Positions 1-64,000 of a stretch of DNA of 64,000 bases are shown one piece after another. The stretch is from NCBI RefSeq assembly GCF_021412625.1, contig NZ_JAKCFI010000011.1:62001-126000 (forward strand). The letters are read 5' to 3'. The first letter of the stretch is position 1. Every line of letters starts with the position of its first letter. Under the pieces are notes generated by a model that ran no database searches, was not told the DNA's origin, and saw only the letters and a program-made list of their open reading frames with translations. The translations under genes were made by a program, and so were the position numbers. The stretch comes from Myxococcus stipitatus. GTDB taxonomy: Bacteria; Myxococcota; Myxococcia; Myxococcales; Myxococcaceae.

Positions 1-4
1 ACCG

Positions 5-877
5 ATGATCGATCAGAACTCCCGCCCTGCCCGCAAGGTTGGCATCGCCGACCACCTGTGGGAGACGTACGAAGACATGGCCCAGCAGATGGGCTCGGAC
101 CGCGATGCGCTGATCAATCAGGCGCTCTTCATGTTCGCGCGCCTCAACGGCTTCATCGAGGCTCGCTCCCGCGGAGAGGCCCCGGTCGCCGCGGTGGCCG
201 CCGCCGCCCCGGCGGCCGCGGCCCGTCCGGCTCCCGCCGCGGCGGCTCCGGCCGCCCGTCCGTCGGCGCCGCCCGTGCTGGCTCCGGCCCCCGCTCCGAA
301 GGCGGAGGCCCCGCCGCCGCCGCCCCGTGGCGCCTCGCGTCCCACCGCGGACGAGCGCGCCGCCGCCAACGGCCTGGACAACGACCCGGTGCGCCGCGAG
401 GTCGCCGAGCGCGTGCTGGAGACCGCCGCCGAGCTCGAGCGCCTCATCAAGGGCAAGAACGAGCCCCCTCCGCCCAACGACGAGATGGTCGAGGAGGAGG
501 AGGAAGAGGAGCCGCTGCCCGAGCCCGAGGACCCGGCCCTGGAGGACGAGCAGGCCGAGCCCGAGGACGAGCAGGTCGACGAGCTGCCCGAGGAGGGCGG
601 GGCGCTCTACCTCGTCACCGAGTCCGGGGAGCAGGAGCGCATCGTGAAGGAGCGCTTCGTCATCGGCCGCGGCAAGCACTGCGACTTCGTCATCAACTCC
701 GGCAAGGTCTCTCGCGAGCACGCCGTCATCGCCCAGGAGGGCAATGACTGGATCATCGAGGACCTGGGGTCTTCCAACGGGACCTGGTTCAACAAGGCCC
801 GCATCAAGCGTCGGAAGATCGAGGACGGGGACGAATACTTCATCTGCAGCGAGAAGATCCGCCTCGTCGTCCGGTGA
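5..877 (+). CDS. RHH-like/FHA fusion protein of the Tad pilus block
   Basis: This 290-residue protein has three parts. Residues about 10-55 (from RKVGIADHLWE to ALFMFARLNGF) read like a ribbon-helix-helix fold: a short strand, then two helices with an S/D-R-x-x-L-I-N turn. Residues about 56-200 are a low-complexity Ala/Pro linker followed by a Glu/Asp-rich stretch. Residues about 205-290 are a forkhead-associated domain with the phosphothreonine-binding signature (VIGRG, KVSREH, LGSSNGT). FHA domains bind phosphothreonine, so a Ser/Thr kinase input is likely. The RHH part suggests dimerisation or DNA binding, which is inference. It opens a block with prepilin peptidase, secretin and CpaF genes. 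The start lies only 4 bases into the window, so an upstream start or missing promoter cannot be excluded. Confidence 0.8.
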   Translation: MIDQNSRPARKVGIADHLWETYEDMAQQMGSDRDALINQALFMFARLNGFIEARSRGEAPVAAVAAAAPAAAARPAPAAAAPAARPSAPPVLAPAPAPKAEAPPPPPRGASRPTADERAAANGLDNDPVRREVAERVLETAAELERLIKGKNEPPPPNDEMVEEEEEEEPLPEPEDPALEDEQAEPEDEQVDELPEEGGALYLVTESGEQERIVKERFVIGRGKHCDFVINSGKVSREHAVIAQEGNDWIIEDLGSSNGTWFNKARIKRRKIEDGDEYFICSEKIRLVVR

Positions 878-980
878 GCGGACCCGGTTCCTGGGTCATT
901 CCAGCTGTTCGCCAATTGACGGGCTCCACGCGTCCCTGGTTTGATACCGGACGCCTGGACGCGAATGGGACAGGCGACGG

Positions 981-1517
981 ATGACGCCTGGACACATCGC
1001 GCTGTGGACGGTCCTTGGAGTGGCCCTGGTGATCTCGCTGGTGACGGACGTGTTGCGCCGGCAGATCCTCGACGTGGTCACCTATCCGCTGATGGCGGTG
1101 GGGCTCGGGGTGCGTCTCGCCACCGAAGGGGTGGGGGACCTGAGGCAGGGGTTGGTCAGCGGGCTGATATCGGGTGTGGGGCTGGCATTGCTGCTGGTCC
1201 CGGCGGCGGCGCGGGGGCGGATGGGGTGGGGTGACGTGAAGTTGATGGGAGGGGTGGGCGCCGTGCTGGGCTTCCCGGCGTCGATGGCGGCGGCCGCCTT
1301 CATCTCCCTGGTGGGCGCCATGCAGGCGGTCATCACGCTGCTGTGGCACGGAGCGGCGTGGGACACGGTGGCGGCGGTCCTGCGGCGTTGGGCGGTGCGG
1401 TTGCACCTGGCGCGCGAGGACGCGCAGCCCGCCGCGCAGCGTCACATCCCCTACGGGGTGGCCATCGCGCTCGGGACCTTCTGGGCGCTGTGGTGGCAGC
1501 ACGAGAGCTTGGGTTAG
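981..1517 (+). CDS. A24 prepilin peptidase, CpaA/TadV type
   Basis: This 178-residue polytopic membrane aspartyl protease would process type IVb (Flp) prepilins. It has about five hydrophobic segments. The first catalytic aspartate lies in VTDVLRRQILD near residue 20, followed by the loop where prepilin peptidases carry I-P-N-like residues. The second lies in the diagnostic GWGDVKLMGG motif near residue 85. The protein is short and lacks the N-methyltransferase domain of PilD, as expected for CpaA/TadV. It ends 33 bases before the secretin gene and is probably co-transcribed with it. The ATG is preceded by GACGG, a weak ribosome-binding site. No pilin gene is visible in the window, so its substrate must be encoded elsewhere. 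Confidence 0.88.
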   Translation: MTPGHIALWTVLGVALVISLVTDVLRRQILDVVTYPLMAVGLGVRLATEGVGDLRQGLVSGLISGVGLALLLVPAAARGRMGWGDVKLMGGVGAVLGFPASMAAAAFISLVGAMQAVITLLWHGAAWDTVAAVLRRWAVRLHLAREDAQPAAQRHIPYGVAIALGTFWALWWQHESLG

Positions 1518-1550
1518 TTCGGAGACTTGTTGGGAGAGGGGACACGTACG

Positions 1551-2999
1551 ATGTTCACACGCTTCACGCATGCGGCCATGGTCGGCACGCTCGTTGCCCT
1601 GGTGGCCAGTGGCTCCGCCCTGGCCCAGGATGGGACCAGCGTCAGCCTCGGAGTGGGCGCCCAGAAGGTGCTCACCATCCCGGGCCTCAGCAAGGTGGCG
1701 CTCGGTGACCCGTCCATCGCCGAAGTGAAGACACTCGGCTCCGGACAGCTGCTCATCACCGGCCAGGCCGAGGGCAAGACGACGCTGCTCGTCTGGAAGT
1801 CCACGGGGCAGCGCGTCAGCTACACCGTCGCGGTCCGCAAGCAGGACCCGAACGAGGTCATCTCCGAAATCAAGCGCCTGTTGGGCGAAATCGAAGGTGT
1901 CTCCGTCCGCATGGTGGGAGATCGCATCTACCTGGACGGCCAGGCCTACACCACGCAGGACGCGGACCGCATCGAGCAGGTGGTGAGCCTCTATCCGAAC
2001 GTGAAGTCGTTCGTGAAGATCGCCCCCAACGCCAAGAAGCTGGTGGCGCAGAACCTGAACGCCGCGTTCCAGAAGGCGGGCCTGAAGAACGTGCAGGCCA
2101 ACGTGGTGGGCGCGACCATCTTCCTGGAGGGCTCCGTGGAGAGCCAGCAGGACCTCCAGAAGGCGGAGCTCATCACCAAGGCCATTGGCGAGAAGGTGGA
2201 GAACCTGCTCGTCGTCGGCATCAAGCGGATGATCCTCTCGGAGGTGCAGTTCGTGGAGATCCGGCGCAACAGCCGCGACCGCTACGGCATCCGCTACCCC
2301 CTGGACATCACCGGTTCGGCGTCCGCGGCGGCCACCATCACCCAGGAGCTGTTCCCGGGCACCTTCGGTCAGGGCGGCGCCAACCTCGGCCTGACGGCCG
2401 GCGGCGACTTCTCCATCGGCTTCCAGGGCAACGACGGCTACGGCCGCCTGCTCGCCCAGCCCAAGCTGGTCTGCGCCAGCGGTGAGAAGGCGGAGTTCCT
2501 CGCGGGCGGCGAGGTCCCCATCCCGCTCATCACCAACAACCAGTTCTCCATCGAGTACAAGAAGTACGGCGTCATCCTGAACCTGCGCCCCACCGCGGAC
2601 CGCAACGGCAACATCCAGACGGAGATCGAGGCCGAGGCCTCCGAAATCGACACCTCGGTGGCCGTCTCCATCGGCGGTTCGTCCACGGTGCCGGGCTTCC
2701 GGACCCGCAAGGTCAAGACGAACGTCACGGTCCGCCACGGCGAGACCATCGTCCTGTCCGGCGTGTTCAGCCACGACGAGCAGAAGGCCGTGTCGAAGAT
2801 TCCGGGCCTGGGTCACATCCCCATCGTCGGCGAGCTCTTCAAGAGCCGCGGCTTCGACTCGACCAAGCGCGAGCTGGTCATCTTCGTCACGCCGCGCATC
2901 GTCAACCCGGACTCCGACAAGGTCCGCACCATCATCGAGGACGTGAAGAGCCGCTACAAGCAGGCCCGGTCCGAGGTGAACTTCAACATCTTCGACTGA
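1551..2999 (+). CDS. cpaC: Tad/Flp pilus outer-membrane secretin, CpaC/RcpA family
   Basis: This 482-residue outer-membrane channel subunit would serve Flp pilus assembly. I place the start at ATG 1551, because a typical signal peptide follows at once (FTRF, a hydrophobic run, cleavage after SALA near residue 25) and GGGAGAGGGG lies just upstream. An upstream TTG at 1527 would add eight residues before the signal. Residues about 30-100 form the pilus N-terminal domain, with the GAQKVL...GLSKVALGDPSIAEV pattern. A BON-like region follows to about 190. The C-terminal 200 residues are the type II/III secretin domain, including VPGFRTRKV and IPGLGHIPIVGELF near the end. A GC-rich hairpin pair follows the stop, so transcription may end here, with cpaF using its own promoter. 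Confidence 0.92.
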   Translation: MFTRFTHAAMVGTLVALVASGSALAQDGTSVSLGVGAQKVLTIPGLSKVALGDPSIAEVKTLGSGQLLITGQAEGKTTLLVWKSTGQRVSYTVAVRKQDPNEVISEIKRLLGEIEGVSVRMVGDRIYLDGQAYTTQDADRIEQVVSLYPNVKSFVKIAPNAKKLVAQNLNAAFQKAGLKNVQANVVGATIFLEGSVESQQDLQKAELITKAIGEKVENLLVVGIKRMILSEVQFVEIRRNSRDRYGIRYPLDITGSASAAATITQELFPGTFGQGGANLGLTAGGDFSIGFQGNDGYGRLLAQPKLVCASGEKAEFLAGGEVPIPLITNNQFSIEYKKYGVILNLRPTADRNGNIQTEIEAEASEIDTSVAVSIGGSSTVPGFRTRKVKTNVTVRHGETIVLSGVFSHDEQKAVSKIPGLGHIPIVGELFKSRGFDSTKRELVIFVTPRIVNPDSDKVRTIIEDVKSRYKQARSEVNFNIFD

Positions 3000-3027
3000 C
3001 GGCGGGGCGCCACGAGGGCGCCTCCCC

Positions 3028-3090
3028 GAGGGCCTCCGGGCCCTCCAGGCGGGCCGGTCTCGTTCCCACGGTGGGGACGGAGGCCGGCCC
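3028..3090 (+). terminator. Tandem GC hairpins after the secretin gene
   Basis: Two potential stem-loops lie 28-91 bases after the secretin stop. The first has perfect 7-base arms at 3028-3034 and 3039-3045 with a four-base loop. The second spans 3051-3090, with perfect 7-base outer arms (GGGCCGG and CCGGCCC) and an imperfect inner stem. There is no T-tract, so this would be a GC-hairpin or attenuation site rather than a classic intrinsic terminator. It occupies most of the 165-base gap before cpaF. Confidence 0.45.
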
Positions 3091-3164
3091 GTCGCCGTTG
3101 CGGGGGCGTGTCTCGTGCGGCTGGCGCTTTGAGGTGGAAGAGGTGCTTGCTAGCATCCGCTCCC

Positions 3165-4943
3165 ATGTTTCTGATTACCCTCGCGGAAAAGGGCGGCGGA
3201 ACCGAGCAGCGCGAGTACCACAAGCCGGAAATCACCATTGGTCGGCTGCCCGGCAACGACATCATGCTCGCGAAGGGCAATGTCTCGAAGTATCACTCCC
3301 GCATCGTCGCCAAGGATGGCAAGTGCATCATCGTGGACATGAAGTCCACGAACGGCACCTTCGTGAACGGCAAGAAGATCGCCGCGCCCCAGGTGCTCAA
3401 GCCGACCGACCAGGTCTACATCGGCGACTACATCATCAACGTGGAGCCGCTGGCGGACGACGGCCCGGCGATGACGCGGGCCGGCCAGGAGGAGGAGGCC
3501 TACGACGACGGGGGCGAGGAGTACCCGCCCGAGGAAGAGCAGTACGAGGAGGAGGAGCCGTACGAGGAGGAGCCGCCTCCCGCGCCGCAGGCCCCCGCGG
3601 CGGGCCGCATGCCGGCGTCCATGGCCTCCGCGCTGGCCAAGAACAAGAAGAAGGTGGACCCCCGGCTGGAGCGCTACACGCGCTTGCAGAAGGAGATCCA
3701 CGACCGGCTCATCGAGTACCTGGACCTGCGCCGCATGGACATGGACCGGCTCGGGGACGACGAGCTGTGGCGGCGCACCGAGAAGGCCATCCGCGACATC
3801 ATCGACCAGATGGAGGCGGACGGAGAGCTTCCGGAGGACGTGGACCGCGAGGAGCTGCTCACCGACGTCATCAACGAGGCGCTGGGCCTGGGGCCCCTCG
3901 AGGCGTTCCTCGCGTCGGATGAGATCAGCGAGATCATGGTGAACCACGCCAACCAGATCTACATCGAGCGCAAGGGCAAGCTGACCCTGTCGGAGAAGAC
4001 CTTCTCCTCGAACCAGGCGGTGCTCGGCGTCATCGAGCGCATCGTGGCGCCCATCGGCCGGCGCATCGACGAGTCTAGCCCGCTGGTGGACGCGCGCCTC
4101 AAGGACGGCAGCCGCGTCAACGCCATCATCCCCCCGCTGGCGCTCAAGGGGCCCTGCATCACCATCCGCAAGTTCAAGAAGGACTCGCTGAAGATCCAGG
4201 ACCTCATCAAGTACAAGACGCTCACCGCGCAGATGGCGGAGTTCCTGGAGATGTGCGTCAAGGCGCGGCGCAACATCGTCATCTCCGGCGGTACGGGCTC
4301 CGGGAAGACGACGACGCTGAACATCATCAGCTCCTTCATCCCGGACAGCGAGCGCATCGTCACGGTGGAGGACGCCGCGGAGCTGCAGCTGCCCCAGGAG
4401 CACTGGGTCCAGCTGGAGAGCCGGCCGCCCAACCTCGAAGGCAAGGGCGCCATCACCATCCGCGACCTGGTGAAGAACTGCCTGCGCATGCGCCCCGACC
4501 GCATCGTCGTGGGCGAGTGCCGCTCGGGCGAGACGCTGGACATGCTCCAGGCGATGAACACGGGCCACGACGGCTCGCTGACCACGCTGCACGCGAACAC
4601 GCCGCGCGACGCCATCGCCCGGTTGGAGACGATGGTGCTCATGTCCGGCATGGACCTGCCGGTGAAGGCCATCCGCGAGCAGATCTCCAGCGCCGTCCAC
4701 ATGATCGTCCAGCAGACGCGCTTCTCCGACGGCACGCGGAAGATCTGCTACGTCACGGAGGTGTCCGGCATGGAGGTCGACATCGTGACCCTCCAGGACA
4801 TCTTCTATTACAAGCAGGACGGCTTCACGGAGGACCACAAGGTGCGGGGTCGGTTCGTGGCGTCGGGCTTCGTGCCGAAGTTCTACGACGAGCTTCAGCG
4901 CAAGGGCATCCCCGTCAACATGAGCATCTTCCGCGAGGACTGA
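3165..4943 (+). CDS. cpaF: FHA-CpaF fusion: Tad pilus/secretion ATPase
   Basis: This 592-residue protein combines an N-terminal FHA domain (residues about 5-90: IGRLPGN, SKYHS, STNGTFVNG), an acidic linker (about 105-150, rich in E, D, Y and P) and a CpaF/TadA secretion ATPase. The ATPase has the CpaF N-terminal helical region with DEISEIMVN, Walker A GGTGSGKT at residues 375-382, and the His-box/Walker B region around RPDRIVVGE and HDGSLTTLHANTP. CpaF hexamers power Flp pilus extension or secretion at the inner membrane. I chose ATG 3165 because the FHA fold starts immediately there; the upstream GTG at 3108 adds residues outside the domain. The FHA fusion implies control by phosphothreonine. 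The next gene starts 6 bases downstream. Confidence 0.93.
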   Translation: MFLITLAEKGGGTEQREYHKPEITIGRLPGNDIMLAKGNVSKYHSRIVAKDGKCIIVDMKSTNGTFVNGKKIAAPQVLKPTDQVYIGDYIINVEPLADDGPAMTRAGQEEEAYDDGGEEYPPEEEQYEEEEPYEEEPPPAPQAPAAGRMPASMASALAKNKKKVDPRLERYTRLQKEIHDRLIEYLDLRRMDMDRLGDDELWRRTEKAIRDIIDQMEADGELPEDVDREELLTDVINEALGLGPLEAFLASDEISEIMVNHANQIYIERKGKLTLSEKTFSSNQAVLGVIERIVAPIGRRIDESSPLVDARLKDGSRVNAIIPPLALKGPCITIRKFKKDSLKIQDLIKYKTLTAQMAEFLEMCVKARRNIVISGGTGSGKTTTLNIISSFIPDSERIVTVEDAAELQLPQEHWVQLESRPPNLEGKGAITIRDLVKNCLRMRPDRIVVGECRSGETLDMLQAMNTGHDGSLTTLHANTPRDAIARLETMVLMSGMDLPVKAIREQISSAVHMIVQQTRFSDGTRKICYVTEVSGMEVDIVTLQDIFYYKQDGFTEDHKVRGRFVASGFVPKFYDELQRKGIPVNMSIFRED

Positions 4944-4949
4944 CGCGCA

Positions 4950-7169
4950 ATGGCCACCCTGGTCGTCCGGTTGCCTGATGGCACGGAGAACGAACACGAC
5001 ATCTCGGGCGAGCTGAAGCTGGGGCGCCAGCAGGGCTCGGACATCCTCCTCACCGAGGGCGGCGTGTCGCGCACGCACGCGCGCGTCTTCTCGGAAGGCG
5101 GCACCGTCTTCATCGAGGACCTCGGCAGCGCCAACGGGACGTTCGTCAACGGCGAGCGCATCGCCGAGCCCACCGCCCTCACGCCCCAGGCGGAGGTCGT
5201 CCTCGGCGACTACACGCTGCGCCTGAAGGCCGCGTCCGGCGCGGCGCGCGGGTCGGGGCCACGCAAGGCCGCCAAGCCGGCGGACGCGGTGCCCGTGGGC
5301 ACGGAGGCCGGAGGCGCTCGCGCCACGCGCGCCATCCCCAGCATCAAGGCCAAGCCCGCGGGGGCGGCCCCGGGAGCGGCCCTGGCCAAGCGTCCCGCGC
5401 GCCCGGTGGGAGGCGCTCCGGCGGCGGGAGGCGGCGCGGCGGGGCCGCTGCTGCGCGGCATGCTGGGGCCCTGGGCGGGCAAGACGTATCCGCTCAAGGG
5501 CAAGGTGATGGTGGGGCGCGTGCCGCCCGCGGGCATCGTGCTCGAGGATGACTCGGTCAGCCGCAAGCACGCGGAGCTGGAGGCGAGCGGCGGCGCCGTG
5601 TACGTGCGCGACCTGGGCAGCGCCAACGGCACGTTGCTCAACGGCGAGCCGCTGGGCGCCGACCCCGTCGACCTCCAGCCGGGCGACGTCCTCCAGTTCG
5701 GCGTGGTGGAGTTCGAATTCGAGTCCTCGTCGGACGCGGTGCCCAAGCGCGGAGCGTCCGCCGGGGGCCGCGGTCGGCCAGGGGCCGGCGCGGAGGAGGG
5801 CGGGGACGCGCGGCGCAAGAAGCTGCTCGTCGTCGGAGGCGCGGTGGTGGGCCTGCTGGTCCTCGGCGGCATCGCCAAGTCGATGACGGGGGGCGCTGGC
5901 GCGGTGGCGCCCTCGGGTCCGGTGGGCGTGGCGGGCCCGCAGGACACCACGGCGCAGCTGCAGGATCTGCTGAGCGAGTGCCGCTCGTTCGCGTCGAGCG
6001 AGCTGGGCGCGCCCAACTGGGAGAAGGCGGAGCAGACCTGCTCCAAGGCGCTGGACCTGGACCCCATCAACTCCGAGGGCAACTCGCTCATCCGGCGCAT
6101 CCGCCTGGAGAAGGCCGCCTTCGAGAACTTCAGCCAGGGCGAGAAGCTGATGGGCCGCCTCAAGCCGGAGGAGGCGCTCGTCTACTTCCGCAAGATTCCG
6201 AAGGAGAGCGAGTACTACCGGCGCAGCCGCGCGAAGAGCACGGAGGCCGAGGAGCAGGTGACGAAGCGCTCGCTGGAGGACTGCCGGCGCTACCTGCGCG
6301 ACTCGCAGTGGAGCGCCGCCGTGCCCCGCTGCCAGACGTACATGGAGGTGTGGTGCAAGGGGCAGTCGCGGGACGACCTCCAGCCCCCGCTGGGCTTCAC
6401 GCTGAAGCTGGAGGGGCGGCTGCGCAAGAACGAGTGGCGGCCGAAGGACGCGCTCTTCGTGAAGTTCCTCAGCGCGCGCTACAAGCTGGAGCCCAACCCC
6501 GCGCCGTGGGTGTGCCCGCAGCGGGACGACGACCTGGGCCCCACCGTGGTCGACCCGAAGACGGCCGTCGCCGAGGCGGCCAGGCAGCGCTACCCCAACA
6601 AGCTGATGCAGGCGGCGATGATGGACTACTGGTCGGGCCGAGGCAGCGAGGCGCTCGCCACGCTCCAGAAGCTGCGCGCCAACTACGAGAACGCGCAGTA
6701 CCACGCCGCGGCCGACGAGATGATGAAGACGATGTCCACGGTGGACCAGCTCTTCAAGGCGGGGCAGAGCTACCTGGCCGCGGACGACCCGGAGAAGGCG
6801 GCGGACCCGCTGCGCGAGGCCCTGGACGTCGACAAGTCGCTGATGATGGAGCTGGCCGAGTCCAAGCCGTCCTTCTATCGCCGCAACATCCTGGCGGACA
6901 TGGCGGACAAGTCCTACCAGCGCGGCAAGCACTGGGCGGACCGCGACGACAAGCGCCGCGCGTGCCGGATGTGGAAGCTGGGCTTCGGCTTCTACGCGGG
7001 CAATCCCGACCTGAACAAGGCGGCGGGCTTCTGCTCCACCATGGCCCTCAACACCTTCCGCGGCGCGGGAGGCTGCCCGGACCTGGCGGCGGCGCTGGAC
7101 TTCGCCGTCAAGGGCGACGGCGTGGAGGAGCTGGTCGTGGAGAAGAAGAAGGAGCTGGGCTGCCCGTAG
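4950..7169 (+). CDS. Double-FHA membrane protein with TPR-like tail
   Basis: This 739-residue protein starts 6 bases after cpaF, so it is probably translated from the same message. It carries two FHA domains. The first covers residues about 1-90 (LGRQQGSD, VSRTHA, GSANGTFVNG). The second covers about 165-260 (VGRVPP, VSRKHAE, GSANGTLLNG). They are separated by an Ala/Pro/Lys linker. A single hydrophobic segment follows near residues 290-310 (KLLVVGGAVVGLLVLGGIA). The remaining 430 residues are helical and repeat-like, with periodic Cys and Lys (TCSKALDLDP, ADDPEKAADPLREALDVD), resembling TPR solenoids. The likely arrangement is cytoplasmic FHA pair, one membrane pass and periplasmic TPR region, which would link phosphothreonine signalling to the pilus apparatus. 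Confidence 0.85.
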   Translation: MATLVVRLPDGTENEHDISGELKLGRQQGSDILLTEGGVSRTHARVFSEGGTVFIEDLGSANGTFVNGERIAEPTALTPQAEVVLGDYTLRLKAASGAARGSGPRKAAKPADAVPVGTEAGGARATRAIPSIKAKPAGAAPGAALAKRPARPVGGAPAAGGGAAGPLLRGMLGPWAGKTYPLKGKVMVGRVPPAGIVLEDDSVSRKHAELEASGGAVYVRDLGSANGTLLNGEPLGADPVDLQPGDVLQFGVVEFEFESSSDAVPKRGASAGGRGRPGAGAEEGGDARRKKLLVVGGAVVGLLVLGGIAKSMTGGAGAVAPSGPVGVAGPQDTTAQLQDLLSECRSFASSELGAPNWEKAEQTCSKALDLDPINSEGNSLIRRIRLEKAAFENFSQGEKLMGRLKPEEALVYFRKIPKESEYYRRSRAKSTEAEEQVTKRSLEDCRRYLRDSQWSAAVPRCQTYMEVWCKGQSRDDLQPPLGFTLKLEGRLRKNEWRPKDALFVKFLSARYKLEPNPAPWVCPQRDDDLGPTVVDPKTAVAEAARQRYPNKLMQAAMMDYWSGRGSEALATLQKLRANYENAQYHAAADEMMKTMSTVDQLFKAGQSYLAADDPEKAADPLREALDVDKSLMMELAESKPSFYRRNILADMADKSYQRGKHWADRDDKRRACRMWKLGFGFYAGNPDLNKAAGFCSTMALNTFRGAGGCPDLAAALDFAVKGDGVEELVVEKKKELGCP

Positions 7170-7214
7170 CGGCCGGCGTGGACAGGGCGGGGCGGGCGCG
7201 CTAGGCAACGGGGC

Positions 7215-9944
7215 ATGGCCGACACCAGCCCCCCGCGCCCCGCGCCCACCCTGGTCCTCATCGACGCCTCGGGTTTCATCTTCCGCGCCTACCACGCCAT
7301 CCCCCCGCTCACGACGAGCAAGGGCGTGCCCACCAACGCCGTGCTCGGCTTCACGCGCATGGTGCTCAAGTCCCTCCGGGACCTGAAGCCCACGCACGTC
7401 GCGCTCGCCTTCGACAAGGAGAGCCGCGTCGAGCGGCAGAAGATCGACCCCAACTACAAGGCGCACCGCGAGGGTCCCCCCGAGGACCTGGTGCCGCAGT
7501 TCGCGCTCATCCGGCGCGTGGGCGAGGTGCTCAACCTGCCCATGCTGGAGATGCCGGGCTGGGAGGCGGACGACGTCATCGGCACCCTGGCGCAGAAGGC
7601 CAAGGCGAGCGGCTTCCGCGTCCAGGTCGTCACCGGCGACAAGGACTTCATCCAGATCGTCGACGGCGAGGTGAGCCTCTTCGACCCGATGAAGGACGTG
7701 CACACCACTCCCGACGACGTGAAGGCGCGGCTGGGCATCGAGCCCCGGCAGATGCGCGACTACCAGGCCCTCATCGGCGACACGGTGGACAACGTCGCCA
7801 AGGTGCCGGGCATCGGCCCGAAGACGGCCACGGAGCTCATCCAGCAGTTCGGCGACGTGGACACGCTGCTGGCCCGGCTGGACGAGGTCAAGAAGCCGAA
7901 GATTCGCGAGGCCATCGCCTCGCACCGGGAGAGCCTGCTGCGCGCCCGGCAGCTCGTCACCTTCAAGACGGACCTGCCGCTCGACGTGCGGGTGGAGGAC
8001 CTGGCGCGCAGGGAGCTGGACGCGGCGAAGGCCCGGGAGCTGTTCACGGAGCTGGAGTTCTTCGCGCTCCTCAAGGAGGTGCCGCAGCCGGGCCCCGGTG
8101 GCGCCGTGGCGACGGAGCCGACGAAGGAGCGGCCCGCGCCGCTGCCCACCGCCACCTCGCTGGTGACGACGGACGCGGAGCTCCAGGCCCTGGCGGAGGC
8201 GGTGCGCGCCGCGGGCGCCGTGTCGCTGATTCCCGCCTATGAAGGCATGCCCTTCGCCGCGAAGCTGGTGGGCCTGGGCGTGGCGCTGCCGGACGGCTCC
8301 ACGCGCTACGTGCCGCTGCGACACGCGGTGCTCGGCGCGGCGCAGGTGCGGCCCGAGTCGTTCTCCGCCGCCTTCCGCGCCGTGCTGGAGGACGCCGCGG
8401 TGAAGAAGGGCGGGCACGACCTCAAGGCGCTCACCCTCGTGCTGGCCAACGACGGCCTCACCCTGGCCGGGGCGCACGACGACGTGGAGCTGCTCAGCTA
8501 CCTGCTCAACCCCTCGCGCCGCGAGCACGCGCTGGCGGACCTGTCGCGCGAGCGGCTCCAGCAGGAGCTGCCCCCGCTGCCCCCCGCGGCGGAGGGGCGC
8601 CGGGGCAAGAAGGACCGGGCGCTCGCGGACCACTCCCCGGAGGAGCTCGCCCTGGGCTTCGCGGTGCGCGCGGAGGCGGCGCGGCGGCTGGCGCCGGAGC
8701 TGTGGAAGGAGCTGGACGAGGCGAAGCTGGCGGAGCTGGCGCGCACGCTGGAGCTGCCGCTGCTGCCCATCCTCGCGCGCATGGAGCAGAAGGGCATCGT
8801 GCTGGACACCGCCGAACTGGCGCGCATCTCCGTGAAGGTGGACGCCGCCGTCGACGCGCAGGTGAAGGAGGTCTACAAGCACGCGGGCCGCGAGTTCAAC
8901 ATCGGCTCCAACCCGCAGCTGGTGCAGGTGCTCTTCACCGACCTGAAGCTGCCCATCATCAAGCGCGGCAAGACGGGGCCCTCCGCGGACCAGGAGGTGC
9001 TGGAGAAGCTGGCCGAGGAGCACCCGCTGCCCAACGCCATCATCGAGTACCGCAGCCTGTCCAAGCTCAAGAGCACCTACCTGGACACGCTGCCCACGCT
9101 GGTGGCCTCCGACGGGCGCATCCACACCACCTACCACCAGGCCGCCACCGCCACCGGGCGCCTGTCCTCCACCGACCCCAACCTCCAGAACATCCCGGTG
9201 CGCACGGAGCTGGGGCGGGAGATCCGCCGCGCCTTCGTGGCGGCGCCCGGGCACCAGCTGGTCAGCGCGGACTACAGCCAGATCGAGCTGCGGCTGCTGG
9301 CCCACATCGCGGAGGACCCGGTGCTCATCGAGGCGTTCCGCAACGACGAGGACGTGCACAGCCGCACCGCCGCGGAGGTGTTCGGCGTGGCGCCGGACCA
9401 GGTGGACCGCGAGCAGCGCCGGGTGGCGAAGATGGTGAACTTCGGCATTGCCTACGGCCTGTCGCCGCACGGCCTGTCCACGCGACTGGGCATCCCCCAG
9501 GAGACGGCGCGCGACATCATCGAGCGCTACTTCACGCGCTACGCGGGCATCCGGCGCTACCTGGAGGAGACGGTCAACACGGCCCGCAAGACGGGCTACG
9601 TGGAGACGCTGTACGGCCGGCGCCGGTACATGGCGGACCTGCACTCGAAGAACCGGGGCGTGGCCCAGGCCGCCGAGCGCGCCGCCATCAACATGCCCAT
9701 CCAGGGCACCGCCGCGGACCTCATCAAGAAGGCCATGCTGGCGGTGGACGCGGCGCTGCGCGACGCGAAGCTGTCCACGGTGATGCTGCTGCAGGTGCAC
9801 GACGAACTGCTCTTCGAGGCGCCGGACGCGGAGGTCGAGCAGGTGAAGGCCCTGGCGGCGCGAAGCATGTCGGAGGTCGCCTCGCTCAAGGTGCCGCTCA
9901 AGGTGGAGGTGGGCGCGGGCCGCGGCTGGGCGGACGCGCACTGA
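7215..9944 (+). CDS. polA: DNA polymerase I, apparently without proofreading
   Basis: This 909-residue family A polymerase serves repair and Okazaki-fragment maturation. Residues 1-290 are the 5'-3' exonuclease (FLAP) domain, with VLIDASGFIFRAYHA, the acidic metal site GWEADDVIGTLA and the helix-hairpin-helix KVPGIGPKTA. Residues about 310-500 occupy the 3'-5' exonuclease position, but the catalytic acids are not visible. The DxE of motif I is replaced around LIPAYEG, and the motif II and III residues are also missing. The polymerase domain is intact: motif A SADYSQIELR (Asp686), motif B RRVAKMVNFGIAYG and motif C QVHDELLFE (His862-Asp863-Glu864). It starts 45 bases after the FHA protein. A hairpin follows 8 bases after the stop. 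Confidence 0.97.
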   Translation: MADTSPPRPAPTLVLIDASGFIFRAYHAIPPLTTSKGVPTNAVLGFTRMVLKSLRDLKPTHVALAFDKESRVERQKIDPNYKAHREGPPEDLVPQFALIRRVGEVLNLPMLEMPGWEADDVIGTLAQKAKASGFRVQVVTGDKDFIQIVDGEVSLFDPMKDVHTTPDDVKARLGIEPRQMRDYQALIGDTVDNVAKVPGIGPKTATELIQQFGDVDTLLARLDEVKKPKIREAIASHRESLLRARQLVTFKTDLPLDVRVEDLARRELDAAKARELFTELEFFALLKEVPQPGPGGAVATEPTKERPAPLPTATSLVTTDAELQALAEAVRAAGAVSLIPAYEGMPFAAKLVGLGVALPDGSTRYVPLRHAVLGAAQVRPESFSAAFRAVLEDAAVKKGGHDLKALTLVLANDGLTLAGAHDDVELLSYLLNPSRREHALADLSRERLQQELPPLPPAAEGRRGKKDRALADHSPEELALGFAVRAEAARRLAPELWKELDEAKLAELARTLELPLLPILARMEQKGIVLDTAELARISVKVDAAVDAQVKEVYKHAGREFNIGSNPQLVQVLFTDLKLPIIKRGKTGPSADQEVLEKLAEEHPLPNAIIEYRSLSKLKSTYLDTLPTLVASDGRIHTTYHQAATATGRLSSTDPNLQNIPVRTELGREIRRAFVAAPGHQLVSADYSQIELRLLAHIAEDPVLIEAFRNDEDVHSRTAAEVFGVAPDQVDREQRRVAKMVNFGIAYGLSPHGLSTRLGIPQETARDIIERYFTRYAGIRRYLEETVNTARKTGYVETLYGRRRYMADLHSKNRGVAQAAERAAINMPIQGTAADLIKKAMLAVDAALRDAKLSTVMLLQVHDELLFEAPDAEVEQVKALAARSMSEVASLKVPLKVEVGAGRGWADAH

Positions 9945-9952
9945 AAAACAAC

Positions 9953-9990
9953 GCGGGAGGAGCGCCCACCCCCGTAGACGCTCCCCCCGC
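9953..9990 (+). terminator. Hairpin after polA; rest of gap to 10259 empty
   Basis: Two 12-base arms at 9953-9964 (GCGGGAGGAGCG) and 9979-9990 (CGCTCCCCCCGC) pair with one mismatch around a 14-base loop, starting 8 bases after the polA stop. There is no T-run. The remaining gap up to 10259, about 270 bases, lies between convergent genes. I see no convincing gene, repeat or promoter there, only short GC-rich open frames without family features. Confidence 0.5.
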
Positions 9991-10259
9991 GGCCCCGCTC
10001 GCTCACCTTCGTCACTCCCGCACTTCGTCCCCGACCCACAAACACGCCGACCCGTCCGACCGGCGAGTCGCGCGGACCCCCATCCACGCGTCTTGCCAGC
10101 GGCTCGCGATGCGCGCTCACCACTCCCCAGCGGGAGCACGCGTCCCCACAGTGCGCGTCACGGGGCCCCCACCCCGGACACACTCCCTCCCGCCGGCCTC
10201 GGACCCTCCCAAGTGTGGAGCGTCAAGCCGGACGGGTCGGCAATCCCGACCACCTTCCC

Positions 10260-10787
10260 TCAATGCATCGCGGTGCGTCCGTCCCTCGCTCCGGGCGGCA
10301 CGTGCCGCACGCGCGAGGGGCGCTCGAAGTATTCGACCACCAGGCCGCCGAAGGGGACTCGCGGCCCCTCCACGCGTGAATCCCTCAGCTTCTGGAGCAG
10401 CGCCACCGCCGAGTCCACGGCCTCGTCGACCGCGCGGTTGATGCGCTCCTTCTCCCATTCCCCTCCGCCCAGCACCTCCGAAGCGTCCACCAGGCAGCGC
10501 CGGAGCGCCGCGAACTCCTCGTGCAGGGCGCGCGCGCCGCGCTCCGGTGACAGGCGGAGCACCGCCTTCGTGCGGCTCCAGGGGCTCGTCGTGTCCTCCC
10601 CCTCGAGCGTCACGCCAATCTCCCGGATGAAGGCCTCCACCAGGCCGTCGAGCTGGCTGAGCGCCATCTGTGCGGGGTCCGCGTCGTGCACCGTCAACCG
10701 CATCCGGCGCCACAGCGCCGCGATGCGATCCGGCTGCTGGCGGAAGAACCGCGCCAGTCCCGCTGCCTTCCGTCCGCGTTCATTCAT
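10260..10787 (-). CDS. RsbRD N-terminal-like helical protein
   Basis: This predicted 175-residue cytoplasmic, mostly helical protein has a pattern (FFRQQPDRIAALWRR near the start, then QLDGLVEAFIREIG and later INRAVDEAVDSAV) resembling the RsbRD_N/bacterial-haemoglobin-like sensor fold. That fold sits at the front of stressosome or histidine-kinase proteins. Here it stands alone, followed by a short basic tail (SRVRHVPPG), with no output domain. I chose ATG 10787, from which MNERGRKAAG leads directly into the helical domain. An in-frame ATG at 10805 would add six residues. It lies downstream of the metallopeptidase gene with a 194-base gap, so it is probably separately transcribed. Function unknown; the fold assignment is by pattern only. 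Confidence 0.6.
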   Translation of the reverse strand: MNERGRKAAGLARFFRQQPDRIAALWRRMRLTVHDADPAQMALSQLDGLVEAFIREIGVTLEGEDTTSPWSRTKAVLRLSPERGARALHEEFAALRRCLVDASEVLGGGEWEKERINRAVDEAVDSAVALLQKLRDSRVEGPRVPFGGLVVEYFERPSRVRHVPPGARDGRTAMH

Positions 10788-10981
10788 GTCCGGTGCCTTC
10801 CGCATCGCGGACGGAGGCCATAGCAAGGCGGTTGCCAGCGCCAGCGGAGCGCGGCCTCCAGGAATATCAGCGTCTTGGAATGGCGCCTTCCGAGGCGGGG
10901 GGAGGCGGCAGGTAAAAACTCCCGTCCCGCGCTTGTAGACCTGTCCAGCGGACCGGAAGGTGGCCCGACAGGTCGGCTGCC

Positions 10982-12211
10982 TCAGTGGAGCGTGGGCTTG
11001 GGCGGCGCGCGCTCGGGCGGCTCGGCGCGGGAGCCGGGCTCCGCGTCGTGTCCGGGGGGGAGCTCGCCGGACGCGCCCTCCGGGGGGCTCGCGGCGCCTT
11101 CCACCAGCCCGGGCGCGGCGGGCGCCGGGGCGGCGCCGGTGTCCACCCACTCAGTCCAGTCCTGCTCCGGTGCGGGGAGGCCCGTGACGGAATCCGGAGG
11201 CCGCTGGGCGGCCAGCATCAGCCGCAGCGCGGCCTCGTCCGCGGCCTCCTGCGCCGCCATCTCCGCCAGCCGCCGGGCCTTCTGGTGGCGTCGACGCAGG
11301 AACGCGAGCACGCACAGGATGGAGGCGGTCAGCCACAGCATCGCGGTGCTGGTGGTGAGGGGCAGCCAGCCGTAGCGCGCCGCCAGCCCGTCGCGCCAGC
11401 CGGACTCCTCCACGGACAGCGACGTGTGGAACGCCTTGCCGAACGCCGTCTCGAAGGGCTCTCCGGCGCGGACCCCGTCCACCAGCTGGCCCATGGCCAC
11501 GGCGCCGTAGCGTCCGGACAGGTGCGCGACGAAGGCGGCGCTCTGGGCGTAGGCGATCTCCACGTCGGCCGGCAGGTCCGGCCAGTTGCTGGAGAGGTCC
11601 TCGAAGTGGAAGACGCGCTCCTGCGTCACCGCGCGGAAGAGGGCGGTGTAGTGGGTGATGGAGAAGCGCTCGCCCGTGACGTTCTGCGCCACGCCCTCCT
11701 GGAACCAGCGCGGCCAGCCCTTCGCGAGCTGCCCCAGCGCCACGTGGGCCAGCTCGTGCCGCAGCGTCTGCTGGCCATCCGGGGCGTGCAGGCTCAACGC
11801 GTCCAACAGGATGATTTGATGGGCCGGATAGGCCAGCGCCACCGCCCAGCCCGGGGGGCGCCCTCCGGGGAGCGCCAGGGCCTCGAACTCCTCGCGGCCC
11901 ACGCCCAGGCGCACCTCCGTCACCCCGGGCCAGTCCCGGCCGAGGATGGTCCCGAAGCTGTCGCGCACCGCTTCGATCTGCCCCGCCAGCTCCCGCGCCG
12001 CCACGGTGGCCGCCGTCGTGTGGAGGATGCGGAAGCGCGGCGTCGTCAACTCGCCGGCGACCACGGAAGGCCGGGCATGGGGGACCAGCACCACGTCGTC
12101 CAGGAGCGCCTCGGCCGCGTGGGAGTGGGGCGTGACGCCATCCGCGAGGCTCTGGGCCCACGCCCTCGGCATGGCCAGCGACAACAGCAGGAGGACGAGC
12201 AGGTGGCGCAT
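10982..12211 (-). CDS. Membrane-anchored gluzincin (peptidase MA-like)
   Basis: This 409-residue secreted zinc metallopeptidase has a signal peptide at residues 1-19 (LLVLLLLSLAMPRAWA) and a gluzincin active site: RHELAHVALG gives His152-Glu153-x-x-His156, and Glu172 in WFQEGVAQ is the probable third ligand. This matches the peptidase MA-like (M48/M61-related) family. A hydrophobic segment near residues 280-302 is followed by RRRHQK and a proline-rich tail, giving a periplasmic catalytic domain and a cytoplasmic C-terminus. It starts 15 bases after the DUF167 gene ends and shares an operon with divIVA and DUF167. Substrate unknown. The position next to divIVA hints at an envelope or septal role, but this is inference. 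Confidence 0.85.
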   Translation of the reverse strand: MRHLLVLLLLSLAMPRAWAQSLADGVTPHSHAAEALLDDVVLVPHARPSVVAGELTTPRFRILHTTAATVAARELAGQIEAVRDSFGTILGRDWPGVTEVRLGVGREEFEALALPGGRPPGWAVALAYPAHQIILLDALSLHAPDGQQTLRHELAHVALGQLAKGWPRWFQEGVAQNVTGERFSITHYTALFRAVTQERVFHFEDLSSNWPDLPADVEIAYAQSAAFVAHLSGRYGAVAMGQLVDGVRAGEPFETAFGKAFHTSLSVEESGWRDGLAARYGWLPLTTSTAMLWLTASILCVLAFLRRRHQKARRLAEMAAQEAADEAALRLMLAAQRPPDSVTGLPAPEQDWTEWVDTGAAPAPAAPGLVEGAASPPEGASGELPPGHDAEPGSRAEPPERAPPKPTLH

Positions 12212-12226
12212 GGGGAAAAGGCCTCG

Positions 12227-12523
12227 CTATCCCCCAGACATAACAGCCTCGACTCGCGCCGCATCAATCCCGGTCAGGCGCAGACGTTTTCGGCGCGACG
12301 TGTCACCGGCCACGAGGGTGACGTCGCGGCGGGACAGGCCGAGCTGCTTCGCGAGGAACTCCACGAGCGCGGCGTTGGCCTCGCCATCCACGGGCGGGGC
12401 GGCGAGCTGGATTTTCAACAGGCCGTCGTGTTCCCCCACGACGCGGGTGCGCGAGGCGCGGGGCTGGACGAGGATGGCCAACTCCACGCCGTCCGGCAGG
12501 GGCTTGAGCCAGGCGGCCGCCAT
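12227..12523 (-). CDS. DUF167/YggU family protein
   Basis: This 98-residue member of the small DUF167 (YggU) family contains the characteristic [12 protein letters not shown] near the N-terminus, then [20 protein letters not shown], and ends in the strand-helix pattern of the family ([17 protein letters not shown]). The length is typical. Its biochemical role is unknown. Its gene commonly sits with yggT and divIVA-type genes, as here, where it starts 5 bases after divIVA stops and is followed 15 bases later by the metallopeptidase gene. Confidence 0.92.
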
Positions 12524-12528
12524 GGGGA

Positions 12529-13056
12529 CTACTCGCTGACGTTGGCCTTCTTCTGCGACAGGTACGCCACGTTGTCCTCGACGCGGGCGTAGTCACGGTC
12601 CGCGAAGGCCGGGCTCTTGAAGGTCTCCAGCAGCTTCTGGTGCGCGTCGAGGACGGAGCGCACCTGCGACTCGAACTGCGTGCGCTGGCGCTTGAGCTCG
12701 TTGATGTCCTCCACGACCTGCACCAGCCGCTGGTGGGCGCCGTGGACGATCTTCTCCGCCTGGTGTTCGGCGTCCGCGATGATGATCTCCGCCTCCTTCT
12801 TGGCGGCGGACTGGAGGTCCTCGCTGATGCGCTGGGCGGTGACCATCGTCTCCTGGAGGGTGCGCTCGCGCTCCTGGTGCTGCTCGAGCTTGAGCTGGGT
12901 GCGCTTGAGCTCCTCCTTGAGCGCGATGTTCTCCTTCACCACTTCCTCGAACTCGCCGGCGATCAGCTCGAGGTAGGCCTCCACCTCGCGGCGGGAGAAG
13001 CCGCGCAGCGCCGTGTCGAACCGCTTCTGCCGGATGTCGAGCGGGGTGATCTTCAT
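12529..13056 (-). CDS. divIVA: DivIVA domain coiled-coil protein
   Basis: This 175-residue protein begins with the DivIVA membrane-curvature/lipid-binding module ([31 protein letters not shown]). Here the pattern D-I-x-x-x-x-F-x-x-x-x-R-G-F-x-x-x-E-V is clear, followed by a long charged coiled coil from about residue 35 to 150. DivIVA proteins mark poles and septa and recruit cell-wall factors. In delta-proteobacterial relatives the role is less well defined. It is the first gene of a three-gene minus-strand operon (divIVA, DUF167, metallopeptidase). The promoter would lie in 13057-13174. Confidence 0.93.
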
Positions 13057-13174
13057 GCGCCGGGAGTCTAGCGCAGGGCGGCGACATCTCCAGGAATCGG
13101 CCCGCCAGCAGGGCCGGGCCCGACGGCGGCGTCGGACGCACCGCCTGCTCGGTCGCCCGGGGGGCGAGCGGCCT

Positions 13175-13735
13175 TCAGCGGGGCGCGGCCGCGTCCCACT
13201 GGCTGACGACGGCGCGGGCGGCGTTCTGCACCGCCGGAGTCACCCGGGTGTCGGTGACGGCGTCCTGCACGGCGCGGCGGGCGGTGGCGGTGCGCTGGAA
13301 CACGAGCCCGTTCAGGGCCTGGATCTTCAACGAGTCCGGCATGCGGGGATGGCGCACCACGTTGCCGAGGATCTCCTCCGCGCGCGGGTGCTGGAAGAGC
13401 GCCACGGCCCGCAGCACCGCCTGCTGCGTGCGCGGGTTGGGGTCCCACAGCAGGGTGGCCAGCGAATCCAGCGCCCGGGGGTCGCCGAGCAGCGCCAGGT
13501 CCTCGATGGCGATGGCGCGAATCTCCTCCGGGCTTGGGCGGGCGGCCCACAGCAGCCCGCGCAGCAGCGCCGTGTCCTCGTTCGCTGGCGGGGACGGCTG
13601 TGCGGCCGGGGGCGCGGGGGCGGGCCGGGCGGGGGCCTGCGGGGGCGGCGCCGGACGGCCGCGGGTGGTCGGAGCCGGCGCGGTGGCTCCCGCGGTGGTG
13701 GCGATCATGAGTCCGGTGAGGAGCAGGCGACGCAT
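13175..13735 (-). CDS. Secreted HEAT-repeat protein
   Basis: This 186-residue protein starts with a short signal peptide (RRLLLTGLMIATTAGATA), then a Pro/Ala-rich spacer (residues about 20-52), then helical HEAT-like repeats. The repeated pattern is A-x-E-D-L-A-L-L-G-D-P-R-A-L-x-x-L, then P-R-T-Q-Q-A-V-L-R-A-V, then K-I-Q-A-L-N-G-L. HEAT solenoids serve as protein-binding scaffolds. It is probably periplasmic. No enzymatic residues are visible. It is a single gene, 118 bases upstream of divIVA on the same strand and divergent from the J-domain gene at 13868. Confidence 0.75.
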   Translation of the reverse strand: MRRLLLTGLMIATTAGATAPAPTTRGRPAPPPQAPARPAPAPPAAQPSPPANEDTALLRGLLWAARPSPEEIRAIAIEDLALLGDPRALDSLATLLWDPNPRTQQAVLRAVALFQHPRAEEILGNVVRHPRMPDSLKIQALNGLVFQRTATARRAVQDAVTDTRVTPAVQNAARAVVSQWDAAAPR

Positions 13736-13867
13736 GGGCCCGTTCTACCCCGAAACCCGGTGCCGCCGCCGGTGGCGAGCCGGGGATGTGGAGTTTTTCT
13801 TGACGGGATCTCCGATCGTGGGAGCTTGGCGGTGCTACAGGCGTGTTGCTGACGGGAGCAAGGGCTG

Positions 13868-14377
13868 ATGAACGCGGCGGTCGCGAGCTGGCGGACTCTG
13901 GAGAACGTCGAGGTGGAGTGCACCCACTGCGGCATCCGGATGACCCTGCAGATGGGCAACCGGGTGCGCTACTTCCGGTGTTCCGGCTGTCACCGGTGGG
14001 TCTCCAGCACCTACACCGAGGTCTTCCGCGCGGACGCCAAGGTCCGCACCCATCCGGTGAAGGACACCGGGGCGCAGGACGAGCGCTTCATCGAGGTGAA
14101 GGACCGGCTGGAGCGCTGGCTGTCCGCCATCGAGGACCAGGACCCGTACCACCTGCTGGGCGTGTCGCCGCTGGACTCGGCGGAGACGGTGCGCGCGCGC
14201 TACCACGCGCTGGCGCTGGAGCGGCACCCGGACCGCGGCGGCTCGGCGGAGAAGATGCGCGAGCTGAACGTGGCCTACGAGCGCATCCTCCGTCACCGGC
14301 AGCGCAAGCGTCAGGAGGCGCTGGCGGCGGGGACCTCCGTGGCCTCCGCGTCCGTCCTGCCGGCCCGCAGCAGGTAG
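13868..14377 (+). CDS. Zinc-ribbon J-domain protein
   Basis: This 169-residue protein begins with a zinc-ribbon-like segment (CTHC near residue 18 and CSGC near residue 39, two Cys-x-x-Cys pairs). It ends with a J domain (YHLLGVSPLDSAETVRARY, with the HPD motif in LERHPDRGG). J domains stimulate the ATPase of DnaK-type Hsp70s; the ribbon would recruit a client or partner. It lacks the G/F and C-terminal domains of DnaJ, so it is a specialised class III co-chaperone. Its 3' end overlaps the convergent SpoIIM-like gene by 67 bases. Confidence 0.85.
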   Translation: MNAAVASWRTLENVEVECTHCGIRMTLQMGNRVRYFRCSGCHRWVSSTYTEVFRADAKVRTHPVKDTGAQDERFIEVKDRLERWLSAIEDQDPYHLLGVSPLDSAETVRARYHALALERHPDRGGSAEKMRELNVAYERILRHRQRKRQEALAAGTSVASASVLPARSR

Positions 14378-15303
14378 GCCCAGAAGACGCCCCCCAGCGA
14401 CAGGCCCAGCCCGGCCTTCGCCCAGGTGGGGAACAGGTCCCCGGGTGACACGTAGCCCTCCACCGCGCCGATGAAGGCCAGGAAGGGCGCGCAGCCGAGC
14501 ACCAGCTTCACCGCCTCGCGTCCCCGGAGCGCCAGCGCCTGTCCTCGCGGCAGCTCGCCCGGGTCGATGAGCGCCTGGCCCACCATCAGCCCCGCGCCGC
14601 CCGCGATGACGATGATGGACAGCTCCACCGGGCCGTGCGCGGCGATGAAGTCCAGGAAGCCCCCGCCCATGCCCTCGCGCAGGCACAGCGCGCCGATGGC
14701 GCCGATGTGCACGCCGTTGTTCACCAGGATGAACAGCGTCCCCAGGCCGAACAGCATCCCCGTGGCGAAGGTGAGGATGGTGACGGTGAGGTTGTTGGTG
14801 GCGATGTCCGACGACACCGAATTGGGCGGCGCCACGGACAGGATGTCGTCCGTCCACATGCGGCCCTGCGCCACGTACTGACGCACCGGTCCGGGCACCA
14901 GCAGCTCCGCGCCCCGGGGCTCCCACAGCACCACCAGCGCGCCCAGGAGGATGCCCAGGCACAGGAGCGCGCCGCTGGCGCCCACGAAGCGCAGCTCGCG
15001 GCGCAGCACCCGGGGGAACTCGCGCTGGAAGAAGGCTCGCACCGCGGGCCAGCGCTCCCGGGGGGGCTGGTAGATGGCGGCGTAGGCCCGGCCGCACAGC
15101 TGGTTGAGGAAGCGGTGCGCGTCCGTGTCCGGGTAGAACGTCTGCGCGTGCGCCAGGTCGGACGCGGCGCGGCGGTACAGCGCGTCCAGCCGGCGCAGCT
15201 CGTCGAGCGTCAGGGCGCCGGCGCGCTGCCGGGTCAGCAGCGCGTCGAGCGCGTCCCAGTCCGCGCGGCGCCGGGCGACGAAGGTGGGCAGCGGGGCGGC
15301 CAT
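14311..15303 (-). CDS. SpoIIM-family multipass membrane protein
   Basis: This 330-residue protein belongs to the stage II sporulation protein M-like (DUF95) family. The soluble N-terminal part has the typical FVARRRADWDALDALL and LDALYRRAASDLAHAQTFYPDTD pattern. It is followed by at least five hydrophobic segments with conserved glycine- and asparagine-containing loops (NNLTVTILTFATGMLFGLG, FIAAHGPVELSIIVIAGGAGL). In non-spore formers these proteins pair with an RDD protein, and together they are thought to act in the membrane, perhaps as a transporter or envelope factor. That pairing is present here: the RDD gene ends 1 base before this start. Overlap with the J-domain gene at the 3' end is tail to tail. 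Confidence 0.9.
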   Translation of the reverse strand: MAAPLPTFVARRRADWDALDALLTRQRAGALTLDELRRLDALYRRAASDLAHAQTFYPDTDAHRFLNQLCGRAYAAIYQPPRERWPAVRAFFQREFPRVLRRELRFVGASGALLCLGILLGALVVLWEPRGAELLVPGPVRQYVAQGRMWTDDILSVAPPNSVSSDIATNNLTVTILTFATGMLFGLGTLFILVNNGVHIGAIGALCLREGMGGGFLDFIAAHGPVELSIIVIAGGAGLMVGQALIDPGELPRGQALALRGREAVKLVLGCAPFLAFIGAVEGYVSPGDLFPTWAKAGLGLSLGGVFWAYLLRAGRTDAEATEVPAASAS

Positions 15304-15304
15304 G

Positions 15305-16069
15305 TCAGACCTCCGCCCGGGCGCGTCGCCGCAGGAAGGCCTCCGTGGCGTCCGCGGACGCGAGCACCGCCTCGCGCTGCGCGTCGTCCAGTCCTCCCAC
15401 GCGCTCCACCAGCCGCGCGCCCAGGCGCTGGCGCACCTGGGGCTCCAGCCCGGACGCCCGCGACAGGAAGGCCAGCACCAGCTCCACCTCCTCGGAGGTC
15501 AGCTCCCGCGCGGAGGAGGGCGCCCCCGTCCCGCTCGCGTCCACCGGGGCCGTGTACTTGTCCAGGTCGATGCGCTCGTCGCGCACGAGCAGCGTCCCCG
15601 CGAGCAGGTCCCCCAGGCGCCGGTGCCGCGCGGTCAGCAGCATCGTCAGGCACCCGGCCGCGTACCCCACGGGCAGGAAGTCCACCGCGCGGCAGAGGTT
15701 GCGCACCGCGCTCTCGAGGAGCCCCACCGGCGAGCCGTCCATCCGCACCACGCGGATGCGCAGGGCGCGCTTGCCGGGCGTCTGCCCGTGGAAGAACACC
15801 TCGCCCACCGTCCAGTACAGCCACTGGGTGGCGAAGACGCCCACCACCAGCAGCGTGCGCCCCACCGTGGACAGGCCCTGGAACACGCCGAGCACGTCCG
15901 ACACCAGCAGCGTGAAGACGAAGTACGCCACCACCCAGAAGAAGAAGATCAGCGTGGCGTCCACCAGCCACGCCAGGCACCGGTAGCCGATACCCGCCAC
16001 GGGCAGGGTGAGGGCCACGCGCTCCGGGGTGGCTACGTCGAGGTGCGGGGTCGAGGAGACGGGACTCAT
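15305..16069 (-). CDS. RDD family membrane protein
   Basis: This 254-residue protein of the RDD family (named for its Arg-Asp-Asp residues) carries the family pattern in GYRCLAWLVDATLIFFF near residue 25 and GQTPGKRALRIRVVRMDG near residue 110, with about three transmembrane helices. The C-terminal 70 residues are soluble and charged (ELTSEEVELVLAFLSRA). I chose ATG 16069, where MSPVSSTPHL leads into the family domain; longer frames upstream run into the fruA promoter region. It is the first gene of a two-gene operon with the SpoIIM-like gene. Biochemical function of the pair is not established. Confidence 0.88.
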   Translation of the reverse strand: MSPVSSTPHLDVATPERVALTLPVAGIGYRCLAWLVDATLIFFFWVVAYFVFTLLVSDVLGVFQGLSTVGRTLLVVGVFATQWLYWTVGEVFFHGQTPGKRALRIRVVRMDGSPVGLLESAVRNLCRAVDFLPVGYAAGCLTMLLTARHRRLGDLLAGTLLVRDERIDLDKYTAPVDASGTGAPSSARELTSEEVELVLAFLSRASGLEPQVRQRLGARLVERVGGLDDAQREAVLASADATEAFLRRRARAEV

Positions 16070-16151
16070 GTGCGCCAGGCAGCATACACGCTGCACGTCC
16101 CTCCGCCCCGGAGCCTCGCGCCAAGGATGTCTGGCTTTCCCGGCCAGGAGG

Positions 16152-16169
16152 GTGTCAGGCAGCGGACAG
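16152..16169. promoter_or_regulatory. MrpC-like binding site 1
   Basis: GTGTC (16152-16156), eight spacer bases, then GACAG (16165-16169). This differs by one base from the GTGTC-N8-GACAC palindrome described, from memory, for MrpC in Myxococcus. It is centred about 430 bases upstream of the fruA start codon. Confidence 0.5.
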
Positions 16170-16218
16170 CGGAGGGGGCGTGGGGCGGCGGGATGTATCG
16201 CCTGTCGGACGCAAGCGC

Positions 16219-16236
16219 GTGTCCTGGGGATGACAG
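16219..16236. promoter_or_regulatory. MrpC-like binding site 2
   Basis: A second GTGTC (16219-16223), N8, GACAG (16232-16236) with exactly the same ten fixed bases as site 1, 67 bases downstream of it and about 360 bases upstream of the fruA start. Two identical near-palindromes in one control region are unlikely by chance. Confidence 0.5.
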
Positions 16237-16588
16237 CGATGACGAACCAACGGACTCGGCGCTGGAATTCAATCCGATTCGCGCACACTTGACACTCTCG
16301 CCAGGGTCGGCTTCGCCACCGCGCTTTCCCGGTGTTAGGGTATTCGTGGCGTTGGACCGGGAGCTGGCTCCAGTGGAGGTGGAGCCCGAAAGGACGCCAG
16401 AAGTCGTCGGTAGTGGAAAGTACGCACGGAGTCGGGTCTTACATCGGTAGGCCGATCCCGGGGTGGCTCAGCGGACGCGAATACGCGACATGCGAACCTC
16501 TTCCCGTTGAGCCGCGATAGCCGGGGGTCGGAAGCAGTCAACACGGCAGTACTGGTCGTTTTCGCCATGGCGGCTGGGGGGCCTTCGC

Positions 16589-17278
16589 ATGGCAACTAAT
16601 CAAGCAGCGATTCGTGTATCCATTCTCGAAGGACCGTGGGCGGCGTGGGAAAGCCTCGCCGATGGCCTGCGCGGTGAAGGAGTGGCCGTGACCTCGGTGA
16701 CGAGGGACGTGCGGCTGTTCCTCGACGGGCTCGGCACGGACCCGCCGCAGGTGGCGGTGATGGACGTGGAGGGTGACAGCGAGGCGGCGGTGGGCTGCTC
16801 CGTCACGGAGGGCATCAACCTGCTGCGCGAGGCCCGCAAGCGGCGCCTCGAGGTCCGCATGTTGTTGCTGTCCGCGGTCAGCTCGCCGGAGATCATCTCC
16901 CAGTGCTTCGACGAGGGAGCCTCCGGCTACCTGTTCCGCAAGGGCCTGGGCACGTCCGCCGTCTCGTCCGCCATCCACTCCCTGGTGCGAGGCGAGCGGC
17001 TGTTCCCGGTGCAGCTGTTGCGCAACGACTTCGAGCACCCGCCGGTGACCTCGCCCACGGCCAGCGTCCTGTTGGCGCTCACGCAGCGCGAGCGGGAGGT
17101 GCTCGCGTACGTGGCGGGCGGCGCGGACAACCTGAAGATCGCCGCGCACCTGCAGATCGCCGAGCGCACCGTCAAGTCGCACGTCACGCAGCTCTACCGG
17201 AAGCTCGGGGCGGAGAACCGCACCCAGCTGGCGCTGCGCGCGTGCCACCTGGGCGTCCGGCCACCGCCGGACCTCTGA
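16589..17278 (+). CDS. fruA: FruA, developmental LuxR-type response regulator
   Basis: This 229-residue NarL/FixJ-type regulator matches in length and sequence the FruA transcription factor that controls fruiting-body formation and sporulation in Myxococcus. Residues 1-130 are an atypical receiver: the predicted phospho-acceptor strand QVAVMDVEGD places an aspartate at position 59, the position reported for FruA, but the N-terminal acidic pair of ordinary receivers is absent (VSILEGPWAAW at that place). Residues about 150-212 are the LuxR helix-turn-helix (LTQREREVLAYVAGG, then AERTVKSHVTQLYRKLG). No kinase gene is adjacent, as expected for an orphan regulator. The start is ATG 16589, giving the family length. 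A shared hairpin lies after the stop. Confidence 0.93.
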   Translation: MATNQAAIRVSILEGPWAAWESLADGLRGEGVAVTSVTRDVRLFLDGLGTDPPQVAVMDVEGDSEAAVGCSVTEGINLLREARKRRLEVRMLLLSAVSSPEIISQCFDEGASGYLFRKGLGTSAVSSAIHSLVRGERLFPVQLLRNDFEHPPVTSPTASVLLALTQREREVLAYVAGGADNLKIAAHLQIAERTVKSHVTQLYRKLGAENRTQLALRACHLGVRPPPDL

Positions 17279-17295
17279 GATGTCGCGCGTCGACG

Positions 17296-17339
17296 CCCGC
17301 CCGCGGCCCGTGCCTCGTCGCATGGGGCCGCCGGGCGGG
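17296..17339. terminator. Shared hairpin between fruA and mbtH
   Basis: The arms CCCGCCCGCGGCCC (17296-17309) and its near complement at 17325-17339, with one extra base, flank a 15-base loop in the gap between convergent fruA and the MbtH gene. It could terminate transcription in both directions. There is no T-run on either side. Confidence 0.5.
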
Positions 17340-17353
17340 GTGTCCGGCGCGCG

Positions 17354-17575
17354 TCAGTGCTTCAGCGCCTGCTCCTCCATCCGCTTGCGCACGCTCAAGG
17401 GCCGCATGTCCGTCCAGACCTGCTGGATGTACTCGAGGCACACGCTCTTGGGCCCCTGCTTGCCCGCGTCGCGCCAGCCCGGCGCGTTCTCCAGGTCCAC
17501 CGGCCAGATGGAGTACTGCTCCTCGTGGTTGACCACGACCTTGTACGTCCTCGTGTCCGCCTGTTCGTCCGCCAT
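17354..17575 (-). CDS. Orphan MbtH-like protein
   Basis: This 73-residue MbtH-family protein is an accessory subunit that binds and activates NRPS adenylation domains. The family signature is complete: [15 protein letters not shown] (N-x-E-x-Q-Y-S-x-W-P), [11 protein letters not shown], then [18 protein letters not shown]. The start is ATG 17575, which gives the normal family size; a longer frame starting at a GTG upstream has no family match. No nonribosomal peptide synthetase is within the window, so it must act on an NRPS encoded elsewhere. It is divergent from the DUF4105 gene. Confidence 0.92.
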
Positions 17576-17718
17576 GTCGATTGCTCCTCGGAGTGGCGGC
17601 ATCTTGCCCTCTTTCGAGGAAAATGGGGCAAGCCGGTGAATCGCGGCGGGCTGGAGGACGACGCCCGGTGCGGTGGGTGAGGGTGGCAGAGCCTGGGTGA
17701 ACGCGAAATACTCCACGG

Positions 17719-18726
17719 ATGCGAACGTTTTCCAATGTCATCACCGCGGGCGTGTTGCTGCTGGGCACGGCCTGGAGCGCGCTGGCCGCGGCGATGATGG
17801 GGGCCGGGCCGGAGGGGCCGCACGTGCTCCGGGCGGTGGGCGCGCTGGTGCTGCTGGGGTTGGCGTCGTGGGTGTGGTCGCGCAAGGGCTCGCGAGTGGG
17901 GGCGGTGGCGGTGGTGGCCCTGGGCTGCGCGGGGCACGCCTTCGCGGTGCGCTCCGTCGCGCCGTCCTCCGAGCGGGACTGGGCCCCGGACCTGGCGCGC
18001 GCGGCGCACGCGGACGTCGAGGGCTCCCGCGTCACCCTCCACGACGTGCGCGACTTCCGCTACCGCTCCACCTCGGACTGGGACGCGGCCTGGTACACGG
18101 CCACCTATGACACGCGCGAGCTGACGGGGGCGTGGTTCATCGTCGAGCCGTTCTCCGGCTTCTACGGCGCGGCGCACACCATGGTGAGCTTCGGCTTCTC
18201 GGACGGGCGCTACGTCGTCTTCTCCGTCGAGGTGCGGCGCGAGAAGGGGGAGACGTTCTCCGCGGTGGGGGGCCTGTTCCGCCAGTTCGAGCTCGTCTAC
18301 GTGGTGGGGGACGAGCGGGACCTGGTCCAGCTGCGCTCCAACCACCGCAAGGACGACGTCTACCTCTACCCGGTGAAGGCGTCGAAGGAGCGCATCTCGG
18401 ACTTCTTCCTCGACATGGTGGCGCGGATGAACGCGCTCCACGCGCGGCCGGAGTTCTACGACTCGCTCGACAACAACTGCACGACGAACCTGGTGCGCCA
18501 CTTCGAGAAGGTGAGCGCGGTGAAGGTGCCGTACGACCACCGCACGCTGCTGCCGGCGTTCTCGGACGCGCTGGCCTACGAGCTCGGCCTCATCGACACG
18601 GACGCGCCGCTGGAGGTGGTGCGCGCGCGGCACCGCATCAACGAGCGGGCCCTCGCGGCGGCCGACCAGCCGGACTTCTCGCGGCGCATCCGCGAGGACG
18701 GGGCCCAGGCCCGCTCAGCGCCCTGA
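17719..18726 (+). CDS. DUF4105 (Lnb N-terminal-like) membrane protein
   Basis: This 335-residue protein has two hydrophobic segments at the N-terminus (residues about 5-27 and 38-56, plus a third near 65-80). A large periplasmic DUF4105 domain follows, marked by [27 protein letters not shown] and [15 protein letters not shown]. The NNC-T motif and the S/A-H-x-x-V-S-F pattern recall a papain-like (NlpC-related) fold, with Cys in NNCTTN and His in AHTM as candidate catalytic residues. This family has no settled function. It is divergent from mbtH, and the 3' end overlaps the next, convergent gene by 12 bases. Confidence 0.85.
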
Positions 18727-19446
18727 CGCGGTCGGCCCCCGGCCTTCCAGGTGCCGGGCGTAGTGGCCCTCCAGGGCGGTGAAGTAGCCGCGCTCCTCCC
18801 AGAGCGTGGCGAGCAGCCGGTCCGCCAGCGACTTCACCTCCGTGTCCTCGCCCGGAGTCGGGGTGCGCTCGCCCACGTCGCGGGGATTGCGCAGCACCCG
18901 CGTGGCCTCGACCACGAGCAGGCGGCTGCTCGCGAACAGCCGCCGCAGGGCCTGGTTGACGGGGCGGGCGTCCACCTCCGCGCACGCGGCGATGATGGCG
19001 GCGTGGATTCGCTCCGGGGTGTCGCCCTCCAGGGTGCCGTGGTCCAGGTCGCCCCGGTCCAGCGCGTGGTGGATCAGGTAGCCGTGGTGCAGCGACACGG
19101 AGGCCACGTCCACGCAGTCCTTCACCCACAGCACGAGGAAGACCTTGCGGAAGAGCTTCTTCATGGGCAGCAGCATCAGCCCGCGCAGGTAGCTCACCAG
19201 TCGACCGCCCAGCGCGCGGCCCAGGTGCGAGCCGGCCAGCGCCGTCACCGCCTTGTCCGGCGGCTTCAGGCCCCGCTCCTCGAGGAGCGAGCGGACGAGC
19301 TGCTCGCGCACCTGCGCCAGCGCATAGTCGTCCAGGAAGGGCACGGGGATGAGGGGCGTGAGCCCGGATGCGACGGCGTGCAGGGCCACGCGGCCCATCG
19401 CGGCGGGTGGGACGCTCGACGGCGGCGAGGGCTTGGGCTCGGTCAT
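18715..19446 (-). CDS. Conserved protein of unknown function
   Basis: I do not recognise this 243-residue family. It has a Pro/Ser-rich N-terminus, a helix-rich middle with amphipathic segments (HAVASGLTPLIPVPFLDDYALAQV, then a basic stretch LLPMKKLFRKVFLVLWVKD), and a charged C-terminus. The pattern A-x-G-L-x-P-L-I-P-V-P-F-x-D resembles the membrane-proximal segment seen in some DUF697-like proteins, but the match is weak. It overlaps the DUF4105 gene tail to tail by 12 bases and lies 65 bases from the ketopantoate reductase gene. Confidence 0.7.
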   Translation of the reverse strand: MTEPKPSPPSSVPPAAMGRVALHAVASGLTPLIPVPFLDDYALAQVREQLVRSLLEERGLKPPDKAVTALAGSHLGRALGGRLVSYLRGLMLLPMKKLFRKVFLVLWVKDCVDVASVSLHHGYLIHHALDRGDLDHGTLEGDTPERIHAAIIAACAEVDARPVNQALRRLFASSRLLVVEATRVLRNPRDVGERTPTPGEDTEVKSLADRLLATLWEERGYFTALEGHYARHLEGRGPTASGR

Positions 19447-19511
19447 CGCCCCTTCATATGCCGGACGGGGCCCCCGATTGCAGGCCCCCGTGCGGGTCGC
19501 CCGGCGGGCAC

Positions 19512-20468
19512 TCAGCCGCCCCGGGTGCCCTTCGCGTGCGGGAGGAGCACGGAGTACAGCGTGCTCATGACGGGGGTGGGGATTCCCAGGGCATGGCCCC
19601 GGCGGGCCACGGTGCCCTGGAGGTATTCGACCTCCAGGGGCTTTCCGGCCTCGAAGTCCACCATCATCGACGGGCGCATCTGCGGGCCCAGCCCCTCCAT
19701 GAAGCGCACCACGTCGTCGGGGCGCGTGGAGGTGACGACGCCCTCGGCGGCGGCGACGCGGAGCACCTCCGAGGCGGCCTCGCGGAACATGTCCCGGAAG
19801 AAGGGGCCTTCCCTCAAGGGGCCCACCGACGTCCTCGCCGCGGTACAGAACCCGGCCATGGACGCGAGGAAGGCCAGCTTCTCCCAGAGCGGCCCACGGA
19901 TGTCGGCCACCGCGTCGGTGGTGACGCCCGCGTTCGCGAACACGTCGCGCAGCGTCTGCACGCGCTTGGAGACGCGGGAGGTGTCGCCGAAGGCCTCGCC
20001 CAGCACCACGCGGTTCAGGGTGCCGGCCTGCCTGATGACGCCCGGCTCGCTGATGGCGGTGGAGATGTACGTCGTGCCGCCGATGACGGCGGCCTCGCCC
20101 ACGGCGGCGGCGACCTCGGACGGGCTGTCCACGCCGTTCTGGAGCGTGACGACGACCGCGGTGGCACCTCCCAGGGCGGGCGTATCCGAGGCGGCCGTCA
20201 ACGTCCTCAGCACGGGCAGCACGCTGGCGACGTCGTAGTTCTTCACCGCGAGGAGCACCACGTCCACCGGCCCGATGAGGGCGGCGTCCTCCTCGGCGCG
20301 GACCGCGAGCGTGAAGTCGCCCTCCGAGGAGAGGACGGTGAGGCCCTTGTCGCGCATGGCGCGCAGGTGGGCGCCCCGCGCGAGGAACCGGACGTCATGG
20401 CCCGCGCGCACCAGCCGCGCGCCGTAGTAGCCACCCACTCCACCCGAACCAACGATGGCGAATCGCAT
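19512..20468 (-). CDS. panE: Ketopantoate reductase (2-dehydropantoate 2-reductase)
   Basis: This 318-residue NADPH-dependent reductase of the ApbA/PanE family would convert 2-dehydropantoate to pantoate in coenzyme A synthesis. The Rossmann motif is at the start (FAIVGSGGVGGYYGARLV), and the C-terminal ApbA_C domain holds a conserved lysine in GPLWEKLAFLASM with downstream Ser and Glu (FEAGKPLEVEYLQG). I chose ATG 20468 because the Rossmann strand starts directly there; the longer frame upstream is Arg/Pro-rich and not family-like. It is a single gene. Bacteria often have several paralogues, so it may act on another 2-keto acid. Confidence 0.9.
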   Translation of the reverse strand: MRFAIVGSGGVGGYYGARLVRAGHDVRFLARGAHLRAMRDKGLTVLSSEGDFTLAVRAEEDAALIGPVDVVLLAVKNYDVASVLPVLRTLTAASDTPALGGATAVVVTLQNGVDSPSEVAAAVGEAAVIGGTTYISTAISEPGVIRQAGTLNRVVLGEAFGDTSRVSKRVQTLRDVFANAGVTTDAVADIRGPLWEKLAFLASMAGFCTAARTSVGPLREGPFFRDMFREAASEVLRVAAAEGVVTSTRPDDVVRFMEGLGPQMRPSMMVDFEAGKPLEVEYLQGTVARRGHALGIPTPVMSTLYSVLLPHAKGTRGG

Positions 20469-20711
20469 GGGCCCGGAAGATAGCGCGAAGGTCCCGGGCG
20501 TCCGGCGCTCGATTCCCTCCTTCACGATGCGCGTGGCGGCGCACCGCCGCGGAGTCGGGAACGTCCGGTCGGAACGGCGAGGCCGAAGGACTCCGAGCCC
20601 GGGGGCCGCGCGGGGCGAGACCCCCGGTGTGTCCTTTTCCCGTGGCGCACGCACGCTCCGGTGGTGCCGCCGCGCGTCGAGACGGAGGCTCGCGTCGTGT
20701 CCCGCGTGGCG

Positions 20712-22004
20712 TCAGAGCGCGAGCGCGCGCGCCTGCGTCGCGCCCAGCGTGGTGGCGAGCGCCTCGGGGGGCGGCGTGGTGGCGTTGGCGATGAAGGCGG
20801 CGGTGGCCTCGGGCGTGGCGCAGACGGCGAGGATGCGCTCGGGAATCATGAACGCGCTGAGGAAGGCGTCGGCCACGCGCGTGTCGCGGCTGCCCGTGAA
20901 CAGCAGCTCGCCGACGTGCGGCGCAAGCGGCTGCAACAGCGCGTTGCTCCAGTCGGTGGCGGGCGCCACCGCGGCCCACATCCTCACCTCCGCGTCGTGA
21001 CAGAACGCCTCGTCGAAGGGGCGGTCGGAGCGCAGCGCCTCCTGGATGGAGGCGGCCAGCGAGAAGGCCGACGCGGAGGCGGCGTTGGCTCCCTGTCCGG
21101 CGAGCGGATCGTTCGTCACGTGCGTGTCGCCCACCGCCATGACGAAGCGTCCTCCGCCGAGCGCCGCCCACGGGCGACGCACCACCGGCGTGAACGCGCC
21201 CTGGAGGAACTCGAGCGGTCCCCGCACGCCGAACGCGGACGGGGTGATGCGCTCATAGGTCGACGGCGCGAAGCGATGCAGGAAGTGCAGCAGCAGGGCG
21301 TCGAAGGCGGCGGGGTCCTCGTCGCGTCTGCGCGTGCTCAGCATGGCCAGCTCGCTGCCCGGCAGCGCTTCGATGAGCACGCTGGGGACACGACCGTGCC
21401 GGGTGATGAACTGGGACTCGAACACCTCGCCCTGGCCCGGCACCAGGTTCGCCTGCATGCACGCCGGCTCCGGCATGCGCACGCCGTCGAGGGTGGCCGC
21501 GAAGAGCAGGCGCGGCGGCTGCGCGTGCGGCGACAGCTCGGGGACGCGAGGGAACAGTGACGTCAGGCCACTGCGGCCGGTGGCCACCACCACCAGGGTG
21601 TGTCGCTCGGCCAGCGTCTCCAGCGCCGCGACGTCCACCGCGCCCACCTCCAGCCGGCCGCCGCGCGCCACGAACTCCTCCGCGAGCCGGGGCAGGTACG
21701 CGCGGTAGTCCACGCACAGGCCCGGCTCGCTCAACCGCCCCGTCAGGCTGAAGGGCTGTGGCCCATGCACGTGGATGGCGCAGCGGTCCATGGCCAGCTC
21801 CGCCGCCGCCCAGAAGTCCACCCCCAGCTCGCGCTCGCGCGCCCGCGTCGGCGCGTGATGCGTCACCGTGTTCAACAGCCGCCCGGCGCGCACCCTCGCG
21901 GGCTCCTGCTCCGCGTAGAGCGTCACCGCAACATTCTGCGCCAGCAGCTTCAACCCGAGGTGCAGACCGGCCGTGCCGGCCCCGACGATACCGATGCTCG
22001 CCAT
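20712..22004 (-). CDS. StyA-like FAD-dependent monooxygenase
   Basis: This 430-residue group E-type flavoprotein resembles the styrene/indole monooxygenase oxygenase StyA. It has the FAD-binding GxGxxG near the start (IGIVGAGTAGLHLGLKL), a VVVATGRSG motif near residue 145, and the second FAD motif VMAVGDTHVTNDPLAGQGANAAS near residue 300. StyA enzymes epoxidise alkenes or indole using FADH2 supplied by a separate reductase, StyB. No flavin reductase gene lies beside it. The ATG has a strong ribosome-binding site (AAGGAGAG). It is divergent from the macro/TIR-like gene, with direct repeats between them. Confidence 0.85.
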   Translation of the reverse strand: MASIGIVGAGTAGLHLGLKLLAQNVAVTLYAEQEPARVRAGRLLNTVTHHAPTRARERELGVDFWAAAELAMDRCAIHVHGPQPFSLTGRLSEPGLCVDYRAYLPRLAEEFVARGGRLEVGAVDVAALETLAERHTLVVVATGRSGLTSLFPRVPELSPHAQPPRLLFAATLDGVRMPEPACMQANLVPGQGEVFESQFITRHGRVPSVLIEALPGSELAMLSTRRRDEDPAAFDALLLHFLHRFAPSTYERITPSAFGVRGPLEFLQGAFTPVVRRPWAALGGGRFVMAVGDTHVTNDPLAGQGANAASASAFSLAASIQEALRSDRPFDEAFCHDAEVRMWAAVAPATDWSNALLQPLAPHVGELLFTGSRDTRVADAFLSAFMIPERILAVCATPEATAAFIANATTPPPEALATTLGATQARALAL

Positions 22005-22108
22005 CTGTCTCTCCTTCACTTTTCCCGAGCAGCCGCGCCTGCGCCGCCCAGTCCCCCCGAGGGGCTGAGGGATTCCCGGGTGTTCCGGGGTGTGCACGAC
22101 TTGAATAG

Positions 22109-22148
22109 CACACCCTGAATGGATTCCTTCAAACAGGCCACACCCTGA
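22109..22148. repeat. Two direct repeats in the divergent promoter region
   Basis: The 10-base element CACACCCTGA occurs at 22109-22118 and again at 22139-22148, exactly 30 bases apart (about three helical turns), between the divergent flavoprotein and macro/TIR-like genes. This could be a binding site for a regulator of one or both genes. No regulator gene is adjacent. Confidence 0.4.
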
Positions 22149-22246
22149 GTTGTGAGATCCAGGAGGGTCCACCCGCACCCGTCCTGAATCGGACGGACGC
22201 GGGCGGGGTTGGGATGGTGGGGGCGGGGGACCTACAGTCGAGGGTG

Positions 22247-23248
22247 ATGAGTTCGGTGCTCGACGTGGTGCTGGAAGTGGGCGACGTGACGGCGACGGCC
22301 GCGGACGTCGTGCTGTTCAAGTACGCGCAGCAGCTCTACGGCGCGTCGGGGCAGGCGATGGCGAGGTTGGGGGCGGAGGGGCAGGGGGTGGCGCCGCTCG
22401 AGCTGAGGCCGGGAGAGGTGCGCTTCGTGGAGACCCAGGGGGCGCTGGGGGCGCCGCTGGCGCTCTTCGTCGGGACGGTGCGGCTGGGGGACTTCGGCTA
22501 CCACGAGATCCGCCAGTTCTCCCTGCGCGCGCTCCAGGCGCTCGAGTCCCGTCCCGGGGTGAAGCACGTGGCGGGCACGCTCCATGGCCCCAACTACGGC
22601 CTGGACGAGGACGAGGCCGCGCTCGCCTTCGTGGGCGGACTGGTCGATGCGTTCCAGCGAGGCATCGGCCCTCGGAGCCTGGAGCGCTTCACGGTGGTGG
22701 AGGTGAACGCGCGCCGCGCCGCGCGGCTGCGCAAGGCGCTGGAGCAGGGGCTGGGCGGGACGCCGGGCGTGAAGGCGCTGCCGGACGGCGGTGGCTTCCG
22801 GGTGCAGCGGATGAACGCGTTCGTCCAGGCGCCGCCGCTGGCCACCGCGGGCATCGTGTCCATGGACAAGCCCCACGCCTTCGTGGCGATGCCCTTCAGC
22901 CCGGAGCTCGAGGACACGTTCCACTACGGCATCCTCGGGCCGGTGAAGGCGGCGGGGCTGTTGTGCGAGCGCGTGGACCAGGCCGTGTTCGACGGGCCCA
23001 TCATCCAGCGCATCAAGGAGCGCATCGACAGCGCCAAGGTCGTCATCGCGGACCTGTCGATGGCCAACCCCAACGTGTACCTGGAGGTCGGCTACGCGTG
23101 GGGACGCGGGCGGCCCACGTTGCTGCTGGTGCGCGACGTGCGGGAGCTGCGCTTCGACGTCGCGTCGTACCGCTGCATCGTCTACCGCAGCATCCGCGAG
23201 CTGGAGACGTCGTTGACGCGGGAGCTGGCGCGGCTGCTCGGCGCCTGA
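22247..23248 (+). CDS. Macro-like/TIR-like nucleotide-signalling protein
   Basis: This 333-residue protein has two parts. Residues 1-165 resemble the macro-type fold at the front of M17 aminopeptidases, with alternating strands and helices (LALFVGTVRLGDFGYHEI, KHVAGTLHGPNYGLDEDEAALAFVGGL). Residues 205-333 form a domain of the TIR/nucleoside-deoxyribosyltransferase superfamily: FVAMPFSPELEDTF at 212, IKERIDSAKVVIADLS at 256-271, then NPNVYLEVGYAWGRGRP with Glu280 at the catalytic-glutamate position. Such domains cleave NAD or nucleotides, or bind signalling nucleotides, in several immune systems. The combination of a possible ADP-ribose-binding module with a nucleotide hydrolase is suggestive but unproven. 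I chose ATG 22247 (GAGGGTG before it); ATG 22214 is possible. Confidence 0.75.
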   Translation: MSSVLDVVLEVGDVTATAADVVLFKYAQQLYGASGQAMARLGAEGQGVAPLELRPGEVRFVETQGALGAPLALFVGTVRLGDFGYHEIRQFSLRALQALESRPGVKHVAGTLHGPNYGLDEDEAALAFVGGLVDAFQRGIGPRSLERFTVVEVNARRAARLRKALEQGLGGTPGVKALPDGGGFRVQRMNAFVQAPPLATAGIVSMDKPHAFVAMPFSPELEDTFHYGILGPVKAAGLLCERVDQAVFDGPIIQRIKERIDSAKVVIADLSMANPNVYLEVGYAWGRGRPTLLLVRDVRELRFDVASYRCIVYRSIRELETSLTRELARLLGA

Positions 23249-24349
23249 CTACCAGCCGCGCGCGGCCACCGCCCAGGACGTCGTCACCGCGTCGCCGCGC
23301 AGCACGTGCAGCCGCTCGTGCAGGTTGACGGCGGCGCACACGTGGTTGGGCACCACGCGCACGCGCTCGCCCACGCGCGGGCGCCACGTCGTCGCGGACA
23401 CGTCGAGCAGGCCGTGCTCCTCGGAGAGGCCCCGCACGAGCACGTCGGGCCGGTCCAGCAGCGCCCCGTAGCCGCCCCCGGCCGCGAGGCCCTCTTCCTT
23501 CGCCAGGGCCTTGGAGCCGGCGTCGATGACCACCTGCCCGGGGACGGCGGTGCTCACCACCGTGGCGAGCACGCTGAAGGCGCACTCGCTCCACGCGCAG
23601 GCGCCGACGGCGGCCGTGTTGCGGTCGTTCAGCACGTTGATACCCGGCCGTATCTCCGTGAGGCCCGCCACCTCGTGGGAGCGCCACAGGGTGGGCGTCG
23701 AGCCTCCGCTCACGACCTCGGGGCGCAGGCCCGCCGCCGTCAGCGCGTCCAGGAAGCCGCCCAGGCGCGTGGTCTGCTCCACCAGGGACGCGCCCTGTTC
23801 GGACACGGCGGCGCGCAGGTGGCCCGGATAGAAGATGACGCCCCGGTACGCCACGCCTCCTGTGGTGGTGATGGCGCGGGCGAGCGCGACCGCGTCGTCC
23901 GGTGACTGGACGCCCACGCGCCGCATGCCCATGTCCAGCTCCACCAGCACGCCCACGGTGCGCCCGGCGTCGCGCGCGGCGCGCCCCAGGCCGTCGAGCG
24001 CCTCGGACGAGTCGAGCGCCACCGTCAGCCGCGTGCCAGCGGGAAGGGCCATGAGGCGCGCGAGCCGACCGCGACCCACGGGCGGGTAGGCGAGCAGGAC
24101 GTCGTCGGAGACGGTGGACATGACCTCCGCCTCGCGAGGCGTGGCCACCGTTGCGCCCACGGCGCCGGCCGCGAGCTGGAGCGCGGTCAACTCCGCCGTC
24201 TTGTGCGTCTTCGTGTGCGGACGCCAGCGCAGCCCGTGCTCGCGGGTGTAGTCGGCCACGCGGCGGAGGTTGGCCTCCACCCGGTCCAGGTCCACCAGGG
24301 CGGCGGGGGTGACGAGCGCGTCGAGCGGGGAGTCGTCCATGCGGCGCAT
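23249..24349 (-). CDS. D-threonine aldolase/D-serine dehydratase-like PLP enzyme
   Basis: This 366-residue fold-type III PLP enzyme has an alanine-racemase-type barrel, with the PLP lysine in RPHTKTHK (Lys47) and the C-terminal metal-binding signature PNHVCAAVNLHE (His and Cys for the divalent metal). It ends in the D-serine dehydratase-like domain. Family members cleave D-threonine or related beta-hydroxy-D-amino acids to glycine and aldehyde, or dehydrate D-serine. Substrate preference cannot be read from the sequence. The start may be ATG 24349 or 24340. The 3' end meets the macro/TIR-like gene with no gap. Confidence 0.88.
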   Translation of the reverse strand: MRRMDDSPLDALVTPAALVDLDRVEANLRRVADYTREHGLRWRPHTKTHKTAELTALQLAAGAVGATVATPREAEVMSTVSDDVLLAYPPVGRGRLARLMALPAGTRLTVALDSSEALDGLGRAARDAGRTVGVLVELDMGMRRVGVQSPDDAVALARAITTTGGVAYRGVIFYPGHLRAAVSEQGASLVEQTTRLGGFLDALTAAGLRPEVVSGGSTPTLWRSHEVAGLTEIRPGINVLNDRNTAAVGACAWSECAFSVLATVVSTAVPGQVVIDAGSKALAKEEGLAAGGGYGALLDRPDVLVRGLSEEHGLLDVSATTWRPRVGERVRVVPNHVCAAVNLHERLHVLRGDAVTTSWAVAARGW

Positions 24350-24410
24350 GGTGGCACCGCGCGCGGCCCGGCTCCAGCGAAGGGTGGGGGGAGGGCCGCC
24401 CGGGAGACAC

Positions 24411-24458
24411 CGAGGCCCGCGCGGACCTGGAGGCGACTCCAGGCACCGGCGGGCCTCG
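24411..24458 (-). terminator. Compound hairpin after the prolyl oligopeptidase gene
   Basis: A 10-base outer stem (24411-24420 with 24449-24458, perfect), two symmetrical 5-base internal loops and a perfect 7-base inner stem (CCTGGAG with CTCCAGG, 24426-24432 and 24437-24443) close a GCGA tetraloop. It lies 26 bases after the prolyl oligopeptidase stop on the minus strand and before the D-threonine-aldolase-like gene. GCGA is a stable GNRA loop, so this is a well-formed RNA structure, probably a terminator or 3'-end stabiliser. Confidence 0.65.
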
Positions 24459-24483
24459 TGGACTCAGGCGTCGCGACGTCGCG

Positions 24484-26664
24484 TCACTTCGTCGGGGGCG
24501 CGGCGACCTTCTTCGCGGGCGGCAGGTACTTCATGCCCAGCTGGTTGAAGACGAACGAGTACACGTCCACCTCCTCCTCGATGCGGGCGCTGAGCGGCGT
24601 GCCGGAGCCATGGCCGGTCTCCGCGTCCGCGCGCAGGACGATGGGGTTCTTCGACGCGTTGGCCGTCTGGAGGCGCCCCACCATCTTCCGCGAGTGGAAC
24701 GGGTCGACGCGCGGATCGTTGGCGCCGGAGGTGAAGAGGATGGAGGGGTACTTCGCGCCGTCCTTCACGTTGTGCAGCGGCGAGTAGCCCAGCAGCGCCT
24801 TGAACTGCTCCGGGTCCTTCACGCTGCCGTACTCGGTGACGTTGAACTGGCCGTTGGACGTGCGCTCCGAGCGCAGCATGTCATAGAGGCCGACGCGGGC
24901 CACCACGGCGCCGTACATCTCCGGGTGCTGCGTCACGACGGCGCCCATCAGCAGGCCGCCGTTGCTGCCGCCCTGGATGGCCAGCTTGCTGGGGCGCGTG
25001 TACTTCTGGTCCACCAGCAGCTTCGCGCACGCGTAGAAGTCGTCGAAGACGTTCTGCTTCTTCGTGAGCGAGCCCTCGGCGTGCCACTTCTCGCCGAACT
25101 CCGAGCCGCCGCGCAGGTTGGCCACCGCGAACACGCCGCCCTGCTCCAGCCACAGCCCCGCCAGCGCGTTGAAGCCCGGGGAGATGGAGATGTTGAAGCC
25201 GCCGTAGCCGGTGAGCAGCGCGGGGTTGTTCCCGTTGAGCTTCGTGCCCTTCTTCCGGAGGATGGTGAGCGGGACCTTCGTGCCGTCCTTCGACGTGGCC
25301 TCCACGCGGAGGACCTCCACGTCGCTCACGTCCAGCGGCGAGGTGCGCGCCAGCGCCGTCTTCGTCACCTTGCCGTCCTGCGCGGAGTAGCGGTACCACG
25401 CCTGCGGCTGCACGAAGCTGACGTTGCTGAACAGGATGTCGTCGCCGTTGCCGGCTCGCACCAGGCCACCCACCGACGACACGGGCGGCGTGGGGAGCAC
25501 GCCCAGCTCCTTGCCCTGCGGGTCCACCATGCGCACCTGGGACGGACCGCCCAGCTGCTCGCTCACGTACAGCCGCGTCTTCGTCGGGAAGACGCCCTGG
25601 ATGCTGGCCTTGCCCTCCGGGACGATGACCGTGGCCTTGTCCAGCGTCGGCGTGGCCAGCGGCAGGCGGAGCACCTTGCCCAGCGGCGCGTCCTGGCGGC
25701 TGAGCAGGTAGAGCGCCCCGTCATGGCCGAAGTGCGAGCCGATGATCTTGTCCGCGAACTTCGTCACCTGCGTCCACTTCCCGTCCGGGCCGTGGAGGTA
25801 CAGCATGTACTCGCCGCCGTCGCCGTTGGCGACCTGCGCGGTGGTGTACTTGCCGTCCGGCGACGTCTCCAGCTCCGTCATCGCGATGCGCGGGAAGTCC
25901 TTGCCCAGCTCGTACGTGTCCTGCTCCGTGGGCGTGCCCAGCTTGTGGAAGTACACCTGCTGGTAGAAGTCGCGGTCCTCGGCGGGGCGCTCCTCGCCGC
26001 GCGGATAGCGCGTGTAGAAGAAGCCCGTGCCGTCCGCGTTCCACGCCAGCCCGCCGCCCGCGGTGCCGCCGTTGACGCGCGGGACGACCTCGTTCGACAG
26101 CGGCTTGCCGGTGGCCACGTCATGGACGGTGACGTCGCCGCTCTCCGTTCCGCCCTTGGACATGGAGATGGCGATCTTCTTGCCGTCCCGCGTCAGCTCG
26201 TAGAAGTCGATGGTCGTCTTGCCGGACGGGTCCACCACCATGGGGTCCACGAGCACGCGCTCCGTGGACGTGTCGTCCACCGAACCGAGCACCACCAGGA
26301 AGGGCTGCTGCCGGGGCGGCTGGCTCTTCATGGCGACGAGCGTCCCGCCCGCCTCCACCAGCTTGTAGTACGCGGGGGACTTCCACGTCAGCAGCTCCGT
26401 GACGCGCTGGCGGATGGCCTCGCGTCCCGGCAGCTTGTCGAGCAGGGCGCGCGTGTACTGGTTCTGCGCGTCGTTCCACTGCTTCACCTTCGGGTCCGCC
26501 GAGTCCTCCAGCCACTGGTACGGGTCCTTCACCTCCGTCCCGTGGTAGGTATCGACGACTTCCTTCTTCTCCGTGACGGGCGGCTTCGCGGCGTTCTTGC
26601 CAGCGGCCGGGGCCGTCATGGGCAGCACCAGGGCCGCCGCGACCAATGCGGTTCTCAGCTTCAC
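24484..26664 (-). CDS. Secreted prolyl oligopeptidase (S9A)
   Basis: This 726-residue serine peptidase has an N-terminal signal peptide (KLRTALVAAALVLPMTAPAAG), so it is exported, unlike cytosolic prolyl oligopeptidases. The beta-propeller domain runs from about residue 100 to 430 and the alpha/beta hydrolase domain from about 450. The catalytic triad is visible: Ser567 in GGSNGGLLMG, Asp in GANDPRVDP, and His in ETGHGSGTP. The family cuts after proline in short peptides; the Myxococcus enzyme is well studied. A T-tailed hairpin upstream isolates it from dacB. It could use the promoter between 26665 and 26685. Confidence 0.95.
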   Translation of the reverse strand: MKLRTALVAAALVLPMTAPAAGKNAAKPPVTEKKEVVDTYHGTEVKDPYQWLEDSADPKVKQWNDAQNQYTRALLDKLPGREAIRQRVTELLTWKSPAYYKLVEAGGTLVAMKSQPPRQQPFLVVLGSVDDTSTERVLVDPMVVDPSGKTTIDFYELTRDGKKIAISMSKGGTESGDVTVHDVATGKPLSNEVVPRVNGGTAGGGLAWNADGTGFFYTRYPRGEERPAEDRDFYQQVYFHKLGTPTEQDTYELGKDFPRIAMTELETSPDGKYTTAQVANGDGGEYMLYLHGPDGKWTQVTKFADKIIGSHFGHDGALYLLSRQDAPLGKVLRLPLATPTLDKATVIVPEGKASIQGVFPTKTRLYVSEQLGGPSQVRMVDPQGKELGVLPTPPVSSVGGLVRAGNGDDILFSNVSFVQPQAWYRYSAQDGKVTKTALARTSPLDVSDVEVLRVEATSKDGTKVPLTILRKKGTKLNGNNPALLTGYGGFNISISPGFNALAGLWLEQGGVFAVANLRGGSEFGEKWHAEGSLTKKQNVFDDFYACAKLLVDQKYTRPSKLAIQGGSNGGLLMGAVVTQHPEMYGAVVARVGLYDMLRSERTSNGQFNVTEYGSVKDPEQFKALLGYSPLHNVKDGAKYPSILFTSGANDPRVDPFHSRKMVGRLQTANASKNPIVLRADAETGHGSGTPLSARIEEEVDVYSFVFNQLGMKYLPPAKKVAAPPTK

Positions 26665-26684
26665 TGTTCACCTCGGGGGGACGG

Positions 26685-26706
26685 AAAAGGCAGGCCGCAG
26701 CCTGCC
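26685..26706 (-). terminator. Intrinsic terminator between dacB and the oligopeptidase gene
   Basis: On the minus strand, a perfect 7-base stem (GGCAGGC at 26689-26695, GCCTGCC at 26700-26706) with a four-base loop is followed directly by TTTT. It lies about 125 bases after the dacB-like stop and 25 bases before the oligopeptidase start, which suggests separate transcription or attenuation of the downstream gene. Confidence 0.6.
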
Positions 26707-26830
26707 ACGTCCTCCCGCGCGCGCAGCACCTTCGTGACGAGGGAATGTCACGGGGGCCCGCGTGTTCCGTCGGGTTGCCGCCAGTCGCCCGGCGTGGGCG
26801 GCTTGCCGGGAATCCGAGGCGCTCCGGACG

Positions 26831-28312
26831 TCAGCGCAGGGGCAGGTCGACCAGGGAAGCGGCGAAGCGGTCGAAGACCTCGTTGGCGGGCAGCGCCGTG
26901 CCTTCGTCCATGTTGCCCAGCATCAGCGCGAACACGACGCTGGGGTGCTCCGCGTCGCCGGGCCGGTCGATGACGCCGGCGAAGCACTTCTGCCCGGAGA
27001 GCGTCCCCGTCTTCGCGCGGATGCGGCCGGCGGTGACGGGCGTGACGGGGCGGGTGGCCAGCGTCCCGTCGACACCCGCCACGGGCAGGCTGTCCACCAG
27101 GGCGGCGCCGTAGGGCTCGCGCAGGCTGGTGAAGAGCACGCGGGCGAGCCCCCGCGCGGTGGCCATGTTGTAGCGAGACAGGCCGCTGCCATCGACGGGG
27201 TGCAGGTCCCTCGACGGGATGCCGCGCCGGGTCAGCTCCTGGCCCAGGGCCGTGCGCAGCGAGACGTAGTCCTCGGCGCCCAGCCGCTCGCGGGCGAAGC
27301 GCATCCCCAGCCGCTCCGCGTAGAGGTTGAGCGACTCCTTGTTGGTCGCCTTGACCAGGGCGGACAGCGGCGGGCTGACGAGCGTGAGCAGCGGCTCGGG
27401 GCGGGGCGGCAGCAGGGGGGAGGGCGCCTCGAGCGTGGCGGGCAGCCTCGGCACTCCGCGCGCGTGCAGCGCCTCCTCCACGCACGCGGAGAAGAGGACC
27501 TGGGGCTCGTCCACGGAGAGCTTCACGCTGGCGCTGCGAGGGCAGGCCTTCGCGGGGGAGCGCCACACGCAGCGCACGCCCGGGGCGCCGCGCTGCCGCG
27601 TGCACGAGAGGTTGGGGCGCTCGGCGTTCATGTCCACGCTCACCAGCGCTGGCAGGTTCGCGAAGGCGGGCGTGAACTGGAGCGTGGGAGGCACGGCGCA
27701 GTCCGCCCCCTCCGCGCGGGACACCGCCAGGTCCACGACGTTCTCCCGGAACACGAACGCGGTGGGCGCGGCGCTGTAGGCATAGGCCGCGTCGTCCCAG
27801 GCCCAGCCGGGGCCGAACGTCGCGTCCGCGTCGGGCGTGCCTCGCACTCGCACCTGTCCACGCCACTGGCGGACACCGCGCGCCTGGAGCGCATCGGCCA
27901 CCTGCTCGCACGCGAGCGCCGTCTCCGGGAAGCGCCACGAGCCCAGCGACGGATCTCCCGAGGACTCGACCACGATGTCCCCGAGGAAGAGCCCGTCGAG
28001 CAGGGTCCCCTCCAACGACACGGGCGTCTGGAAACGGAAGTCGGGCCCGAGCGCGGAGAGCACCGACGCCGTGGACACGACCTTCATCGTCGAGGCGGGC
28101 AGCAGCCGGACGTGCTCGCGGTGGGCGTAGAGCTGCTCCCCGGTGCGCGCGTCCAATACGATGGCGCTCGCCAGGGCGCCCTCCGCCTCGAGCGTCGAGA
28201 AGAGGCCCGTGGCGACGGCGTCCACCGTGGGCACCTCCGGGCGCCGCGCGCGGAAGCAGCCGGGAAGCAGGAGGGAGGCCAGGAGCAGGGAGATGGGCAG
28301 GATGCGTCGCAT
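26831..28312 (-). CDS. dacB: D-Ala-D-Ala carboxypeptidase/endopeptidase, PBP4 (S13) lipoprotein
   Basis: This 493-residue penicillin-binding protein 4-type enzyme trims peptidoglycan peptides in the periplasm. The N-terminus has a lipobox (LLLPGC, Cys19), so the mature protein is probably membrane-anchored. The three S13 active-site motifs are present: Ser74-x-x-Lys77 in LPASTMKVV, S-x-N in SGLSRYN, and KTG in RAKTGTLSG. The inserted domain between motifs one and two, typical of PBP4, covers about 120-300. I chose ATG 28312, giving MRRILPISLL; an upstream GTG at 28324 would add four residues. Confidence 0.94.
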   Translation of the reverse strand: MRRILPISLLLASLLLPGCFRARRPEVPTVDAVATGLFSTLEAEGALASAIVLDARTGEQLYAHREHVRLLPASTMKVVSTASVLSALGPDFRFQTPVSLEGTLLDGLFLGDIVVESSGDPSLGSWRFPETALACEQVADALQARGVRQWRGQVRVRGTPDADATFGPGWAWDDAAYAYSAAPTAFVFRENVVDLAVSRAEGADCAVPPTLQFTPAFANLPALVSVDMNAERPNLSCTRQRGAPGVRCVWRSPAKACPRSASVKLSVDEPQVLFSACVEEALHARGVPRLPATLEAPSPLLPPRPEPLLTLVSPPLSALVKATNKESLNLYAERLGMRFARERLGAEDYVSLRTALGQELTRRGIPSRDLHPVDGSGLSRYNMATARGLARVLFTSLREPYGAALVDSLPVAGVDGTLATRPVTPVTAGRIRAKTGTLSGQKCFAGVIDRPGDAEHPSVVFALMLGNMDEGTALPANEVFDRFAASLVDLPLR

Positions 28313-28521
28313 GGCGCGCGCCACGCTAACGCCCGGTCGCCTCGGGTGTCATGCGCGGGCGCATGGCTCCGCGCGCGCCTCGCCACCCTGGTCGTCCGGC
28401 GCGCGAGCCCACCCCTTCAGCAAATCCCGGAGGTTATGGGTTTCCGATGGGCGCCGGTCCCCGCCCGTCGAGGCGACGCGCCACCCCGCGCCATGCCCGG
28501 AGCGCCGTGCCACGTCGGGCG

Positions 28522-29283
28522 CTAGAAGCTGCCGACGATGCCGCCCATGATGCCGCCGTGGCGCGTCGAGCCCACGGACGGAATCAGCCGCACGGTGGAG
28601 GCGGCGCCGGTGGCGGGGACCATGGTGGCGAGCTCGGAGGGGTGGGGCTCCAGGCCCAGCTCGTAGCCGATCACCGCTCCCACGGGAGGCAGCGCGAGGA
28701 GGCCGAGGACCGCGAGTCCATCGTTGGTGTCGTCGAACGCGGCGAAGGTCAGGACACCCGAGCCCGCTCCGACGATGGCGCCCATCAGGGTGGACCAGAA
28801 CGAACCGCGCTCCTTCATGATGGTGCCCGAGAAGTAGACGCCCAACGTCGCGCCGATGGCCATGCCCGCGCCGCCGGTCAGCCACGCCTCGGCGCACGAG
28901 TCATCCACCAGCCCGTCGCAGTTGTCGGCCAGGAGCACACCCGGGATGAGCCCCAGGAAGCCCGCGCCCGTGGAGCCCATGCTTCCGGCGGCCGTCTCGA
29001 TGGCGAGCCGCGCGGCCTGGGGCATCCTCCAGGGCCTGCGAGCAGGCCTGACGGCGGGGGGCGGGGACCTGGGGATGTCGAGCGCGGACTCGCGCGCGCC
29101 TTCGTCCGGCGTCACGACGAGCGGCGCGTCCTCCACCACGTCGGGCGCGGACACGAGCGGCGGAGCCTGGAGCGACTCCACGGGGGGCGGCGCCTGGATG
29201 GGCGCGTCCTGGGCGAAGCCGATGGCGGGCAGGCTGGCGCAGAGGACGGCGAGGACGACGAGCGGGCTCGGATGGCGCTTCAT
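28522..29283 (-). CDS. Secreted or membrane glycine-rich protein, unknown
   Basis: This 253-residue protein has a signal peptide (LVVLAVLCASLPAIGFAQ) and a Pro/Val-rich spacer (residues about 22-75). A glycine-rich region with several hydrophobic segments (SMGSTGAGFLGLIPGVLLA, TGGAGMAIGATLGVYFSGTI) follows. Glycine-zipper-like spacing recalls small outer-membrane or pore proteins of myxobacteria. No enzymatic motif is visible. I chose ATG 29283 because the signal peptide begins there. It lies 209 bases from dacB on the same strand and is divergent from rdgC. Confidence 0.7.
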   Translation of the reverse strand: MKRHPSPLVVLAVLCASLPAIGFAQDAPIQAPPPVESLQAPPLVSAPDVVEDAPLVVTPDEGARESALDIPRSPPPAVRPARRPWRMPQAARLAIETAAGSMGSTGAGFLGLIPGVLLADNCDGLVDDSCAEAWLTGGAGMAIGATLGVYFSGTIMKERGSFWSTLMGAIVGAGSGVLTFAAFDDTNDGLAVLGLLALPPVGAVIGYELGLEPHPSELATMVPATGAASTVRLIPSVGSTRHGGIMGGIVGSF

Positions 29284-29400
29284 GGGGATGCCCTCCAGGG
29301 GCCGTGTCACGCTAGCGCACTCCCTGGGGCGCAGGGGGGCGAGGTCTGCACACGGAGTACCTTGACGGCGCACCGCGCGCCCCCCATCCTGCCGCGCCCC

Positions 29401-30045
29401 ATGCCTGTCCTTCGTGGTGCCGTCACCTTCTCGCGCTTCCGGGTCGAACCCACCAAGGAAGCGCCCTCCGACATCAAGCGTTGGCTCCAGCGTGGCCTCA
29501 AGGCGCACGCCTTCGAGCCCATCGATCGCAAATCCGAGGACGACCGCGCGGCGGGCTTCGTCGAGCTGGAGAACGCGGACGCCGTCGACTTCGCCGTCAG
29601 CCGCCTGTTCTATGGCGAGTACGCGCTGTTCTCCTTCCGCATCGACACGCTCAAGGTCCCCGCGCCCGCGATGAAGCAGGAGCTGGCCAAGTGGACCACC
29701 CAGTTCGAGGCGGAGAATGACCGGCCGCCCAGCCGCGGCGAGAAGACCCAGGCCAAGGGGCAGATCAAGCAGATGCTGCGCAACCGCGCCACGCCCCGCA
29801 CCAGCGTGCTGGACGTGAGCTGGAACCAGACCACCCAGCAGATGCAGATCTGGGCCGCGTCGCGCAAGGTGGTGGAGGAGATCGTCATCGCGCTGGAGAA
29901 CGCGCTGGGGCTGAAGCTGGTGGGCCTCACGCCCGCGGCCATCGCGCAGATGTCTGGAATCGACGAGGGGGCGCTGGGGCCCACCGCGGAGCTGATTGGA
30001 ATGGACCTGCCGGCGACGGGGGAGGTGGCGCATGTCGAAGCGTGA
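29401..30045 (+). CDS. rdgC: RdgC-family recombination-associated protein
   Basis: This 214-residue protein belongs to the RdgC family, whose E. coli member is a 303-residue ring-forming DNA-binding protein that modulates RecA and RecFOR. It shares the family start (PVLRGAVTFSRFRVEP) and domain pattern (RAAGFVELENADAVDFAVS and SVLDVSWNQTTQQMQIW). It is about 90 residues shorter, as is common in this group of bacteria. It overlaps the next gene by 14 bases, indicating a translationally linked pair. Confidence 0.85.
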   Translation: MPVLRGAVTFSRFRVEPTKEAPSDIKRWLQRGLKAHAFEPIDRKSEDDRAAGFVELENADAVDFAVSRLFYGEYALFSFRIDTLKVPAPAMKQELAKWTTQFEAENDRPPSRGEKTQAKGQIKQMLRNRATPRTSVLDVSWNQTTQQMQIWAASRKVVEEIVIALENALGLKLVGLTPAAIAQMSGIDEGALGPTAELIGMDLPATGEVAHVEA

Positions 30046-30721
30046 GCAGGCGCGTATCGAGGCGGCGTTCGCCCGGGGCGACGTCGGCGTCGATGGTGGC
30101 GCGACGGAGGAGAAGCAGGACGAGGCCGAGGTCGAGAAGGGCAAGGCCCGAGAGGCCCTGCTGCGAGGCCGGGCCTACCTGGGCCGCGAGTTCCTGACGT
30201 GGATGCTGTGGCGCTCCGAGTCCGGCGACGCGCTGGTCGAGTACGAGAAGAGTGGCGTCAACGTGCTCTTCATGGGCCGCGTGACGCTGCGGGGCGTGGC
30301 GGGTGACGTCACGGAGATGAACGCCAAGGGCACGCTCGCGCCGTACTCCACGCAGGTGAAGCACGCGTTGGACCGCGGCCTGCTGGTGGCCCAGGCCCGC
30401 GTGCGCTTCACGCATGCGGAGAAGGAGTACGAGGCCACGCTGGACTCCGAGTTCCTCGACGTTCGCGCCGCCAAGCTGCCGGCGCTGATGAGCGAGGAGG
30501 AGGATGACCAGCTCACCGAGCGCCTGTTCCTCACCGAGCAGCTCTCCGCCATGGTGGACGCGCTCGTCCGCGACTTCCTCACCATCCGCGCGGGCAAGAC
30601 GTGGAGCAAGCAGGTGGTGCCCGCGATGAAGGAGTGGATGCGCGGGGACGAGCAGGGCGCGGACGCGCTCTCCAAGGCCGCGCGCGCCCGGGGCCGAGAG
30701 GCCCGCGCCGCCCGGAATTGA
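30032..30721 (+). CDS. Partner of RdgC, unknown function
   Basis: I do not recognise this 229-residue protein. It begins MSKREQARIEAAFARGD inside rdgC (14-base overlap) and is translated in another frame, a sign of coupling. The N-terminal 45 residues are charged. The middle has strand-rich segments (DALVEYEKSGVNVLFMGRVTL). The C-terminus is helical and basic (KAARARGREARAARN). The sequence resembles the C-terminal two-thirds of a longer RdgC-like architecture, so the two genes may encode a split RdgC; this is inference. A bidirectional hairpin follows the stop. Confidence 0.65.
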   Translation: MSKREQARIEAAFARGDVGVDGGATEEKQDEAEVEKGKAREALLRGRAYLGREFLTWMLWRSESGDALVEYEKSGVNVLFMGRVTLRGVAGDVTEMNAKGTLAPYSTQVKHALDRGLLVAQARVRFTHAEKEYEATLDSEFLDVRAAKLPALMSEEEDDQLTERLFLTEQLSAMVDALVRDFLTIRAGKTWSKQVVPAMKEWMRGDEQGADALSKAARARGREARAARN

Positions 30722-30747
30722 GTCCGGGAACGTTTTCGCGGACGTCG

Positions 30748-30778
30748 TGAGCGCCCCCTTCGTCGGTTCGGGCGCTCA
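30748..30778. terminator. Bidirectional hairpin
   Basis: Perfect 9-base arms TGAGCGCCC (30748-30756) and GGGCGCTCA (30770-30778) flank a 13-base loop. It lies between the convergent rdgC-partner gene and the PD-(D/E)XK-like gene. Its right arm includes the stop codon of the minus-strand gene. Confidence 0.6.
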
Positions 30779-31642
30779 GGGCGACGCGGGAGCGAGCGCG
30801 CGAAAGCCCTCGGCGAGCGCGATGCCGATGTTGGTCATCAGGTCCTGCCGCGCGTTGACGACGTAGAGGTGCGGCGTCAGGGCCCACACCTCGCGGAGCA
30901 CGCGCCGGGGCGGGGGAGGGGGCTGGGTCGACAGCCCCGCCTGGAGCAGCGGCAGCACCTTGTCGGAGAGGCGCAGCGCGGTGTCCATGACGAAGATGGC
31001 CAGGTGTGGACGCAGCGCCCGGACCCGCCGGAAGAAGGCCCCCACCTCGTCGGGCGCGAGGTGCTTGGGCGGCGAGGACTTCATCTCCAGGTAGAGGAGC
31101 TTCCCCTCCGCGGTCGCCACGACGTCGAGGTCACCTCCCACGTCGGGCGCGTGGAACTTCACGCCCGCCGCGACGTCGAGCGCGAACCGCTCGCGCAGCT
31201 CCCGCGCCACGTACCACTCCAACGTCCCGCCGAAGCTGGCCACCGGGTGGGTGAGGCGGTAGCGCCCATCGTCCTCGCGCGCGGCGAGGCCGAGCGATAC
31301 CAGGTCCTGTGCGAAGGCCTCCGCCTGGGGCGGCTCGAGGTAGCGCGTCGCCTCCGCGGGGTTGAAGGCGCCTCGTCGCAGGATGGCGCCGCGCAGGAAC
31401 AGACGGAAGGCGTAGTGGCTCAGCCGCTCCATCAGCCGCTCGGCCCGCGCGCCGTCCACGTCGGCGGGGAAGGGCAGGTCCAGGGGCGCGACGGTCGCCT
31501 GGAAGCCGCGCCGGACCAGCATGGCGAGTGGCTCGTTGCCCCGTGCCAGCAGCACGCGCGGCGCGGCGCTCGCTCCGGCCTCGCTCAGCTCCAGCGCCCT
31601 CGCGGAGGGCAGCTCCTCATCGACGTCGGGATGCTCCGGCAT
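30776..31642 (-). CDS. PD-(D/E)XK nuclease-like protein
   Basis: This 288-residue protein has a C-terminal restriction-endonuclease-like core. Glu142 (GTLEWYVAREL) is followed by GGDLDVVA (Asp171 and Asp173) and LYLEMKSS (Glu186-x-Lys188), which matches the E...D...ExK metal site. Upstream, residues 60-130 look like a winged-helix region. Family members cut or bind DNA or RNA; a cellular role cannot be inferred. It could belong to the stand-alone NERD or YraN-like groups. It shows no companion methylase or helicase. The start is ATG 31642. Confidence 0.7.
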   Translation of the reverse strand: MPEHPDVDEELPSARALELSEAGASAAPRVLLARGNEPLAMLVRRGFQATVAPLDLPFPADVDGARAERLMERLSHYAFRLFLRGAILRRGAFNPAEATRYLEPPQAEAFAQDLVSLGLAAREDDGRYRLTHPVASFGGTLEWYVARELRERFALDVAAGVKFHAPDVGGDLDVVATAEGKLLYLEMKSSPPKHLAPDEVGAFFRRVRALRPHLAIFVMDTALRLSDKVLPLLQAGLSTQPPPPPRRVLREVWALTPHLYVVNARQDLMTNIGIALAEGFRALAPASP

Positions 31643-31774
31643 GTCATTTCCCTCACCCTGCTCGTGGCGCGCGCTGGCGCGAGTCCGGGAGCAGCGACTG
31701 TGCTCCAGGCGCGGCCCTGACCCGCGTCGGGGATGATCGCGCGTCCGGCGGGGAGGGGGCGCCCGTCGCCGCGC

Positions 31775-32218
31775 CTACTGGACGTTGACGGGACAGTAGC
31801 GCAGGAACTGCGTCACGGGAGGCTGGCACAGGTTCAGCAATCGCGAGTCATCGCTGAAGCTGTGGCGCTTCGCCTGGAGGTAGCACGACGCCGGGTCGTC
31901 GTCGCTCGTGGCGAACTGGCACAGCTGTACCGCCTGCCCCTGGCTCAGGGAGCCGTCGCGTTGGACGCGGAGGAAGCACTTCGCGGGCGCGTTCGAGCGG
32001 GCGCCACGGCACAGCTGCGTGGCGGCGGACTCGTCCGTCAGACCTCCCTGGTGCGCCGTCTGGTAGCAGGAGACCTGGGGCGCGACGGGCTCTCCCTCTT
32101 CCGCGTCCTGCGCGCGCGCGCCGCCCGGTGTCCCGAGCAGGGCGAGCGCGACGAGTGCTCCCTTGCCCCAGATGACAGGCGAGGCGGGCGGGTAGGGCGG
32201 CGGGCTGCCTGGCTTCAT
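31775..32218 (-). CDS. Secreted Cys-rich three-repeat protein
   Basis: This 147-residue protein has a hydrophobic signal (ALVALALLGTPGGARA) preceded by a Pro-rich N-terminus. After it come three 35-residue repeats with the pattern S-C-Y/F-L-x-x-x-R/Q...L-x-x-x-x-x-x-L-C-x-x-A: SCYQTAH...LCRGA, KCFLRVQ...LCQFA, and SCYLQAK...LCQPP. The paired cysteines would form a disulphide in each repeat. It has no catalytic motif and is probably a small secreted scaffold or adhesion module known only from related bacteria. Confidence 0.75.
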   Translation of the reverse strand: MKPGSPPPYPPASPVIWGKGALVALALLGTPGGARAQDAEEGEPVAPQVSCYQTAHQGGLTDESAATQLCRGARSNAPAKCFLRVQRDGSLSQGQAVQLCQFATSDDDPASCYLQAKRHSFSDDSRLLNLCQPPVTQFLRYCPVNVQ

Positions 32219-32351
32219 CGCGGGGCTCCTCTCGGGTCTCGTCGAGAATCTAGGAGCGTCCCGGTGGAGGGGCAGGCGCGGAGCAGGCCCGCCTTCCGGG
32301 GGGGCGGGGGACCGGGGCCGGGGCCGCTCGACCGACCCCGGCGGGAGCGCG

Positions 32352-32855
32352 TCAGCGGGCCTGCGCGATGCGGTTGTTGGTGCCCGTGTTGCTGACCCGG
32401 GGCTTCTTCCCCTTCTCGGCGCCCTGCTTCCACGTGACGCTGTTGCCGCTGCCCGTCGTCTCGATGCGGCGCGCTGCGTTCACCACGACCTTGTTGTCGC
32501 TGCCGGTCACCTCGACGTGAGCACAGACGCCCGTCAGGGTGACCTTGTTGCTGGAGCCGACGATCTCCGCCTTGCCTCCGTCGCCACAGTCGAGCGTCAC
32601 GGTGCGGTCGGAGTCCACGAGCTCCAGCGAGTCCCCGCTCCGCGACGACGTCTTCTCCTCGTCGTCGTCATGCGCCATGGCGCCGTCGACCTGGACATCG
32701 ACGCCGTCGCCCGTGCGAACGCGCGCCGTCCCGCCGCGAGTCTCCACGGTGTGACCCTGGGCCTTCACCTTGACGCTGCCGTCCTTGCCGACCTTGACTG
32801 ACGTGGCGTCCTCGTCGTCCACCGCCGCTACTCTACGAAACGGCGTCACGGACAT
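32352..32855 (-). CDS. DUF3060-like beta-repeat protein
   Basis: This 167-residue protein has the strand-turn-strand repeats of DUF3060 (KAEIVGSSNKVTLTGVCAHVEVTGSDN, then RRIETTGSGNSVTW and SNTGTNNRIAQAR), predicting a small beta-helix. Family members usually carry a signal peptide or lipoprotein signal, but none is visible here: the ATG at 32855 is directly preceded in frame by TGA, and the upstream bases encode no hydrophobic stretch. It may be cytoplasmic, or its signal may have been lost. It is divergent from the first JmjC gene. Confidence 0.75.
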   Translation of the reverse strand: MSVTPFRRVAAVDDEDATSVKVGKDGSVKVKAQGHTVETRGGTARVRTGDGVDVQVDGAMAHDDDEEKTSSRSGDSLELVDSDRTVTLDCGDGGKAEIVGSSNKVTLTGVCAHVEVTGSDNKVVVNAARRIETTGSGNSVTWKQGAEKGKKPRVSNTGTNNRIAQAR

Positions 32856-32940
32856 TCAAAACCCACCCACGTACCCGCGAGCGCACGGGCCTTGTACAGT
32901 GCGTGGGCGTCTCATCCCGGGACACCGAGGTGGAGGGGGC

Positions 32941-33948
32941 ATGGCGGACGTGGCATCCCGTCTCTCGTCGGAGTGGCGGACCTGGCTGGCGGAGAACGTG
33001 GTGCGGGGCGTGGCGACGCGGCGCCTGGTGGACGCGCTCGTGGACGCGGGGCTGGCGGAGGCGAACGCGCTCGACGAGGTGGAGGCCGTCCGGCGGGGAC
33101 TCCCGGTGGCGGAGGCGCTGCGGCGCGTGGCCTCGCACGAGGACATCCTCGCGTTGCTGGACTCGCGCGTCGCGCTCGAGCGGCAGTCGGGCTGGACGCG
33201 CAGGCTGGACCGGCGCGGGGACCTCACGCCGCGCCAGGTGGTGGAGCAGTACTACCTGCCGCACCGCCCCGTCGTGCTCGAGGGCTTCATGCGCGACTGG
33301 CCCCTCATGCGCGAGTGGACGCCGGCGCGGCTGGCCGAACGCTACGGTGACGTGGCGGTGGAGGTCATGGCGGGACGCGAGGCCCGCGCCGACCACGACG
33401 TAGAGCCGGATGCCTGTCGACAGGTGCTGCCCTTCGGAGCGTTCCTCCGTCGGCTCGAGCAGGGCGGGCCCACCAACGACCTGTACCTGACGGCCCGAAA
33501 CTTCGCCCTGGAGCGCGAGGAGCTGCGAGGGCTGCTGGAGCACGTGCGCTATCCAGAGGGCCTGTTGCGCGCGACGGACCGGGTGGGCGCGGTGAAGCTC
33601 TGGGTGGGACCGGCGGGCACGCTCACCCAGCTCCACCACGACCTGGGCTCCGTCCTCTTCGGACAGGTTCATGGACGCAAGCGCTTCCGCCTCATCCCTT
33701 CATTCCAGCTCCACCACGTCTACAGCCACCTGGAGGTGTGGAGCCAGGTCGACGCCGAGCACCCCGACCTCGCGCGCTTCCCCGCGTATCGCGAGGTGGA
33801 GGTCCTGGAGACCGTCGTCGGCCCCGGCGACATGCTGTTGATTCCCGCGGGCTGGTGGCACTGGGTGCACGCGCTCGAGGTCAGCGTGTCCGTCACCTTC
33901 CAGGAGTTCGACGTCCCCGAGGGCAACACCTGGTGGAAGCTGGGATGA
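32941..33948 (+). CDS. FIH/JmjC-type (cupin_8) hydroxylase 1
   Basis: This 335-residue Fe(II)/2-oxoglutarate oxygenase is related to the asparaginyl hydroxylase FIH and to JmjC/cupin_8 proteins. The metal triad is visible: His232-x-Asp234 in LHHDLG and distal His307 in AGWWHWV. Lys247 in HGRKRF is at the 2-oxoglutarate lysine position. The FIH-like hallmarks SQVD and TVVGPGDMLLIP are conserved. Residues 1-50 form a helical module (WRTWLAENVVRG, then LVDALVDAGL) shared with the next two proteins. Target unknown; small peptides or proteins are likely substrates. ATG 32941 follows GGAGGGGGC, a strong ribosome-binding site. Confidence 0.88.
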   Translation: MADVASRLSSEWRTWLAENVVRGVATRRLVDALVDAGLAEANALDEVEAVRRGLPVAEALRRVASHEDILALLDSRVALERQSGWTRRLDRRGDLTPRQVVEQYYLPHRPVVLEGFMRDWPLMREWTPARLAERYGDVAVEVMAGREARADHDVEPDACRQVLPFGAFLRRLEQGGPTNDLYLTARNFALEREELRGLLEHVRYPEGLLRATDRVGAVKLWVGPAGTLTQLHHDLGSVLFGQVHGRKRFRLIPSFQLHHVYSHLEVWSQVDAEHPDLARFPAYREVEVLETVVGPGDMLLIPAGWWHWVHALEVSVSVTFQEFDVPEGNTWWKLG

Positions 33949-33966
33949 ACGACGCGACGGCCGACT

Positions 33967-34134
33967 TCACTTTTCCAATGGCGGCGTCTTGGGCGGCTCC
34001 GTGGGCACGGTGCGCTCGACGCTGGGTGTCGATTGACCACCCGGGTTCGGAACGATGCGCGGCGCCGGCCGGAGGGCGGGGTTCGGCGGCGGATTCGGCA
34101 CGATCTTGGGAGTGGGATCCAATGGCGTCGTCAT
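33967..34134 (-). CDS. Small proline-rich peptide, candidate substrate
   Basis: This 55-residue minus-strand reading frame lies in the 243-base gap between the first two JmjC genes. It is one-third proline (18 of 55) and contains a duplicated motif P-K/R-I-V-P-N-P at residues 9-15 and 25-31, then a Thr/Pro-rich tail ending PPKTPPLEK. Third codon positions are strongly G/C, as in real genes of the region. The ATG at 34134 has GGGGA upstream, a modest ribosome-binding site. There is no signal peptide. The motif places an Asn between prolines, which would suit an FIH-like hydroxylase, but no experiment supports this. It could still be chance coding. Confidence 0.4.
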   Translation of the reverse strand: MTTPLDPTPKIVPNPPPNPALRPAPRIVPNPGGQSTPSVERTVPTEPPKTPPLEK

Positions 34135-34191
34135 GCGGTCCCCAGTGCGGCGTGGTGGTCTTCCCGGGTGGTATATCGCACCCTGCGAGCC

Positions 34192-35244
34192 ATGACTCCT
34201 GACACATTCCAGGAACTCGAGCCCTCGTTGTGTGCGTGGGTCGCGGAGAACCTGTCAGGTGGAGTGGAGGTGGACCTCCTGGTGGAGGTGCTGAGGGCGA
34301 CGGGGGTGGAGTCGTCCCGGGCCCGCGCGGCCGTGGTGGCCATCTGCGCGCATCCGGCGGTGTGCCAGGCCCGGGAGTCCCTGGGGCGGCGCGAGGCGCT
34401 GGAGGCGCTGCTGGAGGCCCGCTCGGCGCTCTATCGACAGTCCCTGGGCGAAGCGGGGCCGGTGGTGGAGCGGCGGCGGGGGCTGGCTCCGGAGGTGTTC
34501 TTCGAGGAGTTCTACCTGCGCAACCGCCCCGTCATCGTCGAGGGGCTCCTGGACGACTGGCCCGCGCTGTCGCGTTGGACGCCCGAATGGCTGGTGTCCC
34601 GGTTCGGCGACGAGGCGGTGGAGGTGATGGCGGGGCGCGATGGAGAGCCGGACCCCGACTTCCACGCCGAGCGTCTGCGCGCGACGGTGCCGCTGCGGAC
34701 GCTGGTGGAGCGGATGCTCGCGGGCGGCGAGTCCGACGACGTGTACCTGGTGGCTCGCAACAGCTTGTTGTTGCGCGAGGCGTTCCGGCCGCTGCTGGAC
34801 GACCTGCGCCCGCCCGCGGGCTACATCCATCCGGACCTGCGCACGCCAGACAGCGTCCACCTGTGGTTCGGCCCGGCGGGGACGCTGTCCAATCTCCACC
34901 ACGACCACCTCAACGTCTTCTTCTGCCAGGTGCTGGGGCGCAAGCGGTTCTGGTTGGCGCCCTCGTGGGAGCTCCCCTGGCTCTACAACGACCGGGGGCT
35001 GTACAGCGCGGTGGACATCCGCGCGCCCGACGCGCGTCGCCACCCCGACTTCTCGCGCGCGGCGCTGGCCTCGTGCGTGGTGGGCCCAGGGGACGCGCTG
35101 CTGATTCCCGTGGGCTGGTGGCACGCGGTGCGCGCGCTGGACGTGAGCTTGTCGGTGACGTTCGTCAACTTCGACAGGCCGGAGCGCAACGCGCAGTGGC
35201 GGAACTATTGGATCGGCCCCAGGCCGGAGAAGGTGGAGCGATGA
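34192..35244 (+). CDS. FIH/JmjC-type (cupin_8) hydroxylase 2
   Basis: This 350-residue paralogue of the preceding enzyme has an intact metal triad: His236-x-Asp238 (LHHDHL) and His311 (VGWWHAV), with Lys251 in LGRKRF for 2-oxoglutarate. Residues 12-40 repeat the shared N-terminal helical module (WVAENLSGG, then LVEVLRATGV). The aromatic-rich core FYLRNRPVIVEGLLDDWP is the cupin_8 start. The gene ends in ATGA, where the last codon overlaps the start of the third paralogue, so the two are translationally coupled. It is an iron/2-oxoglutarate hydroxylase by family; substrate unknown. Confidence 0.88.
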   Translation: MTPDTFQELEPSLCAWVAENLSGGVEVDLLVEVLRATGVESSRARAAVVAICAHPAVCQARESLGRREALEALLEARSALYRQSLGEAGPVVERRRGLAPEVFFEEFYLRNRPVIVEGLLDDWPALSRWTPEWLVSRFGDEAVEVMAGRDGEPDPDFHAERLRATVPLRTLVERMLAGGESDDVYLVARNSLLLREAFRPLLDDLRPPAGYIHPDLRTPDSVHLWFGPAGTLSNLHHDHLNVFFCQVLGRKRFWLAPSWELPWLYNDRGLYSAVDIRAPDARRHPDFSRAALASCVVGPGDALLIPVGWWHAVRALDVSLSVTFVNFDRPERNAQWRNYWIGPRPEKVER

Positions 35245-36095
35245 CGCGAGCCGGAGCTTCGCTGGCGCCCGAGTGGCGGCGATGGGTGGTGGAGAACCTG
35301 CTGCGCGGCGCGGAGGTGGAGGACCTGGTGTCCATCCTCGCGCGGGCTGGCGTGGAGTCGCACGTCGCGACCGGGGCCGTGCGCGCCGAACTGGAGGACC
35401 CGTGTTTCCAGGGCGCCGCGCGCGCCGTCGCCATGCACCGCAAGCTGGAGGGGCTGCTCGACCTGTACGGCGACCTGTACCGACAGGCCCCGGGACACGA
35501 CCGCGTCGACCGGCATGACGTCCTGTCGCCGGGGGACTTCTTCGAGCGCTACTACTTCCAGAACCGACCCGTGGTGACGCGCGCCACCGCGCGACCGCTC
35601 GACGTGGCGGCCTGGGAGCGGCTCGTCGCGGGCGTGGAGGTGGACGGTGTGACGGCGGCCGGCCGTGACGCGCCCGTCGCGCCCGCGCCCTGGCGGGAGC
35701 TCGTCGCGTTGCCCGAGGGGCTCGTGGACACGCGCGTGGCGCCGCGCCTGTGGTGGGAGAAGGCCGAGACACGAGGCGCGCTGGCGCCGGCGCGGCGCAA
35801 CGTGCTGCTGTGTCAGGTCCATGGCCGGCGGCTCGCGCGGCTCGTCCCCGCGTTCGCGTTGCATCGGGTCCAGGGGGCGTCCGCCGCGCCGGAGGACGTG
35901 CCGGTGCTGGAGGTGGAGCTCGGGCCCGGCTCGCTGGTGTTGTTGCCCGTCGGCTGGTGGTACTCGTGGCACGCGCCGGAGGGGGGGGCCGCGCTCGCCT
36001 TCGAGGCCTTCCTCGCGCCCGAGCCGAACGTGGACTGGGCACCGGGACGCAAGCCGCGCGAGCCTACGCCTCCTCCTCGTGTCCGTCTGGATTGA
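35241..36095 (+). CDS. Degenerate JmjC/FIH paralogue, probable pseudoenzyme
   Basis: This 284-residue third copy has all three iron ligands and the co-substrate lysine replaced. Aligned with paralogue 2, His236 and Asp238 become Ala182 and Ala184, Lys251 becomes Arg197, and distal His311 becomes Tyr241. It also lacks about 60 residues of the central region. The shared N-terminal helical module (WVVENLLRG) and the FYLRNRP-like segment (YYFQNRPVV) remain. It is therefore unlikely to be an oxygenase and may instead bind the same partner, as a decoy or subunit. The frame is intact, so the gene is under selection. ATG 35241 overlaps the previous stop. The 3' end overlaps the convergent small gene by 32 bases. 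Confidence 0.88.
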   Translation: MTRAGASLAPEWRRWVVENLLRGAEVEDLVSILARAGVESHVATGAVRAELEDPCFQGAARAVAMHRKLEGLLDLYGDLYRQAPGHDRVDRHDVLSPGDFFERYYFQNRPVVTRATARPLDVAAWERLVAGVEVDGVTAAGRDAPVAPAPWRELVALPEGLVDTRVAPRLWWEKAETRGALAPARRNVLLCQVHGRRLARLVPAFALHRVQGASAAPEDVPVLEVELGPGSLVLLPVGWWYSWHAPEGGAALAFEAFLAPEPNVDWAPGRKPREPTPPPRVRLD

Positions 36096-36447
36096 GCAGC
36101 GTGCGCGCGAGCTGTCGCAGGGCGGGGGCGACGGGCTCCTGCTCCAGCCGCCGCAGCGAGTCCTTCGCGGCGTCGAGCCGCCCGGCCTGGTGGAGGAGCT
36201 TCAACGCGCGGTACTGGAGCAGCTCCTCGGGGGGCATGGAGTGGGGGACGGGGGGCTGGCCTCGCAAGGGAAGGCGGCCTCGCTGCGATAGCAGGTCGAG
36301 CAACACGTCGGCGTCCTCGGTTGCCAGCGCCTCGGGGGCCTGCTCCATCTGCTCCAAGGCCTCCATCAGCTCGCTCCAGGCGAAGCCACCGGATGGGGGC
36401 TTGCGCTCCGCCACCATCCGCCTGAGCTGTTCGCGTGTCGTCGACAT
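36064..36447 (-). CDS. Small helical protein, unknown
   Basis: This 127-residue predicted helical protein is charged and has no signal peptide. Segments such as WSELMEALEQMEQAPEALA and LLQYRALKLLHQAGRLDAAKDS look like two TPR-like helical pairs. It follows the transglutaminase-like gene by 8 bases on the minus strand, so it is the last gene of the CHAT/transglutaminase-like operon. It ends in a 32-base tail-to-tail overlap with the third JmjC gene. Function unknown. I chose ATG 36447; a GTG at 36468 would add seven residues. Confidence 0.7.
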   Translation of the reverse strand: MSTTREQLRRMVAERKPPSGGFAWSELMEALEQMEQAPEALATEDADVLLDLLSQRGRLPLRGQPPVPHSMPPEELLQYRALKLLHQAGRLDAAKDSLRRLEQEPVAPALRQLARTLLNPDGHEEEA

Positions 36448-36455
36448 GGCCGCTC

Positions 36456-37727
36456 CTAGCGTGTCCACATGATGTCGAGCTCAGGGACCTGCTCCGTCCG
36501 GACGGTGATGCCGAAGTCACCCCGCTCCAGGTCCACCTCCCACAGCCTGCCGTTCGCGCGCAGCGTGCCCATCAGGAACGGCAGCGTCGGATGGAGGTAG
36601 CGTTCGCGGAACGGCGAACCCCGTCCCATCCGGACGGGCCTGCCATCGTCCGGGGGCAGGGCCATCTCCAGCTCCACGGCCCTCGACAGGAAGCAGGCGT
36701 CGTAGAGGTACAGCCTTCCCGCGTCCTCCAGGAAGTTGAGGCAGTGGCCATCGTCCCAGCCCGCCATGAAGCAGTAGCGCGCCGCGTGGCGGCTCAAGAG
36801 CTCCACGGGCTCCTCGGGCGTGAAGGGATACCGCGCGCAATCGTTGAAGCGCCCCTGCATCCGGGTGTGCCGGCTGGGCTCGACCTGGTTGATGCCGGGG
36901 TCCACGGCCACCATCGCCTCCCACCGGACCTCGTCCGTGCGCGGGTCGTCTCCCGGCGCCAGGTGCAGCGTGCGCCCCTCCAGCTGGACGCCCTGGCAGT
37001 TGGCCAGCTGCTGGAACAGTTGATACCAGCCGCCACACATCCCACCGCCCGCCACCAGCATGTGGCGCACCGTCCACGCCGGGACGCCGAAGCGCAGCCC
37101 CGTCTCCGGCAGGCCCCGCAGGAGCGCGTCGCAGATGTCCTTGCGTGACTCCAACCCCGCGCACCACCGCGAGGACCACCGCATGAGCGGCGCGTACGCG
37201 CCGGAGGGCGGAGCGCCGTGCTCGCCCTGGCGCATGGGGGCGCCCGTGGTGAACAGCTCGTGCCGGCTGCCGCCGAGGAAGAGCCGTCGCTGCGTGCCGT
37301 CCGCGTCCGTCCACTCCGCGACCCACTGGAGCTCCAGCGTGTGCGCGCCCACCTGGTTGGGCAGGGGCCGGTTGAAGGCGAGCGGCTCCTCGAGGGTGGT
37401 CCACCCGGCCAGGCGCTCCAGCGTCACCGGATGGGGACCCACCCAGCGGATGGACGCGCTGGGGCCCGGGCCCGCGGACAGCGGCGGGCCGAAGGCGCTG
37501 AGGTCGAAGGAGGCGGGGACGAAGTGGTGGGCCAGCAGCGTCACGCCCACGCGAGGCCGCGCGCCGCGCACGTAGGCCACCGGCTCCGAGCGATGGTCGC
37601 GGATCCACTCCGGCCGCTCGCCCAGGCGCGTCTGGGTGATGGGACACCACAACGGAATCGCGCCGCAATCCGTTGCGCCCTGGTCGAAGTGCAGGCTGAA
37701 GACGGCCAGCGGTTGCTCCTGGAGCAT
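36456..37727 (-). CDS. Transglutaminase/cysteine-protease-like protein
   Basis: This 423-residue protein has a papain-like/transglutaminase catalytic pattern: Cys231 in GGGMCGGWYQLFQQL, His328 in WDDGHCLNFL and Asp343 in LYLYDACF. The C-H-D order and surrounding glycines fit the transglutaminase fold. The first 200 residues are strand-rich and unrecognised. There is no signal peptide. I chose ATG 37727, which follows GGGGGGAAGG, a strong ribosome-binding site; an ATG at 37820 that overlaps the CHAT stop would add 31 basic residues with unusual codons. It could be a peptide cross-linker, protease or deamidase. It lies between the CHAT gene and the small helical gene, facing the JmjC genes. Confidence 0.65.
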   Translation of the reverse strand: MLQEQPLAVFSLHFDQGATDCGAIPLWCPITQTRLGERPEWIRDHRSEPVAYVRGARPRVGVTLLAHHFVPASFDLSAFGPPLSAGPGPSASIRWVGPHPVTLERLAGWTTLEEPLAFNRPLPNQVGAHTLELQWVAEWTDADGTQRRLFLGGSRHELFTTGAPMRQGEHGAPPSGAYAPLMRWSSRWCAGLESRKDICDALLRGLPETGLRFGVPAWTVRHMLVAGGGMCGGWYQLFQQLANCQGVQLEGRTLHLAPGDDPRTDEVRWEAMVAVDPGINQVEPSRHTRMQGRFNDCARYPFTPEEPVELLSRHAARYCFMAGWDDGHCLNFLEDAGRLYLYDACFLSRAVELEMALPPDDGRPVRMGRGSPFRERYLHPTLPFLMGTLRANGRLWEVDLERGDFGITVRTEQVPELDIMWTR

Positions 37728-37812
37728 GTCCACCTTCCCCCCCTCTGCCGTGCGGCGTCCGCACGCAGCGGCTCGGCTCCACCTCGGCCCGCGGGACGGG
37801 GCCCTGGTGGGA

Positions 37813-40581
37813 CTACTCATACAACAAGACGCGCGTCACCCATGGCGCTCCCCGCTCCTCGCGCAGCCACCTCAGGCGCTCGGCGCGAAGGGCCACCGCG
37901 GGGGCGGCGCCTTCGTGGATGCGCTCGCGCACCCCCTGGAAGAAGCGGCCCGCGGAGTCCGGGATGTCCACCGTCGCGGCGAACACCGCGCGCGCCCCCG
38001 AGCCGATGAACGCCTGGGGCAGCGACGACGTCTGGTGGATGAGGGGCGGCACCCGCGCCGCGCTGCACGCGCCCAGCAGCACCACCGGCGAGCCCTTGAG
38101 CCGCACCTGCCGCAGCGCCTCCGCGGTCAGCGCATAGCGGCCGTCGTACTCCGGCGCGAGCGCGATGACCGGCGCCTCCGACAGGCTTCGGTCCACCACG
38201 CCGTGCGCGTGGAACTCGATGTCCGTCGCCTGGGCCATGGCCTCCAGCACGCGCGTGGGCGTGGCCTGCGCCCCGGCCAGTTCGAGCGAGCGGCCGATGG
38301 GCACCGGGGTGGTCTCCCAGGACGACAGGCGCGCCAGCCCGAGCTGCGAGGGCGTCTCCACGTTGGCCACCATGACGTGGAGCGGGGGCGCCGTCGTCCC
38401 AGGGGCGGCGGCCGGGGCGGGGGTGGCCCCCACGCGGTAGCTCCAGGCCATCTCCGGGGGGAGCAGGCCCGCGCGGCTGTCGAGCGGCGGCGCGGCCAGG
38501 ACCTCCACCTGGGGACAGGCGCGCAGGAGCGCCAGCAGAGGGGCCGGCACCAGCCCCGAGAGGTCTTCTCCCAGGGGCTCCTTGCGCGTGGCGTCGTGGT
38601 GCCCGAGCACCTCGCCCGACCGGCCCAGGGCCACCACCACGGTGCGCTCGGCCTCCATCGCCGCCACCAGGGCGCACCGGCCCGGACGGCGCACACCGAG
38701 CTGCTCGGCGACCATGTCGGGCACCTCGGCGAAGGCCCCCGCCTGCCCCGCGCTCACCGCCATCGTCTGGAAGGCCACCGCGCGGGCGTCGCGCGCGTCG
38801 GCGTCCGTGCGCAGCAGCGGCTCGGCCTCGGCGATGGTCCGCCGCAGCAGGGCGTTCCCCGCGGCCCGGTCCCGCACCAGCTCCAGGCGCGCCTCGATGA
38901 GGGTGGTGAGCACCCGCCTGCCCGGCGTCTCGCGGTCGGCGCGCGAGCGGGCCACCTCGCCGCGCACCTGCTCCGCGTCGCTGGCCCGCGGATCCAGCCG
39001 CGCCAGGTCCGCCAGCGTCCACGCGCCCACCAGCCCCACGGACGCGCCACAGGCCTGGGCCCGGTCCAGCGCCTCGCGCGCCGCCAGGGGCCGCAGGCGC
39101 ATCATCTCCAGCGCCGCCAGGTTGCGGTGGACGTAGTTCTTCACGCCGCACGCATCCGGCGCCCGCGCGAGGTACTCGAGGAGATAGGCCCGGGAGGACG
39201 CGACGCGGAACTGATACCGGGCCGCCTGCGCGAGCGCGCGCAAGGCCTGCGACTCCAGCTCCCACTCGCCCACCGTCTGGGCCTCGCGCCAGGACGCCCG
39301 CGCCGTCGACTCCGCCTCCGCCAACCGGTTGGACGCGGTCGCGCGGTGGCTCATCTTGTAGAGCAGCTCCGCGCAGCGCGGACGCAGCTGGTGCTCGCGG
39401 CACAGCTCGAGCGCGCCTTGCAGCCGCTGGTTCGCGCGCCAGTACGCCCCCGCGAGGTCGTCCTGCCGCGCCAGCTCGTCCTGCACCAGCACCTGGACCC
39501 AAGGGTCGTTCCAGCGGCGGGCCAGCGCCTCCAGCTCCTCGGTCGTGCCCCGCCCCCCGGGCGGCAACAGCAGCGCCCCGAGCAGCAGATCGTCCTCTCC
39601 CGACGCGCGCAGCCGCTGGAGGAAGTCCGCGGACTGCTCGCCCCGGCGTTGGACGTACCGCACGTACTCGGCGGCCAGGGGCGCGCGCTTCTGGAAGTCG
39701 CGCGCGGCGACCCGGCGCACGTACGCGGCGAGGGCGGTGCCCCCGTGCACCTGGTCCAGGTACTCCGCCAGCGGCAGCAGCGCCAGCACGCGGGTGGATG
39801 TGGGGGCGATGCGCATGGCCTCGTAGAACTGCTTCCGGGCCGTGCCCGGGTGGCGACGCGCGTCCTCCAGCGAGATGGGCGCACCGACGTCGGACGCGAG
39901 CGCGGCGAGCGCGGCCTGGGTCCGTCTCCAACCGTCCTCCCGCTCCCGGACGCCCTGGCGCAGGAAGGTGGCCTGCTCCTGCGCCTCCTGACTCCACCCA
40001 CGCTCCTTCAGCGCGGCGACCTCGTCGAACACGGACGCCGCCAGCAGGTGCAGCCCCATCTCCCGCAGCACGAGCGCCCGGTTCCACAACGCCTGGGGAT
40101 GGCGCGGGGCCCGCTCCAACAGCGCGTCCAGCTCCGCGAGCGCGTCGTCCGGGTGCTCGAGCAGGAACACCGCCACGGCGTGGTCGTTGTCCCTGTCCCG
40201 GGAGTCGGGCGCCTGGGCGAGGTGCGCCAGCGCCTGCCGCGGGTCTCCGTGCAGGAGGTAGGAGGCCGCGATGCCCGCGCGGTCCCCCGCGTCCTCCAGT
40301 CGCGCCAGCTCCCGCAGGGGCACCGGGATGGAGGGCCGCTCCAGGCGCGGACGGACATACGGCCGGTGCACGTCCGCTTCCTTCACGGAGACACGGGGCT
40401 CGAGGGGCCGCGTGGGCGCGTCCGTCAGCCACAACAGCGCCGCGCGCCGCCCGGGCAGGGGACCGGAGCGCGCGATGAGCAGGGCCGGCAGCACCAGCAG
40501 CGGGAGCAGCTTCCACATACGGGGGCGCAACGCGCGGCGCACGCGTCGACACCACCCCGGTGCATCCAGCCCGGCCACCAT
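37813..40581 (-). CDS. Membrane-anchored TPR-CHAT protease
   Basis: This 922-residue protein has a single hydrophobic helix near residues 20-40 (WKLLPLLVLPALLIA, preceded by many Arg), then about 650 residues of helical repeats of TPR type. A C-terminal CHAT (caspase HetF-associated) domain follows. The catalytic dyad is visible: His793 in FHAHGVVD and Cys839 in LLGACSAARV, separated by 46 residues as in caspase-like folds. CHAT proteases cut specific proteins, often as effectors regulated by a sensor. The cytoplasmic N-terminus and single pass imply that the rest is periplasmic or cytosolic, depending on orientation. I chose ATG 40581 (GGGAGG before it). It is the first gene of a minus-strand operon with the transglutaminase-like protein. 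Confidence 0.85.
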   Translation of the reverse strand: MVAGLDAPGWCRRVRRALRPRMWKLLPLLVLPALLIARSGPLPGRRAALLWLTDAPTRPLEPRVSVKEADVHRPYVRPRLERPSIPVPLRELARLEDAGDRAGIAASYLLHGDPRQALAHLAQAPDSRDRDNDHAVAVFLLEHPDDALAELDALLERAPRHPQALWNRALVLREMGLHLLAASVFDEVAALKERGWSQEAQEQATFLRQGVREREDGWRRTQAALAALASDVGAPISLEDARRHPGTARKQFYEAMRIAPTSTRVLALLPLAEYLDQVHGGTALAAYVRRVAARDFQKRAPLAAEYVRYVQRRGEQSADFLQRLRASGEDDLLLGALLLPPGGRGTTEELEALARRWNDPWVQVLVQDELARQDDLAGAYWRANQRLQGALELCREHQLRPRCAELLYKMSHRATASNRLAEAESTARASWREAQTVGEWELESQALRALAQAARYQFRVASSRAYLLEYLARAPDACGVKNYVHRNLAALEMMRLRPLAAREALDRAQACGASVGLVGAWTLADLARLDPRASDAEQVRGEVARSRADRETPGRRVLTTLIEARLELVRDRAAGNALLRRTIAEAEPLLRTDADARDARAVAFQTMAVSAGQAGAFAEVPDMVAEQLGVRRPGRCALVAAMEAERTVVVALGRSGEVLGHHDATRKEPLGEDLSGLVPAPLLALLRACPQVEVLAAPPLDSRAGLLPPEMAWSYRVGATPAPAAAPGTTAPPLHVMVANVETPSQLGLARLSSWETTPVPIGRSLELAGAQATPTRVLEAMAQATDIEFHAHGVVDRSLSEAPVIALAPEYDGRYALTAEALRQVRLKGSPVVLLGACSAARVPPLIHQTSSLPQAFIGSGARAVFAATVDIPDSAGRFFQGVRERIHEGAAPAVALRAERLRWLREERGAPWVTRVLLYE

Positions 40582-40808
40582 CCGCTGGACCCTCCCCGTC
40601 ACTCCGCGTCCCAGTGGCGGAGTCAGCACTGCAACCCAGGGTCATAAGCCAATTCACCCAGAGGGGACAAATCAGGCCGGTGGGGACGTGCCGCCTGGAC
40701 AACGTGGCGGTGGGCGCCATGCCCCCCCCGCTGACCCAGGGAGGGCGCTGGAGACCCTGGACCCAGGTGGGGTGTGTCTCGGGAGCGCTGGGCACACCCG
40801 TCACCTGG

Positions 40809-40842
40809 ATACAGTTGTCCGAGCGTGGGTGGTCAACTGTAT
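40809..40842. repeat. Inverted repeat ATACAGTTG ... CAACTGTAT
   Basis: Perfect 9-base inverted arms at 40809-40817 and 40834-40842 are separated by 16 bases, in the 285-base gap between the CHAT and amidohydrolase genes. This may be an operator for the CHAT operon, or part of the amidohydrolase terminator region. The rest of the gap (40582-40808) shows no gene. Confidence 0.4.
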
Positions 40843-40860
40843 GGGCCCGGGAGCGGGCCC
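40843..40860 (-). terminator. GC hairpin after the amidohydrolase gene
   Basis: A perfect 7-base stem (GGGCCCG with CGGGCCC) with a four-base loop begins 6 bases after the amidohydrolase stop on the minus strand. No T-run is present. The inverted repeat at 40809-40842 follows it. Confidence 0.5.
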
Positions 40861-40866
40861 GTGATT

Positions 40867-42609
40867 TCAGGCCCGCGCCCGCAGCACGCCGCCGAAGCCG
40901 CGCTCCTTGCCCAGGGCGGGGACGACGTTGCCCGCGTCGACGGCCTCGCGGCCGGAGATGAGCACGCTCTTCACCGCCGCGTCGTTGCGGCGCACCAGCC
41001 GCACGAAGCCGCCGAAGTTCTCCATGGGGGCCTCGGCGATTTCGTCGACCTTCGCGTCCAGGCCGTCCGGGTTGATGACCACCATGTCGGCGCGGCGACC
41101 CTCGGCGAGCACGCCCGCGTCCAGGCCGAGCCACTCGCCAATCTCCCCGGTGAGCCGCTGCACCGCGCGCTCCACCGTCATGAAGGGGGCGCCGCGCTTC
41201 TCCGCCTCGCGGACCAGCCGCAAGAGGCGCAGCGGGAAGTTGTAGTGCGCCATGTTGCGCAGGTGCGCGCCCGCGTCCGAGAAGCCCATCAGCACGTCCG
41301 GGTGCTTGCAGATGAACTCCAGCTCCTCGAGCCGGTCATTGGCCATCACCGTGTACCAGCGCAGCGCGTCGCCGTGCCGCGCCACCAGGTCCAGGAAGAC
41401 GTCCGTGGCGTGGCGCCCCTGCTCCCTCGCCACCTGGGCGAAGGACTTGCCCACGACGCTCGCGTCCGGACACAGCAGGATGCGCGACTCGTTGAAGTCG
41501 CGGTGGAAGGCCCGGGGCAGGAACTTGTTGGTCCACTGGCTCCGGAAGGTCGAACGGTAGGCCGGGTCGTTGAGCAGCTCCGCGCGTCCGGCTGCGTCCT
41601 GCAGGTGCAGCGCCGCCGCCCCCGCGCCGAACTCCTCGAAGACGACCAGGTCGATGCCGTCCGCCCACAGGTCGAACACCTCCGGCAGCGCCTGCCAGCG
41701 GAAGTCCGCGCCCAGCAGCCGGTTGGCCACCTGCGACAACACGCCGATGAGCCGGTGGATGCCCCGGCTGGCGCGCGGGTCCATCATCGAGATGACCGTG
41801 GTCTTCAGCGTCTTGCGCCACAGCCCCATGCTCTCCAGCAGGAACAGCAGCACGTTCACCTTGGTGCTGATGTTGGGCACGCCCTGGAACACGCGCCCGC
41901 GCTCGCGCAGGAGCTTCGTGAGGCGGCGGTACTCGCTCCAGCGCGCGTAGGTGGAGGGCAGGGGCCGGCTGCGGATGTCCCGGTCGCCGCCCATCTTGTC
42001 CCACTTGAGCGTCATGATGGACAGGCCCAGGTAGCCCAGGTCCAGCCCCTCGCGCACCAGCGACTCCATCCGCCCCAGCTCGTCCCGCGTGGGCTTCACG
42101 CCGGGCTCCAGGCTGCGGCGCAGGCCCAGCGTGTGGGCCCGCAGCGCGGAGTGGCCCAGGAAGGACGCGACGTTCGGCCCCAGCGGCAGCTGCTCCAGGT
42201 GCTCCAGGTAGCCGCCGAGCGTGTCCCACGTCTTGCGCTCCTCCAGCAGCGACCGGACGGTGGCGTAGGGGATGGCCTCCACCCGGCAGAACATGTCCGC
42301 CAGGTCCTCGGGCGTGCCCATCGCCAGGCTCAACGAGCAGCTGCCCATCACCACCGTGGTGACGCCGTGCCGCACCGACTCGGACAGCGACGGGGCCAGC
42401 TCCACCTCCGCGTCGTAATGGGTGTGCAGGTCGATGAAGCCCGGCGTCACCCAATGCCCCTTCGCGTCGATGACCCGCGTGTGGGGCGCGCGCGGGATGG
42501 GCGCCTCGGAGAGGGCGGCGATGGTGCCGCCCCGGATGCCCACGTGACGCTGCCGTGGAGCGTTGCCCTGACCATCGAATACGAGTCCGTTCTCGATGAT
42601 GACGTCCAT
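40867..42609 (-). CDS. D-aminoacylase/amidohydrolase
   Basis: This 580-residue metal-dependent amidohydrolase of the N-acyl-D-amino-acid deacylase type has the HxH metal motif in DLHTHYD (His62, His64), a further metal region around LGHSALR, and an active-site aspartate in GFSDAGAHL. The early residues DVIIENGLVFDGQG and the late PEG/RRADMVVINPDGLDA are typical of the urease-related superfamily. It removes N-acyl groups from D-amino acids, or hydrolyses related cyclic amides; substrate specificity cannot be read off. It is a single gene with a terminator hairpin downstream. Confidence 0.88.
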   Translation of the reverse strand: MDVIIENGLVFDGQGNAPRQRHVGIRGGTIAALSEAPIPRAPHTRVIDAKGHWVTPGFIDLHTHYDAEVELAPSLSESVRHGVTTVVMGSCSLSLAMGTPEDLADMFCRVEAIPYATVRSLLEERKTWDTLGGYLEHLEQLPLGPNVASFLGHSALRAHTLGLRRSLEPGVKPTRDELGRMESLVREGLDLGYLGLSIMTLKWDKMGGDRDIRSRPLPSTYARWSEYRRLTKLLRERGRVFQGVPNISTKVNVLLFLLESMGLWRKTLKTTVISMMDPRASRGIHRLIGVLSQVANRLLGADFRWQALPEVFDLWADGIDLVVFEEFGAGAAALHLQDAAGRAELLNDPAYRSTFRSQWTNKFLPRAFHRDFNESRILLCPDASVVGKSFAQVAREQGRHATDVFLDLVARHGDALRWYTVMANDRLEELEFICKHPDVLMGFSDAGAHLRNMAHYNFPLRLLRLVREAEKRGAPFMTVERAVQRLTGEIGEWLGLDAGVLAEGRRADMVVINPDGLDAKVDEIAEAPMENFGGFVRLVRRNDAAVKSVLISGREAVDAGNVVPALGKERGFGGVLRARA

Positions 42610-42800
42610 GAGTGGACAGCGTAGCCCCTGCCGTCTCGAGGGGCGAGCCATGGACGGACGACGCAGCACGTTAGGGACGGGGCGTTGGCGCCTGCATGCG
42701 CCCGGAGCGTGCGCGCTCATCCTCCAGCAACGCCTTGCCCGGATGCATAGCCTTGTCCGTGGAAGTTTCCACGACGTGCGCACGACACGGGAGGAAGGCG

Positions 42801-43130
42801 ATGGCTGGAACGGCATGGAAGTGGCCCGCGCTGCTCGGGCTGGGGCTCGCGGTCCTCTCGGGCTGTGGTGAGCGGAACGACAAGTCCCTGGCGGAGAACT
42901 CGCGCGAGGTGGGCCGGCAGGTGGGCAAGGCGACGAAGGACCTGAAGGAGGGCGCCCGCGACGCCGCTCGCGACGCGCGGAGCGCGGCCCACGAGGCCTC
43001 GGAGGGCTTCAAGGAAGGCTCGGGCGGCTCCGGTCGGGAGGGGCAGACGCCTCCTCCGCCGCCTCCTCCCGCCGACGCGCGTCCCCACGACGAGCGTCCG
43101 GCGGGGAAGCCCGCGGACACGACCCGCTGA
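42801..43130 (+). CDS. Small lipoprotein with alanine-rich helix
   Basis: This 109-residue lipoprotein has the lipobox LAVLSGC after a short hydrophobic segment, followed by a Lys/Glu/Ala-rich region (REVGRQVGKATKDLKEGARDAARDARS) with heptad-like alanines, then a Pro-rich tail. Such entericidin-like or coiled-coil lipoproteins sit in the outer membrane. ATG 42801 follows GGAGGAAGG, an excellent ribosome-binding site. No function known. Confidence 0.75.
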   Translation: MAGTAWKWPALLGLGLAVLSGCGERNDKSLAENSREVGRQVGKATKDLKEGARDAARDARSAAHEASEGFKEGSGGSGREGQTPPPPPPPADARPHDERPAGKPADTTR

Positions 43131-43217
43131 GGGGCGAGGGGGCCGTCTGGCCACCGGCCCCGCCGGCCTGTCAGGATGCCTTCCACGGCCTCCCCCGAGG
43201 CCGTGGGGGGCTGGCCC

Positions 43218-43958
43218 ATGAGCGAGCTCGTGCTGGACAAGGTTCATCGCAGGGGGGATGTCGCCTCCGGGGTGCGGCGCATCCAGGAATGGCTCACGCT
43301 GAACGGCTTCGCGGTCGCCATCGACGGGGACTTCGGCCCCGCGACGGAGGCGGCGCTGAAGCGCTTCCAGGCGAAGGCGGGCCTGCTCGTCTCCGGCGTC
43401 GCCGACATGGTTACCTTCGAGCGGCTGACCGCGCCGTTGAGGGCGGCGCTGGCGCCGCTGCCCGCGGACGGGCGCTCCCTGGGCGCGCTGACGGTGGCCT
43501 ACGCGGCGAGACACCTGGCGCAGCGCCCACGCGAGGTGGGCGGGCGCAATCGCGGCCCCTGGGTGCGCCTGTATCTCGATGGCCACGAGGGCGCGTCGTG
43601 GACCTGGTCCGCGGGCTTCGCCACCTACTGCCTGCACCAGGCCGCGCGCACCCTGAGGCAGCCCGTGCCCGTGGAGCGCACCTTCTCGTGCGACCTGCTC
43701 GCCGCGGATGGCCGGGCGCGAGGGTGCTTCATCTCCTCGCTGAGCGCCCCACCGGACCGCGCGCGCATCCACCCGGGCAGCCTCTTCCTGCGGCGGCGGA
43801 CGCCGGGGGACTGGGTCCAGGCCGGCATCGTCACGGAGGTCGACGAGGAGACCTTCCAGACCATCGAGGCGAACACCAACGACGAGGGCACGCACGAGGG
43901 CTACGAGGTCTGCGCCCGCACGCGGGGCTTCAAGAGCGTGGACTTCGTCGTGCTCTGA
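43218..43958 (+). CDS. PG-binding plus CHAP-like amidase
   Basis: This 246-residue protein starts with a peptidoglycan-binding domain 1 (residues about 10-70, with GVRRIQEWLTLNG, DGDFGPATEAALKRFQ and TFERL). A CHAP/papain-like amidase follows: Cys in GFATYCLHQAA at about residue 141, then a pattern such as PGSLFLRR and W-V-Q-A-G-I-V, then ANTNDEGTHEGYEVCAR. There is no signal peptide, so it may act on peptidoglycan after lysis, or be a toxin or effector released by a secretion system. The start is ATG 43218; an alternative ATG at 43176 adds 14 residues. Confidence 0.8.
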   Translation: MSELVLDKVHRRGDVASGVRRIQEWLTLNGFAVAIDGDFGPATEAALKRFQAKAGLLVSGVADMVTFERLTAPLRAALAPLPADGRSLGALTVAYAARHLAQRPREVGGRNRGPWVRLYLDGHEGASWTWSAGFATYCLHQAARTLRQPVPVERTFSCDLLAADGRARGCFISSLSAPPDRARIHPGSLFLRRRTPGDWVQAGIVTEVDEETFQTIEANTNDEGTHEGYEVCARTRGFKSVDFVVL

Positions 43959-43965
43959 AGCGACC

Positions 43966-45246
43966 TCAGGGGGCCTTCGCTGGGGGGTGCGCCGGGCCGT
44001 CCTCCCTCTTCCGGACCGGGCGGGGCAGGTAGTGGGCGATGACCGGCTGGTGGTCGGACGACTCGGTGCTCCGGTCCACCTCGAAGAGGACGGGCTCGAG
44101 CTCCGGGCTCGCGTAGAGGTTGTCGAAGCGCTTGCCCGTGGCGGGCACCACGCCGTGCTCGTCCGGCAGCGAGGAGAGGGTGGCGCAGTCGGCGATGTCC
44201 TGCAGCCGCAGCCAGTGCTCGCTGCCTCGCTGGATGCGACCGGAGCGCAGCTCGGCGCAGGCCTGCTTGGGCGTCATCACCGTGTCCCGGGTCAGCCGCA
44301 CGCGCGCGACCGCCGCGTGGGCGAGCGTCTCCGGCAGGCTCTGCTCCAGCACGTGCAACTCGTGGCGCAGGCGCGGGTCGGCGATGTTGCCCACGCCGCG
44401 ATCTCCCACGCTGGCGTGCGGGTCGCCGTAGCGCACCGCGTACTCCTCCACCGTGTCCGTGTCGTCGTATGTCTTCAGGTGGGCCATGAGCCAGGAACCG
44501 CCGCGCTTGATGGCGGTGTTCGCGTTGAAGTCGCCCAGCACGACGGCGTGAGGCACCTCGCGGTGGCGGAGCAGGAGGTTGAGCTGGCGCAGGTTCTGCG
44601 CGTTCATGCCCGAGTCCCCGAGCGTGTGGTGCAGGTTGTAGAGCACCACCGGCACGTCGCCGACCCGCAGCCGCACCTGGAGCGCGCCCCGGTCCTCGGG
44701 CAGCTCGCAGACGTCGCCGCCCCGGCGCCGGATGGCCTCGGCGCGCTCGGCGTCGGAGATGACGTAGGTGAAGTGCGCCGCGTCCATCAGCGGGTGCCGC
44801 GTGAGGAAGGCCTTGCCGTTGACCAGCCGCGCGCCGGGGCCGCCGTCGTGGCCGTGGTAGGCCAGGTGGAAGCCGTAGCGCGACGACAGCAGGACGGAGA
44901 TGGGGATGTTGGCCTCCTGGAGGCCGAGGACGTCCGGCATCCGCCCCTGCGCCTCCAGGTCGTCGAAGTACGCGAGCAGCGCCTGCCGGCGCAGCCCCCC
45001 CAGCAGGATGTTGAAGGTCATGACCGACAGCTCCGGGCCACGGGGCGCGCGTGGCTCGGGGTGGTGCACGACGAGCGTCCTGCCGTCGCCGAGCTGCCGC
45101 TCCGTGGCGGGCGGCTTCAGGGCGTCCAGGCTGGCCAGGGTGAGGGTCGGGTCCCGTCGCGGCGGAGCGCCTTCGGCGCCTGTCGCCATGCGACCGATGA
45201 GGGGGCCTACCCCCGGAAGATGCTCCAGGACCTCGGGCATCTTCAT
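43966..45246 (-). CDS. Endonuclease/exonuclease/phosphatase family protein
   Basis: This 426-residue protein of the EEP superfamily (DNase I, sphingomyelinase, inositol phosphatase relatives) shows the family core: MTFNILLGG, LGLQEANIP (metal Glu), YNLHHTLGDSG (His), LGDFNAN (Asp and Asn) and STESSDHQPVIAHY (catalytic His pair). The N-terminal 100 residues are less conserved. Substrate may be a nucleic acid, phospholipid or phosphorylated metabolite. There is no signal peptide. ATG 45246 follows GAGGAGT. It is convergent with the CHAP gene with only a 7-base gap. Confidence 0.85.
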   Translation of the reverse strand: MKMPEVLEHLPGVGPLIGRMATGAEGAPPRRDPTLTLASLDALKPPATERQLGDGRTLVVHHPEPRAPRGPELSVMTFNILLGGLRRQALLAYFDDLEAQGRMPDVLGLQEANIPISVLLSSRYGFHLAYHGHDGGPGARLVNGKAFLTRHPLMDAAHFTYVISDAERAEAIRRRGGDVCELPEDRGALQVRLRVGDVPVVLYNLHHTLGDSGMNAQNLRQLNLLLRHREVPHAVVLGDFNANTAIKRGGSWLMAHLKTYDDTDTVEEYAVRYGDPHASVGDRGVGNIADPRLRHELHVLEQSLPETLAHAAVARVRLTRDTVMTPKQACAELRSGRIQRGSEHWLRLQDIADCATLSSLPDEHGVVPATGKRFDNLYASPELEPVLFEVDRSTESSDHQPVIAHYLPRPVRKREDGPAHPPAKAP

Positions 45247-45504
45247 ACGGACTCCTCGCGCGCGTGCCCCGGGCCGGCGCGGTTCATGGGTGGGTCGAGC
45301 TGGCGAGCGGCGGTGTCCACCAATCCTCCTGGATGGCCTCAAGTTCTGCGCGCTTCCTCCCGCTGGCCAGGGGCATGCCACCATGGACGGGTGGGCGGGG
45401 AGCCCCGGCGGGCCGGAGGTCGGGCGGGGGCGCGGGCCCCCCTGGCGCCACCCGTCCCAGGAAGCGAGAGGCGGAGCGGTTCGTGGCATGGTTAACTGTT
45501 GGAC

Positions 45505-46323
45505 ATGAGGCAGATGTTTCCGCTGTTACTGTCGCTATGGGTCTCCCTGGGGCTGGCGTGCGCCACGATGCCGCCGGCCGCCGTGTCCGCCCCGCCGTCG
45601 TGTGAGCAGGGGGCCCTGCTGCCATGCGCGGAGTGGGGGGCGCAGCTGCTGCGCGAGGGCGACCGGCCGCGCGCCAAGGAGGCGTTCGGGCGGGCGTGCG
45701 ACACGGGCGACCTCGACAGCTGCCGGACGTTGGGCCGGCTGCGCATGGAGGACGGTGACCTGACGGGCGCGGAGCCGCCGCTCCTCAAGGTGTACGAGAC
45801 GGGCACGCCCGCCGCGGCGACGGCGCTGGCGGAGCTGCGCGAGCAGCGCAACGTCGGCGATGACGCGCGCTCCGCGGAGGCGCTGCGCCGCGAGGCCCTG
45901 TCCGCGCTGAGCCCCGCCACGGAGCTGATGTACACGATGCGCATCAACCTGGCGGACGGCATCGGCCACGAGGTCTCCTTCAACATCCAGCCGATGATCT
46001 TCCGTCAGCGGACCGTCAGCATCGGCGTGAACGCCATCCTCAACCCGGAGTCCATGAACTCGGAGCTCAACGGCTTCGTGACGTACCAGCACTACGTGAG
46101 GCCCTGGTTCATCCCCTACGGCAAGCTGATGACGGGGAGCATGTTCGACGCGAATGGCTCGGACGGCGTGAACGTGGGTGGAGAGGTGGGCGCGAAGCTG
46201 GCATTGGATTCGGTGGGGCACCTGAACTTCGCGGCCGGTGTCTCGCGCGGCAGCCCGGGCTACTTCTCGGTGGGCATCGGGCTCGACGGCATCCTGGCCC
46301 TCTACATCCTGGCCCACATGTGA
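45505..46323 (+). CDS. Lipoprotein with TPR/Sel1-like repeat
   Basis: This 272-residue predicted lipoprotein (LWVSLGLACA lipobox) has one Sel1-like repeat region (AKEAFGRACDTGDLDSCRTLG, then GAEPPLLKVYETGTPAA), with Cys-x-x-x spacing, and a C-terminal half rich in beta strands (VSFNIQPMIFRQRTVSIGVNA, GEVGAKLALDSVGHLNFAAG) suggesting an outer-membrane beta-sheet domain. Unknown function; probably cell envelope. The start is ATG 45505. Confidence 0.7.
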   Translation: MRQMFPLLLSLWVSLGLACATMPPAAVSAPPSCEQGALLPCAEWGAQLLREGDRPRAKEAFGRACDTGDLDSCRTLGRLRMEDGDLTGAEPPLLKVYETGTPAAATALAELREQRNVGDDARSAEALRREALSALSPATELMYTMRINLADGIGHEVSFNIQPMIFRQRTVSIGVNAILNPESMNSELNGFVTYQHYVRPWFIPYGKLMTGSMFDANGSDGVNVGGEVGAKLALDSVGHLNFAAGVSRGSPGYFSVGIGLDGILALYILAHM

Positions 46324-46327
46324 GCGC

Positions 46328-47113
46328 TCACGCGCGAGTCGCGGGCCTGCCGAGCACGTAGCTGATGGCGGGCTTGCCCGGCTCCGTCGCCTCGCCGACC
46401 TCCCAGACGTAGTCCTCGCGCTGGAGTGACGCGGTGATGCCGCGCAGCTCCTGGGCGGAGTGGACGCGCAGCGCCGACACGAGTCCATCCCAGGCGATGA
46501 GCAGGGGCGCCACCGGCACCACGTAGGTGAGCAGCAGCCGCGCGGGTGTCACCGGCCGGACCCACGGCGTGAAGAGCCACACCAGCAACGGCACGAACAG
46601 CATGGAGAGCAGGCCCGCGGGCGTGCGACGCACGGACTCGAAGGCGGCGATGGGCACGCCTCGCGCCATGGCATCCGCGAGCACCTCGCGCGCCTGTTCG
46701 GGGCGGAAGTGGTGCAGGCTGTTGAAGAGGGTTCGCATGCCGCGCAGGTCCGGGGGCACGCGGAGCGCGTCGACGGAGCGGTCGACGTAGGTGAAGCCCT
46801 CCGCCCGGGCCCGCTCGGCGGCCTCCGCGTTGGGGAACTTGTCGGAGAGGAACACCCGGGCGTCGAGCCCCTCGCGCTCGACGAGCAGCTGCTTGAGGCG
46901 GGGCAGGGGGCCGCGGCCTCCGGAGCACAGGTCCAACAGCTCCAGGGGCCCTCCGGCGCGCAATCCCCGGGCGAGCACCGGGGCGGCTCCGTCGAAGAGG
47001 CCCGTCCGGGTGCTCGCGGTGTGCAGATAGTCGGTCTCCAGGTCCCGCAGGGCGCGGGGGAACCAGTCCTGGTCGATGAACTCGAAGAGGTGGAGTCGGG
47101 GGAGGAGGTTCAT
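46328..47113 (-). CDS. SAM-dependent methyltransferase with membrane segment
   Basis: This 261-residue class I methyltransferase has the glycine-rich SAM site LLDLCSGGRGPLPRLKQLL, an acidic residue at VFLSDKFP and LFNSLHHFRPEQ at motif IV. Two hydrophobic segments near residues 175-225 (LLSMLFVPLLVWLF, LLLTYVVPVAPLL) could anchor it to the membrane. Substrate unknown. ATG 47113 follows GGAGGAGG-like bases. It is divergent from the AraC gene. Confidence 0.8.
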   Translation of the reverse strand: MNLLPRLHLFEFIDQDWFPRALRDLETDYLHTASTRTGLFDGAAPVLARGLRAGGPLELLDLCSGGRGPLPRLKQLLVEREGLDARVFLSDKFPNAEAAERARAEGFTYVDRSVDALRVPPDLRGMRTLFNSLHHFRPEQAREVLADAMARGVPIAAFESVRRTPAGLLSMLFVPLLVWLFTPWVRPVTPARLLLTYVVPVAPLLIAWDGLVSALRVHSAQELRGITASLQREDYVWEVGEATEPGKPAISYVLGRPATRA

Positions 47114-47206
47114 GGCCCCAGGATGCGGCCCGGGGACGGGAGGCGCAGTGCCCGCGCGCGCCAGAACGGCTTGCCGGGCCCGCCACCGGCTGGCTACGGT
47201 GTCCGC

Positions 47207-48244
47207 GTGTCGAAGGCGTCTTTCCGCGGCGAGCCGTCGCTGTCCGCGCGTCACGCGCGTCAGGCGCTCCACCTCGCCAGCGGACTCGGGCTCCCGGTGG
47301 AGGCCTGGCTGCGCGACGCCACGGGCCTGGGGCTCGCGGACCTCGACGACCCGGAGTTGCGCATCCCCTATCGCATCCTCGACGACCTCCTGGAGCGGAT
47401 GGAGGCGCTGTCCGGGGACGCCAACCTGGGGCTTCACATCGCCCGGGTGGAGGTGGTGGACCTGGACGACCCGGCGACCTTCGTCGTGCTGACGAGCGCC
47501 ACGCTGCGCGACTCCCTGGAGCGCGGCTGTCGCTACCAGCGCGTCTGGGGGGATGGCGAGCGCTTCCACGTGGAGGAGACGCGGCGTGGCGTGCGCATGC
47601 GCTTCACCCCCGTGGGGCCCTGGCGTCCGGCGCATCGCCACCTCGTGGAGGCCGCGCTGTGCCAGCTGGCCACCGGCGTGTCCGCCTTCACCGGCGCGGA
47701 CGTGAGACCCCTTCACGCGCGCTTCGTCCACGCGGCGCCCGCGGACCTGCGCGAGCACGAGGCCGTCTTCCGCTGCCCCCTCGAGTTCGATGCCGCCTTC
47801 AACGACCTCGAGTTCTCCCACGAGGACGCCCTTCGCCCCTTCGTCCACGCGGACGCCATGCTCCACACCATGTTCGAGCGACAGGCCCGGCGTGTCCTCG
47901 AACAGCTGCCGGAGGTGAACACCCTCGCCGGGCGCGTGCGCGACCAGGTCCGGCGCACGCTCGCGGGGGGAGACTGCTCCTTCTCCGCCATCGCGCGAAC
48001 CCTGCGTCTGTCACCCCGGACGCTCCAGCGACACCTCGCCGACGAGGGGCAGACCTACGCCGCCATCGTCGACTCGTTGCGACGGGAGCTGTCGGAGTCC
48101 TATCTGCGGCGGCGCATGTCCATCGCGGAGGTCTCCTTCCTGCTCGGCTATGCCGAACCCGCCGCCTTCCATCGCGCGTTCAAGCGCTGGTGGGGCGTCA
48201 GCCCGGAGCAGTTCCGCCGCGAGCACGCGGGCCCGCGCTCGTGA
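47207..48244 (+). CDS. AraC-family transcriptional regulator
   Basis: This 345-residue regulator starts with an arabinose-binding-like N-terminal domain (PF12625 type, residues about 15-200) and ends in two helix-turn-helix motifs (CSFSAIARTLRLSPRTLQRHLADEG and SIAEVSFLLGYAEPAAFHRAFKRWWGVSPEQFR). Its start appears to be GTG 47207. It is followed 131 bases later by two hydrolase genes whose promoter carries a dyad, so it probably controls them; this is inference. Confidence 0.88.
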   Translation: MSKASFRGEPSLSARHARQALHLASGLGLPVEAWLRDATGLGLADLDDPELRIPYRILDDLLERMEALSGDANLGLHIARVEVVDLDDPATFVVLTSATLRDSLERGCRYQRVWGDGERFHVEETRRGVRMRFTPVGPWRPAHRHLVEAALCQLATGVSAFTGADVRPLHARFVHAAPADLREHEAVFRCPLEFDAAFNDLEFSHEDALRPFVHADAMLHTMFERQARRVLEQLPEVNTLAGRVRDQVRRTLAGGDCSFSAIARTLRLSPRTLQRHLADEGQTYAAIVDSLRRELSESYLRRRMSIAEVSFLLGYAEPAAFHRAFKRWWGVSPEQFRREHAGPRS

Positions 48245-48311
48245 GGCGCACGCGCCGTGTATGGGTCGCGATGGACCGTCTGCCTTTCGTGGCTCGGGTG
48301 ACAAGGATTGT

Positions 48312-48341
48312 TTGACGGGTCGCGAAGCGAGTCTCTACCAT
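48312..48341 (+). promoter_or_regulatory. Sigma-70-like promoter of the hydrolase pair
   Basis: TTGACG (48312-48317), an 18-base spacer, then TACCAT (48336-48341), about 35 bases before the ATG at 48376. A dyad of TTGTTTGACG (48308-48317) and CGTCAAAACAA (48344-48354) overlaps it and could be the site for the adjacent AraC regulator. Confidence 0.4.
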
Positions 48342-48375
48342 CGCGTCAAAACAAGGTGGGGGACGCACCAAGGAC

Positions 48376-49206
48376 ATGACGGCATGGGACGAGTCGCCCG
48401 GGTTCATCCCCCAGGGCGCGGACTCTTTGTATTGCGTCCACCATCGCGCGCGGGGGGAGCGCCGCGCCGCGGTGTTGCTCGCGGGGCCGTTCGGGCTCGA
48501 GCGGGCGCATGGCTATGTCGTGTGGGTGCGCTGGGCTCGGTTCCTCGCCTCGCGGGGCGTGGAGGTGTTGCGCCTGGACTATCGCGGCTGCGGCGAGAGC
48601 ACGGGGCGCTTCGAGGACGCGACCTTCCCGCGCTGGGAGGAGGACGTGCGCACCGGCCTGGAGCACCTGCGCCGCGCGAGCCCGGGCGTGCCGCTGGTGT
48701 TGCACGGGCTGCGGCTGGGGGCGCTGCTGGCGGCGCGCGTGTTCTGCACGGAGCCCGCCACGGGGTTGTTGATGTGGGAGCCGCCCGAGTCGGCGCGCGC
48801 GCACCTGATGGAGGTGCTGCGTCGCAAGGTGGCCGCGGACAACCTGGAGGGGACGGGAGGGGCCGCGCGTTCGCGCGACGACTACGTGGCCACCCTGGAG
48901 GCGGGTGGGGTCGTCGAGGTGGAGGGGCAGGGCTGGTCCCGGGGGTTGTGGCGCAGCGCGGAGGGCTATCCTTTGGCGGTGCCGCGGCGCGAGGACCCCC
49001 GACCCTGGCGCGTGGTCCATCTCGACGGACGGCCCGAGGAGCGACAGCTGGCGCCGGGGCGGAGCCATTCGGTACGCGCTCCCCGGCCGTTCTTCTGGAC
49101 CACCAGCAACCGGCTCCTGCCGGAGCTGGGCCCGCTCCACGAGGACGGCCTGTCGTTCATCACGAACGCCGGCGCGGCGACGACACACGAGGGAGCGGGG
49201 CCATGA
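48376..49206 (+). CDS. Alpha/beta hydrolase lacking serine nucleophile
   Basis: This 276-residue alpha/beta-hydrolase fold protein resembles exosortase-associated hydrolase 2. The nucleophile elbow reads G-L-R-L-G (Arg113 instead of Ser). Early strand VLLAGPFGLERAHGYV and LRLDYRGCGESTGRF are conserved. The absence of Ser means either a non-catalytic partner or an unusual mechanism. It overlaps the next hydrolase gene by 4 bases (ATGA), so both are co-translated; family pairs of this kind act on carrier-linked or envelope metabolites. Confidence 0.75.
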   Translation: MTAWDESPGFIPQGADSLYCVHHRARGERRAAVLLAGPFGLERAHGYVVWVRWARFLASRGVEVLRLDYRGCGESTGRFEDATFPRWEEDVRTGLEHLRRASPGVPLVLHGLRLGALLAARVFCTEPATGLLMWEPPESARAHLMEVLRRKVAADNLEGTGGAARSRDDYVATLEAGGVVEVEGQGWSRGLWRSAEGYPLAVPRREDPRPWRVVHLDGRPEERQLAPGRSHSVRAPRPFFWTTSNRLLPELGPLHEDGLSFITNAGAATTHEGAGP

Positions 49207-50189
49207 GGGAGCTCATCCAACTCGACGCGCGGGGGCATCGCCTCTGGGGCACGTACCATCCGCCGCCCTCGGCGACGCGACGCCCGGTGGGCGTGCTCTT
49301 CTTCAACGCGGGCCACGTCCCGCGCTCGGGACATGGCGACCTGTCGGCGCTCGCCGCGGACCGGCTCGCGGCGCAGGGCTTCCCCTGCTTCCGCGTGGAC
49401 CTGCCGGGCCTGGGAGACTCGGACGGGCCGCTGCCGGACACCACGGCGGAGCTGTACCAGTTCGTGTGCCAGGGCGGCTTCGTGGACGTCGCGGGCGCGG
49501 CGCGGGCGGAGTTGCTGCGGCGGTATGCGCTGGAAGGGATGGTGGTGGGCGGGCTGTGCGGCGCGGCGACGACGGCGCTGTACCTCGCGGACCGTGAGCC
49601 GGAGCGCACGCTCGGCGTGTTCATGTTCGAGCCGGAGTTCTACGTGTCCGAACAGGAGGCGCACGCGGCGGGAGGCGAGCTGGCCACCAGGCCGGAGGGC
49701 GCGCGGAGGCAGGGCGCGCTGGGGCGCGTGACGTCGAAGCTCTTCTCGTACTGGGGCTGGATGCGGATGCTCACGCGCGAGAACGAGTACGCGCGGCTGT
49801 TCCGCTTCGTGCCGTTCCCCCGGCAGAAGGTGCTCGACTGGTTGATGGACTGGGGCTCGCTGCCCGCCGTGGCCAACGTGCCGCTGGTGCGCGCCTGGCA
49901 GCGCGCCGTGGAGCGCGGGACTCCGCTGCTCGTCATCACTGCCGAGGGCAAGCTGCGCGACGTGTTCTTCGCGCGCATCCACCGCGCCGCGCTGCCCGAC
50001 CTGCGGTACCCGAACCTGCGTCACCTGCGGCTACCCGGGACGAACCACATCTTCACCACCGGCGGCGCCATCACCACCTGCGTCGAGCAGTTCGCCACCT
50101 GGGCCGCGGAGCGCTTCCCGAAGGACGACCCGGTTTCGGTTCTGCCCCTGGGGTCGACCCAACGCGCCGAGGAGCGGGCGGCGGGCTGA
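49203..50189 (+). CDS. Alpha/beta hydrolase with cysteine nucleophile
   Basis: This 328-residue alpha/beta hydrolase is the partner of the preceding protein. The nucleophile elbow is G-L-C-G-A (Cys119), with His in LPGTNHIFTTGG and Asp candidates before it, so a Cys-His-Asp triad is possible. It is related to exosortase-associated hydrolase 1. Cys instead of Ser suggests a thioesterase- or dienelactone-hydrolase-like chemistry. No exosortase or PEP-CTERM genes are in the window. Confidence 0.75.
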   Translation: MRELIQLDARGHRLWGTYHPPPSATRRPVGVLFFNAGHVPRSGHGDLSALAADRLAAQGFPCFRVDLPGLGDSDGPLPDTTAELYQFVCQGGFVDVAGAARAELLRRYALEGMVVGGLCGAATTALYLADREPERTLGVFMFEPEFYVSEQEAHAAGGELATRPEGARRQGALGRVTSKLFSYWGWMRMLTRENEYARLFRFVPFPRQKVLDWLMDWGSLPAVANVPLVRAWQRAVERGTPLLVITAEGKLRDVFFARIHRAALPDLRYPNLRHLRLPGTNHIFTTGGAITTCVEQFATWAAERFPKDDPVSVLPLGSTQRAEERAAG

Positions 50190-50248
50190 GGCACCGCGCG
50201 CCTGGGCGTCGTTCCTGGATGGAATTGACCCGCCCGCCGCGGCTTGTT

Positions 50249-50278
50249 ATGAACGTGTTCAAAATTGAACGTGTTCAA
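50249..50278. promoter_or_regulatory. Tandem TetR operator
   Basis: Two copies of the near-palindrome GAACGTGTTC at 50251-50260 and 50267-50276, six bases apart, lie directly before the TetR start codon at 50280. Each extends to a TGAACGTGTTCA core. This is almost certainly the autoregulatory operator of the adjacent TetR repressor and its monooxygenase gene. Confidence 0.75.
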
Positions 50279-50279
50279 T

Positions 50280-50891
50280 ATGTCCCTTCGAGAGCAGGCC
50301 AAGAGCGACAAGTGGGAGCGTATTCGTGCCGCGGCGAAGCGCTTGTTCGCCGAGCGCGGCTATGAGGGCACGACCGTCCGGGCCATCGCGGCGGAGGCGG
50401 GCGTCGCGACCGGCACGGTGCTGGTGTATGGCGAGACGAAGGATGCGCTCCTGCACGAGCTGTGGCGCGCGGAGGCGATGCCGTTGGTGGAGAAGGCGGT
50501 GGCCTCCCTGCCCGACGGGCCCTTCGTGGACCGGTGCATGCATCTGTTCGCGCCGCTCCTGGCCCACTATGGCTCTCAGCCCGAGCTGGCCCGGGTGGTG
50601 GTGAAGGAGCTGCCGTGGCTCACCGGCTCCTCGGCGGAGGCCCACCGCCCCGCGCTGGCGCGGCTGGTCGACACCCTGGCCCGCGTCGTGGACGAGGCGC
50701 GGGCTCGTGGTGAGCTTCGGGCGGACCTCGAGCGCGACAAGGCGGCGGCGCTCGTCTTCTCTGTGTACCACTCGGCCGTCCTCCGCATGCTCGTGCCGCT
50801 CACGCGCACGACGGTGGCGAAGTCGCGGGCCGTGCTGCGCGGTGACCTGGAGCTGCTCTTCGTCGGCCTGGGCGCGAGGAGGCGGCCATGA
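50280..50891 (+). CDS. TetR-family repressor
   Basis: This 203-residue TetR-type repressor has an N-terminal helix-turn-helix (KWERIRAAAKRLFAERGYEGTTVRAIAAEAGVATGTVLVYGETKDAL) and a ligand-binding C-terminal helical domain. ATG 50280 follows a tandem operator, indicating autoregulation. It overlaps the next gene by 4 bases (ATGA), so it is co-translated with the flavin monooxygenase, probably repressing it until an aromatic substrate is bound. Confidence 0.92.
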   Translation: MSLREQAKSDKWERIRAAAKRLFAERGYEGTTVRAIAAEAGVATGTVLVYGETKDALLHELWRAEAMPLVEKAVASLPDGPFVDRCMHLFAPLLAHYGSQPELARVVVKELPWLTGSSAEAHRPALARLVDTLARVVDEARARGELRADLERDKAAALVFSVYHSAVLRMLVPLTRTTVAKSRAVLRGDLELLFVGLGARRRP

Positions 50892-52021
50892 AGGTCCTCA
50901 TCGTCGGGGGCGGAATCGGTGGACTCGCGCTGGGGGTTGCCCTGGGCAGAAGGGGCGTGACGGCCGATATCGTCGAGCGGCGGGCCGCGTATGGCGACGG
51001 AGGCGCGGGAATCGTCCTGGGCCCGAACGTGATGGCGGTGATGAAGGGCCTGGCGCTGCACGAGGACGTCCTCGCCGCTGGTTATCCGGTAGGGCTGGCT
51101 CGCATCACGGACGCGACGGGGCGGGTGCTCCAGCAGACCCCGTACGCGGTGCCGGGGTGGCCGCTGCCCGCGACGACTCTCCACCGTCGGCAGCTGCTTC
51201 GGATCCTGCGGTCCGCGTCGCCCGCGCCGCGCCTGGGCGTGGCGGTCTCGCGTCTGGACAGCGGCGTGGATGGAGTGGACGTCGTGTTCTCGGATGGCAG
51301 CGTGGGGCGATACGACGTCGTGGTCGGCGCGGATGGCATCGGCTCGGTGGTGAGGCGCCATGTCCGTGGCGCCGACGTTGCGCCGCGCTACTCCGGCTAT
51401 ACGTGCTGGCGGCTCGTCGTGGATGGACACTTCGAGGACGCCGTGGTCGAGATGTGGGGGCGGGGAAGGCGCGTGGGGGTCGTGCCATTGGCTGGAGGGA
51501 AGTCGTATGTCTATCTCACGCTCAATGCCCCGCGCCGAGCGCCCCCTCCCTGGACGGACCTCGCTGGCTTCCGGGCCACGTTCGCCGGGTTCGCGGAGCC
51601 AGCGCGCTCCGCGCTGGCGCGTGTCGACCGGCTCGATGGGCTGTTGCACAACGACATCGAGGATTGCCTGGCGCCGCGTTGGTGGGATGCTCGGACCGTG
51701 CTGCTCGGCGACGCCGCCCACGCCGTGACGCCGAACCTGGGGCAGGGCGCGGGGCTCGCCATCGAGGACGCGGCCGCGCTCGCCCAACTCCTCGCGACGA
51801 TGGGGCCCACCCAAGAGGCCCTGTCCCGCTATGAAAGCCTGCGTCGACCGCGCGCCGAGCGGATCCGTGATCGCTCCTGGATGCTCGGGAATATCTCCCA
51901 ATGGGAGAGTGGCCTCGCGCGGGGCCTCCGCGACAGGCTGATGGCGTGGACACCGGAGTCAGTGGCTCGTGGAGCGCTCGAGAAAGTCGTCCGCGACATG
52001 CCGGGCGTTCCAGTGGGCTGA
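50888..52021 (+). CDS. FAD-dependent aromatic monooxygenase
   Basis: This 377-residue group A flavin monooxygenase resembles salicylate hydroxylase. It has IVGGGIGGLALGVALG (FAD), DVVVGADGIGSVVRR (second nucleotide motif) and LLGDAAHAVTPNLGQGAGLAIED (third FAD motif). It adds oxygen to an aromatic or similar substrate with NAD(P)H. It is coupled to the TetR gene upstream. A hairpin follows the stop. Confidence 0.9.
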   Translation: MKVLIVGGGIGGLALGVALGRRGVTADIVERRAAYGDGGAGIVLGPNVMAVMKGLALHEDVLAAGYPVGLARITDATGRVLQQTPYAVPGWPLPATTLHRRQLLRILRSASPAPRLGVAVSRLDSGVDGVDVVFSDGSVGRYDVVVGADGIGSVVRRHVRGADVAPRYSGYTCWRLVVDGHFEDAVVEMWGRGRRVGVVPLAGGKSYVYLTLNAPRRAPPPWTDLAGFRATFAGFAEPARSALARVDRLDGLLHNDIEDCLAPRWWDARTVLLGDAAHAVTPNLGQGAGLAIEDAAALAQLLATMGPTQEALSRYESLRRPRAERIRDRSWMLGNISQWESGLARGLRDRLMAWTPESVARGALEKVVRDMPGVPVG

Positions 52022-52108
52022 CGCGCCCTCGCTCGATGGAGAGAGGCTTCGCGCTCGCCAGCCCCTCCCTCGCTTCGCTCTCCCGAATGAGCGGGGCGTC
52101 GGGATGGA

Positions 52109-52142
52109 CCGCCGCGCCTGTCCGGGGTGACGAGCGCGGCGG
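52109..52142. terminator. Hairpin between monooxygenase and xanthine dehydrogenase genes
   Basis: Perfect 9-base arms CCGCCGCGC (52109-52117) and GCGCGGCGG (52134-52142) with a 16-base loop lie in the 139-base gap between convergent genes, so it may terminate both. Confidence 0.5.
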
Positions 52143-52160
52143 CGGACCCCGGCGGGGTGG

Positions 52161-55100
52161 CTACGCGGCCTCGCGTCCCTTCGCGGCCGAGTCGCTCGAC
52201 AGCCGCTTCTGGATGGCGAGGAAGAGGGCCTCGTGGGTGGCGGGCGAGGCCAGCTCCACCGGGCCTCCTGGCGCGCCGAAGGCGCCCACCGCGTCGCGCA
52301 GCGCCTCGCGCACGGACAGGGCGAGCATCAGTGGCGGCTCGCCCACGGCCTTGCTGCCGTGGATGACGTTGGCCTGGGTGGCGCGCTCCAGCAGCTTCAC
52401 CCGGAAGTCCACCGGCGCGTCGCTGAAGGCGGGCACGGGGTAGGTGCTGGCGGAGTGCGTGAGCAGCCGCCCCTGGGCGTCCCAGCGCAGGTCCTCGCCC
52501 GTCAGCCAGCCCAGGCCCTGGACGAAGCCACCTTCGATCTGCCCGCGGTCCACGCCGGGGTTGAGCGAGTCGCCCACGTCCTCGAGCACGTCCACGCGCA
52601 GCACGCGCTTCATGCCCGTGTGGCCGTCCACCTCGACCTCCGTCACGGCCGCGCCGTAGGTGAAGTAGAGGAAGGGTCGCCCCCGTCCTCGGGCCCGGTC
52701 GTAGCCGATGCCCGGCGTGCGGTAGTAGCCCGTCACGGACAGCCCCACCCGGGACACGTAGGCCGCGTCGACGACCTGGGCGAAGGTGGCGGACACCGCT
52801 GGGTTCTCGCGCGAGGCCACGCGTCCGTCCTGGAACACGAGCGCCTCGGGCGCCACGGCGACGCCATGGCGCTCCGACAGGAGCTTCGCCGCCACGGGGG
52901 CCAGCCGCTCGCGGATGCTGGCGCAGGCCTCGCGCACCGCCGCGCCGTTCAGGTCGGAGCCGCTGGAGGCCGCGGTGGCCGAGGTGTTGGGCACCTTGTC
53001 CGTCGCCGTCTGCGCGATGCGGATGGCGCTCGCCGGCAGACCGAGCTCCCGCATGGCCACGCCCTGGATCTTCGTGTGCAGACCCTGGCCCATCTCCGTG
53101 CCGCCGTGCGAGAGCATCACCGAGCCGTCCCGGTACACGTGCAGGAGCGCGCCGGCCTGGTTGAGCAGCGTCGCGGTGAAGGAGATGCCGAACTTCATCG
53201 GCGTCATCGCCAGCCCCCGCTTGATGCGCGGCGAGCGGGCGTTGAACGCGTCCACCTCCTGGCGCCGCCGCGCGAACTCCGAGGACGTCTTCAGCTCCCG
53301 CCACAGGTGCGGCAGGCGCTCGTCGTCCAGCTCCTGGCCGTAGTGCGTGGTGTTCGTCTCGCCGGTTCCCCGGTAGAAGTTGCGCTCGCGGACCTCGTCC
53401 GGAGGCAGGCCGAGCGTGCGCGCCACCCGGTCGAGGATCTCCTCGCACACGAGCATGCCCTGGGGACCGCCGAAGCCGCGGAAGGCGGTGTTGGACACCA
53501 GGTGCGTCTTCGCCACGCGGCCCGAATAGCTCACCGCCGGCACGTAGTACGCGTTGTCGAGGTGGAAGAGGGCGCGGTCGGTGATGGACTCCGACAGGTC
53601 CAGGGACCAGCCGCCATTGGAGACGAGCTGCGCGCGCAGCGCGAGCAGCGTCCCCCGCTCGTCGAAGCCGACCTCGAACGTCGCGTGGAAGGGGTGGCGC
53701 TTGCCCGTCACCGCCATGTCCACGTCGCGGTCGAGCATCCACCGCACCGGTTGGCCCGTCCGCCACGCCGCGAGCGCCACCAGGGCCGCCGGGGCATTGC
53801 CCTGCGTCTCCTTGCCCCCGAAGCCACCGCCCATGCGCGGGGCGCGCACCACCACGCGGTTTCGCGGCACGTCCAGCACGTGGGAGATGATGGCCTGCAC
53901 CTCGGAGGGGTGCTGGGTGGAGGACGTCACGGTGACGTCGCCGTCGTCACCGGGCTCGGCGAACGCGGCGTGGGTCTCCAGGTAGAAGTGCTCCTGTCCT
54001 CCCAGCGTGACGATGCCGGACAGTCTGCGGGGGCTCGCCGTCAGGGCCGCGTCCACGTCGCCGCGCCGGATGACGTGCGGCTCCGTGTGGTAGCTGCCCT
54101 GGGCGATGGCGTCCTCCACGGTGAGGACGGCGGGCAGCGGTTCGTACTCGACCACCACCTGCTTCGCGGCGGCGCGGCACGCCTCGATGGACGTCCCCAC
54201 CACCAGCGCGACGAGCTGCCCGTGGAAGAGGACCTCGTCCCGGGCCAGCAGCGGCTCGTCATGGCGGATGGGACCCGTGTCGTTCATCCCCGGGACGTCC
54301 TCCGCGAGCAGCACCGTCACCACCCCGGGCAGCGCCCTGGCGGCCGACGCGTCCCGGCGGAGGATGCGCGCGTGCGCGTGGGGCGCGCAGACGGGCCAGA
54401 CCTCCAGCATGGGGCGCTTCTGCGCCAGGTCGTCCACGTACCGCGCGGTTCCGGTGACGTGGCCCAGCGCGCTCTCGTGGCGCAGCTCGCGCCCGGCGTC
54501 GGCGGGCACGGGCGCGTCGCCCACGAGGAAGCGCGGCGCGTCGTCGATGGCCGCGCTGTGCTCACCGGAGAAGAACTTCTCGAACAGCCCGACGATGAGG
54601 CCCCGGCGGTACTCCGCGCCGCCGCGCAGGTCGCTGATGGGCGACAGTTCGGTGGCGAGCACCGGCAGCGCCTGGTCCACCGTCTCCCGCGTCCACGGCT
54701 TGCCGACGAGCAGCTCCTCGGTGCGTCGCGCGCGGACGGGCGTGGCCGCCACGCCGCCGTAACCCAGGCGCGCGGCGCGCACCACGCCGTCGGCGTCCAG
54801 GTCCACCCGGAAGCCCGCCGCGACGATGCTGATGTCCAGCTCGCGCCGCTTCGACACCTTGAACGCGTCCGCCCGCCGCGTCAGGCCGCTGTCCTTCTCG
54901 GGCGGGTGGGGGATGACGATGGCGCGCACCACCTCGTCGGGCTGGAGCGCCGTCTTGCGATAGGCGAGGAAGAAGTCGGACAGGGCCACCGTGCGCTCGC
55001 CCCGCACCGACGCGAGCACCAGGCGCGCGTCCAGCGAGAGCAGCACGGGCGCCATGTCGCCGATGGGGGACGCCGTCACCAGGTTCCCCGCCAACGTCGC

Positions 55101-55982
55101 CCGCTGGCGGATCTGCCGCGAGGCGAAGACGTTGAGCATCTTGCCCACCGAGGGCAGCTCCCCGGCCAGCGCGTCCTCCAACTCCACCAGCGACGCGGCG
55201 CCGCCCACGTGCCACCCGTCGGCCTCGCGGCGGATGTCGCGCAGCGACGGGATGCCCTCGGTGGAGAGGAGGAAGGGGAAGCGGCGGGACTTCTTGGTGA
55301 CGTCCACGCCCACCTCCGTGGCGCCCGCCACCAGCACGGCCTCCGGATGCGCGGCCCGCAGCTGGAGCAGCTCCTCCCACGAGGTGGGCCGCAGGAACCG
55401 CTGGCCGTTGGCCTCGTAGCTCAGCGCGGGCAGGTCGGACGCGGCGCCGCCGAGCGGCGCGTGGGGGATGGCCTTCAGGCCCACGGCCGCGTCGCGCGCG
55501 GCGAGCGCCTCCATCATCGCGTCGCGGATGGGCCGGTAGCCGGTGCAGCGACAGATGTTGCCGCACAGCTGGTCCGCCACCGCCTCCGGCGAACACACGG
55601 ACGGGCGCGAGTACGCCTCCGCCATGGAGACGATGAAGCCCGGCGTGCAGAAGCCACACTGCGAACCATAGTGCTTCACCATGGCCCGCTGGACGGGGTG
55701 GGGCTGCTCGCGCGTGCCCACGCCCTCCACCGTCACCAGCTCGCGCCCGGCCACCATGGGCAACAGCGTGATGCAGCTGTTGAAGGCGCGCAGGACGCGC
55801 TCGCCCCTCGCGTCGCGGTCCACCATCGCCACGGTGCACGCGCCGCAGTCGCCTTCGGCGCACCCCTGCTTCGTGCCCGTCGCGCCGCGCGCGCGCAGGT
55901 AGTCGAGCAGCGTGGTGTTGGGGGACGCGTCCTCCACGCGGACCAGGTCCCCGTTGAGTCGGAACTCGAACATGGTGCTCAT
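52161..55982 (-). CDS. xdh: Fused xanthine dehydrogenase (one polypeptide)
   Basis: This 1,273-residue protein is a molybdenum hydroxylase of the xanthine dehydrogenase family, joined into one chain. Domains in order: [2Fe-2S] ferredoxin (GCAEGDCGACTV near residue 45), second iron-sulphur domain (CGFCTPGF and CRCTGYRPI), FAD domain (residues about 190-480), then molybdopterin domain with GGQEHFYLET, TAFRGFGGPQG and GEPPLML, where Glu1215 is the catalytic glutamate. It converts hypoxanthine to xanthine and xanthine to urate. Most bacterial XDHs are split into XdhA and XdhB; the fused form is the eukaryotic-like layout. The start ATG 55982 overlaps the xdhC stop. Confidence 0.94.
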   Translation of the reverse strand: MSTMFEFRLNGDLVRVEDASPNTTLLDYLRARGATGTKQGCAEGDCGACTVAMVDRDARGERVLRAFNSCITLLPMVAGRELVTVEGVGTREQPHPVQRAMVKHYGSQCGFCTPGFIVSMAEAYSRPSVCSPEAVADQLCGNICRCTGYRPIRDAMMEALAARDAAVGLKAIPHAPLGGAASDLPALSYEANGQRFLRPTSWEELLQLRAAHPEAVLVAGATEVGVDVTKKSRRFPFLLSTEGIPSLRDIRREADGWHVGGAASLVELEDALAGELPSVGKMLNVFASRQIRQRATLAGNLVTASPIGDMAPVLLSLDARLVLASVRGERTVALSDFFLAYRKTALQPDEVVRAIVIPHPPEKDSGLTRRADAFKVSKRRELDISIVAAGFRVDLDADGVVRAARLGYGGVAATPVRARRTEELLVGKPWTRETVDQALPVLATELSPISDLRGGAEYRRGLIVGLFEKFFSGEHSAAIDDAPRFLVGDAPVPADAGRELRHESALGHVTGTARYVDDLAQKRPMLEVWPVCAPHAHARILRRDASAARALPGVVTVLLAEDVPGMNDTGPIRHDEPLLARDEVLFHGQLVALVVGTSIEACRAAAKQVVVEYEPLPAVLTVEDAIAQGSYHTEPHVIRRGDVDAALTASPRRLSGIVTLGGQEHFYLETHAAFAEPGDDGDVTVTSSTQHPSEVQAIISHVLDVPRNRVVVRAPRMGGGFGGKETQGNAPAALVALAAWRTGQPVRWMLDRDVDMAVTGKRHPFHATFEVGFDERGTLLALRAQLVSNGGWSLDLSESITDRALFHLDNAYYVPAVSYSGRVAKTHLVSNTAFRGFGGPQGMLVCEEILDRVARTLGLPPDEVRERNFYRGTGETNTTHYGQELDDERLPHLWRELKTSSEFARRRQEVDAFNARSPRIKRGLAMTPMKFGISFTATLLNQAGALLHVYRDGSVMLSHGGTEMGQGLHTKIQGVAMRELGLPASAIRIAQTATDKVPNTSATAASSGSDLNGAAVREACASIRERLAPVAAKLLSERHGVAVAPEALVFQDGRVASRENPAVSATFAQVVDAAYVSRVGLSVTGYYRTPGIGYDRARGRGRPFLYFTYGAAVTEVEVDGHTGMKRVLRVDVLEDVGDSLNPGVDRGQIEGGFVQGLGWLTGEDLRWDAQGRLLTHSASTYPVPAFSDAPVDFRVKLLERATQANVIHGSKAVGEPPLMLALSVREALRDAVGAFGAPGGPVELASPATHEALFLAIQKRLSSDSAAKGREAA

Positions 55983-56812
55983 TCTCCGGAAGAAACCTCG
56001 CGCAGACGAGGCGACTCCGCGCGCGAGGGCTCGGAGTGGTTTTCGACGAAGGATTGATGGTGGAGCTGGAGCAGGCCCGCGGCGATGCTCACCGCGACCT
56101 CCTGTGGCGACTTGCCGCCAATCTCCAGCCCCATGGGGCACTGCACCCGGCCCAGCAGCGACGCCGGCGTGCCGCGCGCCTCCAGCCGCTGCCGGAAGCG
56201 GGCCCACTTGGACTTGCTGCCGATGAGCCCGATGTAGCGCGCCGGCTTCTCCAGCGCGGCGGCGATGATGTCCTGGTCCAGGTCATGCCGGTGCGTCATC
56301 ACCGCCACGTACGTGCGACGCGCGTCCCAGGCCGCCGCCGCGACGAAGTCCTCCCAGGACTCCTCGTGCCGCCGCACGGACGCCGGGATGCGCTCGCCCC
56401 GCAGCCACTCGGGGCGCTCGTCCACCAGGTCCACCTGGAAGGGCGTGCCCTCCAGGATGCGACACAGCGCCTGGCCCACGTGGCCCGCGCCGAACAGGTA
56501 CAGCCGGGGCCCGTGGTTCACGGGCTCCACGAAGACGTCCACCACGCCTCCACAGCACTGGCCGAGCTTCGAGCCCAGCGGATAGCGGAACGCGCGCGAC
56601 TCGCCTCGCTCGAGGCATGCCCGCGCGTCCGCCAGGACGAGCTGCTCCAGGTGGCCGCCGCCCACCGTCCCGTGGAACGTCCCGTCCCCACGCACGAGCA
56701 CCTTCGCCCCCGGCTCCGCGGGCGTGCTCCCCTGGCAGTTCGTGACGGTGGCCACGGCGAAGGGCGCTCCTTCTCGCGCCCACTCGCCCAGCTGGCGGAC
56801 CCAATCCCACAT
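55979..56812 (-). CDS. xdhC: XdhC molybdenum-cofactor chaperone
   Basis: This 277-residue XdhC/CoxI-family protein binds and inserts the sulphurated molybdenum cofactor into xanthine dehydrogenase. It has the N-terminal XdhC_CoxI domain (APFAVATVTNCQGSTPAEPGAK, GTVGGGHLE) and a C-terminal Rossmann domain (LYLFGAGHVGQAL) with the pattern MTHRHDLDQDIIAAAL. ATG 56812 gives the typical length. It overlaps the xdh start by 4 bases (ATGA), so both are translated together. Confidence 0.94.
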   Translation of the reverse strand: MWDWVRQLGEWAREGAPFAVATVTNCQGSTPAEPGAKVLVRGDGTFHGTVGGGHLEQLVLADARACLERGESRAFRYPLGSKLGQCCGGVVDVFVEPVNHGPRLYLFGAGHVGQALCRILEGTPFQVDLVDERPEWLRGERIPASVRRHEESWEDFVAAAAWDARRTYVAVMTHRHDLDQDIIAAALEKPARYIGLIGSKSKWARFRQRLEARGTPASLLGRVQCPMGLEIGGKSPQEVAVSIAAGLLQLHHQSFVENHSEPSRAESPRLREVSSGE

Positions 56813-56942
56813 GGTCCGCGCGAGTCTGCCACACCCCGAGTCCGACGGGAGGGTCACCTACCCGGAGTGTGGGTCCGCCGACGCGACCGGGCCGGGGATA
56901 CCCGACCCGGGAGGGGGCCCGACGCGACGGGTCGAACGACGC

Positions 56943-56987
56943 CCCCGGCCGGCGTCAGCGTGCCCGAAGAGGGGGGCCCGGCCGGGG
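56943..56987 (-). terminator. GC hairpin after the DUF418 gene
   Basis: Perfect 10-base arms CCCCGGCCGG (56943-56952) and CCGGCCGGGG (56978-56987) begin directly after the DUF418 stop on the minus strand. It lies before xdhC and probably separates the two transcription units. Confidence 0.55.
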
Positions 56988-58307
56988 TCAGGCCACCGCC
57001 GCGGGGATGGGCGTGTCGGGGCCGCGGCGCATCGGCTGGGCCTTGCCGTAGGTGAGCGAGCGCCACAGCCACTCGGCGGGCCCGAAGCGGAACCGGGACA
57101 ACCACAGGTGGCTGAAGACGATCTGCAGGGAGAAGACGCCCAGGCAGTAGACGACGCACAGCGTGGGGGAGAGCTTCGTCACCAGGCCGAGGCCGAAGCC
57201 GTAGAAGACCCACACGCTGACGATGGACTGGGTCAGGTAGTTCGTCAGCGCCATCCGGCCCACGGGGGCGAGCACCTTCAGGATGCGCTGCCACGCCGCG
57301 CGCTGGAAGAGCAGGGTGATGCCCGACACATAGGCGGCGGCGATGCCCATCTCCCCCAGGTTGCGCAGCGGCGCGAAGGCGGGCGGCAGCCACGCCGGGA
57401 GGCTGTCGGGGTTGATCACCTTGCGCACGACGAGCTGCTGCATCACCACGCCCACGCTGCTCCCCACCACCCCCAGCACGATTCCCCAGATGAGTACCTT
57501 CCGGAACAGGCCCAGGTGCTGTTGCGCGTCATGGAACAGCCGCCTGCGCCCCGCGTACAACCCCACCAGGAACCGCCCGAAGATGGCCAGGGCGCTGATC
57601 CCGATCATGGGAAAGAAGTCCTTCAGGTAGTAGGTCGCGCAGGCGCGCACCACCTCCAGCCAGCTCCCGTTCTGCATCACCGCCAGCACCGCGCCCTTGC
57701 TCGCGTTGACGCGCTCGGTCTCCACCTTCGCGAGCGCGGCCGCGGCCTCCGGCGTGTCCGCCAGCAGTTGCGGCAGCTTGAGCGCGAGCTGTCCCACGAC
57801 CGGCCACACGAGGATGAGCACCGCCGCCCACCAGAGCAGCGTCTTGTCCGTCCGCTTCCGGAACAGCAGCAGCCCGAACCCCAGCAGCGCGTAGTTGGTG
57901 AGGATGTCGCCGTACCAGATGAGGAACAGGTGGGTGACGCCCAGCAGGAACATCACCCCCAGCCGGCGCATGTACACCGGGCTCACCGTGCTCCCCCGGG
58001 CCTCCGCCCGCTCCATCTGCACCGCGAAGCCCAACCCGAAGAGGAACGAGAAGATGGTGATGAACCGTCCGAAGACGATCACCATGAAGGCGGGCGTGAT
58101 GATCTTGTCCGCCAGGGACATGGTCGCCATCGCCGCCTCCATCTGCTCCCGCGTCAGGAAGGCCCTGCCGCTGAACCACATGAAGACATTGGAGATGAAC
58201 ACGCCGCACAGGGCGAAACCGCGCAGCGTGTCCAGCAATACCAGGCGCTCGCCCGCGTCGATGGGACGCGCCTCGGTGGAAACAACCGGCAGTGGGGCAG
58301 GGGTCAT
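56988..58307 (-). CDS. DUF418 family multipass membrane protein
   Basis: This 439-residue integral membrane protein of the DUF418/YeiB family has about ten hydrophobic segments and the family features LLDTLRGFALCGVFISN near the start and PVGRMALTNYLTQSI near the end. Related proteins (acyltransferase-like OafA superfamily relatives) may transfer acyl groups or act as transporters; function is not established. I chose ATG 58307, with an AGGA ribosome-binding site; an upstream frame would add basic residues. Confidence 0.85.
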   Translation of the reverse strand: MTPAPLPVVSTEARPIDAGERLVLLDTLRGFALCGVFISNVFMWFSGRAFLTREQMEAAMATMSLADKIITPAFMVIVFGRFITIFSFLFGLGFAVQMERAEARGSTVSPVYMRRLGVMFLLGVTHLFLIWYGDILTNYALLGFGLLLFRKRTDKTLLWWAAVLILVWPVVGQLALKLPQLLADTPEAAAALAKVETERVNASKGAVLAVMQNGSWLEVVRACATYYLKDFFPMIGISALAIFGRFLVGLYAGRRRLFHDAQQHLGLFRKVLIWGIVLGVVGSSVGVVMQQLVVRKVINPDSLPAWLPPAFAPLRNLGEMGIAAAYVSGITLLFQRAAWQRILKVLAPVGRMALTNYLTQSIVSVWVFYGFGLGLVTKLSPTLCVVYCLGVFSLQIVFSHLWLSRFRFGPAEWLWRSLTYGKAQPMRRGPDTPIPAAVA

Positions 58308-58398
58308 GTCCTGGTTAGAAATGAGCCAACGAACGCACGCCTGCCTGTATTTCCTCGCGAGATGAGGATTGTGGGCCACCCTTGCTCAATGGGTAGGT

Positions 58399-59031
58399 CT
58401 ACACGCCGATGCGTGGGCAGATGTCCTTCACGATACAGGTGTCACACCGAGGCTTCTTCGCCGTGCACGTGTACCGCCCATGGAGCACCATCGCCGGACC
58501 GAAGAAGGTCCACTGCTCCTTGGGGACCAGTCGCATCAGGTCTTCTTCAATCGCGTCTGGCTTTTCGTGTTTTGACAGGCCCATTCGCTGGCTGACGCGC
58601 GCGACATGGGTGTCGACGATGATGCCGGACGGCAGGCCGAAGGCGGTGTTGAGCACCACGTTGGCCGTCTTGCGCGCCACGCCTGGCAGCGTCACCAGCT
58701 CCTCGACGGTGCGGGGTACCTCGCCTCCGAAGTGTTCCAGGAGGGCGCGGCTCATGGCCTGCACGGACCTGGTCTTCTGTTTGTAGAAGCCGGTGGGCTT
58801 GAGGTCCTCCTCCAGCTCGGCGGTGTCCGCCTCCGCGAAGGCGCGAGGGCCGGGGTACTTGGGGAAGAGCGTGGCGGTGACACGGTTGACGCGCTCGTCC
58901 GTGCACTGGGCCGCGAGGATGGTGGCGACGAGCAGCTCGAACGGGGTGGACCAGTTCAGCTCGTAGCGCGCGTCCGGGTAGGCCTCGCGCAACCGCTCCA
59001 GGAGGATGGGGACTTTCTCGGCGGGTTTCAT
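58399..59031 (-). CDS. nth: Endonuclease III
   Basis: This 210-residue DNA glycosylase/AP lyase removes oxidised pyrimidines in base excision repair. The helix-hairpin-helix LPGVARKTANVV provides catalytic Lys121, and the GxxxVDTHVARV region holds Asp140. The C-terminal [4Fe-4S] cluster is complete: Cys189-x6-Cys196-x2-Cys199-x5-Cys205. Length and start are typical. It lies 91 bases upstream of the DUF418 gene on the same strand. Confidence 0.97.
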   Translation of the reverse strand: MKPAEKVPILLERLREAYPDARYELNWSTPFELLVATILAAQCTDERVNRVTATLFPKYPGPRAFAEADTAELEEDLKPTGFYKQKTRSVQAMSRALLEHFGGEVPRTVEELVTLPGVARKTANVVLNTAFGLPSGIIVDTHVARVSQRMGLSKHEKPDAIEEDLMRLVPKEQWTFFGPAMVLHGRYTCTAKKPRCDTCIVKDICPRIGV

Positions 59032-59146
59032 GGTGGCGTGGGCGATACCCTACCTGGGATGTCTGACATCCGCTTCGACCCGCGGCGCGAAGCGGTGTCG
59101 TCCCGGAAGCGGGACACGGGCCCCTCCCAGGTCCCGCCGCGGGGCG

Positions 59147-59992
59147 TCACGCGCTGCGCGAGGAGCGCTCGACGGCCTCCAGCCGGGCCATGGTCTGCGC
59201 GTACAGGTGGTCCAGCTTGGCGTGCAGCTGGGTGACCTCCATGCCGGCGCGGATGTTGGCCTCGTATTCCACGTCCGAGCGGATGCGGTCCTTGGCGGCC
59301 TGACGGCTCTGGCTGATGAGCACGAAGCACGACAGGAAGATGGCCTCCAGGCTCACCACCATGGTGAGCAGGCCGAAGGGGAACGGGTCGAAGGCGTGGA
59401 GGCCGGGCACCCAGTCCAGGTTGATGGCGATCCACGTCGCGAACCAGGCCGCGTGCAGCATCATGAAGGTGAAGGTGCCGCTGAAGGCGGCCAGCCCGTC
59501 CGCGAGCCGCTGGATGGGCGTCAAGCGCTCCTCCACCGTCTCGTTCGGGCTGAGCGACGGGCGGCTGTGCAGCATCTTGTCCGCCTCGCGCAGGCGCCGG
59601 CCGATGGCGGTCAGCACGTCCATGGCGCTGGAGGGGTGGCGCTGGAAGAGCATCTGGAGGTCGGCGCGGTCCACCTTCAACGCGGTGGTGTCCTGGATGG
59701 CGCGCGCGTCCGCGCTGCGTGGATCTCCATCCAGCAGCGACAGCTCGCCGAAGAAGTCCCCGCGCCGGGCGGTCTCGAAGACGATGACCTGGCCCGTGGT
59801 GTCCTCGACGGAGATCTGCACCTCGCCGGAGCTGACGATGTAGATGGCTCCGCCAGGGTCGCCGCGGCTGAACACCTTCTGTCCCGCCTCCAGCCGCACC
59901 TCCTCGAGCTGGGCGGCGAGCAGCGCCCGCTCCTCGTCATCCAGGGCGGCGAACAGGGGGACTTCCTGCAGCAGGGAGATGTCGGCGGGCAT
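59147..59992 (-). CDS. Cyclic-nucleotide-binding and DUF1003 membrane protein
   Basis: This 281-residue protein has an N-terminal cyclic-nucleotide-binding domain (residues about 10-120; phosphate-binding cassette FFGELSLLDGDPRSADARA) and a C-terminal DUF1003 membrane domain with two hydrophobic helices (FTFMMLHAAWFATWIAI and FGLLTMVVSLEAIFLSCFV) and a coiled tail. It probably senses cAMP, cGMP or another nucleotide and relays it to a membrane output. I chose ATG 59992 because the cNMP domain begins there. Confidence 0.88.
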   Translation of the reverse strand: MPADISLLQEVPLFAALDDEERALLAAQLEEVRLEAGQKVFSRGDPGGAIYIVSSGEVQISVEDTTGQVIVFETARRGDFFGELSLLDGDPRSADARAIQDTTALKVDRADLQMLFQRHPSSAMDVLTAIGRRLREADKMLHSRPSLSPNETVEERLTPIQRLADGLAAFSGTFTFMMLHAAWFATWIAINLDWVPGLHAFDPFPFGLLTMVVSLEAIFLSCFVLISQSRQAAKDRIRSDVEYEANIRAGMEVTQLHAKLDHLYAQTMARLEAVERSSRSA

Positions 59993-60231
59993 GAGGCGGC
60001 GGACCTCGCGATGAACGGCACCGTGCGGGCCCCACGCTGGCATCTTCCAGGCGCGCCGCCCAGCGTCCTCGTGTGACGACGCCATCGCGGGCGCCCCGCC
60101 CGGGCCCTCGTTCGCTGGGGCTGGATGGTTGTACTCCCAAGGTGTGGCGCCGCTTCCTTGGATGGACGCTCCCGCCGGGCCCCCGTATGGTCCGCGCCCT
60201 GACCACCCCCTTCCTCCCGAGTGCGAACGCC

Positions 60232-61125
<894 letters not shown>

Positions 61126-61287
61126 GCGGCGCGTCGCGCGGCGGCGCCCTGGCTCGTCGAGGCGGGGGCGCCGCTCGGGTGTGTCTCGTGTTGCCCGCTT
61201 CGAGCGGGCCGGAGGGACCGTCGTCCTCGTGGGTCCGCGGCTCCTCGTGATGGCGTCGAGCGCGGCGGGGCGGCACGCCGTCTGGAG

Positions 61288-61701
61288 TCAGGCCGGCGTG
61301 ATGACGATTGAGGTGGCGGAGCGGCGGGCCGGGCCGTGGTTCACGACCTCGATGTTGTTGCCGTCCGGATCCAGCACGAACGCGGCGTAGTAGCCCGGGT
61401 GATAGGAGCGCTCCCCCGGACCGCCGTTGTCCCTTCCGCCCGCGGCGAGGGCCGCCTCGTGGAACCGGTGGACCGTCTCCCGGTCGTGCGCCTGGAAGGC
61501 GAGGTGGACGCCCCGGCCCTCGGGCGCTCCCGGGTCTGCGGGGGAGATGAACAGCTCGTCGGCGGTGAAGTAGTGCTCGTTCTCCGCGAAGACGGGGACG
61601 CCCACCACGGCCAGCACGGCCCGGTAGAAGCGCTTGCTCGCGTCGAGGTCCTTGACGCGAAGGTGGACGTGGTCGAACAGTCGGCCTCGATGGAATTCCA
61701 T
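61288..61701 (-). CDS. VOC (glyoxalase-like) family protein
   Basis: This 137-residue single VOC-domain protein has FDHVHLRVKDLDASKRFYRAVL, the central SPADPGAPEGRGVHLAFQA, and YHPGYYAAFVLDPDGNNIEVV at the end. These beta-alpha-beta repeats bind a divalent metal and act in glyoxalase, dioxygenase or resistance roles. Substrate unknown. It is divergent from the TIM-barrel-like gene, with 62 bases between. Confidence 0.88.
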   Translation of the reverse strand: MEFHRGRLFDHVHLRVKDLDASKRFYRAVLAVVGVPVFAENEHYFTADELFISPADPGAPEGRGVHLAFQAHDRETVHRFHEAALAAGGRDNGGPGERSYHPGYYAAFVLDPDGNNIEVVNHGPARRSATSIVITPA

Positions 61702-61763
61702 GGTGCGTCTCCGGTTGGAATGCACCGCTTGCACGGCGCACGTTCGGGGCGCGCGAGACTGCC

Positions 61764-62714
61764 ATGAAACCCCACTTCCTGACGTTCTTCTGCGAGCTGC
61801 CCCCCGGGCCGCTCGGCGAACTGTTCGACACTCCGGGCGTGCTCGACGACCTGAGGGCGATGGGCGCCGGGGTGAGCCTGGGCCTCGTCGACTTGAGCCC
61901 CGCACGGGCCGACGTGGTCCGCCGCCTCGCTCGGGAAGGCATCCCCGTCACGGCCTGGCTGCTGCTGCCCACCGAGGAGGGCTACTGGTTCCATGCGGGC
62001 AACCTGGCCCAGGCGGAGGCGCGCTACGCGGCGTTCCGCGCGTGGACGGCGGAGCACGACCTGTCCTGGGCGGGCGTGGGCCTCGACATCGAGCCGGACA
62101 TCGCCCAGCTGCGCCGCTGGGCCCAGGCGCCCCTGCGCAGCCTGCCCGGCGCGCTCTCGCGGCTCGTGTTCCGGGGTGGCCGCTCCCGCGCGGCGCGGGC
62201 GGGCTATGCCACGCTGGTGGAGCGCATCCGCGCGGACGGACACCGCGTGGACACCTACCAGTTCCCGTTCATCGTCGACGAGCGCCAGGCGCGCTCCTCG
62301 GTGCTGCGCCGCGTGGCGGGCGTGCTCGACGTGCCGACGGACCGCGAGGTCCTGATGCTCTACACCAGCTTCCTGCGACCCCAGGGGCCGGCCTGGCTCT
62401 GGAGCTACGCGCCCGGCTCGACGGCCATCGCCGTGGGCAGCACCGGCGGCGGCGTGGACCTGCCCGGCCTCCTCGCGACGCCGCCCCTGGACTGGAACGA
62501 GCTGTCGCGCGACCTGCGCCTGGCGGTCCGCTGGACGCACGACCTGTACATCTTCAGCCTGGAAGGATGCGTGCGGCAGGGCTTCCTGTCCCGATTGCGG
62601 ACATTCGACTGGGACGCGCCGGTGGAGCCGCCCTGGGTTCCGGCGCGGCGCGTGGACGCGGTGCGCAGGGCCGCGCGCGCCGTGCTCGGGGTGAGCGGTC
62701 GGGTGCTTCGCTGA
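61764..62714 (+). CDS. Glycoside-hydrolase-like TIM-barrel protein
   Basis: This 316-residue protein reads like an (alpha/beta)8 barrel. Strands such as VSLGLVDLSP, VTAWLLLP and VGLDIEPD are spaced along the chain, and the DIEPD at about residue 113 resembles the DxE catalytic motif of GH18-like barrels. There is no signal peptide, so it is probably cytosolic. It could act on a glycan or be a non-catalytic barrel. I did not recognise a specific family. Confidence 0.6.
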   Translation: MKPHFLTFFCELPPGPLGELFDTPGVLDDLRAMGAGVSLGLVDLSPARADVVRRLAREGIPVTAWLLLPTEEGYWFHAGNLAQAEARYAAFRAWTAEHDLSWAGVGLDIEPDIAQLRRWAQAPLRSLPGALSRLVFRGGRSRAARAGYATLVERIRADGHRVDTYQFPFIVDERQARSSVLRRVAGVLDVPTDREVLMLYTSFLRPQGPAWLWSYAPGSTAIAVGSTGGGVDLPGLLATPPLDWNELSRDLRLAVRWTHDLYIFSLEGCVRQGFLSRLRTFDWDAPVEPPWVPARRVDAVRRAARAVLGVSGRVLR

Positions 62715-62858
62715 CGGGCTCGTGGCGCCCACGGTCCGTCCCATCCATGACGCGCAGCGTATTCCCGGCGCGGGGTTGACGCTCGACGGGCGCGGCAGTG
62801 TCATGCGCCCGGCATTCCCCCGCGCCGAAGCCTGGACCCCGCCCGGGATGGGAACGAC

Positions 62859-64000
62859 ATGAACGATCTGCGTCTGACGTCGAAGCTCCTCGGCGCGCTC
62901 CTGCTGTCCGCGAGCGCGCTCCACGCGGCCCCCGTCTCGGCGGCCCCCACTCCCGTGTCTTCCACCGTGGTGCCCAACGGCGGCTTCGAGGTCGCCGGTG
63001 GCGCGTCGTCCGTCCCGGCGTTCTGGACCTCGAAGGGGCCCGGCAAGGTGGCCGCCAGCTCGGAGGGCAAGGCCGAGGGCGCCCGGGGCCTGCTCATCGA
63101 GAGTCCCCAGGGGGGTGGCGAGACGACCGTCGAGTCCGGCGAGCTGCGCTTGACGGTGGGCCAGCTGTACCGGCTCAGCGCGTGGGTGCGCACCAAGGGC
63201 GTGCAGGCGGACCCGCAGGCCCGCTATCCCACGGCCCACGGCGCGTGCCTGTCGATGAAGAGCTTCCCCTTCACCAACTGCACGCCCGCCCAGGGCGTGG
63301 ACGCGGGCAGCCGCGTCTCCGTCCTCTTCTTCGCCACCCAGTCCACGGACCGCGTGCAGCTGCACCTGGGGCGCAACGGCAAGGCCACCGGCTCCGTCTG
63401 GTACGACGACGTGCGCGTCGAGCAGGTGGAGGACATCTCCCAGTACATCCCCATGGAGTCCGTGCGCTGGGCGGGCAAGGGCTTCCGCTATGACGACGGC
63501 GGGTGGATCTACGTCCACATCGAGGGCGAGCCCTACGAGCGCGGCCACCAGTTCGGCCAGCTCGTGTCGGGGGAGATCGTCCGCTACATCGAGAAGCTCG
63601 GCATCCAGAAGGACAAGGCGGACGCGGCCAAGGGCTGGGCGCACCAGCGGCTGCTCGCGGACTCGCTGTTCCTGCGCAAGTTCGACGCGGAGTACCTGGA
63701 GGAGATGAAGGGCATCGCGGACGGCGCGAACAAGGCGGGCGCGAAGTTCAAGGACCGCGAGCTGGACCTGCTCGACATCGTCACGCTCAACACCGCGGTG
63801 GACGCGGGGCAGCTGGAGGAGGCCAACCGCGCCACGGCCACGTCGCTGTCGGGCCGCACCTTCCTCAAGGCGGACGAGGAGGCCGAGCGCGGGGGCAAGG
63901 GCGACCACTGCTCGTCCTTCGTGGCCACGAAGTCCGCGACGCCGGACGGACGCGCCATCATCGGGCAGATCTTCATGTGGAACGGCTACACCGGCGTCCA
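62859..64000 (+). CDS. C45-type autoproteolytic acyltransferase-like hydrolase (partial)
   Basis: The coding frame begins at ATG 62859 and runs off the window at 64000, giving 380 complete codons. It has a signal peptide (LLGALLLSASALHAAPVSA) and a carbohydrate-binding-like beta domain (residues about 35-190: NGGFEVAGGA, TVGQLYRLSAWVRTKG, GSVWYDDVRVEQVED). The start of an Ntn-hydrolase domain follows, with the probable nucleophile Cys351 in GDHCSSFVATKSA. The C45/NAAA-like family processes itself just before Cys and then hydrolyses acylated amides or similar bonds. The beta-sandwich fusion is unusual. The 3' end, most of the catalytic domain, is missing. Confidence 0.82.
   Translation, partial: MNDLRLTSKLLGALLLSASALHAAPVSAAPTPVSSTVVPNGGFEVAGGASSVPAFWTSKGPGKVAASSEGKAEGARGLLIESPQGGGETTVESGELRLTVGQLYRLSAWVRTKGVQADPQARYPTAHGACLSMKSFPFTNCTPAQGVDAGSRVSVLFFATQSTDRVQLHLGRNGKATGSVWYDDVRVEQVEDISQYIPMESVRWAGKGFRYDDGGWIYVHIEGEPYERGHQFGQLVSGEIVRYIEKLGIQKDKADAAKGWAHQRLLADSLFLRKFDAEYLEEMKGIADGANKAGAKFKDRELDLLDIVTLNTAVDAGQLEEANRATATSLSGRTFLKADEEAERGGKGDHCSSFVATKSATPDGRAIIGQIFMWNGYTGV

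Follow-up and report, generated by a model that had tools for sequence, protein, structure and literature searches.

A macro-like domain joined to a DNPH1/TIR-superfamily domain in Myxococcus stipitatus: a predicted nucleotide-handling module found joined to caspase, CHAT and TIR effectors in other genomes

Results

Gene and selection

The gene described here, found in a 64,000-nucleotide stretch of Myxococcus stipitatus DNA (the window), encodes a protein in which a macro-like domain is predicted to be followed by a domain of the DNPH1/NDT/TIR superfamily. We lean, at slightly better than even confidence, towards the view that this pair is a two-domain nucleotide-handling module, acting as a signal module in immune proteins and kept as a stand-alone gene in the Myxococcaceae. 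This view is favoured because, in fusions with effectors, the pair stands where a sensor would, while the site of its C-terminal domain looks like a working one.

The ORF is intact, from an ATG at 22247 to a stop codon ending at 23248. The start listed by the ORF program, 22214, lies 11 codons upstream, and 22247 was preferred because the aligned relatives begin at the same Met. The gene and its domains are located as follows:

22247..23248, + strand: whole gene, macro-like plus DNPH1/TIR-like protein of 333 aa (ORF and translation; start Met shared by relatives)
22250..22771, + strand: N-terminal macro/M17-N-like domain, residues 2–175 (AlphaFold2 model; VIA matches)
22862..23239, + strand: C-terminal DNPH1/NDT/TIR-superfamily domain, residues 206–331 (VIA matches of the whole model and of the domain alone)

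Pairwise NG86 comparisons with nine relatives gave dN/dS values of 0.25–0.46 for the N-terminal part (residues 1–180) and 0.13–0.30 for the C-terminal part (residues 206–333), which indicates purifying selection on both halves. When compared with 22 Myxococcota relatives, the N-domain was 35–90% and the C-domain 59–94% identical. A scan for a sigma-70 promoter and a terminator found none.

Predicted folds

The full-length AlphaFold2 model, built from an alignment of 23 sequences, had a mean pLDDT of 86.0 and a pTM of 0.85, and its top Foldseek match was the macro domain pair of PARP14 (3vfq, E 9.5e-9). When compared with VIA-align, residues 5–194 superposed on the N-domain of the Pseudomonas putida leucine aminopeptidase (3h8f_A; Z 16.7, 164 aligned residues, 2.6 Å) and residues 3–180 on the ADP-ribose-bound macro domain 2 of PARP9 (9qyf; Z 16.6, 171 aligned, 2.9 Å), so in the model the M17-N and macro matches are tied. 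The resemblance of the N-terminus to the macro-type domain of M17 aminopeptidases, proposed in the initial annotation, was thus upheld, and PF02789 (Peptidase_M17_N) was also weakly matched by 7 of the 35 relatives, at best with E 0.0037.

The same annotation had seen a TIR/deoxyribosyltransferase-like C-domain in which Glu280 occupies the catalytic position, and AlphaFold2 and VIA agree with it, as the predicted fold is of the DNPH1/NDT/TIR kind and not one outside the TIR/NDT superfamily. In the full model, residues 206–331 matched human DNPH1 (8rps_B) with Z 16.8 over 121 aligned residues at 2.0 Å. Modelled alone from 35 sequences (pLDDT 88.8), the C-domain matched by VIA DNPH1 (Z 16.6), MilB (14.3), a deoxyribosyltransferase (13.7) and the TIR domains of plant RPS4 and of SPARTA (13.2 each); with Foldseek, Chroococcidiopsis NDTs were best (E 9.0e-7), and SPARTA TIR (3.5e-4) and SARM1 (3.9e-4) were matched too. 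In the model, Glu280 sits in a helix (residues 275–286) that follows the domain's third strand.

Sequence-family membership

The protein matches PF05014 with E 8.6e-6 and 26.3 bits, under the Pfam cut-off of 28.8 bits, and the PADLOC "Effector TIR" model with E 2.2e-13 over residues 244–316. It matched no NCBIfam family, and neither of the canonical TIR families PF01582 and PF13676 in Pfam at E ≤ 10. Among the 35 relatives scanned against Pfam, PF05014 was found in all, PF10137 (CAP12/Pycsar TIR) in seven (best 0.0085) and PF01661 (macro) in none at E ≤ 1. The protein has no M17 peptidase domain, its C-terminus being of the TIR/NDT superfamily. PDB sequence searches gave MilB as the best match of the C-domain, matches below threshold for the N-domain profile (best 0.24) and a best value of 0.041 for the whole-pair profile. 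No single model in Pfam, NCBIfam or PADLOC spans the macro plus DNPH1-like pair, and no published description of it was found in a search of mainly open-access literature.

Candidate active site of the C-domain

Three elements of the C-domain define its candidate site:

22880..22882, + strand: Phe212, at the position of DNPH1 Tyr24 and Chroococcidiopsis NDT Tyr7 (offset of aligned structural ranges)
22967..22978, + strand: E241-R242-x-D244 motif after strand 2 of the C-domain (conservation in 35 sequences)
23066..23086, + strand: N274-P-N-V-Y-L-E280, with the predicted catalytic Glu280 (aligned to the MilB Glu region; conservation)

The motifs FVAMPF and NPNVYLEVGY, pointed out in the initial annotation together with Glu280, were confirmed in the translation at residues 212–217 and 274–283, with Glu280 inside the latter. 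Residue conservation was assessed across many phyla, in 35 sequences of the module, and F212, D223, R242, D244, N274, N276, Y278 and E280 were present in all of them, W285 in 34 and E241 in 33. Because ANPNVYLE served as the peptide pattern of the public scan, the invariance of residues 273–280 is biased. In a pattern-independent set of 17 C-domain copies found by profile, the Glu was present in 16, the remaining one (L200) carrying Gly, and in the copies whose earlier positions could be aligned, R242, D244 and F212 were each kept in 15 of 16.

At position 256, 24 residues before the Glu, where DNPH1 has D80, the 35 sequences carry I, V, M or T and in no case Asp, which was also absent from the equivalent position in the 17 wider relatives. 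With the Asp of NDT/DNPH1 missing, the site therefore comes down to one Glu, like that of TIRs. Both the Tyr and the Asp are present in L158, a bona fide PF05014 protein encoded in a different genome of the genus (G012). Phe212 also aligns, by structural ranges, on residue 17 of MilB, which we take to be a phenylalanine.

In the part of Shi et al. (2024, PMC11204291) that deals with this position, NADase TIRs are said to have usually Phe or Ala where NDT/DNPH1 have Tyr, the Tyr going with 2'-deoxy specificity. By this rule, Phe212 therefore predicts a ribonucleotide (NAD+-like) N-glycosidase, and the replacement of the NDT/DNPH1 tyrosine would fit the idea of a NADase. The C-domain is thus predicted to combine a DNPH1-like fold with a site like that of TIR NADases, its predicted substrate being a ribonucleotide such as NAD+.

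Candidate sites of the N-domain

Two stretches of the N-domain were located by profile alignment to the macro protein 2dx6:

22304..22330, + strand: loop-1 region, residues 20–28 (D20, K25-Y-A-Q28), in the place of the macro NAAN motif
22583..22618, + strand: H113-G114...G118-L-D-E121...A124, in the place of the macro phosphate-binding loop (aligned to GTGVGGLP of 2dx6)

In this alignment, KYAQ (residues 25–28) falls on NAAN and HGxxxGLDExEA on the phosphate loop, so that, as judged from the sequence, the phosphate-loop stretch appears retained and the Asn motif replaced. Conservation among the relatives is high in both places: K25 is kept in 34 and D20 in 33 of the 35, G114, L119, D120 and E121 in all, and H113 in 32. 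The N-domain may have lost ADP-ribose binding, because KYAQ stands in place of NAAN and PF01661 is not matched.

For the GLDE motif, a Lys/Asp chemistry of the TARG1 kind was weighed and dropped, as the profile alignment to 2dx6 gave no clear equivalent of the Asp site. A copy with the N-domain alone (L182 4867–5487, genome G1312) has GLQL where GLDE is otherwise invariant.

Genomic context of relatives outside Myxococcota

Of the 80 loci retained from the public scan, 40 (L112–L150 and L152) were non-myxobacterial and carried all or part of the pair. The first residues of the ORFs were inspected for these 40 loci, and 18 proteins or protein parts were scanned against Pfam. In four of the loci, the pair was fused behind an effector domain: a Peptidase_C14 caspase in Methanosarcina (L112), where an EACC1 gene lies upstream (6.9e-5, just under the cut-off), a CHAT domain in Methanothrix (L124), and TIR domains in two Saprospiraceae (L133 and L138, the front of the latter judged by sequence similarity alone). 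The TIR of L133 matches PADLOC ThsB with 4.4e-58, and also the TIR of SAVED_TIR. SAVED, the partner of TIR in the latter, is a ligand sensor. Two NAD-cleaving domains in one chain would be redundant, which argues that at least in the TIR-fused members the module senses rather than cleaves.

In another four loci, conflict genes adjoin the pair: a SIR2_2+TIR_2 gene and an nSTAND1+WD40 gene in a Chlorobiaceae member (L120), a DUF4062 protein in Planctomycetaceae (L116), a helicase-nuclease matching Hhe with 3.3e-169 in Bryobacterales (L115) and a TIR_2 gene in Lamprocystis (L149). Fused or adjacent conflict genes thus amount to 8 of 40 loci, a raw count with no control set, and nothing clear was found beside the pair in the remaining 32. 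When the caspase and CHAT fusions were used in a PDB sequence search for a solved type IV Thoeris receptor, they matched MilB-type entries and a CHAT protein only.

DUF4062, a distant TIR/NDT-type domain, is reported as a NADase in the relevant part of a 2026 preprint (PMC13174449), and DRHyd, TIR, caspase and macro domains are listed among the parts of conflict systems in the corresponding sections of Kaur et al. (2020, PMC7159879) and of a 2021 eLife paper (PMC8195603), sections that hold no description of the macro plus DNPH1-like pair.

In Lamprocystis, two transposase-like ORFs (assigned by eye) separate the N-domain and C-domain ORFs (L149 3313–5459), the TIR gene lying downstream.

Distribution and neighbourhood in Myxococcota

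Matches were found in 68 of 195 genomes of the phylum, 61 of which carry the full pair in one piece (by row count). Within the genus, the full pair is present in 25 of 27 genomes, G019 having none and G023 only fragments; in the latter, short gene pieces lie within about 290 bases near the start of contig C131 (L071), through either decay or an assembly fault. By contrast with the near-core status of the gene in its own genus, it is a rare accessory elsewhere: in a sample around a Bacteroidota genome, 3 of 296 genomes carried the full pair, counting the central one, and one of the three (G259) had stops, while samples from other phyla gave 1/292, 1/251, 1/196 and 1/199, each single match being the genome at the centre of the sample. 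No close relatives were confirmed in viral contigs. A tree groups Myxococcota with the four fused forms and with L123 and L125 at only 82/79 support, and no weight is placed on this grouping.

In the window, a styrene-monooxygenase-like FAD protein is encoded on one side of the gene and an Ala_racemase_N/D-Ser dehydratase protein on the other; these neighbours are metabolic and lie on the opposite strand. Within the window the gene does sit alone, as first described, with no sensor or defence gene beside it. No ThsA/ThsB partner of a Thoeris system was found among the four neighbours scanned. The window neighbours recur in just 3 of 10 target-bearing loci (L044, L045 and L048 among L043–L052), so no functional partner can be named.

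Discussion

Comparison with known systems

The C-domain shares its fold and catalytic Glu with DNPH1/RCL and the NDTs (PF05014), from which the protein differs in the Phe replacing Tyr24/Tyr7, the lack of an Asp80 equivalent, the Pfam score below the cut-off and the added macro-like domain. With the TIR NADases (the CAP12/Pycsar TIR PF10137, SPARTA TIR, ThsB and DUF4062 (Swarozyc)) it has in common the superfamily, the single catalytic Glu, the Phe at the discriminating position and the immune context of relatives; however, its C-domain is nearer DNPH1 than TIR (Z 16.6 vs. 13.2) and PF01582/PF13676 are absent. The CMP N-glycosidases MilB and BcmB resemble it in fold, Glu and ribonucleotide substrate (predicted here), whereas they have no macro partner and stand in a different context. 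Macro domains (PF01661), including that of the type II Thoeris TM-macro ThsA, are alike in fold, phosphate-loop position and link to TIR-type signalling, and differ in that here KYAQ replaces NAAN, Pfam gives no match and the partner is a TIR-superfamily domain, not TM helices. The N-domain of M17 leucine aminopeptidase (PF02789) is similar in fold and by weak profile match, but no peptidase domain follows it here.

The strongest comparison for the fusions of the pair is with SIR2-SLOG ThsA, TIR-SAVED and SAVED-CHAT proteins, in which a nucleotide-binding half gates a killer half; these and the type IV Thoeris caspase likewise join an effector to a nucleotide-sensing half. In the present case, the second half is macro plus DNPH1-like, and two of the fusions gave no known sensor in PDB sequence searches. 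The link to Thoeris lies in the TIR of the L133 relative, which alone matches a ThsB profile.

Proposed mechanism and alternatives

In the mechanism that we propose, the C-domain would use Glu280 to act on a ribonucleotide at its N-glycosidic bond, with NAD+ or an NAD-derived signal as the likeliest substrate, and the macro-like domain is predicted to bind an ADP-ribose-type substrate or product. As the C-terminal half of caspase, CHAT or TIR effectors, the pair would most likely sense or process a nucleotide signal that gates the effector. The single-copy, stand-alone gene of the Myxococcaceae would most likely be an enzyme domesticated to produce or remove a signal of this kind, because no effector is attached to it and no partner gene accompanies it there. 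In favour of the module as a whole, we counted the folds, Glu280 in 35/35 and 16/17 sequences, Phe212, the missing Asp, the reported NADase activity of DUF4062, the fusions and neighbours, and the near-universal presence in the genus against a sparse one elsewhere; against it, KYAQ in the place of NAAN, conflict genes at only 8 of 40 loci, the redundancy of two NAD-cleaving domains in the TIR fusions and the lack of a conserved partner of the Myxococcus gene.

The main rival, to which we give about one chance in four, is a pure sensor: with no catalysis in either domain, the two would together make up a binding site for a nucleotide signal, of the ADP-ribose type or another, and the free-standing protein would serve as a sponge or adaptor. 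The place of the pair in the fusions, behind the caspase, CHAT or TIR effector, speaks for it, as do the SLOG sensors placed in the same clade in the part of PMC9503650 on these domains and the loss of the NDT/DNPH1 Asp in all 35 sequences; yet Glu280, R242, D244 and F212 are invariant in those same sequences, with Glu in 16 of 17 wider relatives, a conservation seemingly beyond the needs of a binding pocket. It is rather improbable that the protein is a metabolic ribonucleotide N-glycosidase of the MilB type, acting on CMP or some other nucleotide, its macro-like domain having lost the binding of ligands, as in M17 peptidases, and without an immune role in Myxococcus. MilB being the top PDB sequence match of the C-domain (VIA Z 14.3), the tie of the N-domain with M17 N-domains and the near-core pattern with metabolic neighbours in the Myxococcaceae point that way, but not the fusions to caspase, CHAT and ThsB-like TIR domains elsewhere. 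Very unlikely is a DNPH1/NDT-like enzyme for 2'-deoxynucleotide sanitation, in spite of DNPH1 being the top structural match (Z 16.6–16.8), as the Tyr24 equivalent is Phe in 35/35 sequences, the Asp80 equivalent is Asp in 0/35 and the PF05014 score is under the cut-off.

If the signal-processing module holds true, the macro fold, with its ADP-ribose handling, and the TIR/NDT superfamily would be linked in one chain that plugs into three kinds of cell-death effector, the switching of those effectors by an NAD-derived signal would become testable, and an immune signalling module would have turned into a near-core gene of social bacteria. A bolder version, which we hold only tentatively and as a whole, is that the pair is a nucleotide-signal switch complete in itself and so far unrecognised, which has been built into caspase, CHAT and TIR effectors in bacteria and archaea alike and serves in the Myxococcaceae as a near-core, stand-alone eraser or maker of the signal; such a switch would join SLOG, TM-macro and the type IV Thoeris receptor as another type of receptor for NAD signals.

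Related architectures

Weak matches to the N-domain (E 2.4e-6 to 6.9e-4) also occurred, with this C-domain absent, in proteins of 1139–1163 aa from four genomes of the family (G141–G144). Three of these long proteins (L039 2163–5555 in G144, L040 1882–5370 in G142 and L041 1960–5424 in G141) have an alpha/beta-hydrolase-like region, a macro/M17-N-like stretch and a C-terminal CHAT domain; in L039, the only one of the three scanned against Pfam, the CHAT domain and sub-threshold alpha/beta-hydrolase matches were found. A protein resembling the M17 aminopeptidase N-domain, with no peptidase domain, was recognised by eye on the minus strand of L042 (1219–2238, G150). As for the C-domain, the same type stands behind a front half that by eye resembles restriction endonucleases at L189 (3151–3945) and L030 (1072–1908), and bona fide PF05014 domains are C-terminal at L159 (565–1896, contig C21 of the M. 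stipitatus genome itself, G000) and at L158 (G012), behind a front that by eye resembles PfkB-type sugar kinases.

What the first reader, a model, noticed from the sequence alone, without database searches (positions are those of the whole stretch)
32941..36095. Three JmjC/FIH paralogues with a shared N-terminal module, one a pseudoenzyme
Three neighbouring plus-strand genes encode cupin_8/FIH-like proteins with the same N-terminal helical module (W-V-x-E-N-L-x-x-G, then a hydrophobic L-V-x-x-L-x-x-x-G-V). Copies 1 and 2 keep the HxD...H iron triad (His232/Asp234/His307 and His236/Asp238/His311). Copy 3 has Ala, Ala and Tyr at those positions and Arg at the co-substrate lysine, but its frame is intact and it is fused by ATGA overlap to copy 2. 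A catalytic pair plus an inactive paralogue suggests a complex, a decoy or a substrate-binding subunit.
Basis: partly seen in the sequence, partly recalled or inferred. Interest (0 to 1): 0.72.

Follow-up and report, generated by a model that had tools for sequence, protein, structure and literature searches.

The report
Enzyme trio with one dead copy
Soil myxobacteria carry a conserved set of three neighbouring genes for oxygen-dependent protein-modifying enzymes, the third of which long ago lost its iron-binding site but has been kept intact across seven genera, probably as a non-catalytic partner protein in a signalling locus with a caspase-like protease.

Summary
Three plus-strand genes encode JmjC/cupin_8 proteins with a shared N-terminal helical module. 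C1 and C2 keep the HxD...H iron triad; C3 has Ala182, Ala184, Tyr241, and Arg197 at the lysine. C1>C2>C3 recurs in 39 Myxococcaceae genomes (C2>C3 in 42). The triad is invariant in all C1 and C2; the full set is absent from 41 of 42 C3, and the exception (G006) branches first. C3 is not decaying: it is predicted to fold well and overlaps C2 by 4 nt in 41 of 42 genomes. Its constraint is inverted: its core diverges faster than in C1/C2 in 16/16 genome pairs, while its N-module is more conserved than theirs. Two corrections: the closest solved relatives are JMJD5/KDM8, not FIH; and the unit is larger than the trio. A TPR-CHAT (caspase-like) gene adjoins most trios. A single-copy active paralogue (C4) has its own TPR-CHAT neighbour in 44/50 loci, with ECF sigma and zf-HC2/TPR genes in the four read. 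Best reading: C3 is a non-catalytic adaptor of C2, acting through its N-module, in an oxygenase branch of an ECF-sigma/CHAT system. Complex formation, substrate and protease function are inferred.

The parts
32941..33948 (+). C1: JMJD5-like JmjC/cupin_8 oxygenase, N-module + DSBH core, triad H232/D234/H307, Lys247
   Evidence: triad invariant in 40 C1 rows
34192..35244 (+). C2: JMJD5-like JmjC/cupin_8 oxygenase, triad H236/D238/H311, Lys251
   Evidence: pLDDT 88.6; Z 28.7 to JMJD5; triad invariant in 42 C2 rows
35241..36095 (+). C3: pseudo-oxygenase; A182/A184/Y241 at the triad, R197 at the 2OG lysine; shortened core; conserved N-module
   Evidence: pLDDT 89.5, pTM 0.80; Z 16.7 to JMJD5
35241..35244 (+). 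ATGA overlap of C2 stop and C3 start; 4-nt overlap (ATGA 38, GTGA 3) kept in 41 of 42 genomes
35262..35492 (+). N-terminal helical module of C3 (residues 8-84), more conserved than the same module of C1 or C2; acidic
36064..36468 (-). X36064: small protein of unknown function next to C3 in most Myxococcus/Pyxidicoccus trio loci and in G006 and G041
36456..37727 (-). X36456: 423-aa protein without Pfam, NCBIfam or PDB match; invariant C231/H328/D343 suggests a cysteine-peptidase/transglutaminase-like active site (inferred); found only in genomes with C3
37813..40629 (-). TPR-CHAT protein (N-terminal membrane segment, TPR, CHAT-like C-terminus with invariant HxHG His and Cys)
   Evidence: PF12770 hits the C4-linked paralogue, not this divergent copy

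Best explanation
C3 is a pseudo-oxygenase that works as a non-catalytic partner of the active JMJD5-like oxygenase C2. It is made from the same message by translational coupling, and its acidic N-terminal helical module docks the oxygenase onto a client. C1 and C2 hydroxylate a protein using Fe(II), 2-oxoglutarate and O2. The most likely target or client lies in the linked ECF-sigma / zf-HC2 anti-sigma-TPR / TPR-CHAT machinery, where a caspase-like CHAT peptidase would control an anti-sigma factor, as Csx29 does with Csx30 in the type III-E CRISPR system. Shown here: gene order, triad states, stepwise loss of the metal site on one clade, the conserved overlap, the inverted constraint, and the linkage to TPR-CHAT and, in some loci, ECF sigma/anti-sigma genes. 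Inferred: C2-C3 binding, hydroxylation, the target, and cleavage of an anti-sigma factor.
For: Trio in the same order and strand in 39 genomes, C2-C3 in 42. Triad HDH in all C1, C2 and C4 rows; full set absent in 41/42 C3. C3 is one clade; G006 C3 (HDH kept, Lys to Arg) branches first, then G041 C3 (only the distal His kept), then the other 40. 4-nt C2/C3 overlap in 41/42, the exception being G006, while the C1-C2 gap is 220-306 nt in all. N-module/core divergence ratio C1 2.31, C2 2.30, C3 0.54 over 16 genome pairs; C3 core faster in 16/16, C3 N-module slower in 13 v 1 (C1) and 14 v 2 (C2). Median dN/dS C1 0.39, C2 0.36, C3 0.54, all C3 pairs below 1. Folded model. C4 is convergent with TPR-CHAT in 44/50 loci, gap 12-71 nt; ECF sigma and zf-HC2/TPR genes at four C4 loci and the G006 trio; other TPR-CHAT genes sit behind an ECF sigma, two with zf-HC2 fused to CHAT. 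CHAT His/Cys invariant 42/42. Csx29 cleaves the sigma inhibitor Csx30 (PMC10028731).
Against: No complex was modelled; only single chains could be folded. Mirror-tree partial correlations show no C3-C2 signal beyond C3-C1. Four trio loci lack an adjacent CHAT gene (L050, L067-L069), and nearly all, including the window, have no ECF sigma or anti-sigma gene next to them, so C3 does not need them nearby. The TPR and CHAT parts follow a membrane segment and look extracytoplasmic, while the oxygenases have no signal peptide (own reading of the sequence), so direct contact would have to be on the cytoplasmic side. The N-module is the less conserved part of C1 and C2, so its role in the active copies is unclear.
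Confidence: 0.45

Rival explanations
1. C3 is a free-standing regulator or decoy: it binds the same substrate or client as C1/C2 (through the N-module or the dead pocket) and limits their access, without forming a stable complex with C2.
For: C3 keeps the fold and the shared N-module at high conservation; a common fate of pseudoenzymes (own knowledge).
Against: The dead core is the fastest-evolving part, and matches to it are split around residues 117-180 in several genomes (G054, G058, G059, G064), so a conserved substrate pocket is unlikely; the 4-nt overlap with C2 points to stoichiometric co-production.
Confidence: 0.2
2. The N-module binds DNA and C3 is a transcriptional regulator that uses a dead cupin core for dimerisation, comparable to the cupin-domain repressor Esi of Sorangium.
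For: Esi, a JmjC/cupin-like protein with a ~106-aa N-terminal domain, binds a promoter inverted repeat (PMC5442856); small helical bundles often bind DNA; related loci include sigma factors.
Against: C3 N-modules are all acidic (mean net charge -3.6); homology to the Esi N-domain was not tested, and Esi's is modelled with beta sheets whereas this module is all helix.
Confidence: 0.12
3. C3 is a degenerating duplicate under relaxed selection without a function.
For: Higher dN/dS than C1/C2; missing stretches of core in some genomes; one decayed second copy of the cluster (L077).
Against: Open frame in 42 genomes of seven genera, N-module more conserved than in the active copies, 41/42 exact overlaps with C2, well-folded model.
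Confidence: 0.05
4. C3 retains a different catalytic activity or another metal site.
For: Dead active sites can be repurposed; the fold is intact.
Against: No His or Cys column is conserved (90% or more) among the 41 triad-less C3; the only such acidic columns (E11, E18, E50, E70, D74) are in the N-module.
Confidence: 0.04

Closest known systems
JMJD5/KDM8 (JmjC arginyl C3-hydroxylase)
   Same: C2 core superposes at Z 28.7, rmsd 2.1 over 228 residues, 32% identity; best PDB sequence match E 1.8e-47; same HxD...H triad.
   Different: Match covers the core only, not the N-module; C3 has lost the metal ligands and lysine; substrate here unknown.
FIH (asparaginyl hydroxylase)
   Same: Same superfamily and triad (Z about 21).
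   Different: More distant than JMJD5, JMJD7 and TYW5; C2 has no predicted C-terminal helices like FIH's dimerisation helices.
JARID2 (JmjC pseudoenzyme of PRC2)
   Same: A JmjC protein that lost iron ligands and is assigned as catalytically inactive (PMC4140284); works as a complex subunit (own knowledge).
   Different: Eukaryotic chromatin protein; C3 is bacterial, encoded beside its active paralogues and overlapping one of them.
Craspase: Csx29 (TPR-CHAT) / Csx30 / CASP-sigma
   Same: TPR-CHAT protease linked to control of a sigma factor through an inhibitor (PMC10028731).
   Different: CRISPR genes were not searched for here and none was seen; these loci add oxygenases and a membrane zf-HC2-TPR protein.
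ECF54 sigma factors with CHAT-domain neighbours
   Same: ECF sigma genes with CHAT proteins in their context were noted before (PMC8999054).
   Different: No oxygenase partner is mentioned in the passage read; the ECF group of these sigma factors was not determined.
Esi, cupin-domain repressor of epothilone genes
   Same: Myxobacterial JmjC/cupin-like protein with an extra N-terminal domain (PMC5442856).
   Different: DNA-binding repressor; N-domain not shown to be related; C3 N-module is acidic.

Membership tests
JMJD5-like JmjC/cupin_8 Fe(II)/2OG oxygenases (C1, C2) | DSBH fold most like JMJD5 | tested here: met
   C2 model Z 28.7; profile E 1.8e-47; Cupin_8 above cut-off for C1 and C2
JMJD5-like JmjC/cupin_8 Fe(II)/2OG oxygenases (C1, C2) | HxD...H triad and 2OG lysine | tested here: met
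   Invariant in 40 C1 and 42 C2 rows
JMJD5-like JmjC/cupin_8 Fe(II)/2OG oxygenases (C1, C2) | Arginyl hydroxylation of a protein substrate | not testable with these tools
   needs an in vitro assay
Active Fe(II)/2OG oxygenases (C3) | HxD...H triad and 2OG lysine | tested here: not met
   A182/A184/Y241/R197 in the window; full triad absent in 41/42 orthologues
JmjC pseudoenzyme (C3) | Fold kept, metal ligands lost, gene maintained | tested here: met
   (fold from a prediction)
FIH | Closest to FIH among solved JmjC structures | tested here: not met
   JMJD5 E 1.8e-47 v FIH 1e-27; Z 28.7 v 21.4
FIH | C-terminal dimerisation helices | tested here: not met
   no predicted helix after residue 324 of C2
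CHAT peptidase (37813-40629) | catalytic His and Cys | tested here: met
   invariant in 42/42 aligned sequences
CHAT peptidase (37813-40629) | Pfam CHAT model | tested here: inconclusive
   window copy has only TPR matches; C4-linked paralogue 3.4e-16
Craspase (type III-E CRISPR) | Cas7-11/gRAMP and CRISPR array in the locus | not tested
   not searched; none of the neighbours read suggests it

The most novel reading that the evidence does not exclude
An O2/iron/2-oxoglutarate-dependent oxygenase pair with a dedicated pseudo-oxygenase subunit sets the activity of a bacterial TPR-CHAT protease that controls an ECF sigma factor: a bacterial counterpart of oxygenase-controlled signalling.
Probability: 0.2. 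Interest if true: 0.85.

Novelty: new variant of a known kind. Interest (0 to 1): 0.55.

Why it matters
JmjC pseudoenzymes are known from eukaryotic chromatin complexes, but the paper searches here turned up no bacterial case. Here one is kept next to its active paralogues across a bacterial family, with the loss of the metal site visible step by step on a tree, so one can test what a dead oxygenase is for. The linkage to caspase-like TPR-CHAT and sigma/anti-sigma genes gives bacterial JMJD5-like oxygenases a concrete context and a candidate pathway that can be tested in Myxococcus strains carrying only the simpler one-oxygenase locus.

Tried and rejected
FIH assignment: rejected, JMJD5 is closer by sequence and structure. 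Pseudogene: rejected on conservation and overlap. Alternative metal site in C3: no conserved His or Cys. Mirror-tree test for C2-C3 coevolution: no specific signal. Anti-phage defence: no PADLOC match above noise for the trio or neighbours. X36456: no Pfam, NCBIfam or PDB relative, so its enzyme class rests on the invariant Cys/His/Asp only. Nannocystis, Paraliomyxa, cyanobacterial and planctomycete relatives have no TPR-CHAT gene within the DNA held. Paper searches for JmjC with CHAT, or bacterial JmjC pseudoenzymes, showed no prior description among the listed papers; most subscription-journal papers are not held.

Full report
Observation. Residue numbers hold: C1 H232/D234/H307, C2 H236/D238/H311, C3 A182/A184/Y241 and R197 at the lysine. 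C2 and C3 overlap by ATGA. Pfam calls C1 and C2 Cupin_8 strongly and C3 only weakly. The N-module is confined to these proteins: in the window's genome a profile finds C1, C2, C3 and one paralogue, C4, and nothing else significant; across 195 genomes of the phylum 52 of the 56 genomes with a hit are Myxococcaceae.

What they are. Profiles and a confident model of C2 (pLDDT 88.6) put it next to JMJD5/KDM8 (E 1.8e-47; Z 28.7 over 228 residues), ahead of JMJD7, TYW5 and FIH. C3 is predicted to fold (pLDDT 89.5, pTM 0.80) and still matches JMJD5 best (Z 16.7 over 171 residues; tied with TYW5 and JMJD7 within about 1 to 2 units).

Conservation. A family-wide search and 50 fetched regions gave C1>C2>C3 in one order and strand in 39 or more genomes including the window, and C2>C3 in 42 (in one assembly, G027, C1 lies on another contig). 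They fall in seven genera as the database groups them; named members include Myxococcus, Pyxidicoccus, Corallococcus, Citreicoccus and Hyalangium. Several 9-Mb genomes of the window's genus lack the trio and carry only C4. In the tree each of C1, C2, C3 and C4 is one group (quick method, support 84 for C2, 95 or more for the others). G006 C3 keeps HDH with Lys changed to Arg and branches first; G041 C3 keeps only the distal His and branches next; the other 40 have lost the site, although single ligands survive in two (distal His in L063, first His in L074). This fits one stepwise loss in a gene that was already part of the trio. G006 and G041 sit on long branches, so their exact order is less sure than the grouping.

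C3 is maintained. The 4-nt C2/C3 overlap (ATGA 38, GTGA 3) is present in 41 of 42; the exception is G006, the one with an intact triad. C1-C2 spacing is 220-306 nt throughout, so C2-C3 looks like the coupled pair. Over 16 roughly independent genome pairs, the N-module/core divergence ratio is 2.31 (C1), 2.30 (C2) and 0.54 (C3); the C3 core is faster in 16/16 pairs and its N-module slower in 13 v 1 and 14 v 2 (Wilcoxon p 1.5e-5 and 1e-4). Median dN/dS is 0.39, 0.36 and 0.54 (Nei-Gojobori, dS<1; the GC-rich codon usage inflates such values, so only the comparison counts). Selection on C3 has therefore shifted from the catalytic core to the N-module, which is acidic in every C3. No His or Cys column is conserved in triad-less C3.

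The larger unit. Of the window's neighbours, a TPR-CHAT gene (37813-40629) recurs beside the trio across genera where other neighbours change. In Corallococcus and Citreicoccus it is convergent with C3 at short distance; in G006 C1, C2, C3, CHAT, X36456 and X36064 are co-directional, with a divergent ECF sigma gene and a zf-HC2/TPR gene upstream. Four trio loci lack CHAT (L050, L067-L069). X36456 is found in 20 genomes of the family and in no other of the 193 phylum genomes searched, each time in a genome with C3; it has invariant Cys231, His328 and Asp343 and no known relative.

The C4 locus repeats the theme: C4 is convergent with a TPR-CHAT gene in 44 of 50 loci at 12-71 nt, and in the four such loci read in full an ECF sigma and a zf-HC2/TPR gene lie on its other side. 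Other TPR-CHAT genes sit just behind an ECF sigma gene, and two of three examined carry zf-HC2 fused to TPR-CHAT. The trio-linked and C4-linked CHAT proteins are separate clades (FastTree). CHAT His and Cys are invariant in 42 of 42. TPR-CHAT control of a sigma factor through cleavage of its inhibitor is supported for Csx29/Csx30 (PMC10028731), and CHAT neighbours were noted for ECF54 (PMC8999054).

Interpretation. I take C3 to be an adaptor subunit of C2 (0.45), with the oxygenases feeding into an ECF-sigma/CHAT system. Steps shown: architecture, evolution, constraint, linkage. Steps inferred: binding, hydroxylation, target, cleavage. The mirror-tree test did not support a C2-specific link, and no complex could be modelled. 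A decoy role (0.2) and DNA binding (0.12) remain open.

Membership. C1 and C2 meet the sequence and fold criteria of JMJD5-like oxygenases; their activity is untested. C3 fails the criteria of an active oxygenase and meets those of a JmjC pseudoenzyme. The FIH label is not met. It is a new variant of a known kind: dead JmjC subunits are known in eukaryotes (JARID2; PMC4140284), and what differs is the bacterial setting, the coding beside active paralogues and the CHAT/sigma context.

Noticed in passing
36456-37727 (-): Protein family without any Pfam, NCBIfam or PDB relative, with invariant Cys/His/Asp, found only in C3-bearing genomes.
   Followed up: partly
L083 3779-10018 (own genome, contig C10): Second oxygenase locus: TPR-CHAT, C4, ECF sigma, zf-HC2/TPR; the simpler form, present also in genomes of the genus without the trio.
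   Followed up: partly
L077 7155-10255: Second, decayed copy of the cluster in G054 (Pyxidicoccus caerfyrddinensis): fragments of C2 and C3, no C1.
   Followed up: no
L075 6334-7239: Only C3 with an intact HDH triad (but Arg at the lysine) and without the overlap with C2: the ancestral-like state.
   Followed up: yes
L154 3863-11527, L157 3497-11029: Two ECF sigma/TPR-CHAT pairs in tandem, without an oxygenase.
   Followed up: no
L120-L124: Relatives with the N-module and an intact triad in Nannocystis, Paraliomyxa, a cyanobacterial and a planctomycete MAG, without a CHAT neighbour in the DNA held.
   Followed up: partly
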